Positions 1 to 50,785 of a stretch of 50,785 bases of DNA are shown piece by piece (the stretch's first letter is position 1; every line of letters begins with the position of its first letter). The stretch covers positions 1-50,785 of the forward strand of contig VFJJ01000064.1 in NCBI GenBank assembly GCA_009886115.1, given 5' to 3'. Under the pieces are notes generated by a model. It did no database searches, had not been told where the DNA came from, and was given only the letters and a program-made list of their open reading frames with translations. Source of the stretch: Actinomycetota bacterium. Lineage in GTDB: Bacteria > Actinomycetota > Acidimicrobiia > IMCC26256 > VFJJ01. A program made the position numbers and the translations under genes.

Positions 1-1594
1 CGACCTGCACGCCGTCGGCTCGCAGCACCGTGACCCGTAATGTCCCGTCGGCCTTCGCTGACACGGCCGCCAGCGGCACCACCAGGACCGGCCCGTCGGT
101 CGACGCCGCGGCGATCGTGACCCGCAGGTTGGTTCCTAAGAGGCCGTCGGGGATCTCGGTGGCCGGGTCGAGCACCACCTCGTGTTCGAGCCCGCCAGCC
201 GGGCCGGCGACGGGCTGGCCGGCGATCTCGGCCACGACCGCGTCGAACCGGTCGCCGGTCACCTCGACATCGAGCACCGCTACGGCACCTTCTTGTACCA
301 ACGGTCGATCGCCAGCCGAGACCCCGCCCCGGACCTCCAACGACCCGATACTCAAACCCAACAGCGCACCACCCGCGGGGCTCGACGCGCCCCCACCACC
401 CGCTCCGAGAGCACCCGCTTCCGAACCCGTCGGGCCCGCCCCAGCGCCACCACCGACCGACGCCCCGATCACAGCGTTCGACGACGACACCCGCGCCGGC
501 AGCTCCGGCACGAACACCACCTCACCCCGCGGGACGGTCACCCCGGCCGAGACACTCACCAAGAAGTACGACCGTTGCGCCGCCGTCAGCGCAGCCTCCG
601 CATCGACCACACCACGCCGCAACGCGTCCACATCCGGCGGTTCCAACGCCGTCTCGTACGCCAGCTCCGCCAGCCGCACGCCGTCCTCGGCATCAGCCGC
701 CAGGCCAGCCTGCTCACCACCGACCCGGGCCCGATCGACCTCCGCCACAGCCAACGCCTGACGGGCCGCGGAAACCTGCTCCGCTGTCGCCACCGGGTCA
801 GCCACCAGTCGATCGACCTCACGACGAGCTGCGCTCACGGACCCATCCGCCGCCTGGATCGCCCGGGCCGACGTGTCGCGAGCACTGTTCAGGCCCCGCT
901 GGGACTGACCCAACGCCACCTCGGCCTGCGCCACCGCGCCCGGATCGACCTGGCGGCCATCGGCCAGCGCCTCCTGCGCACCGGCCAACGACCGTTCCGC
1001 CGCGTCCACCCCCGCCAACGCCTCCGCCAACTTCACCGTGTCGTCAAGCGAGGACGGCACCGGCTCGAACCCGGCCTCCCGATACCAGGCCGCCACCGCA
1101 GCCTGCGTCCCCGCCCCGAACACGCCGTCTTCGTCGTCGCCGACATCGAACCCCAGACGGGTCAGGCCGTCCTGGAGCTGGGTCACGTCCAGACCGCGGC
1201 TGGCCGGCCCCAACGACCGGTACACCGGCACCAGACCTTCCAGCACCAACACCGGCCGATCCGACACCACCACCAACACGCCACCCTCGACGACTGGATC
1301 GCCCACCCCGACCCGCACATCGGTCACCACCGGCACCGTCTCACCCGACAACAGCGGCGCACCCACATCCACTGCACCCGCCGCGACCACATCACCACGA
1401 AACACGACCACGTCGGTCAGCACGCGGCGCTCCACCAACGCTGTGATCACCGACGGCACCGGAGGCGCCGCATCGGCGGCCGCTTGGTCCGGCGACCTGA
1501 CCCGCTGCCCCGCCTCATACGCCCCGACCGGCACCCCAACCAAGATGAGCGCCGCTATCAACCAGCCGATCCGACTGCGCCAGTTCTTCTTCAC
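1..1594 (-). CDS. HlyD-like periplasmic/extracytoplasmic adaptor with peptidoglycan-binding domain (partial, 3' end outside window)
   Basis: The frame is open from a GTG at 1594 to the window edge (531 codons, no stop). It starts VKKNWRSRIG and has one N-terminal membrane segment (about residues 8-25). Next comes a lipoyl/barrel-sandwich-like half (about 60-125), a peptidoglycan-binding type-1 domain (about 132-176, 'LQDGLTRLGFDVG...DGVFG..T'), a long Ala/Gln/Glu-rich helical stretch (about 186-320) with coiled-coil character, and then the returning beta-rich part. This order is typical of actinobacterial adaptors that partner with MacB-like or other ABC exporters. The partner gene would lie before position 1 and is not visible. 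GAGGG stands about 5 bases before the GTG. An in-frame TTG farther upstream is a weaker alternative. Domain assignment is by eye from the translation; the transported substrate is unknown. Confidence 0.8.
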   Translation of the reverse strand, partial: MKKNWRSRIGWLIAALILVGVPVGAYEAGQRVRSPDQAAADAAPPVPSVITALVERRVLTDVVVFRGDVVAAGAVDVGAPLLSGETVPVVTDVRVGVGDPVVEGGVLVVVSDRPVLVLEGLVPVYRSLGPASRGLDVTQLQDGLTRLGFDVGDDEDGVFGAGTQAAVAAWYREAGFEPVPSSLDDTVKLAEALAGVDAAERSLAGAQEALADGRQVDPGAVAQAEVALGQSQRGLNSARDTSARAIQAADGSVSAARREVDRLVADPVATAEQVSAARQALAVAEVDRARVGGEQAGLAADAEDGVRLAELAYETALEPPDVDALRRGVVDAEAALTAAQRSYFLVSVSAGVTVPRGEVVFVPELPARVSSSNAVIGASVGGGAGAGPTGSEAGALGAGGGGASSPAGGALLGLSIGSLEVRGGVSAGDRPLVQEGAVAVLDVEVTGDRFDAVVAEIAGQPVAGPAGGLEHEVVLDPATEIPDGLLGTNLRVTIAAASTDGPVLVVPLAAVSAKADGTLRVTVLRADGVQV

Positions 1595-1999
1595 TGTGCC
1601 CTCGGCTCCGTCCGATGTCTCCGAAAAATCTGTTGCCGCCAGATGACGATGAGCGCTCGCCAAGCGCTTGCGTCACCGCTCTCTGAACGCGCGGTATCAG
1701 GGGTTTCCCGGGGGCTGCGAAACTCAACGTGGCGCGCGTTTGCCCATGGATGCCGAGACCGGATGACGCCGGAATAGTAATTGTACCATGTAACCAAGTG
1801 GGCTCGTAGCAAAAGAAAGATCTGTCGTCATCCTACAAGTTATATGATTGAAGTGGCATGAATGAGTGCGTGTACCACGGTTGACCGCCTTGAACTCCTG
1901 TGTCTCGAACTTTAACAATCAGCGTCAAGCTGAATGTTGGGCGTTTCGGTCTAAAGCGATGCCGGCAAGGCTGCTGGAATCAGATTCTGGTGTGGCCGA
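1595..1999. other. 405-base intergenic region, AT-richer than its surroundings
   Basis: No convincing gene is seen. About 1770-1930 is clearly AT-richer than the flanks and should hold the promoter of the adaptor gene on the minus strand. It also contains the 3' untranslated part of the crystallin gene. The base composition change fits foreign or regulatory DNA. Confidence 0.6.
1780..1788 (-). promoter_or_regulatory. possible extended -10 promoter element for the adaptor gene
   Basis: On the minus strand this reads TGGTACAAT, a TGn extension plus a hexamer one base from TATAAT. No good -35 box is seen 16-18 bases upstream, so the call rests on the extended -10 alone. It would give a leader of about 180 bases. 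Confidence 0.3.
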
Positions 2000-2536
2000 C
2001 TATGAGATGTAGATGCTGCTGATCCGGTTGTCCCAGCCGCCGAGCATGGTGGGCGATTGGATGTTGGCGTTGGTGTTGCCGGGGTAGACGGATCCGCTGC
2101 CGTTGGCGCCGTCGTAGAAGATGCTGCTGCACGGCCCGACCTTGTAGCTGCTGGTCACATTGTCGAACCCGTAGGGCGACAGGTTCGTGTAGACCTGCTG
2201 GGTGGACAGTTGGAGGAGGCTACCCGTATAACTGGTGCCGGAGTAGAGCCTCAGAGTGCCAGAACAGGTCGCCTGGATCACCACGCCGCTACTGACCCTC
2301 GACGCCTGCGTGTTGGCGTCCATCTCCGCTTCGGTCCGGTAACACGTCGTGGTCGTCCCGTTGCTCGTACAGGCCTTGGCGTCACCCCAACCGCCCCGGA
2401 GATCGATCGTGGCCCCTTCGAAACTCGCCAGCGACGGGTTGGGTTTGGGGGCCGCGCCCGCGCTCCCGACGAACGGGACCGCTACCAGGCCCAACATCAC
2501 GGTTGCGAGGATCGTGATTCGAGTCGTGCGCTTCAT
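2000..2536 (-). CDS. secreted beta/gamma-crystallin-like protein
   Basis: 178 residues from the ATG at 2536, chosen because AGGAGA lies 5 bases upstream; an ATG at 2551 overlaps the previous stop but has no such site. Residues 1-29 are a signal peptide (MKR start, hydrophobic core, AGA-A cleavage region), so the protein is exported. The C-terminal half has two Greek-key-like segments around 'LRLYSGTSYTGSLL' and 'SSIFYDGANGSGSVY'. They are followed by D125-N-V-T-S-S130 and D169-N-R-I-S-S174, both matching the N/D-N/D-x-x-S/T-S calcium-binding signature of beta/gamma-crystallins. Four cysteines (56, 65, 91, 136) could form disulphides. It is the last gene after a sigma factor and a membrane protein, so it may be an output of that signalling pair. 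Its function is not known. Confidence 0.75.
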   Translation of the reverse strand: MKRTTRITILATVMLGLVAVPFVGSAGAAPKPNPSLASFEGATIDLRGGWGDAKACTSNGTTTTCYRTEAEMDANTQASRVSSGVVIQATCSGTLRLYSGTSYTGSLLQLSTQQVYTNLSPYGFDNVTSSYKVGPCSSIFYDGANGSGSVYPGNTNANIQSPTMLGGWDNRISSIYIS

Positions 2537-2547
2537 TGGTTCTCCTG

Positions 2548-3312
2548 TCATGGTTGGGGACCGACGCCGATGAACACCGAACGCTGCGACGAGTCAACAC
2601 CGACAAGAGCGCAGATATCCGTCGGGTTGAGCTGCGGGTTCTCCTGCACCTGCCAGCCGTCGAGCTCAAGCTCTGCGATCAGCTCCCGAGCCAAGGCCAC
2701 AGCTTCTGACTGAGCGATACACGAGCTACCAGCAGCTTGGACGAGACGGTCCTGAAGCTCGATCACCGCTTGTGCTTCGGGTGAAAGCTCGAGCACGGCC
2801 GGGTCGAGCCCGAGGGTCTCGCAGACCTCGACCGAATCGCCAGGGAACACCTCGACCGCGCTCGACACACCGACGCACGCGACCAGCGGTGGTGGCGCCT
2901 CGACGTCGATCGTGTCGAAACGGCCCTCGACCCATACCGTCGCGCACCGTCCGATCGGGTCGGGACCCGGCTCGATGACGACGATCTCGCTGTCGAGACG
3001 TGCCTCAGCTCGACAGGCCACCCCGCTCTCGGGCCGGGACGATTCCCGACCCGCGACCAGCGCGACCGCCACACCCGCGGACGAGACGAGCAGCACACCG
3101 ACCCCGACCAGAATCACCCGTCGATGACGGGCCTTCCATGCCCGTCGACGCACCGAACGGCCGTCGGGATCGGTCGCGGTTATCCGGGCGATCAACTCGT
3201 CCAGGTCATAGGAACGCGGCGGAGGCCAATCCCCGCTGGCGAGCGGGTCGGCTCGACGGATCGCGTCGATGATGTCCCAGCCTTCAGGCCGGTCCGGTGA
3301 CTTGTGGCTCAT
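2548..3312 (-). CDS. single-pass membrane protein, probable anti-sigma factor
   Basis: 254 residues. The ATG at 3312 overlaps the stop of the upstream sigma-factor gene in an ATGA junction, which decides the start over a longer frame to 3381. The N-terminal 65 residues are hydrophilic and basic near the membrane (cytoplasmic side expected), residues 66-88 form one membrane segment, and 89-254 would lie outside. The outer part has six cysteines (100, 123, 146, 164, 198, 234), consistent with a disulphide-bonded sensor domain. I do not recognise a named anti-sigma domain. The role is inferred from translational coupling to an ECF-like sigma factor and from the topology. It could instead be a structural or lipid-linked surface protein. 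Confidence 0.6.
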   Translation of the reverse strand: MSHKSPDRPEGWDIIDAIRRADPLASGDWPPPRSYDLDELIARITATDPDGRSVRRRAWKARHRRVILVGVGVLLVSSAGVAVALVAGRESSRPESGVACRAEARLDSEIVVIEPGPDPIGRCATVWVEGRFDTIDVEAPPPLVACVGVSSAVEVFPGDSVEVCETLGLDPAVLELSPEAQAVIELQDRLVQAAGSSCIAQSEAVALARELIAELELDGWQVQENPQLNPTDICALVGVDSSQRSVFIGVGPQP

Positions 3313-3836
3313 CGCTCGGCCACCTCGCGGACACGCCGATACGCACGCGAAACTCGTTTGCGAGCCGCGACCGGGCTGCAACCGAGTATCACCGCCAGTT
3401 CCTCGGCCGAGAACCCGTCCCGCACCACCGCGAGCAATACCTGACGGTCACCCTCGTCCAGGCGGGCCAACGTCCGATCGACCAGCTCACGTTCGTCAAC
3501 CTCGTCAAACCCGTCCCGATCATGCATCGAGGCGGTATTCGCGTTCCGGTCGCGGATGAACCGGGCTTCGTGTGTCATGCGACGGCTCGTGGCTCGGAGC
3601 TGATTGCCATGCGTCTGGTACGCGACCCGACACAACCAGGCATGCCGGAACGACTCCGGCACCTCGTTGAGCACATGATCGAACCGGCGCCAAGCGACCA
3701 GCAGAACACCCTGAACAATGTCGTCGATCTCCGAGCCGTAGCACCTGCGCGCCACGAACCCGCGTAGACCTGGCTCGTGCTTCCTCACGAACCCGGTGTA
3801 CTGGCAGAAACGCTCGGCTGGATCGACAGAACTCAT
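3309..3836 (-). CDS. ECF-like RNA polymerase sigma factor (sigma-70 family)
   Basis: 175 residues from ATG 3836, preceded by GAGGGAAAC. Region 2 is visible around residues 23-85, with 'SEIDDIVQGVLLVAWRRFD' matching the core-binding/-10 helix pattern. Region 4 spans about 120-172, with 'LDEGDRQVLLAVVRDGFSAE' then a helix-turn-helix 'ELAVILGCSPVAARKRVSRA'. Regions 1 and 3 are absent, as in group 4 (ECF) sigma factors. It overlaps the next gene by four bases. Its Shine-Dalgarno sequence is the 3' arm of a long hairpin (see 3837-3874), so translation is likely controlled. Target promoters are unknown; self-regulation is plausible. Confidence 0.85.
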   Translation of the reverse strand: MSSVDPAERFCQYTGFVRKHEPGLRGFVARRCYGSEIDDIVQGVLLVAWRRFDHVLNEVPESFRHAWLCRVAYQTHGNQLRATSRRMTHEARFIRDRNANTASMHDRDGFDEVDERELVDRTLARLDEGDRQVLLAVVRDGFSAEELAVILGCSPVAARKRVSRAYRRVREVAER

Positions 3837-3874
3837 GTTTCCCTCAGCTGGAATATGTCCGGCTGAGCGGAAAC
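3837..3874 (-). promoter_or_regulatory. mRNA hairpin burying the sigma-factor Shine-Dalgarno sequence
   Basis: In the minus-strand transcript GTTTCCGCTCAGC (3874-3862) pairs with GCTGAGGGAAAC (3848-3837): 12 base pairs with one bulged G. Three more pairs form inside after one mismatch, leaving a 5-base loop. The stem ends directly at the ATG at 3836 and contains the whole GAGGG. Pairing is read directly; the regulatory role (thermometer, riboswitch-like or protein-bound element) is inference. The same dyad could instead be a DNA operator. Confidence 0.55.
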
Positions 3875-4014
3875 TGTGACACCCCACCTCGAGAAACCAC
3901 CAGACGTGGAGGTGGCGTGGCCGCTGAGGGAAACGGTGCGGCCACGCCACCAGAGAACCACCCATCAGGGCAGGACTCCACCCCATACATGTCCGACACA
4001 CGCCAAACTGTGAC
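3871..4014. repeat. 10-bp direct repeat AAACTGTGAC in the sigma-factor leader
   Basis: AAACTGTGAC occurs at 3871-3880 and again at 4005-4014 (GTCACAGTTT on the sigma-gene strand). A pair of identical sites upstream of a sigma gene could be binding sites for a regulator or part of repeated promoters. No classical ECF -35 GGAAC plus -10 pair is seen on the right strand. Confidence 0.35.
3911..3951 (-). promoter_or_regulatory. 14-bp perfect inverted repeat whose loop is a second anti-Shine-Dalgarno copy
   Basis: The arms at 3911-3924 and 3938-3951 are perfect over 14 bp around a 13-base loop. In the sigma-factor transcript the loop holds GTTTCCCTCA, which with the next two bases is perfectly complementary (12 bases) to the sigma Shine-Dalgarno region GCTGAGGGAAAC. 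There is no U-tract, so a terminator is unlikely. Confidence 0.5.
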
Positions 4015-4169
4015 CGACCCGGGCCCGAACAACCGCTCAGCCTGAACCGCAGTGGGACCTCGGAGCCACAATCGGGCTCCCCCTTCAGGGCAACCACATG
4101 CCGGCAAGCGACGGTTCCTCGTCACAGACGGACCGACTCGAGCAGCCGCCGTCGACCTCGCGGCCGTCG

Positions 4170-4680
4170 ACCAAGCGGCCGACGACAAGCCGTTCGCCAG
4201 CGTCGGCGCTGTACATCGGCGCGATCACGCTCACCGCGCTGGCGCCGGCCGACATCCGGGCGCGCGACGCCATGTCGCTGCACATGTCGAAGCGGTGGGG
4301 CGACGAACCGCTGGCGTCCCGCCACGGTGCGCACGACGCACCGGATGCTGCGCCGGACATTGCACGACTCGGTCCAGTGGGAAGTTCGCCGGCCGCAAAC
4401 CCGTGCCAGGCGGTGATCGAGCCGGGGCGGAACCAGGTGGAGATCCCGGGCTGGGACGCCGAGCAGACGCGGGCGTTCCTGGCACGTCGAACGTGGTCGG
4501 CTCGCTGCGACGGGGCCGCTGTTGGTGGCCACCGGCATGCGAAGGCCACCACACTGCGGCACCCCTCGCACTCGGTGGTGGTGCCGGGGGTTGCATCCGA
4601 ACGTGGTGCGCCTCTGCCATTCCTCGATCGCGATCACGCTCGACGCGGAAAGCCACCTGCTCCCGTCGATGCAAAGGTGA
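4170..4680 (+). pseudogene. decayed tyrosine recombinase (integrase) remnant
   Basis: Pieces of an actinobacterial integrase appear in order but in different frames. About 4190-4250 gives 'IGAITLTALAPADIRA' (core-binding domain). About 4310-4400 gives 'PATVRTTHRMLRRTLHDSV'. About 4437-4490 gives 'EIPGWDAEQTRAFLARR'. About 4519-4547 gives 'LLVATGMRR'. About 4594-4677 gives 'HPNVVRLCHSSIAITLD', then a degraded C-terminus and stop at 4680. Several frameshifts are needed. The segment between 'TGMRR' and 'HPNVV', which should hold most of the catalytic domain, is deleted, and the nucleophile Tyr position ('TYSH' in relatives) reads Ala-Glu-Ser-His. It is clearly non-functional. It is a relic of an earlier integration next to the intact integrase. 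Confidence 0.7.
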
Positions 4681-4818
4681 CCCCGCAGCAGACCTGGGAC
4701 AAGGCCGTAGACGGGAGTCGATCCATTGCACCAGGCCGTCGAGCGTGATCGTGTTGGGCGGCGAGCCGTACCGGCTGTGAGACCAAGGCCGCCTCGGCGA
4801 CGAGGAAGTCGCCGGCAG

Positions 4819-4840
4819 TTGCCAATCCGTTTGCCAATCC
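4819..4840. repeat. 10-bp direct repeat TTGCCAATCC, period 12
   Basis: TTGCCAATCC occurs at 4819-4828 and 4831-4840, in the roughly 270-base gene-free stretch between the integrase relic and the intact integrase. Nothing else coding is seen between 4681 and 4948. Confidence 0.5.
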
Positions 4841-4912
4841 ACTGGCCGGAGTCAAACGGACTGACGTGCACCGCGCGGATGATCGCACCTACGCTGAGCT
4901 GCGGAAACGTCA

Positions 4913-4932
4913 GTAATGTCATGTGACATTAC
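4913..4932. promoter_or_regulatory. 9-bp-arm palindrome just downstream of the integrase
   Basis: GTAATGTCA-TG-TGACATTAC is a perfect dyad apart from its 2-base centre, in locally AT-rich sequence 17 bases past the integrase stop. It resembles an operator for a dimeric repressor or an accessory recombination site. As a hairpin it lacks a U-tract. Confidence 0.4.
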
Positions 4933-4948
4933 GCCAGCGCTCACCCGC

Positions 4949-6148
4949 TCAAGGTGGAGGAGCGTCCTTCTGCGACAATCCGGGACTCATGAGGGCGGGT
5001 TTGCCGAGGAGGCGGTTCCAGGCTTCGATGGCGTGGGGGAGTGATGGGCGGACGGGGTGGCGGTAGCCCTGGGTGGTGCGGGTGTCGACGTGGCCGGCGA
5101 GGTCGGCGACCTTGACAAGGTCGTCGAGCTGGTCGGCGACGAGGGAGACGAATGAGTGTCGGAGCTCGTAGGTGGTCCAGTCGGTTCCGAGGCCGGACCT
5201 CTCGCAGAGCGCCTTGAACGCATCGCGAAGGTTCCCGAGCAGGTAGGGCGTTCCGTTGCGGGTGCAGAACACGAAGCCCTCGGTGCTGAAGTAGCCGATC
5301 ATCTGCATCTCGTCACGGTGACGATGGAGGGCCGCGACCAAGAGCGGGTGGAGGCCGATGGTGCGGCGTCCCCTTTCGGTCTTGGGTGCGGCCTGGCCGA
5401 CGTACCTGTGAGCAAGCTCCTGGGCGCGTTCGGCGACGGTGATCGAGGGTTCGGCCGAGTCGATGTCGACGAACGGCCATCGGAGGCCGGCGAGCTCGCC
5501 CGGTCGCAGTCCGCACATGAGGCCGGTGATCCACATCGCCGGAGTGGACGATGCCGGGATGCCCCGGGTGAGCAGGGCCTGGGCTTGCACAATGGTCAGC
5601 GACTTGCGTGGCTTCGCGGGACGGGCGACTGGTAGCAGCACCGTCGTGGCAGGGTTCGTCTTGATCACGCGTTGGCGGACGGCGTGCTGGCAGGCATGGT
5701 TCGTGTACAGCCAGACGCGATCGACCGTGCTCGTTGACAGGCCTGACGCGGCCATCTTCTGGAAGGGCTGCTCGAGGCGCGCCGTGGAGGTTCGGTCGAC
5801 CCGGAGGCCGCCGATCGTCGCACGGACATGAACGTCGAGGAGTGTCCGGGCGTTGGCGATCGTGCTCGGGGACTTCTCGCGGGCGTGACGTGTACGACTC
5901 GTCGACGAGACGCTCGGACAGCCGGCGTCGAGCCACCCGTCGATCACCTGCTCGAAGGTCGCGAGGCGTTCACGGCGGGGCTCAACTGTGGCGCCGGTGG
6001 CTCGCAGCGTAACGAGATCGTCGAGATCCTTCTGGGCGTCACGCTTGGAGACCCGCTCGACCTTGCGGCGCGAGCCGTCAGGGAACCGGACCCAGGCCAT
6101 CCACCGCTGCGCGCCCTCGTTCCACCGCACCGTCGGCCGTTGCGCCAT
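4949..6148 (-). CDS. site-specific tyrosine recombinase (phage-type integrase)
   Basis: 399 residues from ATG 6148, preceded by AAGGGGG 6 bases upstream. Longer frames run into the tRNA and are not credible. The N-terminal Arm-type DNA-binding part starts 'MAQRPTVRWNEGAQRW', with a core-binding domain around 62-165. The catalytic domain spans about 180-385 with R215 ('CGLRPGELAGLRW'), K256, the box 'TYELRHSF' (R330, H331; the usual first His is Tyr327, a common variant), H353 ('AGH') and nucleophile Y362 ('GYRH'). All key residues are present, so it is probably active. It lies 137 bases from the 3' end of tRNA-Ala on the same strand, the standard arrangement for an integrase that uses a tRNA 3' end as attachment site. 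The element it mobilises would extend toward and past position 1. Confidence 0.9.
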   Translation of the reverse strand: MAQRPTVRWNEGAQRWMAWVRFPDGSRRKVERVSKRDAQKDLDDLVTLRATGATVEPRRERLATFEQVIDGWLDAGCPSVSSTSRTRHAREKSPSTIANARTLLDVHVRATIGGLRVDRTSTARLEQPFQKMAASGLSTSTVDRVWLYTNHACQHAVRQRVIKTNPATTVLLPVARPAKPRKSLTIVQAQALLTRGIPASSTPAMWITGLMCGLRPGELAGLRWPFVDIDSAEPSITVAERAQELAHRYVGQAAPKTERGRRTIGLHPLLVAALHRHRDEMQMIGYFSTEGFVFCTRNGTPYLLGNLRDAFKALCERSGLGTDWTTYELRHSFVSLVADQLDDLVKVADLAGHVDTRTTQGYRHPVRPSLPHAIEAWNRLLGKPALMSPGLSQKDAPPP

Positions 6149-6204
6149 GCCAGGCCCCCTTCTGAGCTGGGTCGACAGAGCGCCGACGGAGCCAGCGGGC
6201 GAAA

Positions 6205-6228
6205 GGCTACGTCCAAACCGGCTACGTC
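6205..6228. repeat. 9-bp direct repeat GGCTACGTC, period 15
   Basis: Copies at 6205-6213 and 6220-6228 lie between the integrase start and the tRNA, where arm-type integrase sites or an excisionase site would be expected. The function is inferred only from location. Confidence 0.4.
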
Positions 6229-6245
6229 GCGGGTCGGGACGCGGG

Positions 6246-6280
6246 AAACCCCAGGCCAGATGAGCTCTGGCCTGGGGTTT
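6246..6280. terminator. strong bidirectional terminator hairpin after tRNA-Ala
   Basis: A 15-bp perfect stem (6246-6260 with 6266-6280) surrounds a 5-base loop and is flanked by short T/A runs. It starts 6 bases after the tRNA 3' end on the minus strand, so it most likely ends the tRNA transcript and insulates the integrase from it. Confidence 0.8.
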
Positions 6281-6285
6281 TGGTG

Positions 6286-6358
6286 TGGAGCTGAGGAGCT
6301 TCGAACTCCCTACCTCTTGCATGCCATGCAAGCGCTCTACCCACTGAGCTACAGCCCC
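6286..6358 (-). tRNA. tRNA-Ala (GGC anticodon)
   Basis: The 73-base cloverleaf reads GGGGCTG acceptor (one G-U), D stem GCTC/GAGC, anticodon stem CTTGC/GCAAG with loop ATGGCAT (anticodon GGC), a 5-base variable loop, T stem GGGAG/CTCCT with loop TTCGAAG, and discriminator A. CCA is not encoded. It reads alanine codon GCC. It is the likely attachment site of the island carried by the adjacent integrase. Confidence 0.95.
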
Positions 6359-6371
6359 ATGCGCGGGCAGG

Positions 6372-6377
6372 ACTCTA
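6372..6377 (-). promoter_or_regulatory. probable -10 box of the tRNA-Ala promoter
   Basis: On the minus strand TGCTAGAGT is an extended -10 (TGn-TAGAGT), with a start site expected about 7 bases before the tRNA 5' end. The -35 (around TCGATC) is weak. Confidence 0.4.
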
Positions 6378-6499
6378 GCAAACCGCTGCACCAGATCGAG
6401 ATCGACCTCGGAGCCCCAGGCATCGGGATTCGGCGGGGTCGCCCTGACGGCGGCTCAATCGAACGCTGGGGCTCGAGGGGCGGCCGGTAGATTGGTCAC

Positions 6500-9400
6500 A
6501 TGGTCAACGAGCAGGTCGACGAGCCCGCAATCGTCCCGCCGGTGCCGGGAGCCGACGTCGACGACGGGGTCCCTCCGCACCGGTACACCGCGGCGTTGGC
6601 CAACGAGATCGAGCTGCGTTGGCAGGACCACTGGGACGACGAGCGGACGTTCTGGTCGCCGAACCCGACCGGGCCGCTGAGCGAGCCCAACGGCGGTCGA
6701 GCCCGGCTCCAGAAGCTGTACGTGCTCGACATGTTTCCGTACCCGTCGGGCATCGGGCTGCACGTCGGCCATCCGCTCGGGTACATCGCCACCGACATCT
6801 GGGCCCGCTTCAAGCGCATGCGCGGCTTCAACGTCTTGCACGCCATGGGCTACGACGCGTTCGGGCTGCCGGCCGAGCAGTTCGCCGTCCAGACCGGAAC
6901 CCACCCCCGCATCACCACCGAGAGCAACATCGCGTCGATGAAGGCGCAGCTGCGCCGCCTCGGGCTGGGCCACGATCAGCGCCGCGGCATCTCGACGACC
7001 GATGTCGGCTACTACCGCTGGACCCAGTGGATCTTCCTGCAGATCTTCAACGCGTGGTGCGATCCCGAGAGCGGACGGGCCCGGCCCATCGCCGAGCTCG
7101 AGGCCCAGCTGGCCGACGCGACGCGCCCGACAAGCAGCGGCCGGGCCTGGAGCGCGCTGTCGCCGCTGGAGCGTCGGATCGAGCTCGACGCGCACCGGCT
7201 GGTGTACCGCTCCGAGATGCCCGTCAACTGGTGCCCGGGGCTGGGCACCGTGCTGGCGAACGAGGAGGTCACCGCCGAGGGCCGCAGCGACCGCGGGAAC
7301 TTCCCCGTGTACCAGCGCCTGCTCAAGCAGTGGGTGATGCGGATCACGTCGTTCGCCGACCGCCTGCTCGGCGACCTCGACGAGCTCGACTGGCCCGAGC
7401 CCATCAAGCTCATGCAGCGCAACTGGATCGGGAGGAGCGAGGGCGCCGAGATCGTCTTCCCGGTCGCCGCCCGCGGCGCCGCCGAAGCGTCTGGCGCGGA
7501 TGCCGGTGCCGCCGGGACCGGGACCGGGACCGGGACCGGGTCCGTCGATGGCGCTCCCCGTGCGATCGCGGTCTTCACGACCCGCCCCGACACGATCTTC
7601 GGCGCCACCTACATGGTGTTGGCGCCGGAGCACCCGTTGGTCGACGAGATCACCGCCGACGCCTGGCCCCCGGGGACGCTCTCGGTCCAACGGGGCGGCG
7701 GGTTCGCCGGCTCGCCGGTCGACGGGCATCGCACACCGCGCGATGCCGTGGCCGCGTACCGCGCCTACACCCTCGGGCGCAGCGAGATCGACCGCCAAGC
7801 CGAGTCGAAGCTCAAGACCGGGGTCTTCGTGGGCGCCTTCGCCACGAACCCGGCCACCGGGGGCCCCATCCCCGTGTTCATCGCCGACTACGTGCTGATG
7901 GGCTACGGGACGGGCGCCATCATGGCCGTGCCTGGCCAAGACGAGCGCGACTGGGAGTTCGCCGAGGTGTTCGGGCTGCCGATCGTGCGCTCCGTCGAGC
8001 CTCCGACGGGCTGGGACGGCGCCGCGTTCACGGGCGACGGCCCGGCGGTCAACTCCGGGTTCCTCGACGGGCTGCGGGTCGACGCCGCCAAGGCGCGCGT
8101 CCTCCACTGGCTGGAAGCAGAGGGAGTGGGATCGCGGCGGGTCACCTACAAGCTGCGTGACTGGCTGTTCAGCCGTCAGCGCTACTGGGGAGAGCCGTTC
8201 CCGATCATCTACGACGAGACCGCACTGCCGATCGGGGTCCCGACCTCGATGCTGCCGGTCGAGTTGCCTGCGATCGACGACTTCATGCCCAAGACGTCCG
8301 ACGATCCCGACGCGCTGCCCGAGCCGCCGCTGGCCCGGGCGACCGCGTGGACGACCGTCGAGCTCGACCTCGGTGAGGGCGACGGGGTGCGCACCTACCG
8401 GCGAGAGCTCAACACCATGCCGCAGTGGGCCGGATCGTGTTGGTACTACCTGCGCTACCTCGACCCCGACAACGCCGACGATCTGGTCGATCCGGCCAAC
8501 GAGGCCTACTGGATGGTCGGGGCGACGGGGTCCCAGCCCGACGGCTCATCGAACATCGGCGGTGTCGACCTCTACGTGGGCGGGGTCGAGCACGCCGTGT
8601 TGCACCTGTTGTATGCCCGTTTCTGGCACAAGATCCTGTTCGATCTCGGGCACGTATCCACGCCGGAGCCGTTCCAGCGACTGTTCAACCAGGGCTACAT
8701 CCAGGCCGCGGCGTTCACCGACGGACGGGGTTCCTACGTCGACGCCGAGAAGGTCGTCGACCAGCAGGGCCAGTTCCTGTACGACGGCGAGCCGGTGAAC
8801 CGCGAGTTCGGCAAGATGGGCAAGTCGTTGAAGAACGCCGTCGCCCCCGACCAGATCTGTCGCGACTACGGCGCCGACACGCTGCGGCTCTACGAGATGT
8901 ACATGGGTCGTCTCGAGCAGTCGAAGCCCTGGAACACACGCGACATCGTCGGGGTGCACCGGTTCCTGCAGCGGGTGTGGCGCCTGTTCGTGGACGAGCA
9001 GACGGGCGAGCTCAACGTGGGAGCGTCTGGAGCGAAGGCCGTCGACGCAGCCACGATGCGCTTGCTGCACAAGACGATCGCTGCGGTCACCGACGATCTC
9101 GAAGACCTGCGATTCAACACGGCCATCGCCAAGCTCATCGAGCTGACGAACCACCTCACGCCGATCGTGAGCACAGTCGGACAGTTACCCGCCGAGGTGG
9201 CCGAGGCGTTGGTGTTGATGCTGGCCCCGATGGCCCCGCATTTCTGCGAGGAGCTCTGGGCGCGCCTCGGGCGCTCCGAGCCCTTGGCCTTCCACGCGTT
9301 CCCCGTGGCCGATCCCGTGCTGCTGGTGGAGGACCTGCTCGAGATGCCGGTTCAGGTCAATGGGAAGGTGAGGGGCCAGATCACCGTGGCTGCCTCCCAG

Positions 9401-9529
9401 GCGGGCCACGAAGCCACGTTGCTCGCCGCTGCGCACGCCAACGACCGGGTCGCGGTTCATCTCGAAGGGCTGGTGGTGCGCAAGGTGATCGTCGTGCCCG
9501 GGCGCCTGCTGAACATCGTGGGGGGCTGA
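6500..9529 (+). CDS. leuS: leucyl-tRNA synthetase
   Basis: 1009 residues, cytoplasmic, charges tRNA-Leu with leucine. The class I signature is HVGH (88-91) and the KMSKS loop is KMGKS (772-776). The editing domain carries the TTRPDT motif, and '[15 protein letters not shown]' and '[14 protein letters not shown]' are diagnostic. It is longer than most bacterial LeuRS. Extra residues include a low-complexity Gly/Thr/Ala insertion (about 329-352) at the edge of the editing domain, encoded by a hexanucleotide tandem repeat. No strong ribosome-binding site precedes the ATG, and the short divergent spacer to tRNA-Ala must contain both promoters. The gene lies outside the island and begins the conserved core. 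Confidence 0.97.
7513..7542 (+). repeat. hexanucleotide tandem repeat (CGGGAC)4 CGGGTC inside leuS
   Basis: Five 6-base units encode alternating Gly-Thr. The spacing of the GGG runs (three-base loops) also fits a G-quadruplex motif. Copy number could vary without changing frame. Confidence 0.85.
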
Positions 9530-9531
9530 CG

Positions 9532-9951
9532 ATGGCGACCGGCGGCGGGCCCCCGGCGAGTGGTGCTCGGCCCCGCGTCTTCAGCGCCCGCCGTCTGGTG
9601 GCCCCCGAGCTCAGGTCGTACGACCTCGTCCCGCTCGCCGACCGGGCTCGGGCCCGGGTGATCGTCGTGCCGTGGCTACCGGGCGCGCACGGGATGACCC
9701 TGGGGCGCTACGTGTTCCTCACGCGTGGCCATGCCCATCGCACGACCCTGCTGGCCCACGAGCTGGTGCACGTCCGCCAGTACCGAGAGCTCGGATACCT
9801 CCGCTTCTCGTACCGGTATCTCCGCGACTACGCGAGGCTGCTCGTCGAGCACAGGGGCCGCCACAAGGCGGCGTACCGGGCCATCCCCTTCGAGGCCGAG
9901 GCCTACCGTGTCGCCGGCGAGTGGGCCAGGCAACCCCGCGATCAGGCGTAG
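9532..9951 (+). CDS. small HExxH protein, putative metalloprotease-like
   Basis: 139 residues starting 2 bases after the leuS stop, so probably co-transcribed. The centre carries 'LLAHELVHVRQYRELGYLRF', with a HELVH zinc-binding motif, followed by 'IPFEAEAYRVAGEW', where a downstream Glu could be the third ligand. This resembles short bacterial proteins of the DUF4157-like group whose substrates are unknown. No signal peptide or membrane segment is evident, so it is probably cytoplasmic. Whether it is a working protease cannot be decided. Confidence 0.7.
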   Translation: MATGGGPPASGARPRVFSARRLVAPELRSYDLVPLADRARARVIVVPWLPGAHGMTLGRYVFLTRGHAHRTTLLAHELVHVRQYRELGYLRFSYRYLRDYARLLVEHRGRHKAAYRAIPFEAEAYRVAGEWARQPRDQA

Positions 9952-9962
9952 CGTCGGACCTC

Positions 9963-11447
9963 GTGGACGACGGGCGCGCGGGTTGGTGGCAGGCATCCGA
10001 CGGCAAGTGGTACCCGCCCGACACCCATCCCGATCCGGCCCACCGGGCCCGATGGGCGCCCGCCCCGCCGAGCACGCCGCAGTTCGGGACCTCCCTCGGT
10101 CCACCGTCTGGCTGGCCGGGGTCGCCATCGGCGTCGTCACCCCCGACGGACCCGCCCGGGCCGTGGCCCGATCAGCCGAGCCCGTGGTCGGCCCCCGGGC
10201 CAGCGGCGCCCACGGACGGCTCGTCCTGGCCGATCCGTGGGCCGATCCCGAAGCAGCGCACGGGTCTGGTGGCCGGGATCGTGGTCGCGGTGATCCTGGT
10301 CGGGGTGGGTATACCCATCGGGGCGATCATCCTGGCCCGTGACGGTGACGACAACGGCGCGTCGCCTGCAACCTCGTCGGTCTCCGAGGTCGGCGATGAC
10401 GATTCCTCGCCGCCACGTCGAACGACCGCCACAGACGACGATCCGTCCGACACGGCGAGCGACACGCAAGACAACGGCGACGACACCGGAGACAACGGCG
10501 ACGACACCGGAGACACCGGCGACGCCGGGGGTGACGGCCTCGGCAGCCGTGAACGCCCGGCGGCCCTCGGGACGGTCTTCGACCTCGGCGACGGTTGGTT
10601 CGCCACCATCGCGTCGGTGCGCGACGCCGCGGCCGAGGGTCTGTTGGGTGAGTTCTCGAGCGAACCACCGGCCGGCACGCTCTTCCTTGCCGTTTCGGCT
10701 GAGGTCACCTACGCCGGAGAGGAGCTCGTGGCATCACCCGCGATCTTCGTGGAGGCCCTCGGCTCACAGGTCTTCGAGACGTCGTTCGACTGTCTGCTCG
10801 ATGTCGATCTGGTCCCGACCACGTACAGCTTCCGTCCCGGGCAGACCGCGCCGATCACCGTCTGCCTCGAGGTTCCCGTCGACGAACGTGCGACCGTGAT
10901 CTTCACGCTCGAGAACGTGTTCGACTTCGAAGGCGAGCCGAGAGTGTTCGGCGAGACCGCCACCGAGACCGCCGACCCTCCTTCGATCCCACCGTCGGGT
11001 CCGCCCACCGGGGGGCCTCCCGGTTCGGGCGGCAACCCGGCGGCGTTGGGCACGGTCTTCGATCTCTCTGCGGGATGGTCGGCTTCGGTGATCCGGGTCG
11101 AGGACGCCGTCGCTGGTGGCCTCGTCGACGATTTCTTCGGCGGGCCCGAGCCCGGCAACGTGTTCCTCGCGGTGATCGTCGAGGCCACATATGCGGGCGA
11201 CGAGCTCACGGCATCACCGGGGATCTTCGTCCAGGCCTTGGGTTCCGAGGTGTTCGACAATGCCTTTTCGTGCTTCCTCGACAGCTCGGTGATCGAGTCC
11301 ACCTCCGAATTCGTGCCCGGGCAGACCGCGCCCGTCACGTTCTGCTTCGAGGTTCCCGAGGCTGAGCGCTCCTCGCTCATCTACGCGGTCGGCGACTACA
11401 ACGACTTCGACATCGAACCCGTGGTCTTCAGCGAGAGCGGCGCGTAG
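9963..11447 (+). CDS. membrane protein with WWQASDGKWYPP motif and duplicated DUF4352-like extracellular domain
   Basis: 494 residues from GTG 9963, 11 bases after the previous stop. The N-terminus has 'AGWWQASDGKWYPP', a short motif I associate with many acidimicrobial membrane proteins. A Pro-rich cytoplasmic stretch, one membrane segment (about 105-127, 'GLVAGIVVAVILVGVGIPIGA') and an Asp/Thr/Gly-rich linker follow. Two copies of the same beta-rich domain come next (about 198-325 and 358-494), each starting 'PAALGTVFDL..GW' and containing 'E.TYAG(E/D)EL.ASP.IFV.ALGS.VF', two cysteines and 'PGQTAP'. The second copy is clearly a diverged duplicate of the first. The domain resembles DUF4352/telokin-like extracytoplasmic domains; its ligand is unknown. 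Confidence 0.7.
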   Translation: MDDGRAGWWQASDGKWYPPDTHPDPAHRARWAPAPPSTPQFGTSLGPPSGWPGSPSASSPPTDPPGPWPDQPSPWSAPGPAAPTDGSSWPIRGPIPKQRTGLVAGIVVAVILVGVGIPIGAIILARDGDDNGASPATSSVSEVGDDDSSPPRRTTATDDDPSDTASDTQDNGDDTGDNGDDTGDTGDAGGDGLGSRERPAALGTVFDLGDGWFATIASVRDAAAEGLLGEFSSEPPAGTLFLAVSAEVTYAGEELVASPAIFVEALGSQVFETSFDCLLDVDLVPTTYSFRPGQTAPITVCLEVPVDERATVIFTLENVFDFEGEPRVFGETATETADPPSIPPSGPPTGGPPGSGGNPAALGTVFDLSAGWSASVIRVEDAVAGGLVDDFFGGPEPGNVFLAVIVEATYAGDELTASPGIFVQALGSEVFDNAFSCFLDSSVIESTSEFVPGQTAPVTFCFEVPEAERSSLIYAVGDYNDFDIEPVVFSESGA

Positions 11448-11609
11448 CGCACGCGTCGGCGACCCCGGTCTGGTCAGGCGCCGCCTCAGTTGCTACGGTC
11501 GGTGTCGATCGTTCGTGTCGGCCGTCGCCGACCCCCGCTTCCCTCCGCGGTCTGCTCTCGGTAGCTCCGACCGGTGCCGCGCGCTCGTGCGGCGGAGGTG
11601 ACGATCCCC

Positions 11610-12500
11610 ATGTTCTCCGACGGCTCGGCCGACGCGCCCCGTGCGCCGCTGGCCCCAGCACCCATCCCCCCTGTCCCTCGCCTGCCCGACGGTCGAGGTC
11701 CGGCGCTGGGCGATCGGTTGGCCCGGCTGCGGTCCGACCCCCGCTTCGGCGCCCTGGCGCTCGCGCTGGTGGCCGTGCTCGCCGGTTGGCTCTGGTACCG
11801 GGCCGGCGTTGACGACGCCTCGGCCGATGCCGTCGCCGGAGCCGCCCCGAGCACCCCCGCTGCCGTACTCGCCGCCAGCGCCTCGTCGCCAGCCGCTTCC
11901 GCCGGGGTCACCTCGGCCGGATCGTCGGCTCCGCTTTCGACCGATCTCGTCGTGGCGACGACGGTCGCCTCGGCTGTGCCGTCGACGATCGTCGTGCACG
12001 TCGCCGGGGCCGTCGCCGCTCCCGGCGTGTACCGGTTGCCGACCGGGGCCCGGGTCGACGATGCCGTGCTCGCGGCCGGCGGCCCCGTACTCGGCGCCGA
12101 CGTCGACGTGCTCAACCGGGCTCAGCCGCTCATCGACGGCCAGCGTGTCGGCGTCCCACTCATCGGCGAGACGGCCGCCGGAGCCGGTGCCGGTGTCGGC
12201 ATGGGAGCGACCGGCATCGGGGTGTCGGGGGGAGTCGCGCCGGTCGTCGTCGACCCGACCGGAGCCGACGGGGGCCCGTCGCCCGGTGCAGCGCCGAGCA
12301 CGGCGCGCGAACCCCTGAACCTGAACACGGCGACCCAGGCCGAGCTCGAGACGCTGCCCGGCGTCGGACCCTCGATCGCCGGGGCGATCGTGGCTGAGCG
12401 CGACGCCCGCGGAGGGTTCCGTTCGCCGCGCGATCTGCTCGACGTTCGGGGTATCGGCGAGAGCCGGCTGGCCCAGCTCGAGCCCCTGGTGACGGTGTGA
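11610..12500 (+). CDS. comEA: ComEA-like competence DNA-binding protein
   Basis: 296 residues. ATG 11610 was chosen over a GTG at 11574 because GGAGGTGA sits 8 bases upstream. One membrane segment (about 48-66) is followed by an Ala/Ser-rich linker, an SLBB-type domain ('VVHVAGAVAAPGVYRLPTG') and a C-terminal helix-hairpin-helix pair ('LNLNTATQAELETLPGVGP.. IA..I' and 'LLDVRGIGESRLAQLEPL'). This is the ComEA layout: a membrane-anchored receptor binding double-stranded DNA outside the membrane and passing it to ComEC. The next gene overlaps its stop and is comEC, as usual. Confidence 0.93.
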   Translation: MFSDGSADAPRAPLAPAPIPPVPRLPDGRGPALGDRLARLRSDPRFGALALALVAVLAGWLWYRAGVDDASADAVAGAAPSTPAAVLAASASSPAASAGVTSAGSSAPLSTDLVVATTVASAVPSTIVVHVAGAVAAPGVYRLPTGARVDDAVLAAGGPVLGADVDVLNRAQPLIDGQRVGVPLIGETAAGAGAGVGMGATGIGVSGGVAPVVVDPTGADGGPSPGAAPSTAREPLNLNTATQAELETLPGVGPSIAGAIVAERDARGGFRSPRDLLDVRGIGESRLAQLEPLVTV

Positions 12501-14170
12501 CCCCGTTCTCCGTGCAGGAATCGTCGCCAGGCGACGATTCCTGCACGCGTCTGGGGTGGGGGCGGGGGTTGGGGTGGGGGCCGGGCGCGGTGCTCGGTGC
12601 GGTCGTGGTGGGGATCGCCTCGGGACATCGGGGACCGGCGTCCCCCGGTTGGCTGCTCCTGACGGTGGCCGGGTCGGCCGGGTTGACGGCGCTCCTGGTG
12701 GGCGACATCCGGGCTCGGCGGGTCATCGCACTCATCGGTGTGGCTGCGGTGGCGGGAGCGCTCACCCTTCGGGCCCGCGACGGGCTCGAGCACTCACCGT
12801 TCACGCTGCCGGTGCTCGACCGGGAGCTGGTGGTGCTGCGGGGCACGCTCGTGGGCGATCCCGACACGTTCGGCCCCGGTGCTCGCACCGCCCGGGTCGA
12901 GCTGCGCGCCGCGGCGTTCACGGTGGTCGACCGAACCGGTGAACCGGTCGCCGGTACTGCCGGGCGATGGCGTTCGGGCGGCGACCGTCATGTGATCGTG
13001 CGGGCTTCGGGGCGCGAGGCCCGGCGGGTCGCCACGCTCTCAGCCGCGGGCGAGGTCGTGGTGCTGGGACGGCTGGGACCCTTACAGGACTTCGATTCCT
13101 GGATGTGGCGCCGTCACGTCGTGGGGGCCCTCGATGTCGTGCAGGTGGTCGACGTGTCCCCGGCGCGATCGCCGCTCTGGCGGATGGCCAACACCGTTCG
13201 GGGCCTGGTGCTCGCCGGAGGTGCCTCGCTACCCGAGCCCGAGCGCGGTCTGCTCGCCGGCTTCCTGATCGGCGACACCCGGTCGATCCCGCCTGCGGTC
13301 ACCGCCGAGTTCCGGGCCGCCGGCCTCAGCCATCTGCTGGCTGTGTCGGGCGCCAACCTGGCGTTCGTGCTCGGCGGCCTGCGGCCTCTCCTTCGGCGGG
13401 GCTCGTGGACCACCCGCTGGATGCTCAGCGTCGCCGTCGTCGTCCTCTTCGGGACGGTGACGCGCTGGGAACCGTCGGTGCTGCGAGCTTCGGCGATGGC
13501 CATCGTCGCCGTCAGCGCCTCGGCGCTGGGGCGCCCGACGGCCGGGCTGCGCATCCTGGCGATCGCCGTCACCGCGCTCCTGCTCGCCGATCCCTTCCTG
13601 TTGCACTCGGTGGGCTTCCTGCTCTCGTCGGGCGCGAGCTTGGGGATCCTTCTCCTGGCGGAGCCCATCCGCCGGCGCCTCCCGGGTCCGCTCTGGCTCA
13701 CCGAGGTCGCCTCGGTGACCCTGGCCGCGCAGCTCGGCGTGGCGCCGATCCTGCTGCCCGTGTTCGGTACCGTCTCGCTGGTATCGGTGCCGGCCAACGT
13801 GCTCGCGGTACCCGCGGCAGGTGCGATCACGGTGCTGGGACTGCTCTCGGGCGTGCTGGGTGGGCTCGTTCGACCGTGGTGGCCCCAGGCCGGCGAGGTG
13901 ATGCAGTGGCCGGTGCTGGGCCTGCTGCGTTGGGTCGAGGCCGTGGCATCGCTCGCGGCCCGGCATCCCGTGGCGATCGGGCCTCGAGCGGCGTGGGCCC
14001 TCGTGGCCGCGATCGGTGCTCTGACCGCGGCGCTGTGCTGGCGTCGAGGCCGGCTCGGGCCGTCGGGTACCCCATCTCGCGGCGCGTCACGTGTTCCCGG
14101 CGGAGGGCTGGGGCCTGTCCCCACACGTGGTCCGGCCGGCGGCCGGGGGGCCACGGAGCCCTCCGGGTAG
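12497..14170 (+). CDS. comEC: ComEC/Rec2-like competence channel, without nuclease domain
   Basis: 557 residues from GTG 12497 (GTGA overlap with comEA). It is a multi-pass membrane protein with a DUF4131-like N-terminal part and the Competence domain ('GLLAGFLIGDTRSIPPAVTAEFRAAGLSHLLAVSGANLAFVL' region, read in segments). It would form the channel for incoming single-stranded DNA. The C-terminus stops soon after the last membrane segments in a Pro/Gly/Arg-rich tail, and the metallo-beta-lactamase-like domain found in many ComEC proteins is absent. The first 20 codons run through a long palindrome and a G-rich block (see those entries), so the true start may be a later GTG around 12590. Confidence 0.85.
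   Translation: MTPFSVQESSPGDDSCTRLGWGRGLGWGPGAVLGAVVVGIASGHRGPASPGWLLLTVAGSAGLTALLVGDIRARRVIALIGVAAVAGALTLRARDGLEHSPFTLPVLDRELVVLRGTLVGDPDTFGPGARTARVELRAAAFTVVDRTGEPVAGTAGRWRSGGDRHVIVRASGREARRVATLSAAGEVVVLGRLGPLQDFDSWMWRRHVVGALDVVQVVDVSPARSPLWRMANTVRGLVLAGGASLPEPERGLLAGFLIGDTRSIPPAVTAEFRAAGLSHLLAVSGANLAFVLGGLRPLLRRGSWTTRWMLSVAVVVLFGTVTRWEPSVLRASAMAIVAVSASALGRPTAGLRILAIAVTALLLADPFLLHSVGFLLSSGASLGILLLAEPIRRRLPGPLWLTEVASVTLAAQLGVAPILLPVFGTVSLVSVPANVLAVPAAGAITVLGLLSGVLGGLVRPWWPQAGEVMQWPVLGLLRWVEAVASLAARHPVAIGPRAAWALVAAIGALTAALCWRRGRLGPSGTPSRGASRVPGGGLGPVPTRGPAGGRGATEPSG
12511..12547. repeat. 18-bp-arm perfect palindrome at the comEA/comEC junction
   Basis: CGTGCAGGAATCGTCGCC (12511-12528), one A, then its exact reverse complement (12530-12547). 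This is far beyond chance for a coding start and resembles a REP-like mobile palindrome or a transcription attenuator. No second copy is found in this window. Confidence 0.75.
12553..12580 (+). other. G-quadruplex-type G-run block
   Basis: Five runs of four or five G separated by one or two bases lie within 28 bases, starting 6 bases after the palindrome. On the coding strand it could fold in both DNA and mRNA at the 5' end of comEC. Confidence 0.6.
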
Positions 14171-14183
14171 GCTCGGCCACACC

Positions 14184-15251
14184 ATGTGGACGCTCCGGCT
14201 CGGTGACCGCACCTACGACCTGCGCACCCGGTCGTTGGTCATGGGGATCCTCAATCGGACCCCCGACTCGTTCTACGACCAGGGCCTCCACTGGGGCTTC
14301 GACGCGTTCCTGCGTCGGGCCGATGAGATCGTCCGCAACGGTGCCGACATCCTCGACGTCGGCGGCGTGAAGGCCGGGCCGGGCGACGAGGTCACCGAAG
14401 CCGAGGAGCTCGATCGGGTCGTGCCGGCCATCGCCGCGCTCCACGAACGATTCGACGTCCCGTTGTCATGCGACACCTGGAGAGCCTCGGTGCTCGAGGA
14501 GGCCTGCGCTGCGGGGGCCGTGATCGGCAACGACATCAGCGGGTTCGCCGACCCCGAGTACCTGCCGGTGGCCGCGCGCTGCGGGGCCACGGTCGTCGCC
14601 ACCCACATCCGGCTCCGCCCCCGGGTCGCCGACCCCGAGCCGTTCTATGACGATCTCGTTCCCGACGTCCGGGCCTTCCTGCTCGACCGGGCTCGTCGGG
14701 CCGAGGGGCACGGCATCGCACCCGAGCGGATCGTCGTCGACGCCGGGCTCGATCTGGGCAAGACCCGCTGGCAGAGCGCAGTGCTCCAGCGCGAGAGCGA
14801 GCAGCTCGCCCGCCTCGGGTACGTGCTGTTGCTCTCGGCGTCGAACAAGCGCTTCCTCGGCGAGCTGTGCAATCTCGACGTGACCGACCGGGCCGAGGTC
14901 TCCCTGGCGTCGGTGGCGTTCGGGGTGGCGCATGGGTGTCGGATCCTGCGGGTGCATCACGTCGAGGAGTCGGTACGAGTCGCCCGGACGATCGGGGCGA
15001 TCCTCGATGCCCGCTGGGCCTCGGCGCACCTCGATCCCGCGTCGACGGGGGAGCCGGGCATCGCGGCCACGTCCACGACGGTCGCCGGCGCTCCTCCCGT
15101 GGTTCCCGACGGCCACCGCCCGCCCGATCCCCTGGTCGCCGTGGCGGCGGCGACTGCGGTGGCGGCGACGTCCGCAATGGCGCCAGCTGTGACGGCTTCG
15201 TCTCCGACTGCGGTGGCGCCGGCGTCCTCGTCGGCGTCGGCCGGGGCCTGA
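14184..15251 (+). CDS. folP2: dihydropteroate synthase family protein, FolP2 type
   Basis: 355 residues; ATG 14184 opens directly on the conserved strand 'MWTLRLGDRTYDL'. The pterin-binding signature 'VMGILNRTPDSFYDQG' (19-34) and 'GNDISGF' are clear. The second signature reads 'ILDVGGVKAGPGDEV' instead of the 'D(I/V)GGESTRPG' of canonical DHPS. This matches the FolP2 class of actinobacteria, whose mycobacterial member is reported not to have normal DHPS activity. The active reaction (7,8-dihydropterin-diphosphate plus p-aminobenzoate) is therefore uncertain here. A C-terminal tail of about 60 residues is Ala/Thr/Pro-rich and probably disordered. No other folate gene is nearby. Confidence 0.85.
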   Translation: MWTLRLGDRTYDLRTRSLVMGILNRTPDSFYDQGLHWGFDAFLRRADEIVRNGADILDVGGVKAGPGDEVTEAEELDRVVPAIAALHERFDVPLSCDTWRASVLEEACAAGAVIGNDISGFADPEYLPVAARCGATVVATHIRLRPRVADPEPFYDDLVPDVRAFLLDRARRAEGHGIAPERIVVDAGLDLGKTRWQSAVLQRESEQLARLGYVLLLSASNKRFLGELCNLDVTDRAEVSLASVAFGVAHGCRILRVHHVEESVRVARTIGAILDARWASAHLDPASTGEPGIAATSTTVAGAPPVVPDGHRPPDPLVAVAAATAVAATSAMAPAVTASSPTAVAPASSSASAGA

Positions 15252-15262
15252 AGGCGACGGTC

Positions 15263-16363
15263 ATGGCGGCGAGCTCCCCGGCGGTTGCGCCCATCTACGT
15301 GGTCGCCGGTGGCGACACGACCCTGCGCCACGAGGCGCTGGGCCGGCTCGTCGACGATCTCGTCGGGTCCGACGATCGCAGCCTCGCGCTCGACGAGTTC
15401 GACGTGGCGTCGCCGTCGGCCTCGGTTCGAGCCAGCGTCGACGCATCGGAGCTCCGGGTGGAAGCCGCCGTGGTGCTCACCGCGCTCGATTCGGCGCGCA
15501 CGTTCCCGTTCGGGACGGTCCGGCGCGTCATCGTCGTCCGCAACGCCGGCGTGCTCACGGCCGAGGAGACCAAGCCAGTCATCGGCTACCTCGCCCAGCC
15601 CGAGCCGACCTCCGTCCTCGTCCTCGAGCTCGGTGACAAGGCCCCGTCGGCGGCGCTGGGCAAGGCCCTCACCGCTGCCGGAGCGATCACCGTCGGCGGC
15701 GACGCCAAGCTGGCCGAGGTGCTCGCCGAGCACAGCCGCAGCGCCAATCTGCGTCTCGAACGCGACGCCGTCGAGCTCGTCACCGCCCGTCTCGGTGAGG
15801 ACGCCGGCCGGATACCCGCGCTCGTCGAGGTGCTCATCGCCACGTTCGGGGCGGGGACGCGCCTCGGAGCCGCCGAGGTCGAGCCCTACCTCGGTGAGGC
15901 GGGGGGCGTGCCGGTGTTCGAGCTCACGAACGCCATCGACGAAGGCGATCTCACCCGCGCCCTCACCGTGCTGCACCGTCTCCGTGAAGCCTCGGGCATG
16001 CACCCGCTCCAGCTGATGGCCGTCCTGCACGGCCACTACCGACGTCTGCTTCGTCTCGACGATCCGACGGTGCAGGGCGAGCAGGCCGCGGTGAACGCGT
16101 TGAAGGAGCTCGGGGGACGCCCACCCCACCCGTACGTGGCCAAGAAGGCGCTCCAGCAGGCCCGTGCCCTCGACTCGACCGGGATCAGGGCCGCGTACGA
16201 CCTGCTGGCCCGGGCCGATCGCGACCTGCGCGGCGCCAGCCGTGCGCCCGACGATGCGCTCATCGAGATCCTCGTCACGCGCCTGGTGACCGTGACCCGC
16301 CAACGGCGCCGGGGTCCACCGGGGTCGACGGGCTCGGCTCGCCCGGCGCGGGCCCGACGATGA
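15263..16363 (+). CDS. holA: DNA polymerase III delta subunit
   Basis: 366 residues; ATG 15263 starts 11 bases after folP2. It begins 'YVVAGGDTTLRHEAL' (the degenerate nucleotide-binding strand-loop of HolA), then 'VVLTALDSARTFPFGTVRRVIVVRNAG' and the C-terminal collar helices 'DLLARADRDLRGASRAPDDALIEILVTRL'. HolA is the clamp-loader subunit that opens the beta clamp. Sequence conservation is low in this family, but position between comEC and rpsT/lepA is the usual bacterial order and strengthens the call. The last 20 residues are basic and disordered. Confidence 0.88.
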   Translation: MAASSPAVAPIYVVAGGDTTLRHEALGRLVDDLVGSDDRSLALDEFDVASPSASVRASVDASELRVEAAVVLTALDSARTFPFGTVRRVIVVRNAGVLTAEETKPVIGYLAQPEPTSVLVLELGDKAPSAALGKALTAAGAITVGGDAKLAEVLAEHSRSANLRLERDAVELVTARLGEDAGRIPALVEVLIATFGAGTRLGAAEVEPYLGEAGGVPVFELTNAIDEGDLTRALTVLHRLREASGMHPLQLMAVLHGHYRRLLRLDDPTVQGEQAAVNALKELGGRPPHPYVAKKALQQARALDSTGIRAAYDLLARADRDLRGASRAPDDALIEILVTRLVTVTRQRRRGPPGSTGSARPARARR

Positions 16364-17178
16364 GGCGTCGGCGGTCCTGCCGTCGTGCTCCCGTCGCCGG
16401 CTCGGCCCCGGCCCTGTCGGCGGCGTTGGCGGCGGCCTTGACGGCGACGCTGGCCCTGTCGGCGTGCAGCCCCCGTTCGTCGGGGGGCTCGGGCGCGGCG
16501 ACCACCTCGACCACGCCGTTGTCGTTCGCGGCGCTCGGACAGACCACGACCACCCTCGTCGGGCAGACGACGAGCTCGAGCACCACCACGACCACCGGGC
16601 TCGTCTCCGAGGCCACCGAGGCCACGCTGCCCGGCGAGACGACGACGACGGTTCCGCCGATCGCGCTCGGCGAGATCGCCGCCGACGGCACGATCGTCGT
16701 CGACATCGACGAGAGCTCGACCGCGTTCGTCGCCCGCTTCCGTGCGAACGCCGGCAATCCCTACTACCAGATCCGAACGGCGGAGGAGGTGGGCTTCCTC
16801 GTCGACGTCGAGCTGTACACGGTGGGCGGACAGGGCTGGACCGGCCAGCTCGGCTCGTTCAGCACCGACTGCGAGCTGAACGGGATCTGCGTGTACTTCC
16901 GCCCTCCGGATCAGGGGGAGGTCGAGCTCCCGGCGCGGCTGGCCGAGCCCTTCGGCCGGATCGACATCCGCCAGCTCGACGATTCCGGCATTGCCATCAC
17001 CTTGAGCGATCTCCGGTTTCCTCGCCTCGGGCGCCCCGAGACCTACGTGTTCGACTCGATCGTGCTCGACCTGGTCCCGATCCCGAACACCACCACGACG
17101 ACCGCGACCGCGACCGCGACCACGACCACGACCACGACCACGACGGCCGCGACTCCGACTCCGACGAGCGGGGCGTAG
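16360..17178 (+). CDS. Thr-rich putative lipoprotein
   Basis: 272 residues; the ATG overlaps the holA stop (ATGA). The N-terminus is an Arg-rich signal peptide ending in lipobox L33-S-A-C36, so it is probably a lipoprotein on the outer face of the membrane. After C36 there is a Ser/Thr-rich linker to about residue 105. A globular part (about 106-240) follows, with two cysteines in 'DCELNGIC' and a 'LVPIPN' end, and then a C-terminal run of Thr/Ala. The Thr runs flank the domain on both sides, a pattern common in cell-wall-spanning proteins. I do not recognise the central domain. Confidence 0.7.
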   Translation: MRRRRSCRRAPVAGSAPALSAALAAALTATLALSACSPRSSGGSGAATTSTTPLSFAALGQTTTTLVGQTTSSSTTTTTGLVSEATEATLPGETTTTVPPIALGEIAADGTIVVDIDESSTAFVARFRANAGNPYYQIRTAEEVGFLVDVELYTVGGQGWTGQLGSFSTDCELNGICVYFRPPDQGEVELPARLAEPFGRIDIRQLDDSGIAITLSDLRFPRLGRPETYVFDSIVLDLVPIPNTTTTTATATATTTTTTTTTAATPTPTSGA

Positions 17179-17187
17179 ACGCGAATC

Positions 17188-17213
17188 GAGGGCCGCTCGT
17201 GAGCGCGGCCCTC
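17188..17213 (+). terminator. probable terminator after the lipoprotein gene
   Basis: GAGGGCCGC pairs with GCGGCCCTC (9 bp, 8-base loop) 9 bases after the stop. It has no T-tract, as is usual for high-GC actinobacteria. It faces a second GC hairpin at about 17252-17275 that would end rpsT from the other side. Confidence 0.5.
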
Positions 17214-17251
17214 GGTGACGGCGAATCAGTACGACGGAGGGTCGATGCGAC

Positions 17252-17275
17252 GGTGCTGGCGCCGCCCCGTGGGCC
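17252..17275 (-). terminator. probable rpsT terminator hairpin
   Basis: A GC-rich imperfect hairpin (GGCGCCCC and GGGGCGGCGCC, one unpaired G) lies 21 bases after the rpsT stop on the minus strand, lacking a U-tract. Confidence 0.4.
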
Positions 17276-17296
17276 GGGGCGCCGGTGGCCGTCGAC

Positions 17297-17563
17297 TCAG
17301 CTGCTGACCTTCTGCAGCTTGGCGATGCGCTTGGCCAGACGGGACTTGCGGCGCGCGGCCTGGTTCTTGTGGATGACGCCCTTGGTCGCTGCCTTGTCCA
17401 GGCGCTTCTGGGCCAACTGCCACAGGGCACCGGCGTCGTCGCCCACCGCGCCGGCCTCGGCGTTCTTCTCGCGGGTGCGCAGCTCGGACTTGGTCGCCTT
17501 GTTGCGCACGCGGCGGATCTCGTTCTGACGGATCCGCTTGATCTGGCTCTTGATGTTCGCCAT
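17297..17563 (-). CDS. rpsT: 30S ribosomal protein S20
   Basis: 88 residues starting '[15 protein letters not shown]', highly basic and helical, with '[19 protein letters not shown]' at the C-terminus. This is the typical S20 length and composition. S20 binds the 5' domain of 16S rRNA early in 30S assembly. A much longer open frame continues upstream of the ATG but runs antisense through lepA and is not coding. It is divergent from lepA with a 249-base spacer, and close linkage of rpsT, holA and lepA is common in bacteria. S20 represses its own translation in Escherichia coli; whether it does so here cannot be seen. Confidence 0.96.
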
Positions 17564-17627
17564 GGTGCTTGGAGGACTCCCGCGGTGGATGCGTTGGGCG
17601 TTCGTGGTCGATCGCCACGGTCTTCTC

Positions 17628-17654
17628 GGAACTGCTGGGTTCTGGAACTGCTGG
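17628..17654. repeat. 11-bp direct repeat GGAACTGCTGG, period 16
   Basis: Copies at 17628-17638 and 17644-17654 lie in the divergent rpsT/lepA promoter spacer (17564-17812). No other feature is recognised in that spacer. It could be a regulator site or chance. Confidence 0.45.
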
Positions 17655-17812
17655 ACCTTCGGTGCGGCTGTCGGGCGGATCGACGGATCCGAACCGAGTG
17701 CGGCACGGCCGGCGAAGGGTAGCAGGCCAACGCGAGCTGGGTCGCAGCGTGCCCTCGTGGGCCGACTACCCTCGAAGTTCCCACCTGTCGAGCCTGGCGG
17801 ACGAACGCGACC

Positions 17813-19618
17813 GTGAGCACTCCCTCCCCGTTGGTGGTCCCCCAGGACCGTCTGCGCGCCATCTCGGTCATCGCCCACATCGACCACGGCAAGAGCACCC
17901 TGGCCGATCGGCTGCTCGAGATGTGCGGCGCTGTCGACCCCCGCAACATGCGCGCCCAGTACCTCGACTCCATGGACCTCGAACGCGAGCGTGGGATCAC
18001 GATCAAGGCGCAGAACGTGCGTCTGCACCATCGCGGCTACGCCATCAGCCTCATCGACACGCCGGGGCACGTCGACTTCGGCTATGAGGTCTCGCGGTCG
18101 TTGGCCGCCTGCGAGGGCGTGATCCTGCTCGTCGACGCGTCGCAGGGGATCGAGGCCCAGACGCTGGCCAACTGCTACCAGGCCATCGAGCACGATCTCA
18201 CGATCGTGGCGGCCCTGAACAAGATCGACCTCCCCGCAGCCGATCCCGACCGGTACGCCGGCGAGATCGAGAAGGTGCTCGGCATCCCGGCCGAGGAGAT
18301 CCTCCGCATCTCGGCCAAGACCGGGGCGGGCGTCGAAGCCCTCCTCGACGCGGTGATCGACCGGGTGCCCGCACCCAAGGGCGATCCGAACGCGCCCTTG
18401 CAGGCCCTCATCTTCGACTCGCTCTACGACCCCTACCGAGGCGTGATCTCCGCGGTGCGGGTCTTCAACGGGACCCTGGTCTCGGGCTCGAAGGTCCTGT
18501 TCGTCCAGGCGGGCGACACCCACGAGGCCGAAGAGATCGGGTATCGCCTCCCGGCCAACTCGCCCGTCGACCGTCTGTCGCCCGGCGAGGTGGGCTACCT
18601 GATCGCCGGGATCAAGGATGTCGGCCAGGCCAAGGTGGGCGAGACCGTCACCACCACGACCAGGCCGGCCGCCGAGCTCTCGGGCTATCGCGAACCCAAG
18701 CCGATGGTGTTCTGCGGCCTGTACCCGGTGGAGGGCGACGAGTACCCGAACCTCCGCGACGCGCTCGACAAGCTCCGCCTCAACGACTCGTCGTTCACCT
18801 TCGAGCCCGAGACCTCGGGCGCGCTGGGCTTCGGGTTCCGCTGCGGCTTCCTCGGCTTGTTGCACATGGAGATCGTGCGTGAGCGCCTCGAACGCGAGTA
18901 CGACCTGTCACTGGTCGCGACGGCCCCGAGCGTCGAGTACCAGGCGTTCCTCGTCGACGGGCGGATGGAGGTCATCGACAACCCCTCGTCGATGCCCGAG
19001 CCGTCGAAGCTCGATCACATCGAGGAGCCCTTCGTGGCCATCTCGATCATCACGCCCACCGAGTTCCTCGGGTCGATCATGGACCTGGCCCAAGGACGGC
19101 GGGGCGAGATGAAGAAGATGGACTACATCTCGCCGGAGCGGGTCGAGATCCACTACGAGATCCCGCTGGGCGAGATCGTCATGGATTTCTTCGATCAGAT
19201 GAAGTCGCGCTCTCGCGGATACGCGTCACTCGACTACGAGCCGGCCGGCTACCGCACCTCGAGCCTGGTCAAGGTCGACGTGCTGTTGAACGGCGTTCCG
19301 GTCGACGCGTTCTCGACGATCGTGCATCGTGATCGGGCCAGCGACTACGGCAAGAAGATGGCATCGAAGCTCAGGGAGCTCATCCCTCGACAGCTCTTCG
19401 ACGTGCCCATCCAGGCCGCCATCGGCGGGCGGATCATCGCCAGGGAGACCGTCAAGGCCAAGCGCAAGGACGTGTTGGCCAAGTGCTACGGCGGCGACAT
19501 CACCCGCAAGCGCAAGCTCCTCGAGAAGCAAAAAGAAGGCAAGAAGCGGATGAAGAACATCGGCCGCGTCGAAGTCCCCCAAGAGGCCTTCATCTCCGCC
19601 CTCCGCCTCGACGACTGA
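17813..19618 (+). CDS. lepA: elongation factor 4 (LepA) GTPase
   Basis: 601 residues from GTG 17813, the standard LepA length. G1 is 'AHIDHGKST', switch 'RERGITIK', G3 'DTPGHVDF' and G4 'NKID'. The C-terminal LepA-specific domain is intact ('[20 protein letters not shown]' and '[19 protein letters not shown]'). The protein binds the ribosome and promotes back-translocation or initiation-complex biogenesis. An ATG-less start is accepted because conserved sequence begins within 15 residues. Confidence 0.97.
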
Positions 19619-19894
19619 CAGCGTCGGCGGGCGGCCGGCCGGGTTCGTGGCCGTGGTCGGGTCGCGTCGGTGGCCTTCGAGGCCGAGGCGTCGGGTGGGC
19701 CTCGAGCCGATCCGATCTAGTCGTGAGCGCGCCTGTGGTCGATGTTCGGCGAAGGGCAACGACGCCGAGATCTCGTGGGGCGCCTGGTTGGCACTACCGC
19801 CGTATCACGAATCGGTCGACTGACACGAAGCTGTTGAAGAACATCGGAGATGTTCTCGGATCGGGCACTTCCGCGGCCTACATCTCGGCTTCGG
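19619..19894. other. gene-free stretch after lepA
   Basis: No coding frame with credible start and composition is seen. 19780-19860 is AT-richer than its surroundings and contains an 8-bp-arm dyad (19838-19856). Confidence 0.5.
19838..19856. promoter_or_regulatory. 8-bp-arm dyad AGAACATC-GGA-GATGTTCT
   Basis: A perfect inverted repeat with a 3-base centre. It could be an operator for a dimeric regulator or a short hairpin terminator for the minus-strand small frame next to it. The half-site spacing does not fit the actinobacterial LexA box. Confidence 0.4.
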
Positions 19895-20155
19895 CTACTC
19901 GTCGGGCTCGGGCTGAGCCGATGCCGATGGAGTGCCGGCCGAGGGGGCGCCAGCTCGCGAAAGGCTCGCGGCGTAGAGATGCTGACCGACCTCGCTGACC
20001 AGGGCGGTGTCGCTCGATGCCCGGATGGCGGGGGCGCCGGGGCTGCCGCCGGGACCTGCAGACGGGTCGACGCTCTGGATCGTGGCCGTGGTGGCCAGGG
20101 CCGAGGACGCCATGTTGAGGGTTGAGAGTTGAGCTGCCGCCGCTTGTATTTGCAC
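19895..20155 (-). CDS. possible small hypothetical protein
   Basis: 86 residues from GTG 20155. Most codons after the first dozen end in G or C as in neighbouring genes, and the first codons are AT-rich as at real starts, but no good ribosome-binding site is seen. The N-terminal 'LSTLNMASSALATTATI' and 'SSDTALVSEVGQHLYAASL' faintly recall the ends of flagellar rod proteins of the FlgC type, with the middle missing. The rest is Pro/Ala/Ser-rich. It follows the LLM-class gene by 61 bases on the same strand. It may be non-coding. Confidence 0.3.
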   Translation of the reverse strand: MQIQAAAAQLSTLNMASSALATTATIQSVDPSAGPGGSPGAPAIRASSDTALVSEVGQHLYAASLSRAGAPSAGTPSASAQPEPDE

Positions 20156-20216
20156 GTCTGGTGTATCGACGCCCGAGTGGCTCAAGCCTGAGCCCCGGGG
20201 GCGCTCGGGCGACCGG

Positions 20217-21314
20217 TTAGGAAGCAATGCCCGAGATGACCCGGAGCTGCTGGGCAACGTCGGCCCAGCGTTGTGCAGCGTCGGGACGGGTCTGCCACAT
20301 CGAGGTCGCGAAGTGCGAGACGACCCGGTCGGCCAGACCCTGATAGCGATCGACGAGCGCGGCGGGAAGCCCGTTCCACGTGGCTTCGACCGCGTACTCG
20401 GCCAGCATCTCGTCGGTGAACGCTGCCGCCATGGCCGTGTGGTCGCCGGCCTTGAGACGCCCCTGGAGCTCCTCGCGCATCGCGCCCCAGCCGTGCACGT
20501 CGAGGCTCGGCTGGTACGCCGGTGTCGTGGCGTACCATGCCAGCTGCTGGCGGACGGCCGACCGTTGCGGGGCTCGCTCGTCCTCAGAATCGCCGACGAT
20601 CACGAAGCACGGGGCGCACACGGTGAACGGCGAGGCTCCGGGCCCGCTCCGCTCCGACGCCCGAACCTCCCGAACTTCCCGAACTTCCCGGCCCGCCCGG
20701 CCCGCCCGGCCCGCCTGCACCGCAGGCATGATCACCTCGGCCAGCGACCGCCGGGAGTGGAAGGGGTGCACGTGCAGACCGTCGGCGACCTCGCCGGCCA
20801 CCCGGGCCATCCGCGGACCCACGGCGCCGAGCCAGATGGGGACGTCGGGCCAGTCGTGAACCGGGGGCGTGAGCGTCGGGGGCAACAGCGTGTGCTGGTA
20901 GAACTCGCCCTCGAAGCGCAGCGGAGCCCGTTGGGCGAAGGCGTCGAAGATCGCCCGCAGCGCCAGCACGTACTCGCGCAGGCGCGCTGCAGGACGCGAG
21001 CCGTCGACCGAGAAACGGCGAGCGTTGTGGATGGGGATCTGCGACCCGAGGCCGAGCACGAAACGTCCGCGCGATGCCTCGGCGAGCTCCCACGCCATCT
21101 GCGCCGTGACCATGGGGGAACGGGGGAAGGCCAGCGCGACCGCCGTCCCCAGCGTGACGCGACGGGTGCTCACGGCGGCGATGGCCGATCCGAGGTACGC
21201 CTCCCGGCCGCCCTCGAGGAACCAGAGCCCGTCGAAGCCGAGCCGGTCGACGAGCGAGGCCGCTTCGGCGACGTCGAGCAGGGGGGAGGAAGGCAGGGCG
21301 ACGTCGAAGAGCAT
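20217..21314 (-). CDS. LLM-class (luciferase-like, probably F420-dependent) oxidoreductase
   Basis: 365 residues, soluble TIM-barrel of the bacterial luciferase superfamily. It begins 'MLFDVALPSSPLLDVAEAAS', with 'GFDGLWFLE', 'RVTLGTAVALAFPRSPMVTAQ', 'RGRFVLGLGSQ' and 'IWLGAVGPRMARVAGEVADG', all typical of F420-dependent LLM proteins in actinobacteria (TIGR03617-like). Substrate is unknown. Residues about 200-222 form a low-complexity insert of Gly-Arg-Ala and Arg-Glu-Val repeats, encoded by short tandem repeats (about 20668-20715). Divergent from menB with a 48-base spacer, so the promoters must overlap. Confidence 0.85.
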   Translation of the reverse strand: MLFDVALPSSPLLDVAEAASLVDRLGFDGLWFLEGGREAYLGSAIAAVSTRRVTLGTAVALAFPRSPMVTAQMAWELAEASRGRFVLGLGSQIPIHNARRFSVDGSRPAARLREYVLALRAIFDAFAQRAPLRFEGEFYQHTLLPPTLTPPVHDWPDVPIWLGAVGPRMARVAGEVADGLHVHPFHSRRSLAEVIMPAVQAGRAGRAGREVREVREVRASERSGPGASPFTVCAPCFVIVGDSEDERAPQRSAVRQQLAWYATTPAYQPSLDVHGWGAMREELQGRLKAGDHTAMAAAFTDEMLAEYAVEATWNGLPAALVDRYQGLADRVVSHFATSMWQTRPDAAQRWADVAQQLRVISGIAS

Positions 21315-21362
21315 GGGGTCCGCTTCGGTAGGTGATCGGAGCCGGCCGCTACCGTAAACCGC

Positions 21363-22271
21363 ATGACCACGACCGCTCCCGACGCTGGGTCGCCCACGAC
21401 CACCGCCTCGGCCAACCCCATCCGGGGCGGCGCCGACTGGGTTCGTCACACCGACGGTTCCTTCGCCGACGACACCGACGTCCGCTACGAAACGGCGCAC
21501 TTCCCCGACGGCGCCATCGCCAAGATCACCATCTGCCGACCCGAGGTGCGCAACGCCTTCCGTCCCCGCACGCTCAACGAGTTGCGCGACGCGTTCGAGG
21601 TGGCACGCGACGATCCGACCGTCGGGGTGATCATCCTCACCGGCGAAGGCCACGAGGCGTTCTGCAGCGGCGGCGATCAGCGGGTGCGCGGCGACGACGG
21701 CTACAAGGACGAGCACGGGATCGGCCGGCTCAACGTGCTCGACCTCCAGGTGCAGATCCGGCGGTGCCCCAAGCCGGTCGTGGCCATGGTCGCCGGCTAC
21801 GCCATCGGTGGTGGTCACGTGCTGCACGTCGTGTGCGACCTCACCGTCGCCGCCGACAACGCCCGCTTCGGCCAGACCGGCCCCCGGGTGGGTTCGTTCG
21901 ACGGGGGGTTCGGCTCGGGGCTGCTCGCTCGGCACGTGGGGCAGAAGAAGGCCCGCGAGATCTGGTTCCTCTGCGAGCAGTACGACGCTGCAGCGGCGCT
22001 CGACATGGGCCTCGTGAACACGGTCGTTCCCCTGGCGGAGCTGGAGGAGACGACGGTCGCGTGGTGCCGGAAGATGCTCACGCACTCGCCGCTGGCCCTA
22101 CGGATGCTGAAGGCCTCGATGAACGCAGCCGACGACGGGCTCGCCGGTATCCAACAGCTCGCCGGCGACGCGACCCTCTTGTACTACCTGTCGGAGGAGG
22201 CCCAGGAGGGCCGTAACGCCTACGTCGAGAAGCGCCGGCCGGAGTTCGAGCGATTCCCCAAGCGTCCCTAA
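21363..22271 (+). CDS. menB: 1,4-dihydroxy-2-naphthoyl-CoA synthase
   Basis: 302 residues, crotonase fold. It closes the second ring in menaquinone synthesis from o-succinylbenzoyl-CoA. Diagnostic segments are '[15 protein letters not shown]' and '[23 protein letters not shown]', followed by '[16 protein letters not shown]' with the catalytic Asp of the MenB type, and '[10 protein letters not shown]'. The N-terminus is about 25 residues longer than many homologues and Thr/Ala-rich. menD follows after 15 bases, so the two are probably one transcript. Confidence 0.96.
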
Positions 22272-22286
22272 GCGGTCGACCCTTCG

Positions 22287-24185
22287 ATGGCCACCAACCG
22301 CGGGCTGGGCCCGAGCGCTGACGACCACTCGGAACACGATGTCGACGCGCAGACGGCATTCGTCCGCACCGTCGTGGATGAGTGGGTGCGGGGTGGGCTC
22401 ACCGACGCGGTGGTGGCGCCTGGCTCACGCAACACGCCGTTGTCGATGGGCCTGCTGGGCGACGGGCGGGTGCGCGTGCACGTGCACGTCGACGAGCGAT
22501 CGGCGGGTTTCCTCGCCCTGGGTCTGACCAAGGCCACGGGTCGGGCCACGGTCGTGGTGTGCACCTCGGGCTCGGCCACGGTGAACCTGCACCCGGCCGT
22601 CGTCGAAGCCCATCACGGACAGGTCGCGTTGGTGGTGTGCACGGCCGACCGGCCCTGGGAGCTGCACGACACCGGGGCGCAGCAGACCATGCGCCAGCAC
22701 GGTCTGTACGGCGACGCCGTGCGCTGGGCGAGCGACGTCCCGGTGGCCGACTGGTCGGCTCGGAGCGCCTGGCGACCGCTTGCGGCCCGGGCGCTGCTCG
22801 ACGCGATGGGCGGACCGGGCCGCCCCCCGGGGCCGGTGCACCTGAACCTGGCCTTCCGGGAGCCGCTCGTGCTTCGAGGAGCGCCCGCGCCCGTGGTCGA
22901 GGGTCGGCCCGGCGGTGCCCCGTGGGTCGTATCGACCGCCATCGGCACCCGGCGAGCCGAGGCAGGCAGGGGGCCCGTCGCCGGTGCGGCCGCGGCCGAC
23001 GTGGCCCAGATGGCTCTTCGCCCGTTGGCTTCGAGGGGGGTCCTGGTGCTTGGGGCGGGCGCCGACGGGTGGCTCTCGGGAGGCGACGTCGAGCGGTTCG
23101 TCGCCAGCGCCGGGTGGCCGGTGCTCGCCGACGCCCTCTCGGGTCTACGGCTCCCGACCGTCGGCGTGGTCACGGCCTACGAGGCCATGCTGCGGTCGCC
23201 CGTCTTCGCCACGAATCACCGGCCCGAGGTCGTGGTCCGGGTCGGGGCCCCGCTCACCTCGAAGGTGACCACCCAGTGGCTCGCCGAAGCGCCCCACATC
23301 GTCGTCGATCCCCGTGCCGGGTGGGTCGACCCCACGCGAAGCGCTGTCGAGCGTGTGGCTGACGATCCCGCGCTGTTCCTGTCGAGCGTCGCGGTCCGAC
23401 TCGATCCCTCGTGGGCCGCGTCGTGGAGCACAGCCGACGCGCTCGCCCGGGCGGCCATCGACGACGCCATCGCCGGCTTCGGTGACGAGCTGTTCGAGGG
23501 ACGCGTCGCGTGCGACGTGGCCCAGGCCGTTCCCGACGGGGCGACCCTGGTGGTGGCGTCTTCGATGCCCGTGCGCGACCTCGAGGCGTTCATGCGACCT
23601 CGGGAACCCTTGCGGGTCATGGCGAATCGGGGGTTGAACGGGATCGACGGGTTCGTCTCCACCGTGATCGGCGTGGCGTTGGGGTCACCCCGGTCGTCCA
23701 CCGTCGGGCTCTGCGGCGATCTGGCGTTCCTGCACGACGCCAACGGGCTCATCGGAGCGCGACAGCGCGGCGTCGACGCCGTGCTCGTCGTCGTCGACAA
23801 CGACGGTGGCGGGATCTTCTCGTTCCTCCCCCAGGCCGACCTCGCCGATCAGGCGATGTTCGAGACCCTCTGGGGAACCCCCCACGGTGTCGATCTCGCG
23901 GCGCTGGCCGCGGCGCACGGGGTGCCCACGGCCATCGTGCGCAGCGCCGCCGACGTCGGGCCTTCGGTCGCTGCCGCAGTGGCCGCCGGGGGAGTGCGTG
24001 TGGTGCTCGTTCGCACCGACCGCCGTCGCAACGTCGACCAGCACCGAGCCGTCTGGCTGGCGGTCGATCAGCGGTTGGGCGAGAACGCGTTGCGCAGCTC
24101 CACGAGCACGTCGGCCACGGCGTCGAGCATCGTGTCGTCGCCGGAATCGAACGCCGCGACGAGACGCTCGTTGCAGAAGTCGTAG
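22287..24185 (+). CDS. menD: SEPHCHC synthase (MenD), thiamine-diphosphate enzyme
   Basis: 632 residues. It joins 2-oxoglutarate and isochorismate in menaquinone synthesis. The N-terminal part has 'VVAPGSRNTPLSMGLL', 'HVDERSAGFLALGLTKATGR' and 'CTSGSATVNLHPAVVEAH'. The C-terminal ThDP-binding part has 'CGDLAFLHDANGL' and 'VVVDNDGGGIFSFLPQA'. Family proteins end near 'AVDQRLGEN'. Here about 33 extra residues, Ser/Thr-rich, continue and overlap the convergent FliS-like gene by 118 bases. That tail is probably a by-product of a lost stop and not a domain. Confidence 0.95.
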   Translation: MATNRGLGPSADDHSEHDVDAQTAFVRTVVDEWVRGGLTDAVVAPGSRNTPLSMGLLGDGRVRVHVHVDERSAGFLALGLTKATGRATVVVCTSGSATVNLHPAVVEAHHGQVALVVCTADRPWELHDTGAQQTMRQHGLYGDAVRWASDVPVADWSARSAWRPLAARALLDAMGGPGRPPGPVHLNLAFREPLVLRGAPAPVVEGRPGGAPWVVSTAIGTRRAEAGRGPVAGAAAADVAQMALRPLASRGVLVLGAGADGWLSGGDVERFVASAGWPVLADALSGLRLPTVGVVTAYEAMLRSPVFATNHRPEVVVRVGAPLTSKVTTQWLAEAPHIVVDPRAGWVDPTRSAVERVADDPALFLSSVAVRLDPSWAASWSTADALARAAIDDAIAGFGDELFEGRVACDVAQAVPDGATLVVASSMPVRDLEAFMRPREPLRVMANRGLNGIDGFVSTVIGVALGSPRSSTVGLCGDLAFLHDANGLIGARQRGVDAVLVVVDNDGGGIFSFLPQADLADQAMFETLWGTPHGVDLAALAAAHGVPTAIVRSAADVGPSVAAAVAAGGVRVVLVRTDRRRNVDQHRAVWLAVDQRLGENALRSSTSTSATASSIVSSPESNAATRRSLQKS

Positions 24186-24580
24186 AGCGCGCACAGCACG
24201 TCGACGGTGGCGGCTTCGGGATCGTCGTCGAGGTCGTGCACCTCGGCCAGCGCTCGGAGCTCGGTCAGCATCCGCCGGGCCCGGCCGATCTCGTTCTGGG
24301 CGATCGCCTGGAGCGCCGAGCTCTCGTTGAGCAGTGCCCGACGGGCCCGCGCCAGCGACTGGAGCGCCGAGTCGGCAAGGGTGAAGCGCAGGGTCTGCGC
24401 CGCGAGGCCCCAGTCGTAGGACTCACAGCTGACCGTTCCACGGCGGTCGAACAGCTCGGCGCCGAAGCCGGGCTCGACCTCCATCTCGTCGGGCAGCACC
24501 AGCTCACCGGGGACGGCGAAGAGCGGCTCGGCGGTCAGGTCGATGAGAACCGGGCAGGCATAGGTCGGACGAACGAGCAT
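24068..24580 (-). CDS. hypothetical protein with FliS-like C-terminal helical part
   Basis: 170 residues from ATG 24580, chosen because GGAG lies 5 bases upstream; two GTG codons just before it are alternatives. Residues about 65-165 are helical, and 'LCALYDFCNERLVAAFDSGD' followed by 'VLVELRNAF' resembles the last two helices of the flagellin chaperone FliS. The N-terminal 60 residues ('VRPTYACPVLIDLTAEPLFAVPGELVLPD') are beta-rich and unlike FliS. No other flagellar gene is recognised with confidence nearby. It converges on menD with a 118-base overlap. The FliS relation is an inference from a short match, so the function should be treated as unknown. Confidence 0.6.
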   Translation of the reverse strand: MLVRPTYACPVLIDLTAEPLFAVPGELVLPDEMEVEPGFGAELFDRRGTVSCESYDWGLAAQTLRFTLADSALQSLARARRALLNESSALQAIAQNEIGRARRMLTELRALAEVHDLDDDPEAATVDVLCALYDFCNERLVAAFDSGDDTMLDAVADVLVELRNAFSPNR

Positions 24581-24751
24581 CACCACTCCAAGAGAGCGTC
24601 GGAGGCCTGGGTTGCCGTCGAAGAGGCCCCAGCCCGTGTGATGGTCAATCCGTGACCAGTTTACGAATCCGTCAGCGCCCCTGGTATCGGCGGATGGCAG
24701 GCGGTCCTTGAGGCCGATCTCACCGTGCGTGGCGTCCCGCGCCGGCGCCCG

Positions 24752-26092
24752 TCACACCTGGACGAGGGCACGCAGCATGGGCTCGAGCTTGGCTTGGCTC
24801 TCCGCCCACTCGGCGTCGGGGTCGGAGCCCTCGACGATGCCGCATCCGGCGACGAGTCGGGCGCGGCGCCCGTCGAGATCGGCGCAGCGGAGCGCGACCG
24901 CCCACTCGCCGTCACCGGCGGCGTCGACCCAGCCGACGGGCCCGGCGTATCGACCGCGATCGAAGCCCTCGAGCTCGAGCATCAAGGCGATGGCCTCGCC
25001 CGTGGGAACCCCGCCCACGGCGGGCGTCGGATGGAGCAGCCCGGCCAGGGCGAGCGCGGTCGGCGCGGGCGTGCGCAACGCCGCCTCGATGCGCGTGGTG
25101 AGGTGGGCGACGGTCGGTAGGCGGGTGATCGACGGTCGCTCCGGCACGACGAGTCGTCGGCTCACGGACTTCAGCGCGCGCTCGATGGCCTCGACGGTCA
25201 GCCGGTGCTCGGCCAGATCCTTGCCGCTGACGGCCAACTCGGCGATCAGCCGCTCGTCGTCGCCCGCGCCCTGGCGGACGGTGCCGGCCATGGGACCACA
25301 CTCCGCACGATCCCCGGTCCGGCTCACGAGGAGCTCGGGGCTCGCACCGACGAACGACGCGTCGCCGTAGATGTAGGAGATCGGATTGGTGTCGCGCAGG
25401 CGTCGCAGGACGGCCGTCCGGTCGAAGGGCGCGTCGGCGTCGACGCTCACCTCCCGGGCGAGCACCACCTTCTCGAGCCGGCCGTCCTTGATGGCGGCGA
25501 CGGCCTGCTCGACGGCGTCGACCCACTGCCCGGGGGTGCGCACCGAATGCACGGTGAAGCGTCCCGGGACCCGGCGACGGACGGCCCGGTTCCCGCCCCT
25601 GCCCTCGACGCCGCTGTTTGCGCCGCTGCCGCTGGCGCCCTGGTTGCGGAACGGGTCGGTGCCCTCGGTGCCCTCGGTGCACTCCGCCGCGCCAGCGCGG
25701 TCGTCGGGACCGACGAGGTCGGTGCGCCACCAGCGCCCGGTCGGATCCCGCCCGACCATGGTGGTGGGGATCCGGATCTCGCCGTGCTGGTCGCGGTCGA
25801 AGGGCAGCGCGCCCACGGCTCGGGGACGGGCGAGGGCGCCGACGCCGTCCGGATCGTCGATCACGATCGCCGCGAGGAGCTCGGCTGCCGTGCGTGCGGC
25901 CCGGGCCAGCCGAGCCGGCCCGGTGGGCACGGCGATACGTCGTGCGGTGCCGCTCGTGACGAAGCCGTGCCCCTCCCTGAGCCACACGAAGCCGTCGAGC
26001 GCCGCATGATCGAGCAGATCGTCGGTTCCCGCGGAGGTGGTGGGCTCCAGCCAACGAACCCGGGCCGTGACCGGGCGGACGTGGTCGGTCAC
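24752..26092 (-). CDS. menF: isochorismate synthase
   Basis: 446 residues from GTG 26092, which overlaps the menG stop (GTGA). The chorismate-binding domain covers the C-terminal 270 residues, with 'KVVLAREVSVDADAPFD', 'SYIYGDASFVGASPELLVSR', 'AGTVRQG', 'LHPTPAVGGVPTGEA' and 'RGRYAGPVGWVDAAGDGEW'. It converts chorismate to isochorismate, the substrate of MenD encoded 1.9 kb away. The N-terminal part is poorly conserved and includes a Gly/Ser/Glu insertion (about 165-200). It could equally be annotated EntC, but the menaquinone neighbours favour menF. Confidence 0.93.
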   Translation of the reverse strand: MTDHVRPVTARVRWLEPTTSAGTDDLLDHAALDGFVWLREGHGFVTSGTARRIAVPTGPARLARAARTAAELLAAIVIDDPDGVGALARPRAVGALPFDRDQHGEIRIPTTMVGRDPTGRWWRTDLVGPDDRAGAAECTEGTEGTDPFRNQGASGSGANSGVEGRGGNRAVRRRVPGRFTVHSVRTPGQWVDAVEQAVAAIKDGRLEKVVLAREVSVDADAPFDRTAVLRRLRDTNPISYIYGDASFVGASPELLVSRTGDRAECGPMAGTVRQGAGDDERLIAELAVSGKDLAEHRLTVEAIERALKSVSRRLVVPERPSITRLPTVAHLTTRIEAALRTPAPTALALAGLLHPTPAVGGVPTGEAIALMLELEGFDRGRYAGPVGWVDAAGDGEWAVALRCADLDGRRARLVAGCGIVEGSDPDAEWAESQAKLEPMLRALVQV

Positions 26093-26817
26093 GGGCGCGA
26101 TCCCGTGAGGAGCTGGGCGATACCACCCGAGAGTGGCCGGTGCTCCACCATCGTGAAGCCCGCTCGACCGAGCAGCTCGATCAACCGGGCCCGGGGCGGA
26201 AGGTACGCCGCCGACTTCGGCAGGTAGCGATACGCCGAGCGGTCGGACAGGAGCCCCCCCACGATGGGGACGACCCGCTGGAAGTAGACCCGGTGCCCGG
26301 CCCGCACGAGCCGGTTCCCCGGCACGTCGACCTCGAGGAGAGCGATCCGCCCCCCGGGCCGGACGACGCGGTGGGCCTCGGCGAGGAACGGCTCGAGCTC
26401 GACGAAGTTCCGCAGGGCGAAGCCGCACACCAGCCCGTCGACCGAGCCGGTGCGCACGCCCAGCTCCAGGGCGTCGCCCCGCACGACAGGGGAGCGGCCG
26501 CGATGTGCCGCCAGCATGCCGGCCGATCGGTCGACGCCGACGGCGACGAGCCCCTGCCGGAGCAGCTCACGAGACAGGTCGCCCGTCCCGCACGCCAGGT
26601 CGAGCACCCGCGACCCCGCCGGGAGGGCGAGGCTGCGCACGGTCCGGCGCCGCCACCGCACGTCGAGCCCGAACGTCATCACCCGGTTCACGAGGTCGTA
26701 GCGGGGCGCGATCCGGTCGAACATGGCGTCGACCGTCGTGACCTTCTCGGACCCTCGCGGCAGGGCGCGTTCGACGGCTGGGCCGCGAGAGGATCGGATC
26801 GGCTTCACGGGGGTCAT
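26089..26817 (-). CDS. menG: demethylmenaquinone methyltransferase
   Basis: 242 residues, class I SAM methyltransferase. Characteristic are 'MFDRIAPRYDLVNRVMTFGLD', the SAM loop 'VLDLACGTGDLSRELL', 'ALRNFVELEPFLAEAHRVVRPGG' and 'LSGGIAQLLTG'. It methylates demethylmenaquinone in the last step of menaquinone synthesis (MenG/UbiE family). It is translationally coupled to menF by the GTGA junction and follows nei by 67 bases. Confidence 0.94.
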   Translation of the reverse strand: MTPVKPIRSSRGPAVERALPRGSEKVTTVDAMFDRIAPRYDLVNRVMTFGLDVRWRRRTVRSLALPAGSRVLDLACGTGDLSRELLRQGLVAVGVDRSAGMLAAHRGRSPVVRGDALELGVRTGSVDGLVCGFALRNFVELEPFLAEAHRVVRPGGRIALLEVDVPGNRLVRAGHRVYFQRVVPIVGGLLSDRSAYRYLPKSAAYLPPRARLIELLGRAGFTMVEHRPLSGGIAQLLTGSRP

Positions 26818-26884
26818 GGGCGCTCCGAGTGTAGGAGTGCCCGTCCAGGGCCCCCTGAACCGAGCGGATGGAGCCGGGTGTCGA

Positions 26885-27577
26885 TCATCGCTGACACGAC
26901 GGGCACCAGTAGGTCATCCGTCGCTCGTCGCCCTGGCGGCGACCGCGGACGAGCGACGGCGTCCGGCAGCGCCGACAGGGTCGCCCGGCTCGGGCGTACA
27001 CCGCGACACGGCCGCTGGCGACCTGATCGTCCTCGACCGTCGTGCGGCTGACGGTGCCGAGGTTGAAGGCCAGCATCGTGGATGCCGTGCGGTACAAGGC
27101 TCGCAGCACGTCGTCGGTGATCCGGCTCACGGGCGCGAACGGATCGACCGCACAGGCGTGGCACACCTCCGACTTGTAGACGTTGCCGATGCCCGCGGCG
27201 ATCCGTTGGTCGAGCAGGGCCACCCCGATCTCGGTGTCGGTAGCAACCAAGCCCCGCAACCGCTCGACGGCCGTCTCGACGACGGCGTCCTCCGTGTCGA
27301 TCACGATCCGGGCGTTCGTCGGTGACCTCCGCCAGGTTTCGCCCGGCCGATACAGGTGCCAGCTCCCCGACCTCCGCATGTGGGTGTGCAGCACGAGCCC
27401 GTCGGAGAACGACACGAGGAGATGCTTGCCCCGGGCGCTCACGTCGACGACGGTCGTCCCGACGCTCGGTCTGATCCCGCTCGGATGGCGTGGAAGGTCG
27501 AATCGCAGCACCACCCGGCCGACGAGCACCGATCGCAGGGCGTCGGCGCTGCGGTGGATCGTGTCACCCTCGGGCAC
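26885..27577 (-). CDS. nei: Fpg/Nei-family DNA glycosylase, shortened
   Basis: 230 residues. It has the catalytic 'MPEGDTIHRSA' N-terminus (Pro2 nucleophile, Glu3), the Lys-containing 'ARGKHLLVSF', the helix-two-turn-helix 'ALLDQRIAAGIGNVYKSE' and a C-terminal zinc finger CRRC...CPSC. It excises oxidised bases and nicks the strand. Compared with mycobacterial Nei (about 255 residues) roughly 30 residues are missing between 'ARIVIDTEDAVVETAVERLR' and 'DTEIGVALLDQ', the linker and first helices before the H2TH. It lies 46 bases after lhr on the same strand, the same pairing as in mycobacteria, suggesting a joint repair function. Confidence 0.9.
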   Translation of the reverse strand: MPEGDTIHRSADALRSVLVGRVVLRFDLPRHPSGIRPSVGTTVVDVSARGKHLLVSFSDGLVLHTHMRRSGSWHLYRPGETWRRSPTNARIVIDTEDAVVETAVERLRGLVATDTEIGVALLDQRIAAGIGNVYKSEVCHACAVDPFAPVSRITDDVLRALYRTASTMLAFNLGTVSRTTVEDDQVASGRVAVYARAGRPCRRCRTPSLVRGRRQGDERRMTYWCPSCQR

Positions 27578-27623
27578 CGGTCACCAGGTCTCGCACTCGG
27601 TCTCGGTCATGTCGTGGCTGCGG

Positions 27624-32366
<4,743 letters not shown>

Positions 32367-32450
32367 GGCCCCTCCACCGCTCCCATCCCCCGACGTGCGC
32401 ACCGGCTCACCCGTGACAATGGATCGGCGCCCAGAGGCGACCAGACCGGA

Positions 32451-33080
32451 TCAGGCCCACCCGTCGGCGTGATCGAGGAGGTACTGCGAGACCGTCAGAC
32501 AGCGGTCGAGGGTGGAGCAGTGCTGCTCCTCGCCTCGCAGTACCCGCACCAGCGACACCTGTTGGCGGGCGACGACGGTGAGCGACCGCTCGGAGGCGTC
32601 GGTGACCGACGGGAAGGAGTCGATGGCCGAGACCTCCAGCGGCAGCTCGGGGCCCCCGAGGCCGGCGAGCTCGGTGGCCACCACGAGCAGGTCGGGACCC
32701 GACTGCAGCGGCGGGAGGGCCCAGGTGAACGTGAGCGGGAAGTAGAACTCGTCCGAGGGGAAATCGTCGTCGGGCAGGGCCAGCACGGCGTCCTCGAACG
32801 ACAGCAGCACCCGCGGATCGACCTCGAGGGCGAGGTGCAGGTCGACCGGGCCCTCACAGGCGCTGTCGGGGTGGAGGTCGACCTCCCAAACCTGGCGGAG
32901 CGAATACGTCTCGAGGAAGTGGCGTTCGTCATGGACGTGGAAGCCGTGCTCGGTGACGTGATCCTTCATGTCGGCGACGTAGCCGGCGACGTCGATGACG
33001 GCCAACGGGAGCTCCTGTCGTGATGTGCTGCCGCCAGGGTACGCGCCGATCCCGGTGAAGTCCTCGATGGCGGCCAACAT
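32451..33080 (-). CDS. conserved hypothetical protein between lhr and hemW
   Basis: 209 residues, acidic, soluble, no signal peptide or membrane segment, and no domain I recognise. Clear secondary-structure-rich segments include 'HFLETYSLRQVWEVDLHP' and 'DLHLALEVDPRVLLSFED'. Codon use is normal. The start is uncertain. ATG 33080 has no ribosome-binding site, while a TTG at 33005 has AGGAG six bases upstream and would give 184 residues beginning nearer the conserved part. It precedes lhr by 84 bases and is divergent from hemW. Confidence 0.75.
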   Translation of the reverse strand: MLAAIEDFTGIGAYPGGSTSRQELPLAVIDVAGYVADMKDHVTEHGFHVHDERHFLETYSLRQVWEVDLHPDSACEGPVDLHLALEVDPRVLLSFEDAVLALPDDDFPSDEFYFPLTFTWALPPLQSGPDLLVVATELAGLGGPELPLEVSAIDSFPSVTDASERSLTVVARQQVSLVRVLRGEEQHCSTLDRCLTVSQYLLDHADGWA

Positions 33081-33153
33081 GGCTCGTGAGCGAGCACGCG
33101 AGGGTCAGGCTCGGCCGGTGCCGGAACGGCCGGGAGACGGGTGGAACCGGGCG

Positions 33154-34308
33154 ATGAGCTTCGGTGTGTACGTCCATGTCCCGTTCTGCGCCCGGCGGTG
33201 CGACTACTGCGACTTCGCGACCTGGACCGATCGGGCGCACCTCATGGAGCGCTATGTCGACGCCTGCGTGAGCGACCTGGCGCACCGCATCGACGGCACG
33301 TTCGGCGATCCGCCGCCGGTCGCCACGAGCGTCTTCTTCGGGGGAGGCACACCGTCGCTGCTGCCCGCGGAGTTGCTCGTGCGGATCCTCGACGCCATTC
33401 CCCGGGCGCCCGACGCCGAGGTCTCCGTCGAGTGCAATCCCGACACGGTCGACGAGGCCAAGCTCGGCGTCTACCGGCGGGCGGGCGTGAACCGCCTCAG
33501 CTTCGGCGTCCAGTCGCTCGTGCCCCACGTGCTGGTCTCGCTCGGGCGCACCCACGACCGGGCCAACGTCGAGAACGCCGTTTCCGCGGCCCGGGCCGTC
33601 GGGTTCGAGACGTTCAACCTCGACCTGATCTACGGCGCTCACGGCGAGTCCCTCGCCGACTGGGAGTCGACCGTGTCGGGCATCCTCACGCTCGATCCGC
33701 CCCACGTGAGCGCGTACGGCCTCACGGTCGAGCCGGGCACGCCGCTCGATCGCCGCATCCGGCTGCACGAGATCGACGGACCCGACGACGACGACCAGGC
33801 CGACAAGTACGTCCTCGGCGACGATCTGCTCGTCGCGGCCGGGCTGGAGAGCTACGAGATCTCGAACTGGGCCCGTCGGGGCCACGCCTGCCGGCACAAC
33901 CAGCTCTACTGGGAGCAGGGCGAGTATCTGGGGATCGGCTGCGCGGCGCACGGCCACACCGAGGGACGCCGGTGGTGGACCCATCGGACCCCCGAGCGGT
34001 ACATCGACACCGTCGAGCGGGGCGATCTCCCCGAGGCGGGGAACGAACGCCTCGACGACCTCCGCACCCGCGAGGAGCGCCTGACCCTGGCGCTGCGCAC
34101 GAGCGTCGGCGCCCTGCTCGACGACCCTCGCTCGCCCGCCGTGGCGGCCCTGCTGAGCACCTATCGAGATGCCGGTCTGGTCGTGCTCGACGACCGTCGA
34201 CTGACGCTCACCCGCTCCGGTCGGCTCCTCGCCAACGAGATCACCGCGTCACTGATGAGCGCACACGCCAGCAGCCCCTCCCCAGGGGGTCAGAGCGCCG
34301 GCCGGTAG
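33154..34308 (+). CDS. hemW: radical SAM heme chaperone HemW
   Basis: 384 residues from ATG 33154, which opens directly on 'MSFGVYVHVPFC'. The radical SAM cluster motif is C12-x3-C16-x2-C19, followed by 'FFGGGTPSLL' and 'VECNPDTVDEAKL'. The C-terminal 'RHNQLYW' motif (HNxxYW) marks HemW and separates it from true coproporphyrinogen dehydrogenase HemN. HemW binds heme and supplies it to respiratory proteins. It leads the hemW-hrcA-dnaJ-rsmE order common in Gram-positive bacteria. Confidence 0.95.
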   Translation: MSFGVYVHVPFCARRCDYCDFATWTDRAHLMERYVDACVSDLAHRIDGTFGDPPPVATSVFFGGGTPSLLPAELLVRILDAIPRAPDAEVSVECNPDTVDEAKLGVYRRAGVNRLSFGVQSLVPHVLVSLGRTHDRANVENAVSAARAVGFETFNLDLIYGAHGESLADWESTVSGILTLDPPHVSAYGLTVEPGTPLDRRIRLHEIDGPDDDDQADKYVLGDDLLVAAGLESYEISNWARRGHACRHNQLYWEQGEYLGIGCAAHGHTEGRRWWTHRTPERYIDTVERGDLPEAGNERLDDLRTREERLTLALRTSVGALLDDPRSPAVAALLSTYRDAGLVVLDDRRLTLTRSGRLLANEITASLMSAHASSPSPGGQSAGR

Positions 34309-34345
34309 ACTCACCGTCCCGTCGGATCAACCGACCGGAGTCCCG

Positions 34346-35470
34346 ATGGATGATCTCAACTGGTTCAACGATCGAACTGCGGCCGAACCACGCGCCATGG
34401 ACGCCCGTAAGGCGTCGATCCTCAAGGCGATCGTGGAGGAGTACATCGCGACCGCACAGCCCGTGGCGTCCCAACACATCGCCCGGACGCGAACGTTGGG
34501 CGTGTCGAGCGCGACGGTCCGCAACGACATGACCGTCCTCGAACGCGACGGCTACCTCGTGCAGCCCCACACCAGCGCCGGGCGCGTGCCCACCGACAAG
34601 GGCTACCGGTTCTTCGTCGACCAGCTCGGCACACCCGATCCCGCGATGGTCCCGCAGTTCGAAGAGGTCGCCGGCTTCTTCGCCCGGGCGCAACGGGCGC
34701 TCGAGGACACGCTCCACGAGACGTCGCTGCTCCTGTCGCGCATCACCGATCACACGGCGGTCGTCATCGGGCCCCAAGCCGAGAAGGCGCGTGTCCGCTC
34801 GGTGCAGCTCGTGCCGCTCACAGCGCACGTCGTCCTCGCCGTCGTCGTCCTCTCGAACGGGGCGGTCGAGAAGGCAGCCGTCGACGTCGCCGAGCCTCTC
34901 AGCGACGCCACGGTGGCCACGGCGGCCCGGGCGCTCGATGCGCTCCTCACCGGTGGGGTCCTCTCCGAGATCGAGATCCTCCCGCCCGCTCCCGCGGCGA
35001 CCGAGGCTGACACCGCACCCGCGACCGCCTCGGGGCGCCGGGCCGCCGTCAGCTCGACGGGCGACGCCGAGGCCGACCTGCTCGTCACCAGGATCGCCGA
35101 GGCCCTGTCGCAGCACGCCCGCGACGCCGGCGAGCCGGTCTATGTGGGAGGCGCCTCGCGCATCGCCGCCGAGCGCCCGGATTTCACCGCCGCCGACACG
35201 GTCTCGCGTGTGCTCGAGATGCTCGAGCGCCAGTACGTGGTGGTCACGCTGGTGCGCGACCTCATCGATGCCGGCCTGACCGTCCGCATCGGAGCCGAGA
35301 ACGACCTCGCCGAGCTACGCGAGTGCTCCGTTGTGCTCGCCCCGTACGAGATCGAGGGCGAGCAGGCGGGCATGGTGGGCGTGCTCGGCCCGACGCGCAT
35401 GAACTACCCGCAGGCCATCTCGGCCGTGGCCGTCGTGTCGCAGCGGCTGGGCCGCCACCTCTCACGCTGA
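34346..35470 (+). CDS. hrcA: heat-inducible transcription repressor HrcA
   Basis: 374 residues; ATG 34346 has GGAG 5 bases upstream (an internal ATG at 34397 is the alternative). It has an N-terminal winged helix ('ILKAIVEEYIATAQPVAS', 'GVSSATVRNDM..LE..GYL.QPHTSAGR.PTDKGYRFFV'), a central GAF-like dimer domain and C-terminal 'LREC.VVLAPYEIEGEQAGMVGVLGPTRMNYPQAI'. It represses chaperone genes through CIRCE operators when heat-shock demand is low. No CIRCE element is seen in this window, so its targets (groESL probably) lie elsewhere. A 35-residue Ala/Thr insertion is present near 215-235. Confidence 0.96.
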   Translation: MDDLNWFNDRTAAEPRAMDARKASILKAIVEEYIATAQPVASQHIARTRTLGVSSATVRNDMTVLERDGYLVQPHTSAGRVPTDKGYRFFVDQLGTPDPAMVPQFEEVAGFFARAQRALEDTLHETSLLLSRITDHTAVVIGPQAEKARVRSVQLVPLTAHVVLAVVVLSNGAVEKAAVDVAEPLSDATVATAARALDALLTGGVLSEIEILPPAPAATEADTAPATASGRRAAVSSTGDAEADLLVTRIAEALSQHARDAGEPVYVGGASRIAAERPDFTAADTVSRVLEMLERQYVVVTLVRDLIDAGLTVRIGAENDLAELRECSVVLAPYEIEGEQAGMVGVLGPTRMNYPQAISAVAVVSQRLGRHLSR

Positions 35471-36003
35471 GCCCGACCGGTCAGCCAACGTACGGAGACC
35501 GACGCAGCCGGCTCGCCCTCGCCTCGCGGTGGACAACGCTGTGGGAAACCGGTGGAAACCTTGGGGACGACCGAGAAACTCTGAGGACAACCTGAGGATT
35601 TCGCGAATTCCCCTTGACCTCTTTGTGTCGATCGAGCAGTGTGCGGCGCACGGGGCACGGCAACGGTCCCGGATCCCAAGAATGAGCGGAGCCGATCCGG
35701 CGAGAGCCGAAACGGTGAAGCAGGGTCAGGGGTTCCGGGCATCGGGCCGGGTCGACCGAGCTGTGTCGGGTGCGACCCGAGGGTGGACTGGGCTGTGGTG
35801 TCGCGAGATGCCGTGCCGGACCTGTCCGAGGGCGCGTGCGCGAGGCGGTCTTCGGTCTGGGCTCGTCCTCCGGGACGCCCTCCGCATCGAGAGCCCCAGG
35901 GAGTACGGCAGGCTCACGCCGCGTCGGCTACCTGGGGCTCTTGTGCGTCGTCGAGGCCTCGCTGATCGACCGACGGGTCGGGGCCGGTAATCTCGGGGCT
36001 TCC
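35471..36003. other. 533-base gap between hrcA and dnaJ
   Basis: No protein frame has the codon use of the neighbours, and rare AGA/ATA-type codons occur in every frame. 35529-35592 is a row of GTGGACAAC-like repeats, 35600-35607 a TTCGCGAA palindrome, and 35614 a TTGACC that could be a -35 box without a good -10. 35640-36000 is GC-rich with many short self-complementary stretches, so a structured leader or an RNA gene is possible; none is recognised. Confidence 0.5.
35529..35592. repeat. five degenerate GTGGACAAC-like repeats
   Basis: GTGGACAAC (35529), GTGGGAAACC (35541), GTGGAAACC (35552), GGGGACGACC (35563) and GAGGACAACC (35583). The reverse complement of the first, extended by one base, is TTGTCCACC, one base from the DnaA box TTGTCCACA; the others are weaker. 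Confidence 0.45.
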
Positions 36004-37110
36004 ATGGCTGACTACTACGAACTCCTCGGGGTCGATCGCGACGCCCCCAACGACGAGATCAAGCGCGCGTATCGCACGATGGCCCGCCAGTTCCATCCCG
36101 ATGTCGCAGGCGACGATCCCACGGCCGAGGCTCGGTTCAAGGAGATCGCGGTCGCGTACGAGACGTTGAGCGATCCCGAGAAGCGTCGGCGTTACGACAT
36201 GTTCGGCGAGGGGGGGCCCGGCTCCGGCGGCTCCGACCCCTTCGGCGGCGGGCTCGGCGACATCTTCGACGTGTTCTTCGGCGGGAACGATCCCTTCGGC
36301 GGTCAACGCGGCCAGGCCGGTCCGCCCCGCGGGCAAGACGCCGAGATGGAGCTCGAGCTGACCCTCGAGGAAGCGGTGTTCGGCGTCACCCGCACCATCG
36401 AGGTCAGGATGCCCGTCGAGTGCGGGCGCTGCGACGGCAGCGGCTGCGAGCCGGGCACGCATCCCAGCATGTGCCACACCTGCAACGGCGAGGGCCAGGT
36501 CCGCCAGGTCAGGCGGACCCTGCTCGGCCAGATGGTGACCGCTCGGGCGTGCAGCGACTGCGGTGGTCTCGGCAAGACCGTGCAGAACCCCTGCACGGAG
36601 TGTCGGGGCGACGGTCGCGTCCAGGGGCTCCGTCGCCGCGACATCCAGATCCCTGCGGGGATCGACAACGGGCAGCGCCTGCGCAGCACCCGCAACGGTC
36701 CAGCCGCACCGCGAGGCGGCGTGGCGGGCGATCTGTACCTCCGCATCCGCGTGGCCCCGCACGAGCTCTACTCCCGTGAAGGCGACGATCTGGTGAGCAG
36801 GCTCGAGATCGCCATGACCCAGGCGGCCCTCGGCGCCAAGATCACGCTCGAGACCCTCGACGGTCCCGAGGAGCTCACGATCCCGGGGGGCACGCAACCG
36901 GGACGGGTGTTCAGGCTCAGGGGCCGCGGCGCCACCCAGCTCCAGGGGCGCGGACGCGGCGATCTCGTCGTCCACGTCGACGTCGTCATCCCCGAGAAGC
37001 TCGGCGCCGAGGAGGAAGACCTCGTGCGACGCCTGGCCGAGCTGCGCGGCGACGACGTCGCCCCGGCCGACCACGGTCTGCTCTCCAAGCTCAAGTCGGC
37101 GTTCAAGTAG
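36004..37110 (+). CDS. dnaJ: chaperone DnaJ (Hsp40, type I)
   Basis: 368 residues; ATG 36004 opens on 'MADYYELLGVDRDAP'. J domain with HPD ('QFHPDVAG'), a Gly/Phe-rich linker ('GGSDPFGGGLGDIFDVFFGG'), four zinc-finger repeats CxxCxGxG (CGRCDGSG, CHTCNGEG, CSDCGGLG, CTECRGDG) and C-terminal substrate-binding barrels. It stimulates the DnaK ATPase. Being next to hrcA and not dnaK, it is likely the second actinobacterial DnaJ. A long frame extends upstream but has no conserved sequence. Confidence 0.96.
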   Translation: MADYYELLGVDRDAPNDEIKRAYRTMARQFHPDVAGDDPTAEARFKEIAVAYETLSDPEKRRRYDMFGEGGPGSGGSDPFGGGLGDIFDVFFGGNDPFGGQRGQAGPPRGQDAEMELELTLEEAVFGVTRTIEVRMPVECGRCDGSGCEPGTHPSMCHTCNGEGQVRQVRRTLLGQMVTARACSDCGGLGKTVQNPCTECRGDGRVQGLRRRDIQIPAGIDNGQRLRSTRNGPAAPRGGVAGDLYLRIRVAPHELYSREGDDLVSRLEIAMTQAALGAKITLETLDGPEELTIPGGTQPGRVFRLRGRGATQLQGRGRGDLVVHVDVVIPEKLGAEEEDLVRRLAELRGDDVAPADHGLLSKLKSAFK

Positions 37111-37180
37111 TCGGCTCGTCGGCGTTCAAGGAGCCGGCGTCCGAGGACTCGGCGTTGACAGGAGTCGGCGTTGACAGGAG
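37096..37180 (+). repeat. four degenerate TCGGCGTT repeats spanning the dnaJ stop
   Basis: TCGGCGTTCAAGTAG (37096-37110, encoding the end of DnaJ), TCGGCGTTCAAGGAG (37119-37133) and two identical copies of TCGGCGTTGACAGGAG (37149-37164, 37165-37180). The dnaJ end appears to have been duplicated downstream. Confidence 0.7.
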
Positions 37181-37236
37181 TAGGGGCGACCCTTCGGCAC
37201 CCTGCGGGCGAGGCCGGCGGAGAGCGGGGCGAGCTG

Positions 37237-38010
37237 ATGGATCGAACGCCGGACGGTCACCGTCCGCCCAGGTTCCCGGCCGACGTGGCCGCCGCGGCGC
37301 ACGTCGTGTGGACGACGGTCGCTCCCCAGGTCATGATCGACGGCGACGCCGGTCACCATCTCCGTCGTGTGCTGCGGTTGCGGATCGGCGAGGTGGTCAC
37401 GGTCGCCGACGGCACGGGGCGGTGGCGACCGTACCGGGTGGCCGATCTCGGTGAAGGCACCGTCACGCTGGCCTCCGACGGCGACCTCGAGGCCGAGCCC
37501 CCGCCGCGGCCCGCGATCACGGTGGCGTTCTCACTCACCAAACGCGACAAGCCCGAGCTGGTCGTCCAGAAGCTCACCGAGCTCGGCGTCGATCGGATCG
37601 TCCCCGTCGCCACCGATCGCAGCGTCGTCCGTTGGGACGAGCGCCACGCCGCGGCAGCGCTCGTCCGGCTGCGACGCGTCGCCCGAGAAGCCTGCGAGCA
37701 GTGCCGCCGGGCCCGGGTCCCCGAGGTCGCCGAGCTGACGTCGATCGCCGAGCTGTTGACGGAGCCGGGGCTCATCGTCGCGGACCGGGCGGGCGCATCG
37801 GTGCTCGATGTCGACCTGTCCGTCCACGAGGCCCACGGGTTGGTGGTGATCGTGGGTCCCGAGGGAGGTTTCAGCGCCGCTGAGAAGGGGTTACTGAGCG
37901 ACATTACGGTCGTCAGCCTCGGCGATCACGTCCTCCGAGCTGAGACTGCGGCGCTCGCGGTGGCAGCATGCTTGACCGCACAACGCGCGCGGTACTACAA
38001 CAGTGCGTGA
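37237..38010 (+). CDS. rsmE: 16S rRNA (uracil-1498-N3)-methyltransferase
   Basis: 257 residues from ATG 37237 (an ATG-like start at 37171 would fall within the repeat tract). It has an N-terminal PUA-like part ('HHLRRVLRLRIGEVVTVADG') and a C-terminal SPOUT knot with 'KPELVVQKLTELGVDRIVPVATDRSVV', 'REACEQCRRARVPEV', 'VGPEGGFSAAE' and 'LGDHVLRAETAALA'. It methylates U1498 of 16S rRNA in the assembled 30S subunit. It follows dnaJ, the usual order. Confidence 0.95.
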   Translation: MDRTPDGHRPPRFPADVAAAAHVVWTTVAPQVMIDGDAGHHLRRVLRLRIGEVVTVADGTGRWRPYRVADLGEGTVTLASDGDLEAEPPPRPAITVAFSLTKRDKPELVVQKLTELGVDRIVPVATDRSVVRWDERHAAAALVRLRRVAREACEQCRRARVPEVAELTSIAELLTEPGLIVADRAGASVLDVDLSVHEAHGLVVIVGPEGGFSAAEKGLLSDITVVSLGDHVLRAETAALAVAACLTAQRARYYNSA

Positions 38011-38122
38011 TTTCGACCGGAATGGTCGGGCGCGGGAATACTCGCTCGTGACAAGCAGTCTCAGGACGTCACAGAGGTCCTGCGTCGGGGGAGGGGCACA
38101 TGGGGGAAGGTACGAGGTGGCT

Positions 38123-38626
38123 ATGAGCGACGAAGAGCACGAGAATGCGGGCGGGATCTACGTCGGGGAGCGTCTCCGAGCGATCCGTCGGCAGAAGCGC
38201 CTGTCGTTGCAAGATGTCGAGGCGATGTCCGGTCAGGAGTTCAAGGCTTCGGTCCTCGGAGCCTACGAACGTGGCGAGCGTGCCATCTCGGTCCCGCGGC
38301 TGCTCCGGCTGGCCCACGTCTACGGTGTCCCGGCCGAGCAACTGCTCCCGCGAGCTGAAGACATCGACCTCACCGAGCCCCGTCGCATCGACCTCAGCCA
38401 GGGCTTCACCCTCGACCTCGTTCGTTTGCGCGAGGCCGATGGCGACGAGGTCCGTTTCATCGCCCGCTACGTCGACCGCGTGGCGCTCGCCCGGCAGGAC
38501 TTCAACGGGCGGGTCATGACGATCCGTTCCGACGATCTCCGGATCCTGGCCTGGGCCCTGGGTTCGAGTCCCGAGGAGCTGGCGAACCGCCTCGACACCT
38601 TGGGCCTTCGAGCGATGGCGGTGTGA
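38123..38626 (+). CDS. BldD-like transcriptional regulator with c-di-GMP-binding signature
   Basis: 167 residues; ATG 38123 has GAGGTGG just upstream. The N-terminal helix-turn-helix (about 14-75) reads 'VGERLRAIRRQKRLSLQDVE' then 'ASVLGAYERGERAISVPRL' and 'YGVPAEQLLP', the BldD DNA-binding domain. The C-terminal domain has R124-Q-D126, eight residues, then R135-S-D-D138, an exact match to the RxD-x8-RxxD cyclic-di-GMP signature of Streptomyces BldD. In Streptomyces it represses developmental genes when tetrameric c-di-GMP dimerises it. The next gene overlaps its stop (GTGA), so it is co-transcribed with mtaB. Confidence 0.88.
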   Translation: MSDEEHENAGGIYVGERLRAIRRQKRLSLQDVEAMSGQEFKASVLGAYERGERAISVPRLLRLAHVYGVPAEQLLPRAEDIDLTEPRRIDLSQGFTLDLVRLREADGDEVRFIARYVDRVALARQDFNGRVMTIRSDDLRILAWALGSSPEELANRLDTLGLRAMAV

Positions 38627-40038
38627 CGGCTCGCTCCGTCGCGTTGCACACGCTCGGATGTCGGCTCAACCAGGCCGAGTCCGAGGAGATCCTCGACGCC
38701 TTGGCACGCCAGGGCTTCCAGATCGCCGGTCGTCCCGGCCCCGACGGCGTCGCTCCCGCCGACGTCGTCGTGGTCAACACCTGCACCGTCACCCGTGAGT
38801 CGACCCGTTCGTCGCGTCAGCTCATCAACCGGGCGGTTCGACAGCATCCCGACGCCACCGTGGTGGTCACCGGGTGCTACGCCGTGGCCGAGCCTGCGGC
38901 CGTGGCGGCCATCCCGGGGGTCGATCTCGTCGTCGCCAACAAGGACAAGGCGATCCTGGCCGAGCGCCTCGCCGGGCTCGTGTCGTCGCCCATCGACGGG
39001 GAGCCGGTCGTGCTGGCTCCCCGTCGCGCCGAGGCTCGTACCTCGCTCAAGGTCCAGACCGGCTGCGACGAGGCCTGCACGTTCTGCATCGTGCCGGCCA
39101 CCCGCGGCGGCCTCGACTCGGTCGACGCCGATGAGATCGTCGCCCGGGCCGGCGACCTGGTGGCTCGAGGGGCCGGCGAGATCGTCGTCACCGGCGTGCA
39201 CCTCGCCCGCTACGGCGCCGACCAGGGCTCGTCCTGTGCCACGGGTGCCTCGGGTTCCCGCGGGCCGTTGGCTGAGCTGCTCGAGCGCCTGCTCGCCGTC
39301 GACGGGATCGTGCGGGTCCGGCTCTCGTCGATCGAGGCCGCGCATCTCCCCGATGCCGTCATCGACCTGATGCGCGACGAGCCCCGCCTGGCGCCGCACC
39401 TGCATCTCCCGTTGCAGTCGGGCAGCCCCGCGGTCTTCGCTCGCATGCGTCGTCCGGGTTCGCTCGATCGCCACGTCGCCGTGGCCGAGCGGGCCCTGAG
39501 CGAGGTTCCGGGGCTGGCGCTCACGACCGACGTGCTCGTGGGCTTCCCGGGCGAGACCGACGCCGAGTTTGCCGAGACGGTCGCCCTGATCGAGCGCCTC
39601 CGGTACGCCAAGCTCCACGTCTTCCGGTTCTCGGGACGCGACGGCACTCCGGCGTCGACCATGGACGGCCAGGTCCCCGACGCCGTGGTCAGGCGACGGG
39701 CTGCTGCGCTGCGGCTTCTCGGCGACCGGATGCGCCTCGAGTTCGTGGCCGACCAGTGTCGACGCGGCCCCCTCGAGGTGCTCGTCGAGGAGGCCCGACC
39801 GGGTCCTACCGCGCCCACGCTGCGCGGAACGACCGGGAACTTCGTGCGGGTCGACGCACCGGGCCCCGCCGGGTTGATCGGACGGCTCGTGCGGGTCGTG
39901 GCTGAGGAGGCGACGATCACCGCCGACGGGGTGGCCGGCGTGCTGGTCGATCATCCCGGCGACGACCGGTCACAGCGAGAATTCGCGGAGCTGCTCGACA
40001 TGAGCCGTCCCGGCGTCGAATACGCTGGGCCTCGATGA
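38623..40038 (+). CDS. mtaB: tRNA methylthiotransferase, MtaB-like
   Basis: 471 residues from GTG 38623. The UPF0004 domain opens 'VALHTLGCRLNQAESEEIL', with 'VVNTCTVT' and 'VVTGCYA' carrying cluster cysteines. The radical SAM motif is 'GCDEACTFCIVPATRG' (C-x3-C-x2-C). 'LPLQSGSPAVFARMRR' and a C-terminal TRAM region follow. 'LGCRLNQAES' is closer to MtaB (ms2t6A37 of tRNA) than to MiaB or RimO. It overlaps its neighbours on both sides by four bases. Confidence 0.9.
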   Translation: MTARSVALHTLGCRLNQAESEEILDALARQGFQIAGRPGPDGVAPADVVVVNTCTVTRESTRSSRQLINRAVRQHPDATVVVTGCYAVAEPAAVAAIPGVDLVVANKDKAILAERLAGLVSSPIDGEPVVLAPRRAEARTSLKVQTGCDEACTFCIVPATRGGLDSVDADEIVARAGDLVARGAGEIVVTGVHLARYGADQGSSCATGASGSRGPLAELLERLLAVDGIVRVRLSSIEAAHLPDAVIDLMRDEPRLAPHLHLPLQSGSPAVFARMRRPGSLDRHVAVAERALSEVPGLALTTDVLVGFPGETDAEFAETVALIERLRYAKLHVFRFSGRDGTPASTMDGQVPDAVVRRRAAALRLLGDRMRLEFVADQCRRGPLEVLVEEARPGPTAPTLRGTTGNFVRVDAPGPAGLIGRLVRVVAEEATITADGVAGVLVDHPGDDRSQREFAELLDMSRPGVEYAGPR

Positions 40039-40418
40039 GCGCACCGGGCCAGAACGGATCACCCTGCCTGTTCTGTCGGATCGTGGCGGGAGAGATCGCA
40101 TCCGAACGGGTTCACGAGACCCCGACCACGTTGGCCTTCCGAGACGTGAACCCGCAGGCGCCGGTGCACGTGTTGGTGATCCCCAAGGTGCACGTGGCCC
40201 ATGCGCACGCGCTCGGCGACGACTCGGATGGACTCGTCGGCGAGCTGTTCGCGTCGATTCGTCAGGTCGCGTCGCTCGAGGGTCTGGCTGGGGCCGACGG
40301 GGTGGGGGAGCCTGGGTACCGGGTCGTCGCCAACGTGGGTACCAACGGCGGGATGAGCGTGCCCCATCTCCACTTCCATGTGCTCGGCGCCAGGAGGCTG
40401 CTATGGCCGCCGGGCTAG
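40035..40418 (+). CDS. HIT-family nucleotide-binding protein
   Basis: 127 residues; ATG overlaps the mtaB stop. 'CLFCRIVAGEIASERVHE' is the zinc/entry part and 'HLHFHVLGAR' the catalytic histidine triad. This is the HINT branch, which hydrolyses nucleoside phosphoramidates and AMP-linked compounds. The 3' end overlaps the phoH start by 16 bases, suggesting coupled translation. It is normally found next to phoH-ybeY in actinobacteria. Confidence 0.93.
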   Translation: MSAPGQNGSPCLFCRIVAGEIASERVHETPTTLAFRDVNPQAPVHVLVIPKVHVAHAHALGDDSDGLVGELFASIRQVASLEGLAGADGVGEPGYRVVANVGTNGGMSVPHLHFHVLGARRLLWPPG

Positions 40419-41452
40419 ACGGTCCATCAGCCACCTTGAGCGTGCCGACGCTTCCCGCCGATCTCCCGCCCTCGTCGGTGACGATGATCGTGCCCGGGAA
40501 CCACTTGATGCTCGGGCTGCTGGGGCAGGGCGACGAGTTGCTGCGCGTTGTCGAGTCGGCCTTCCCGGTCCGCATCCTGGTGCGGGGCAACGAGATCACC
40601 ATCAGTGGTCACCTGGCCGACACCGAGCAGGTCGGCCATCTCTTCCAGGAGTTCGTCACGTTGCTGGAGCAGGGCCAGACGCTCGACACGGAGGTCGTGC
40701 GCCGCTCGATCGTCATGGTCAGAGACAACGACCGGCCGAGCCAGGTGCTCGGTGAGGCGGTGGTGCGGGGGCGCAAGACCGTCCGCCCCAAGACCGCGGG
40801 CCAGAAGCGCTACGTCGAGGCCATCCGGGCGAACATCGTCACGTTCGGCATCGGGCCGGCGGGCACGGGCAAGACCTACCTGGCGGTCGCGCTCGCCGTC
40901 CAGGCGCTGCAGAACAAGGAATACAACCGGATCGTGCTCACCCGCCCGGCCGTCGAGGCCGGCGAGCGCCTCGGGTTCCTGCCCGGCGACTTGCTGGCCA
41001 AGGTCGACCCGTACCTGCGCCCGCTCTACGACGCCATGTTCGACATGGTGGGGCCCGAGGTCGGGCAGCGCCTCCTCGAGAAAGGGACCATCGAGGTGGC
41101 CCCGCTCGCCTACATGCGGGGGCGCACGCTCAACGACTCGTTCATCATCCTCGACGAGGCCCAGAACACCACGGCCGAGCAGATGAAGATGTTCCTCACC
41201 CGGCTGGGCTTCGGCTCGAAGGTCGTCGTCACCGGCGACACGTCGCAGATCGACCTGGCCGACGGGCGAGGCCGCTCCGGCCTGCTCCACGTGCGCAAGG
41301 TGCTCGGCCCGATCGACGGGGTCGCGTTCGTCGAGCTCGACAGCCGCGACATCGTGCGCCATCGGATCGTGCAGGACATCGTGAACGCGTACGACCGTTT
41401 CGAGCTGGCCAAGAGCCAGGCCGAGGCCGCCGAGCAGGCGCGGCCCCGATGA
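40403..41452 (+). CDS. phoH: PhoH-like ATPase
   Basis: 349 residues. An N-terminal KH-like part ('FPVRILVRGNEITISG') is followed by the P-loop domain with Walker A 'GPAGTGKT' and Walker B 'FIILDEAQNT', plus 'RPAVEAGERLGFLPGDL' and 'VVTGDTSQIDL'. This is the YbeZ/PhoH type found beside ybeY, linked to rRNA maturation and RNA quality control. The start at 40403 lies within the HIT gene. Confidence 0.94.
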   Translation: MAAGLDGPSATLSVPTLPADLPPSSVTMIVPGNHLMLGLLGQGDELLRVVESAFPVRILVRGNEITISGHLADTEQVGHLFQEFVTLLEQGQTLDTEVVRRSIVMVRDNDRPSQVLGEAVVRGRKTVRPKTAGQKRYVEAIRANIVTFGIGPAGTGKTYLAVALAVQALQNKEYNRIVLTRPAVEAGERLGFLPGDLLAKVDPYLRPLYDAMFDMVGPEVGQRLLEKGTIEVAPLAYMRGRTLNDSFIILDEAQNTTAEQMKMFLTRLGFGSKVVVTGDTSQIDLADGRGRSGLLHVRKVLGPIDGVAFVELDSRDIVRHRIVQDIVNAYDRFELAKSQAEAAEQARPR

Positions 41453-42210
41453 GCGACGGGCGTTCGAGCGGGCCGGCCCGCCCCACGGGGCCGGCAGCCG
41501 CCGGCGGTCCGGTCGGTCCCGCGGGCCCGATGGGGCCCATGGGCCTGATGGCCCCGATCGGCTCGACGATCGACGGCGTCGAGGTGTTCCTGGCCGACGA
41601 GCAGTCCGACGTCGCTGTCGACCCGATGCGCTGGGGCACGCTCGCCCGAGCGGTGCTCGAGGCCGAGCTCTCGCCCACCGTGTTGTCGAATTCCCAGGTT
41701 TCGGTGATGTTCGTCGACGAGCTCACCATCGCCGATCTCAATGCCCGGTTCCTCGACGGTGAGGGCCCCACCGACGTGCTCTCGTTCCCGATCGACGACG
41801 ATCTGGTCGAGCGGGGCCGTCAGCCCGACCAGGGCGGGCGCGGACCGGGTGGGCCGCCGCCATCGCCCGACATCCCGATCCTGCTCGGCGACGTGGTCCT
41901 GTGCCCTTCGGTTGCGCTGCGCCAGGCGCAGGAGCGGGCGGTGAGCCTCGACGAGGAGCTGGCCCTGCTCGTCGTGCACGGCGTGCTCCACCTCCTCAAG
42001 TACGACCATGAGGAGGACGTCGAGCGCGTCCAGATGGAGCAGCGCCAGCAGTGGCACCTCGATCGTTGGCGGGTCTTCGACGGTGCCGAAGCGGCCGACG
42101 GTGCCGAAGCGGCCGATGAGCCCGGAGTGGTCGAAACTGCTGGCGCCGTCGACGGGCCCGAGCCGGCGTCCGTTCACGGCGAGCCCGGGCCCGAACGCGG
42201 GGTCGGCTGA
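41449..42210 (+). CDS. ybeY: endoribonuclease YbeY
   Basis: 253 residues; ATG 41449 overlaps the phoH stop (ATGA). The zinc site H-x3-H-x5-H is seen in 'HGVLHLLKYDHEED', and 'LNARFLDGEGPTDVLSFP' is diagnostic. It acts in 16S rRNA 3'-end maturation and 70S quality control. It is much longer than the usual 150-170 residues because of additions at both ends. The first 37 residues are a collagen-like Gly-Pro-x run ('GPVGPAGPMGPMG'). The last 50 are acidic Ala/Gly/Glu repeats including two copies of 'GAEAAD'. Internal ATG codons near 41530 could be the real start. Confidence 0.93.
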   Translation: MSDGRSSGPARPTGPAAAGGPVGPAGPMGPMGLMAPIGSTIDGVEVFLADEQSDVAVDPMRWGTLARAVLEAELSPTVLSNSQVSVMFVDELTIADLNARFLDGEGPTDVLSFPIDDDLVERGRQPDQGGRGPGGPPPSPDIPILLGDVVLCPSVALRQAQERAVSLDEELALLVVHGVLHLLKYDHEEDVERVQMEQRQQWHLDRWRVFDGAEAADGAEAADEPGVVETAGAVDGPEPASVHGEPGPERGVG

Positions 42211-42213
42211 GCC

Positions 42214-43488
42214 GTGGAGCCTGCCGATCTCCTGGTGATCTCGGCCGTGGCCGTGGCGTTGCTCGCCTCGGCCGTCCTGGCGATGGCAGCAACCGTCTTG
42301 CGCGAGGCCAGCCGCGCCCGGGCCATGGCCATGGAAGCCGAGGGCCGTCGGGGCGCGCGCCGCCTCGTCTCGCTGCTCGAGCACCCCGGTCGCCCCATCG
42401 CGTCGGTGCACCTCCTGTGGTGGGCGACGATCGTCGGGACGGGTGGCCTCGCCGCCGCCTTCGGTGAGCGTCACGGAGGCGGTTGGGTGGCGGTCATCGC
42501 CGTGGCGATCGCCGTCGTGGCCCAGTACGTGCTCGGCGCGGTTGTGCCGGCCACGCTGGCCGAGCGCTCCCTCGAGGTCGTCGCGCTGCGCCTGGCGCCG
42601 ATCGTCCACGGCGTGGTGCGGTTCCTGCCCGTGCGGATCGTCAGCCGGATGCTGTCGCTCACGGCTGCCGCCGTCCTGGGCCGGCGGGGGCTCTCGGGCG
42701 GGGCATTCGACCAGGGCGACACGCCCGACACCGACCGTGACGAGATCGGCGATCACACCGCAGAGGTCGCCGAGGAACGGTTGCTGCACTCGGTCACCGA
42801 GTTCGGCGACACCGTTGTGCACGAGGCCATGGTTCCCCGCACCGACATGGACGCGCTCCCCGTCGATCGCACCGTGAGCGAGGCCCTCGATCTCGTGATC
42901 GACGCGGGGTATTCCCGGATGCCGTGCTTCGAGGGGACCCTCGACCGGATCGTGGGCATCGTGCACCTGAAGGATCTCGTGGTGGCTGCGCGCGATGCAC
43001 GCGGCGACGATCCCGTCCTCACCGTGGCGCGCCCGGCGTTCTTCGTGCCCGAGACCAAGCGCGTCGCCGAGCTGCTCGGCGAGATGCGCACCCGCAAGCA
43101 GCACATGGCCGTCGCCGTCGACGAGCACGGTGGCATTGCCGGGCTCATCACCCTCGAGGACGTGCTCGAGGAGCTCGTGGGCGAGATCGCCGACGAGTAC
43201 GACGACCACGAGACCTTCGTCGAGGTGATCGCCGACGGACGCTGGTCGATCGCCGGCCGGACCACCATCGACGAGGTCAACGACGCCCTGGGCCTCGACC
43301 TCCCCGACGACGAGTGGGACACCATCGGCGGATTCGTGCTGCACCTGGCCGGGGAGGTCCCCCGCGTAGGCGACGCCGAGGTCTACGAGAAGCTGCGCTT
43401 CCAGGTCGACCGCATGCAGGGCCGACGGATCGAGCGCATCATCCTCACCCGGCTCGAACCGGCGATCGAGACCGCCGACCGTGGCTGA
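42214..43488 (+). CDS. CNNM/CorC-type membrane protein with CBS domains
   Basis: 424 residues from GTG 42214, 3 bases after ybeY. A transmembrane DUF21-like part covers about the first 165 residues. A CBS pair follows ('VPRTDMDALPVDRTVSEALDLV' and 'MAVAVDEHGGIAGLITLEDVLEELVGEI'), then the small CorC/HlyC domain ('WSIAGRTTIDEVNDALGLDLPD'). The family transports Mg or Co or acts as hemolysin-like proteins. Substrate cannot be told. It is the standard gene between ybeY and era, and it overlaps era by 8 bases. Confidence 0.92.
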   Translation: MEPADLLVISAVAVALLASAVLAMAATVLREASRARAMAMEAEGRRGARRLVSLLEHPGRPIASVHLLWWATIVGTGGLAAAFGERHGGGWVAVIAVAIAVVAQYVLGAVVPATLAERSLEVVALRLAPIVHGVVRFLPVRIVSRMLSLTAAAVLGRRGLSGGAFDQGDTPDTDRDEIGDHTAEVAEERLLHSVTEFGDTVVHEAMVPRTDMDALPVDRTVSEALDLVIDAGYSRMPCFEGTLDRIVGIVHLKDLVVAARDARGDDPVLTVARPAFFVPETKRVAELLGEMRTRKQHMAVAVDEHGGIAGLITLEDVLEELVGEIADEYDDHETFVEVIADGRWSIAGRTTIDEVNDALGLDLPDDEWDTIGGFVLHLAGEVPRVGDAEVYEKLRFQVDRMQGRRIERIILTRLEPAIETADRG

Positions 43489-44413
43489 GGTGGGGGCGGT
43501 TCCCGTGGGCATCCAGGGCGACGGGTCGGGCTTCCGCTCGGGGTTCGTGGCGCTCGTCGGCCGGCCCAACGTGGGCAAGTCGAGCCTGGTGAACCGGATC
43601 GTCGGCTCGAAGGTGGCGATCGTCTCCGACCGGCCGCAGACCACCCGCAACCAGATCCGCGGCGTGCTGACCACGGCTGACGCGCAGGTGGTGTTCCTCG
43701 ACACCCCGGGGATCCACAAGCCCCGCACCACCTTGGGCGAGCGCACCAACCGCACCTCGTACGACGCCCTGGACCAGGTCGACCTGGTGTGCCTGCTCGT
43801 CGAGGGCAACGCCCCGATCGGCACGGGCGACGAGTTCATCGCCGGAGCGCTCTCGGCGGTGGCGCCCGAGCGTCGCCTGCTGGTCGTCAACAAGTGCGAC
43901 GGCCTCAAGCCCGAGGTCGTCCTGGGCTGCCTCTCGGCCGCGGCCGACAAGCTGGGCGACTTCGCGGCGTTCGTTCCGATCTCGGCGCGCACCGGCGCCG
44001 GGGTCGACACGCTCGTGTCCGAGCTCGTCCGTCGGCTCGAGCCCGGACCCCAGTACTACCCCGACGGCATGATCACCGACCAGCCCGAGGCCTTCCTCGC
44101 CGCCGAGATCGTGCGCGAGAAGCTTCTGGCGGTCACCCACGACGAGGTGCCGCATTCGATCGTCGTGAGTGTCGACGACATCGAGGAGCACGACGACGGT
44201 TCGCTCGGCATGCGGGTCGTCATCCGGGTCGAGCGCCAGTCGCAGAAGGGGATCGTGATCGGCAAGGGGGGAGCGGTGCTCAAGCAGGTGGGCATCAGCG
44301 CCCGTCAGGAGCTCTCGGGCCTGCTCGGGGTCGAGGTGCACCTCGACACGGTGGTGAAGGTCGAGAAGAACTGGCAACGCCGCCCGCTGGTCCTCGATCG
44401 GCTGGGGTTGTGA
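43481..44413 (+). CDS. era: ribosome-assembly GTPase Era
   Basis: 310 residues from GTG 43481. G1 is 'GRPNVGKSSL', G2 'QTTRNQIRG', G3 'DTPGIHKP' and G4 'NKCDG', followed by the KH domain with 'VIGKGGAVLKQVG'. Era binds the 3' end of 16S rRNA and helps 30S maturation together with YbeY, encoded one gene upstream. It has a typical length. Confidence 0.97.
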   Translation: MAEVGAVPVGIQGDGSGFRSGFVALVGRPNVGKSSLVNRIVGSKVAIVSDRPQTTRNQIRGVLTTADAQVVFLDTPGIHKPRTTLGERTNRTSYDALDQVDLVCLLVEGNAPIGTGDEFIAGALSAVAPERRLLVVNKCDGLKPEVVLGCLSAAADKLGDFAAFVPISARTGAGVDTLVSELVRRLEPGPQYYPDGMITDQPEAFLAAEIVREKLLAVTHDEVPHSIVVSVDDIEEHDDGSLGMRVVIRVERQSQKGIVIGKGGAVLKQVGISARQELSGLLGVEVHLDTVVKVEKNWQRRPLVLDRLGL

Positions 44414-44659
44414 GCGTCGGTTCTCGAGAGTTCGACAGATCGACAGAGTTGCTCGGAAGCCGGGGATCACCGGTAGCATGCGGCCGCTTCGGCAGTGCGT
44501 TCTATGCCGGCTTGTGAACGGATGCACGAGCAATACCACGGGAGCGTTTCGTCCGGGATTAGCGTGGGCGAACGCTGAATCCGTGGGGTTCGAGGTTCCC
44601 AGGGAGCTCAAGGCGTGTCGGGCCGGCCCGGCCGATCCGACCGACGAACGAGGGGGCAG
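44414..44659. other. 246-base leader region before the cta operon
   Basis: It contains a possible promoter (TTGCTC at 44449-44454 and TAGCAT at 44474-44479, spacing 19, longer than ideal) and a 51-base imperfect hairpin (44536-44586). No gene is seen. An in-frame GTG at 44615 would extend CtaC but lacks a ribosome-binding site. Confidence 0.45.
44536..44586 (+). promoter_or_regulatory. hairpin in the ctaC leader
   Basis: CCACGG/CCGTGG (6 bp) encloses AGCGTT(T)CG/CGAACGCT (8 bp with one bulged T) around a 17-base loop. Two nested paired blocks with internal unpaired bases are the shape of a structured leader rather than a terminator. Confidence 0.4.
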
Positions 44660-45844
44660 GTGAGAACAGCTCGCGAAGAGCGCCGGAGCGCATCGAAGCC
44701 CGGTGCCCGACTCCGTTCGAGCGTTCCGTCGGGACCGGTATCGGTGTCGGGACCGGCATCCGCATCGGCAGCCGCACCGGGTTCGTCAGCGCGGCGGCAC
44801 CGGCGCTGGTCGATCCCCACCGTCGGTGCGCTGCTCGTGCTCCTCGCTGGCTGCAGCTCGAACGACAACGGTCAGAACACGCTGAAGCCCAAGGGCAAGT
44901 ACGCCGAGACGGCCGACAACATCTGGGAGCTGGCCTTCTGGATCGCCGCCGTCATCGGCGTGCTCGTGTTCCTGGTGCTCATCGTGGCGATGATCAAGTT
45001 CCGGCACCGGCCCGGCAACGAGAACCCCAAGCAGGTCCACGGCAACACCGCCATGGAGATCGGCTGGACCATCGCTCCGGCCATCCTGCTGGCGATCCTG
45101 GCCGTCCCCTCGGTGAAATCCATCTTCGAGCTGGCCGACGACCCGGCCTCGAACGCCGTGCACGTCAAGGTGGTCGGGCACCAGTACTGGTGGGAGTACC
45201 AGTACCTCGACTCCGAACCCACCGACGACCACACGCCCGAGGTGCTCTTCGCCACGGCCAACGAGCTCGTGATCCCCACCGAGCGCGACGTGGCGCTCTA
45301 CGTCACCTCGATCGACGTCATCCACTCGTTCTGGATCCCGTCGCTCGCCGGCAAGCAGGACGCCGTTCCCGGCCGCGAGGTCCGGATGCTCATGGCGGCC
45401 GACGAGCCCGGTCGCTACCTCGGCCAGTGCGCCGAGCTGTGCGGCCTCTCTCACGCGAACATGCGCGCCGTCGCCATCGCCTACGACGAGGCCGGGTACC
45501 AGGCCTGGGTCGAGGCCCAGATGGCCCCGCCGGTGGCGCCCACCGGTCTGGCCCTCGAGGGCGAGGCGGTCTTCGCCGAGCTCGGCTGCGCCGGCTGTCA
45601 CGCCGCGGCGGGATTCGACGGCGAGCGCCTCGGTCCCAACCTCACCCACGTGGCCAGCCGCGACCTCTACGCCGGAGCCATCTTCGACTTCGCCTGGGGC
45701 ACGCCCGAGGGCGCCGCCCAGCTCCAAGCCTGGATCGCCAACGCACCCGGCGAGAAGCCCGGCGCCACCATGCGCGACTACGCGGGCACGCTCACCGGCC
45801 AGCAACTCGACGCCCTCGTCGCCTACCTGGAGTCGCGCACGTGA
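44660..45844 (+). CDS. ctaC: cytochrome c oxidase subunit II with fused cytochrome c domain
   Basis: 394 residues from GTG 44660, with a G-rich Shine-Dalgarno just before it. An N-terminal basic region and lipobox L-A-G-C65 suggest a lipoprotein. Two membrane segments (about 90-112 and 130-150) follow, then the copper-A domain ('HQYWWEYQY'; C257, C261, H265, M268 in 'CAELCGLSHANM') and a C-terminal cytochrome c domain with heme motif CAGCH (310-314). This is the caa3-type layout, in which the fused cytochrome replaces a soluble electron donor. First gene of the cta operon. Confidence 0.95.
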   Translation: MRTAREERRSASKPGARLRSSVPSGPVSVSGPASASAAAPGSSARRHRRWSIPTVGALLVLLAGCSSNDNGQNTLKPKGKYAETADNIWELAFWIAAVIGVLVFLVLIVAMIKFRHRPGNENPKQVHGNTAMEIGWTIAPAILLAILAVPSVKSIFELADDPASNAVHVKVVGHQYWWEYQYLDSEPTDDHTPEVLFATANELVIPTERDVALYVTSIDVIHSFWIPSLAGKQDAVPGREVRMLMAADEPGRYLGQCAELCGLSHANMRAVAIAYDEAGYQAWVEAQMAPPVAPTGLALEGEAVFAELGCAGCHAAAGFDGERLGPNLTHVASRDLYAGAIFDFAWGTPEGAAQLQAWIANAPGEKPGATMRDYAGTLTGQQLDALVAYLESRT

Positions 45845-45957
45845 TCCGCCGGTCCCCACTCTCTCCGAGTCTCCCCATGAACCAGCAGCACCAGCACCGG
45901 CTGCACGGGACGACGATCGAGTCCGAGACCACGACCGAGAACGAGGGAGTGCGCTGA
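45841..45957 (+). CDS. possible 38-residue coupled peptide between ctaC and ctaD
   Basis: GTG 45841 overlaps the ctaC stop (GTGA), and its own stop TGA overlaps the ctaD ATG, so it fits both junctions exactly. From an internal ATG (45877) it would be 26 residues, 'MNQQHQHRLHGTTIESETTT' and six more. It is polar, Thr/Glu/Gln-rich, with no membrane segment. It may only be a translational bridge. Confidence 0.35.
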   Translation: MIRRSPLSPSLPMNQQHQHRLHGTTIESETTTENEGVR

Positions 45958-47966
45958 TGGCAGCCACGAGTGTCGCGTCCCCGTCGCGCACCAGCTTGCG
46001 CCGGCCCAAGGCCACCACCGGGGCGCTGTCGTGGTTCACCACGGTCGACCACAAGAAGCTCGGCATCCTCTACATCGTCACCGCCGCGGTGTTCATGGGC
46101 ATCGGCGGCCTCGAGGCGATCCTCATCCGCCTCCAGCTGGCCACCCCCGACGGCACCATCCTCACGGCCAGCCAGTACAACCAGGCGTTCACGATGCACG
46201 GCACGACCATGGTCTTCCTCGTGGTCATGCCCCTGGCGGCCGGCTTCGGCAACTACCTCATGCCGTTGCAGATCGGCGCCCGCGACGTCGCCTTCCCCCG
46301 GGTCAACGCCCTCGGGTACTGGGCCTTCCTCACCGGAGGCCTCTTCCTCTACAGCAGCATCTTCCTCGGGGGCATGGCATCGGGCGGCTGGTTCGGCTAC
46401 GCCCCGCTCTCGACGGGCGACAACCTGGTCGGGAGCGCTCTGGCCGGCACCCCGTTCGTGGGGAGCGGTCAGACCTTCTGGGCCCTGGGACTGATCTTCA
46501 CCGGCCTCGGGTCGCTCGTCGGAGCCATCAACTTCATCGTGACCATCGTGAACATGCGGGCCCCGGGGATGCGGCTCATGCGCATGCCGGTGTTCACCTG
46601 GATGATCACCGTCATTTCGTTCCTGCTGCTGTTCGCCATGCCGGTGATCACCGTGGCGCTGATCCAGATGTTCGTCGACCGCCAGTACGGGACGAGCTTC
46701 TTCACCACGGCCAACGGCGGTGATCCGCTGCTGTGGCAGCACCTGTTCTGGATCTTCGGCCATCCCGAGGTGTACATCCTGATCCTCCCCGGGATGGGCA
46801 TCGTCTCCGAGATCCTCCCCACCGCCGCCCGCAAGCCGCTCTTCGGCTACTCGTTCGTGGTGTTCGCGGGCGTGGCGATCGGCTTCATGGGCTGGGGGGT
46901 CTGGGCGCACCACATGTTCGCCACCGGCCTCGGACCGGTCGCGGTCACGGCGTTCTCGCTGTCGACGATGTTCATCGCCGTGCCGACGGGCGTGAAGATC
47001 TTCAACTGGATCGCCACCCTGTGGGGTGGCGCGATCAAGTTCACGGTCCCGATGATGTTCTCGATCGCCTTCATCGGCCTGTTCGTCGTCGGGGGCCTCT
47101 CGGGTGTCACCCACGCCTTCGCGGCCAGCGACCGACAACAAACCGACACCTATTACATCGTCGCCCACTTCCACTACGTGCTCTTCGGTGGCGGCATGAT
47201 GGCGTTCATCGGCGGGGCGTACTTCTACTTCCCGAAGATGTTCGGCCGCATGCTCAACGAGCGTGTCGGCAAGCTCAACTTCTGGCTGATGTTCATCGGC
47301 ACGAACCTCACGTTCGGCCCCATGCACATCCTCGGCCTCGAAGGTCAGCCCCGCCGCACCTACACCTATCCCGAGGGTTACAACTGGGAGCACTGGAACC
47401 TGGTGGCCACCATCGGGTCGCTGATCCTGGCCCTGTCGTTCGTGGTGTTCCTGGGCAACTGGATCTGGGCCATCGGCATGAAGAAGGGCGAGATCGCCGG
47501 CGACGACCCCTGGGACGGTCGCACGCTCGAATGGTCGATCTCCTCGCCGCCGCCCGAGTACAACTTCGCCGTCGTGCCCCAGGTCGAGAACCGTGACGAC
47601 TTCTGGCATCGGAAGTACACCGAGGACGAGAACGGCTTCCTGGTACGGCGCATCTCGGGTGGATCCGACGGGGGTGCCACGACGCCCACGACGACCCTCG
47701 AGAAGTCCCACGAGGCCGGCGACGGGGGCGACGGTCCCCACGATGGCGACGACCACGGCGGCCACGGCGACGGCGACGGTGACGGCGGCCACGGCGACGG
47801 GCACGGCATCCACCTGCCCAACCCGTCGTACCATCCGTTCGTGCTGGCGCTGGGCCTGCCCTTCATCGGCTGGGGCCTCATCAACCACTGGGGATGGCTG
47901 ATCCCCGGGGCGATCTTCGTGTTCTGGGGCGTGGTGGGCTGGATGCTCGAGCCCGCCAGCGAATGA
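45957..47966 (+). CDS. ctaD: cytochrome c oxidase subunit I
   Basis: 669 residues; ATG 45957 has GAGGGAG upstream. Twelve-helix heme-copper oxidase core with heme a ligand in 'MHGTTMVFLVVMP', CuB/Tyr region 'HLFWIFGHPEVYILILPGMG' and heme a3/a ligands in 'AHFHYVLFGGGM'. The C-terminus is extended by a His/Asp/Gly-rich linker (about 580-625) and two more hydrophobic segments ending 'FWGVVGWMLEP', a possible fused subunit-IV-like part. It reduces oxygen at the heme a3-CuB site and pumps protons. Confidence 0.97.
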   Translation: MAATSVASPSRTSLRRPKATTGALSWFTTVDHKKLGILYIVTAAVFMGIGGLEAILIRLQLATPDGTILTASQYNQAFTMHGTTMVFLVVMPLAAGFGNYLMPLQIGARDVAFPRVNALGYWAFLTGGLFLYSSIFLGGMASGGWFGYAPLSTGDNLVGSALAGTPFVGSGQTFWALGLIFTGLGSLVGAINFIVTIVNMRAPGMRLMRMPVFTWMITVISFLLLFAMPVITVALIQMFVDRQYGTSFFTTANGGDPLLWQHLFWIFGHPEVYILILPGMGIVSEILPTAARKPLFGYSFVVFAGVAIGFMGWGVWAHHMFATGLGPVAVTAFSLSTMFIAVPTGVKIFNWIATLWGGAIKFTVPMMFSIAFIGLFVVGGLSGVTHAFAASDRQQTDTYYIVAHFHYVLFGGGMMAFIGGAYFYFPKMFGRMLNERVGKLNFWLMFIGTNLTFGPMHILGLEGQPRRTYTYPEGYNWEHWNLVATIGSLILALSFVVFLGNWIWAIGMKKGEIAGDDPWDGRTLEWSISSPPPEYNFAVVPQVENRDDFWHRKYTEDENGFLVRRISGGSDGGATTPTTTLEKSHEAGDGGDGPHDGDDHGGHGDGDGDGGHGDGHGIHLPNPSYHPFVLALGLPFIGWGLINHWGWLIPGAIFVFWGVVGWMLEPASE

Positions 47967-48595
47967 AGGGTTCCGACGTGTCGGCAGTGAGCACACACAA
48001 CGACGAGCACGCCTCGAGCACGGGCTACTCGAACAACAAGGTCGCCATGTGGGCGTTCCTGGGTTCTGAGTGCCTGTTCTTCGGCGCGTTCATCTCGTCA
48101 TATCTGCTCTACAAGAACCGGACCGGACCGGCGGCGACAGGGCCCTATCCGAAGGATCTCTTCGACATCCCGTTCACATCGGTGACCTCGTTCATCCTGC
48201 TCGTGAGCTCGCTGTCGATGGTGCTGGCGCTGTCGGCCATCCAGAAGAACGACCCCCGCCGCATGCGGGTCTGGCTGGTCTGCACGGCGGCGCTCGGCAT
48301 GCTGTTCGTGGCCTGCCAGGTCTTCGAGTTCACCGAGTTCCTTCGTGAGGGCATGAGCCCGTCCTCGAGCGTTGCCGCGACGGCCTTCTACATCCTCACC
48401 GGCTTCCACGGGGCCCACGTCACCATCGGTGTGCTGATGCTGCTGGGCCAGGCCGGGGCCTCCCTCGTCGACGAGCGCCGCGGGGCGCCGTGGACGTCGC
48501 AACGGGCCGAGGGGGTCGAGATCTTCGGCCTGTACTGGCACTTCGTCGACATCGTGTGGATCATCATCTTCACCGTCATCTATCTCATCAAGTAG
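47963..48595 (+). CDS. ctaE: cytochrome c oxidase subunit III
   Basis: 210 residues; ATG 47963 overlaps the ctaD stop (ATGA). A GTG at 47978 with AAGGG upstream is an alternative start. Five membrane segments with 'MWAFLGSECLFFGAFISSYLLY', 'FHGAHVTIGVLMLL' and 'YWHFVDIVWIIIFTVIYL', all typical of subunit III. It stabilises subunit I and its proton uptake. Confidence 0.96.
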   Translation: MKGSDVSAVSTHNDEHASSTGYSNNKVAMWAFLGSECLFFGAFISSYLLYKNRTGPAATGPYPKDLFDIPFTSVTSFILLVSSLSMVLALSAIQKNDPRRMRVWLVCTAALGMLFVACQVFEFTEFLREGMSPSSSVAATAFYILTGFHGAHVTIGVLMLLGQAGASLVDERRGAPWTSQRAEGVEIFGLYWHFVDIVWIIIFTVIYLIK

Positions 48596-48633
48596 CCGAT
48601 AGCTCATCACAGAGCCGAGAGCGCATCGACGAA

Positions 48634-48666
48634 CCGGTACGGCGCCCGAGCCGGGATCCGTACCGG
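48634..48666 (+). terminator. hairpin between ctaE and ctaF
   Basis: CCGGTACGG pairs with CCGTACCGG (9 bp perfect), and inside them CCCG/CGGG adds 4 bp around a 3-base loop. Without a T-tract it may be an attenuator, processing site or mRNA stabiliser rather than a full terminator, since ctaF follows in the same direction. Confidence 0.45.
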
Positions 48667-48711
48667 CCGGTGAGCGTGACGGAGCAGCGCAACCAGCGGG
48701 GAAGGGGCGCA

Positions 48712-49188
48712 GTGACCCAGACGGTCGAACACAGCGAAGTGGGCGAGCGGCCGGAGCGGCTGGCCCTTGGCGCGGGCGACGATCACGCGTCCGAGCACGA
48801 CCCGGCGCACGCGCACCCGGGTCCCGGCAAGTACGTCGTCGTCGGCGTGGTGTTGGCCGTCTTCACCGGGATCGAGATCTGGCTCTCGTATGCCGACATG
48901 AACGAGCGCCTGCGCACGGCCTCGTTGCTGTTCTTCATGGTCGTGAAGTTCGTGCTGGTCGTCATGTACTTCATGCACCTGCGCTTCGACAACCCGATCT
49001 TCCGACGGTTCTTCATCCTGGGGATCCTGCTGGCCCTGTTCGTGTACACGATCCTCCTGCGGGCCGAGCACGCCGACCTGGGCGACAGCGTGAGGTCGGA
49101 GACGAGCGGCGAAGAGACGCCCGCCGGTGAGGGCGACGGCGGCTCGGGAGCCACGGCCGAGACCCCGGCGACCTCCGCGGGCGGCTGA
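48712..49188 (+). CDS. ctaF: cytochrome c oxidase subunit IV-like membrane protein
   Basis: 158 residues from GTG 48712, chosen because GAAGGGG lies 4 bases upstream. An N-terminal His/Asp-rich soluble part is followed by three membrane segments ('YVVVGVVLAVFTGIEIWLSY', 'TASLLFFMVVKFVLVVMYFM' and 'FILGILLALFVYTILL'). The 'KFVLVVMYFMHL' helix is characteristic of prokaryotic subunit IV (COX4_pro/CtaF). The C-terminal 35 residues are an acidic Gly/Glu/Thr tail. Confidence 0.85.
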   Translation: MTQTVEHSEVGERPERLALGAGDDHASEHDPAHAHPGPGKYVVVGVVLAVFTGIEIWLSYADMNERLRTASLLFFMVVKFVLVVMYFMHLRFDNPIFRRFFILGILLALFVYTILLRAEHADLGDSVRSETSGEETPAGEGDGGSGATAETPATSAGG

Positions 49189-49205
49189 GGAGTTCCGCCT
49201 CCATC

Positions 49206-50126
49206 ATGGGAAGCCTTCTCGCCACGCTGGCCGGTGCCCCGGCGCCGTACACCGAGTTCCACCTGCACCCCGACATCGTGGTGTTGGTGGTCGCGCTCGG
49301 AGGCACGTACCTGTGGGCAGTGCGGCGCTTCGGCCCCCGCCACGCACCCCGCCCCGATCAGCCGGTGTCGACGTTCCAGGCCACCTGCTTCGCCACCGGG
49401 CTCATCTCGATGTGGCTGGTCACGTCGTGGCCGCTGCACGACCTGGCCGAGAACTACCTCTTCAGCGCACACATGAGCCAGCACCTCGTGCTCATGTTCA
49501 TCACGCCGCCGTTGCTGTTGATCGGCACGCCCGGATGGCTGGTGCGGGCTGCCCTCGGCCACGGCGCGATGTTCCGCATCGTGCGCTGGGTCACACGCGC
49601 GCTGCCGGCGTTCGTGATCGGCACCGGGATGCTGGTGCTCGTGCACGCACCGCCGTTCATCGAGATCCAGGTCAGGTGGATGCTCGTGCACGGCCTCGTC
49701 CACCAGCTGATGCTCGTGGCCGGGATCATCACGTGGATGCCCGTCCTCAGCCCGCTTCCCGAGCTGCCCCGCCTGTCGCGACCCACCCAGCTCATGTACC
49801 TGTTCCTGCAATCGGTGCTGCCGACGGTTCCCGGGGCGTTCATCACCTTCGCCGAGATCCCCCTGTTCGACCACTACAAGACCACGCCGTCGCTGTGGGG
49901 CTGGAGTGCGCTCGACGATCAACAGATCGCCGGTCTGCTCATGAAGGTGGGCCTGGGGCTGTCGCTGTGGGTCATCATCACCGCGTTGTTCTGCGCCTGG
50001 CAGGGCGACGAGGAACGCCGTGAGCACCGGGCCCGCGATGGCCACCTGCCCGACGAATGGGACGCAATCGAGCGGGCGTTCCTCGGTACGACCCCGACCA
50101 CCCGAGAGGAACTGGCCACACGATGA
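49206..50126 (+). CDS. ctaG: cytochrome c oxidase assembly protein, CtaG (caa3) family
   Basis: 306 residues, seven predicted membrane segments. It contains 'HDLAENYLFSAHMSQHLVLM', 'PPLLLIGTPGWLVR', 'HGLVHQLMLVAGIITWMPVL' and 'DQQIAGLLMKVG', the pattern of the CtaG_caa3 family used for copper delivery or assembly of the oxidase. ATG 49206 is 17 bases after ctaF. It overlaps the next gene by four bases (ATGA). Confidence 0.9.
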   Translation: MGSLLATLAGAPAPYTEFHLHPDIVVLVVALGGTYLWAVRRFGPRHAPRPDQPVSTFQATCFATGLISMWLVTSWPLHDLAENYLFSAHMSQHLVLMFITPPLLLIGTPGWLVRAALGHGAMFRIVRWVTRALPAFVIGTGMLVLVHAPPFIEIQVRWMLVHGLVHQLMLVAGIITWMPVLSPLPELPRLSRPTQLMYLFLQSVLPTVPGAFITFAEIPLFDHYKTTPSLWGWSALDDQQIAGLLMKVGLGLSLWVIITALFCAWQGDEERREHRARDGHLPDEWDAIERAFLGTTPTTREELATR

Positions 50127-50785
50127 ACACCAACCAGTATCTGCGCGAGCGGGTGTTCTCCCCGCTGCTGTTGACGGTCGTCGCCGGTGGCCTCATCGCG
50201 ACGGTGATCATCAACCTGTCCCGGGTCTTCATTGCCATCGGCGCCGGCGTCGGGATCTACATCTCGTCGGCGATCGCGCTCGTCATCCTCTTCGTCGCGA
50301 TCTGGGCGGCCACCCGTCCCAAGCTCTCGGCCCAGGCGGGCATGTTCGTGCTGGCGTTCGCGGCCATCGGCTCGATCGTCGCCGGCTCGATCAGCTGGGA
50401 CAAGTCCAACGCCCACGGCGAGGGTGGCGAGGCGGCCATCGCCTACGCCGCTGTGCTCGAGGTCAGCGCCGCCAACTTCTTCTTCGATCCGGAAGCGATC
50501 GAGGCCGAGGTCAGCCCCGAGGTTCCCGGCGTGCACTTCGTGCTCACGTCGGTCGACGCCACGCACAACATCCAGATCGAAGGTGTCGGCGAGGGCGTGG
50601 TGGTCGAGGCTGGGCTCGGGGCCACCGCAGAAAGCACGATCGCCTTGCCTGCGGGCTCCTACACGTTCTTTTGCGCCGTCAGCGGTCATCGGGCTGCGGG
50701 CATGGTCGGCCAGCTCGTGGTGACCGAGACGACAGACCTGGTGCCGGTCGGCGGGATCGCCGACGGCGAGGGCGAGGCACCGGCG
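50123..50785 (+). CDS. membrane-anchored cupredoxin (partial, 3' end outside window)
   Basis: 221 codons visible from ATG 50123, still open at the window edge. Three hydrophobic segments in the first 95 residues (ending 'FAAIGSIVAGSISW') are followed by an outer cupredoxin domain. 'VDATHNIQIEGV' supplies one His ligand, and 'YTFFCAVSGHRAAGM' supplies Cys, His and Met, the type-1 copper set. It is coupled to ctaG. It may carry electrons to, or copper into, the oxidase. The end of the gene and any further domain cannot be seen. Confidence 0.8.
   Translation, partial: MNTNQYLRERVFSPLLLTVVAGGLIATVIINLSRVFIAIGAGVGIYISSAIALVILFVAIWAATRPKLSAQAGMFVLAFAAIGSIVAGSISWDKSNAHGEGGEAAIAYAAVLEVSAANFFFDPEAIEAEVSPEVPGVHFVLTSVDATHNIQIEGVGEGVVVEAGLGATAESTIALPAGSYTFFCAVSGHRAAGMVGQLVVTETTDLVPVGGIADGEGEAPA

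Follow-up and report, generated by a model that had tools for sequence, protein, structure and literature searches.

In phage T4 the late promoter of gene e overlies the 5′ strand of a hairpin at the ribosome binding site; the long early RNAs are locked and the RNAs made from the late promoter are translated (PMC3014915). Promoter-dependent locks of the same kind act on the T4 genes soc, 49 and I-TevI (PMC3014915). Operons in which an ECF sigma factor is encoded with its anti-sigma factor and regulates its own expression have been reviewed (PMC8103513), and ECF41 promoters are described by TGTCACA-n16-CGTC (PMC3426412).

Here we describe the upstream region of an ECF sigma gene in the window, by which we mean the whole stretch of 50,785 nucleotides that was analyzed. 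The locus resembles the autoregulated ECF operons in its short two-domain sigma factor, the adjoining putative anti-sigma gene and a motif upstream that looks like the promoter of the operon's own product. It differs from them in that there are two copies of the motif and the spacer of one is complementary to the Shine-Dalgarno (SD) sequence. The reading that we favor, at a probability of roughly one half, is an autoregulated ECF sigma operon in which the spacer of promoter P1 doubles as a lock on read-through messages. The features concerned are listed in Table 1.

Table 1. Features of the sigma operon and its upstream region (window coordinates).
Feature	Position	Strand	Remarks
SD arm GCTGAGGGAAAC	3848-3837	−	Abuts ATG at 3836-3834
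Near anti-SD arm GTTTCCGCTCAGC	3874-3862	−	P1 spacer; pairs with SD arm
14-bp perfect hairpin	3911-3951	−	Arms 3951-3938 and 3924-3911; loop ACCGTTTCCCTCA; second anti-SD copy inside
P1, predicted ECF promoter TGTCACA-N13-CGGACAT	3855-3881	−	Top matrix score; direct repeat with P2
P2, promoter-like copy GGTCACA-N13-CGGACAT	3989-4015	−	Second matrix rank; 134 bp upstream of P1
ECF sigma factor gene	3309-3836	−	175 aa; ATG at 3836-3834; Sigma70_r4_2 (Pfam) 8e-11; sigma70-ECF (NCBIfam) 2e-16
Putative membrane anti-sigma gene	2548-3318	−	Overlaps end of sigma gene; one hydrophobic stretch in sequence
Gene of secreted protein resembling peptidase inhibitor family I36	2000-2551	−	Last operon gene

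The sigma operon and the pairings at its start site

A first, sequence-only reading of the region had taken the gene for an ECF-like sigma gene, and the profile matches bear this out. Regions 2 and 4 of the protein were both matched and the score with the ECF superfamily model exceeded the cut-off; the product is an ECF sigma protein whose only regions are sigma2 and sigma4. Its start codon is consistent with the N-termini of homologs. The product of the second gene, which matched no Pfam family, may act as anti-sigma factor, and in other members of the class homologs of this gene adjoin ECF genes. The Inhibitor_I36 match of the third product (E 7e-4) is slightly short of the gathering cut-off, and homologs of its gene adjoin the same ECF/anti-sigma pairs elsewhere. 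Other genomes of the class harbor related sets of I36-like, ECF and anti-sigma-like genes in varying order. Two operons of genome G112 with gene order or neighbors in common were set aside as comparators; their sigma genes are very divergent and no recognizable similar promoter lies upstream.

On the far side of the promoter region a tyrosine recombinase gene (4949-6391, minus strand) is situated directly downstream of a tRNA-Ala gene (6285-6358) on the same strand. This layout could be that of an integrated element, which might include the sigma operon; a direct repeat of the tRNA-Ala end was not found in the window. Between the sigma operon and the intact recombinase gene, the plus strand at 4100-4750 holds broken reading frames with LCHSSIAITLDAESHLLPSMQ, which by eye resemble the C-terminal part of phage-type tyrosine integrases and are probably a decayed recombinase gene. 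Inside this stretch ARAGORN called a tRNA-Thr (4121-4208, minus strand), which is without Rfam support and probably false.

All elements of the pairing that the sequence-only reading had described at the start codon are present on the minus strand. The near anti-SD arm and the SD arm form a 12-bp stem interrupted by one bulged G, with 3 additional pairs on the inner side. The upstream hairpin was also found as described: its loop and first stem bases comprise a second anti-SD copy, GTTTCCCTCAGC (12 nt, 3934-3923), perfectly complementary to the SD arm. The leader from 3960 to 3820 folds with −68.6 kcal/mol (z = −5.4), a value that none of 200 shuffled sequences equaled. When the 112-nt leader was shuffled 20,000 times with dinucleotides preserved, 3 of the sequences had a 12-nt stretch exactly complementary to the SD arm. 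The pattern GTTTCCN{0,1}CTCAGC has three copies in the whole 5.4-Mb genome, all of them here within 100 bp. Because of this confinement and the z-score, the pairings at the start site are real and not due to chance.

Even with up to 3 mismatches allowed, the genome has no second copy of the 14-bp hairpin, which is thus not a repeat element. Nor is the hairpin a terminator, as it lacks a T-run, and no intrinsic terminator was found between 3300 and 4900. No Rfam leader or riboswitch family was matched; at gathering scores the window gives only a tRNA. The loop copy and the P1 spacer are alike including their flanks (CACCGTTTCC-CTCAGC-GG versus CACAGTTTCCGCTCAGCCGG), and the loop copy may be what is left of a promoter region that was duplicated. 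It is not needed for the lock, and in silico the local start-site hairpin always beats it as partner of the SD.

Predicted promoters and the upstream regions of homologous genes

The comparison covered the upstream regions of 96 sigma genes that are homologous to this one and come almost exclusively from Actinomycetota. The hexamer CGGACA is the most enriched in these regions: 56 of the 96 genes have it, whereas a control stretch taken farther upstream gave 3 and the opposite strand 17. When the genes were aligned on CGGACA, TGTnA(A/C) appeared about 20 nt upstream and the hexamer extended to CCGGACATA. A conserved ECF-type motif thus lies upstream of the sigma gene and its homologs, and it often ends some 10 nt ahead of the start codon. 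Measured from its first base to the start codon, the median distance is 26.5 nt in the 56 homologs with an assignable start, with about 30% at 13-18 nt; in the window it is 25 nt.

A weight matrix was built from the sites of 54 homologous sigma genes, with the window excluded, and both strands of the window were scored (ca. 100,000 positions). P1 (C of CGGACA at 3861) ranked first with a score of 20.2 and P2 (3995) second with 10.4, followed by 7.7. The matrix sites were picked by CGGACA, so the −10 weighs heavily in these scores; the −35 part raised the score of P1 by 2.6 bits and left that of P2 unchanged. Independent of this choice of sites are the identical spacing of P1 and P2 and the GTCACAGTTT that they have in common. 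The two form a direct repeat, GTCACAGTTT-N9-CGGACAT at 3880-3855 and 4014-3989, in which the ends are identical (0 mismatches over 17 common bases) and the middles differ. P1 is therefore well supported as a predicted ECF-type promoter. In the reading that we favor, both P1 and P2 would be recognized by this sigma factor. A sigma-70-like promoter was not found between 3300 and 4900. The near anti-SD arm coincides exactly with the 13-nt spacer of P1.

Elsewhere in the genome the P1/P2 repeat gave no match at up to 2 mismatches, and it is absent from viral contigs. A looser promoter pattern matched two further genomic sites. One is apparently within a coding region. The other, TGTCACAG...CCGGACAT (C102:16261-16287, corresponding to 1501-1527 of L145 in G000:C102), is intergenic. 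About 215 bp downstream of it lies a small ORF (L145, 1736-2158) with a signal-peptide-like start and no Pfam family; this small secreted-looking protein is a candidate second target, either of this sigma factor or of a paralog.

Among the homologs tandem promoter-like sites are rare, found at 3 of the 96 genes, and pairing of spacer to ribosome binding site is not enriched across the set (mean energy p = 0.31). Stems of at least 10 bp number 3, versus 0.45 expected, a count that includes the window's own. In L096 and L088, inverted repeats of 10-11 bp flank CGGACA upstream of the sigma homolog, with sequences unlike those in the window; L088 is a Kribbella homolog, and its relative L100 is without such a stem, as judged from the sequences. 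Ahead of the sigma gene of L175, the homolog with the best score, neither a promoter of this kind nor a comparable hairpin is present. Scans of genome contigs, viral contigs, the order, the phylum and plasmids for close homologs gave only distant relatives or nothing; the collection scan started from five closer homologs, and an alignment of 17 homologs was too diverse. In these leaders the promoter motif is kept without a general excess of pairing, an outcome to be read with the roughly 30-41% protein identity of the nearest homologs, which is too distant for a covariation test. Several gene sets in which the I36 gene comes first have the same −10 upstream of that gene. Upstream of I36-like genes in L160 (near 2430-2472) and L174 (near 1082-1124) there are divergent CCGGACACA promoter-like pairs about 40 bp apart.

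Transcript start, SD accessibility and competing explanations

Since about 30% of the homologs have the motif's first base at 13-18 nt from the start codon, transcription must begin within about 16 nt of that base. For P1 this predicts a start around 3848 (3851-3845), where the SD arm has its 5′ end. The predicted position lies downstream of 3874. With a start near 3848 the P1 mRNA would be devoid of both the near anti-SD arm and the loop copy, so the main mRNA probably starts inside the hairpin and thereby escapes sequestration. RNA from P2 or from read-through would carry all arms. In silico the probability that the SD is unpaired at 37°C was 0.001 in the P2 RNA versus 0.30 in the P1 RNA, where the SD is partly paired with the coding region. 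Opening the 12-nt SD arm takes about 15 kcal/mol in the P2 RNA versus 4.5 kcal/mol in the P1 mRNA.

In the mechanism that we propose, the region would serve as promoter and leader of an operon for the sigma factor, the putative anti-sigma factor and the I36-like secreted protein. RNA polymerase carrying the sigma factor would recognize P1, start transcription near 3848 and give an mRNA in which the leader is about 12 nt long and the SD usable. RNA begun further up, at P2 or by read-through, would carry the spacer and fold it onto the SD; as the P1 spacer is complementary to the ribosome binding site, any longer RNA would have its SD locked. Sigma output would then be poor from the long RNA and good from the P1 mRNA, the lock being expected to act at translation. 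Such a lock would suit a self-activating sigma factor: if it is real, a promoter spacer also blocks translation of read-through RNA, and the sigma factor is kept silent unless its own promoter fires.

The main competitor of this mechanism is that the promoter alone matters. P1, and perhaps P2, would then be an ECF promoter of the usual autoregulatory kind, and local duplication and inversion would have left behind the self-complementary copies, which would have no role in RNA. The enrichment of CGGACA in homologs, the top matrix ranks of P1 and P2, the lack of general pairing in homologs and a P1 mRNA without the arms all agree with this, and the similarity of loop copy and P1 spacer together with their flanks is what a duplication would give. 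It leaves aside, however, that the free spacer is complementary over all of its 13 nt to the ribosome binding site of the same gene and that the three copies are unique in the genome, and we regard it as a tentative, rather unlikely alternative. Considerably less probable is a DNA operator, with a dedicated regulator that binds the inverted GTTTCC(N)CTCAGC pair at the P1 −10 and the upstream copy and represses by blocking RNA polymerase or by looping. The inverted pair does flank the −10 exactly and a third copy lies upstream, but the genome has no further copy and hence no regulon, and no adjoining regulator gene was identified. Moreover, the direct copies differ by one inserted base, which is unusual for a protein site, and the third copy is set in a perfect hairpin that an operator would not need.

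The RNA driven by P2 might act in trans, its loop GTTTCCCTCA pairing with the 5′-terminal SD of the P1 mRNA and limiting sigma synthesis by negative feedback. Energetically this is conceivable: the loop is open in the P2 RNA (0.14 kcal/mol exposes 10 nt), and loop-SD pairing over 10 bp yields −15.0 kcal/mol against the ca. 4.5 needed to open the SD arm of the P1 mRNA. P2 also resembles a promoter of the same sigma factor. There is no intrinsic terminator to release a short RNA, however, and the rarity of tandem sites among the homologs also argues against it; we consider action in trans very improbable. A combined scheme, in which one sigma factor uses two promoters of its own operon with opposite outcomes, the P1 mRNA being free and the P2 RNA locked in cis while its looped anti-SD could also silence the P1 mRNA in trans, would amount to an RNA feedback on an ECF sigma factor through the choice of promoter; it seems to us marginally less improbable than trans action by itself and a shade less credible than the operator.

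Least probable of all is the RNA switch on a long leader, sensing temperature, a ligand or a protein, that the sequence-only reading had proposed. The strong leader fold and two possible anti-SD partners speak for it, and RNA with a start upstream of 3874 would indeed always have its SD sequestered, so a switch could operate only in RNA from P2 or further up. The arm is also the P1 spacer, though, and the main start is predicted downstream of it; homologous leaders lack the arrangement, and the loop copy is always outcompeted by the local hairpin in silico. A thermometer is made unlikely by excessive stability: when the P2 RNA was folded in silico from 10 to 70°C the SD stayed closed, with an unpaired probability of 0.02 at 70°C. 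Because the SD would be locked even at that temperature, we reject the thermometer reading. For sensing of a ligand or protein no supporting evidence was found, including any Rfam match. Overall the switch is partly supported at best, and the dominant feature is the predicted autoregulatory ECF promoter, to which a lock on translation that depends on the promoter is a plausible addition. The case shows that a promoter flanked by an inverted repeat can pass for an RNA switch.

Comparison with described systems

RNA thermometers have in common with the long RNAs of this locus that the SD is paired in a leader hairpin. The hairpin here differs in being too stable at biological temperatures, as judged in silico, and it is probably absent from the main transcript.

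With ECF41 the locus shares the −35 heptamer, TGTCACA being identical in P1. The −10 differs, since here CGGACAT follows the heptamer at N13, and the 175-aa protein has no large C-terminal extension. Membership in ECF41 was therefore rejected: the −35 matches but the −10 and the protein length do not. The comparison of homologs provides a testable promoter motif for ECF sigma factors from a broad actinobacterial group, TGTnAC-N13/14-CCGGACATA.

A literature search on the motif, or on the same lock on a sigma gene, gave nothing closer than T4 gene e. In both cases the 5′ strand of the SD-sequestering hairpin is overlaid by a promoter, here a predicted one; long RNAs would be shut by the hairpin, and RNAs from the near promoter are without that strand. 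Unlike the phage genes, this locus belongs to a bacterial chromosome, its promoter is predicted to be of the ECF type and to depend on the gene's own product, the anti-SD has an extra copy in a loop, and the lock is a proposed one.
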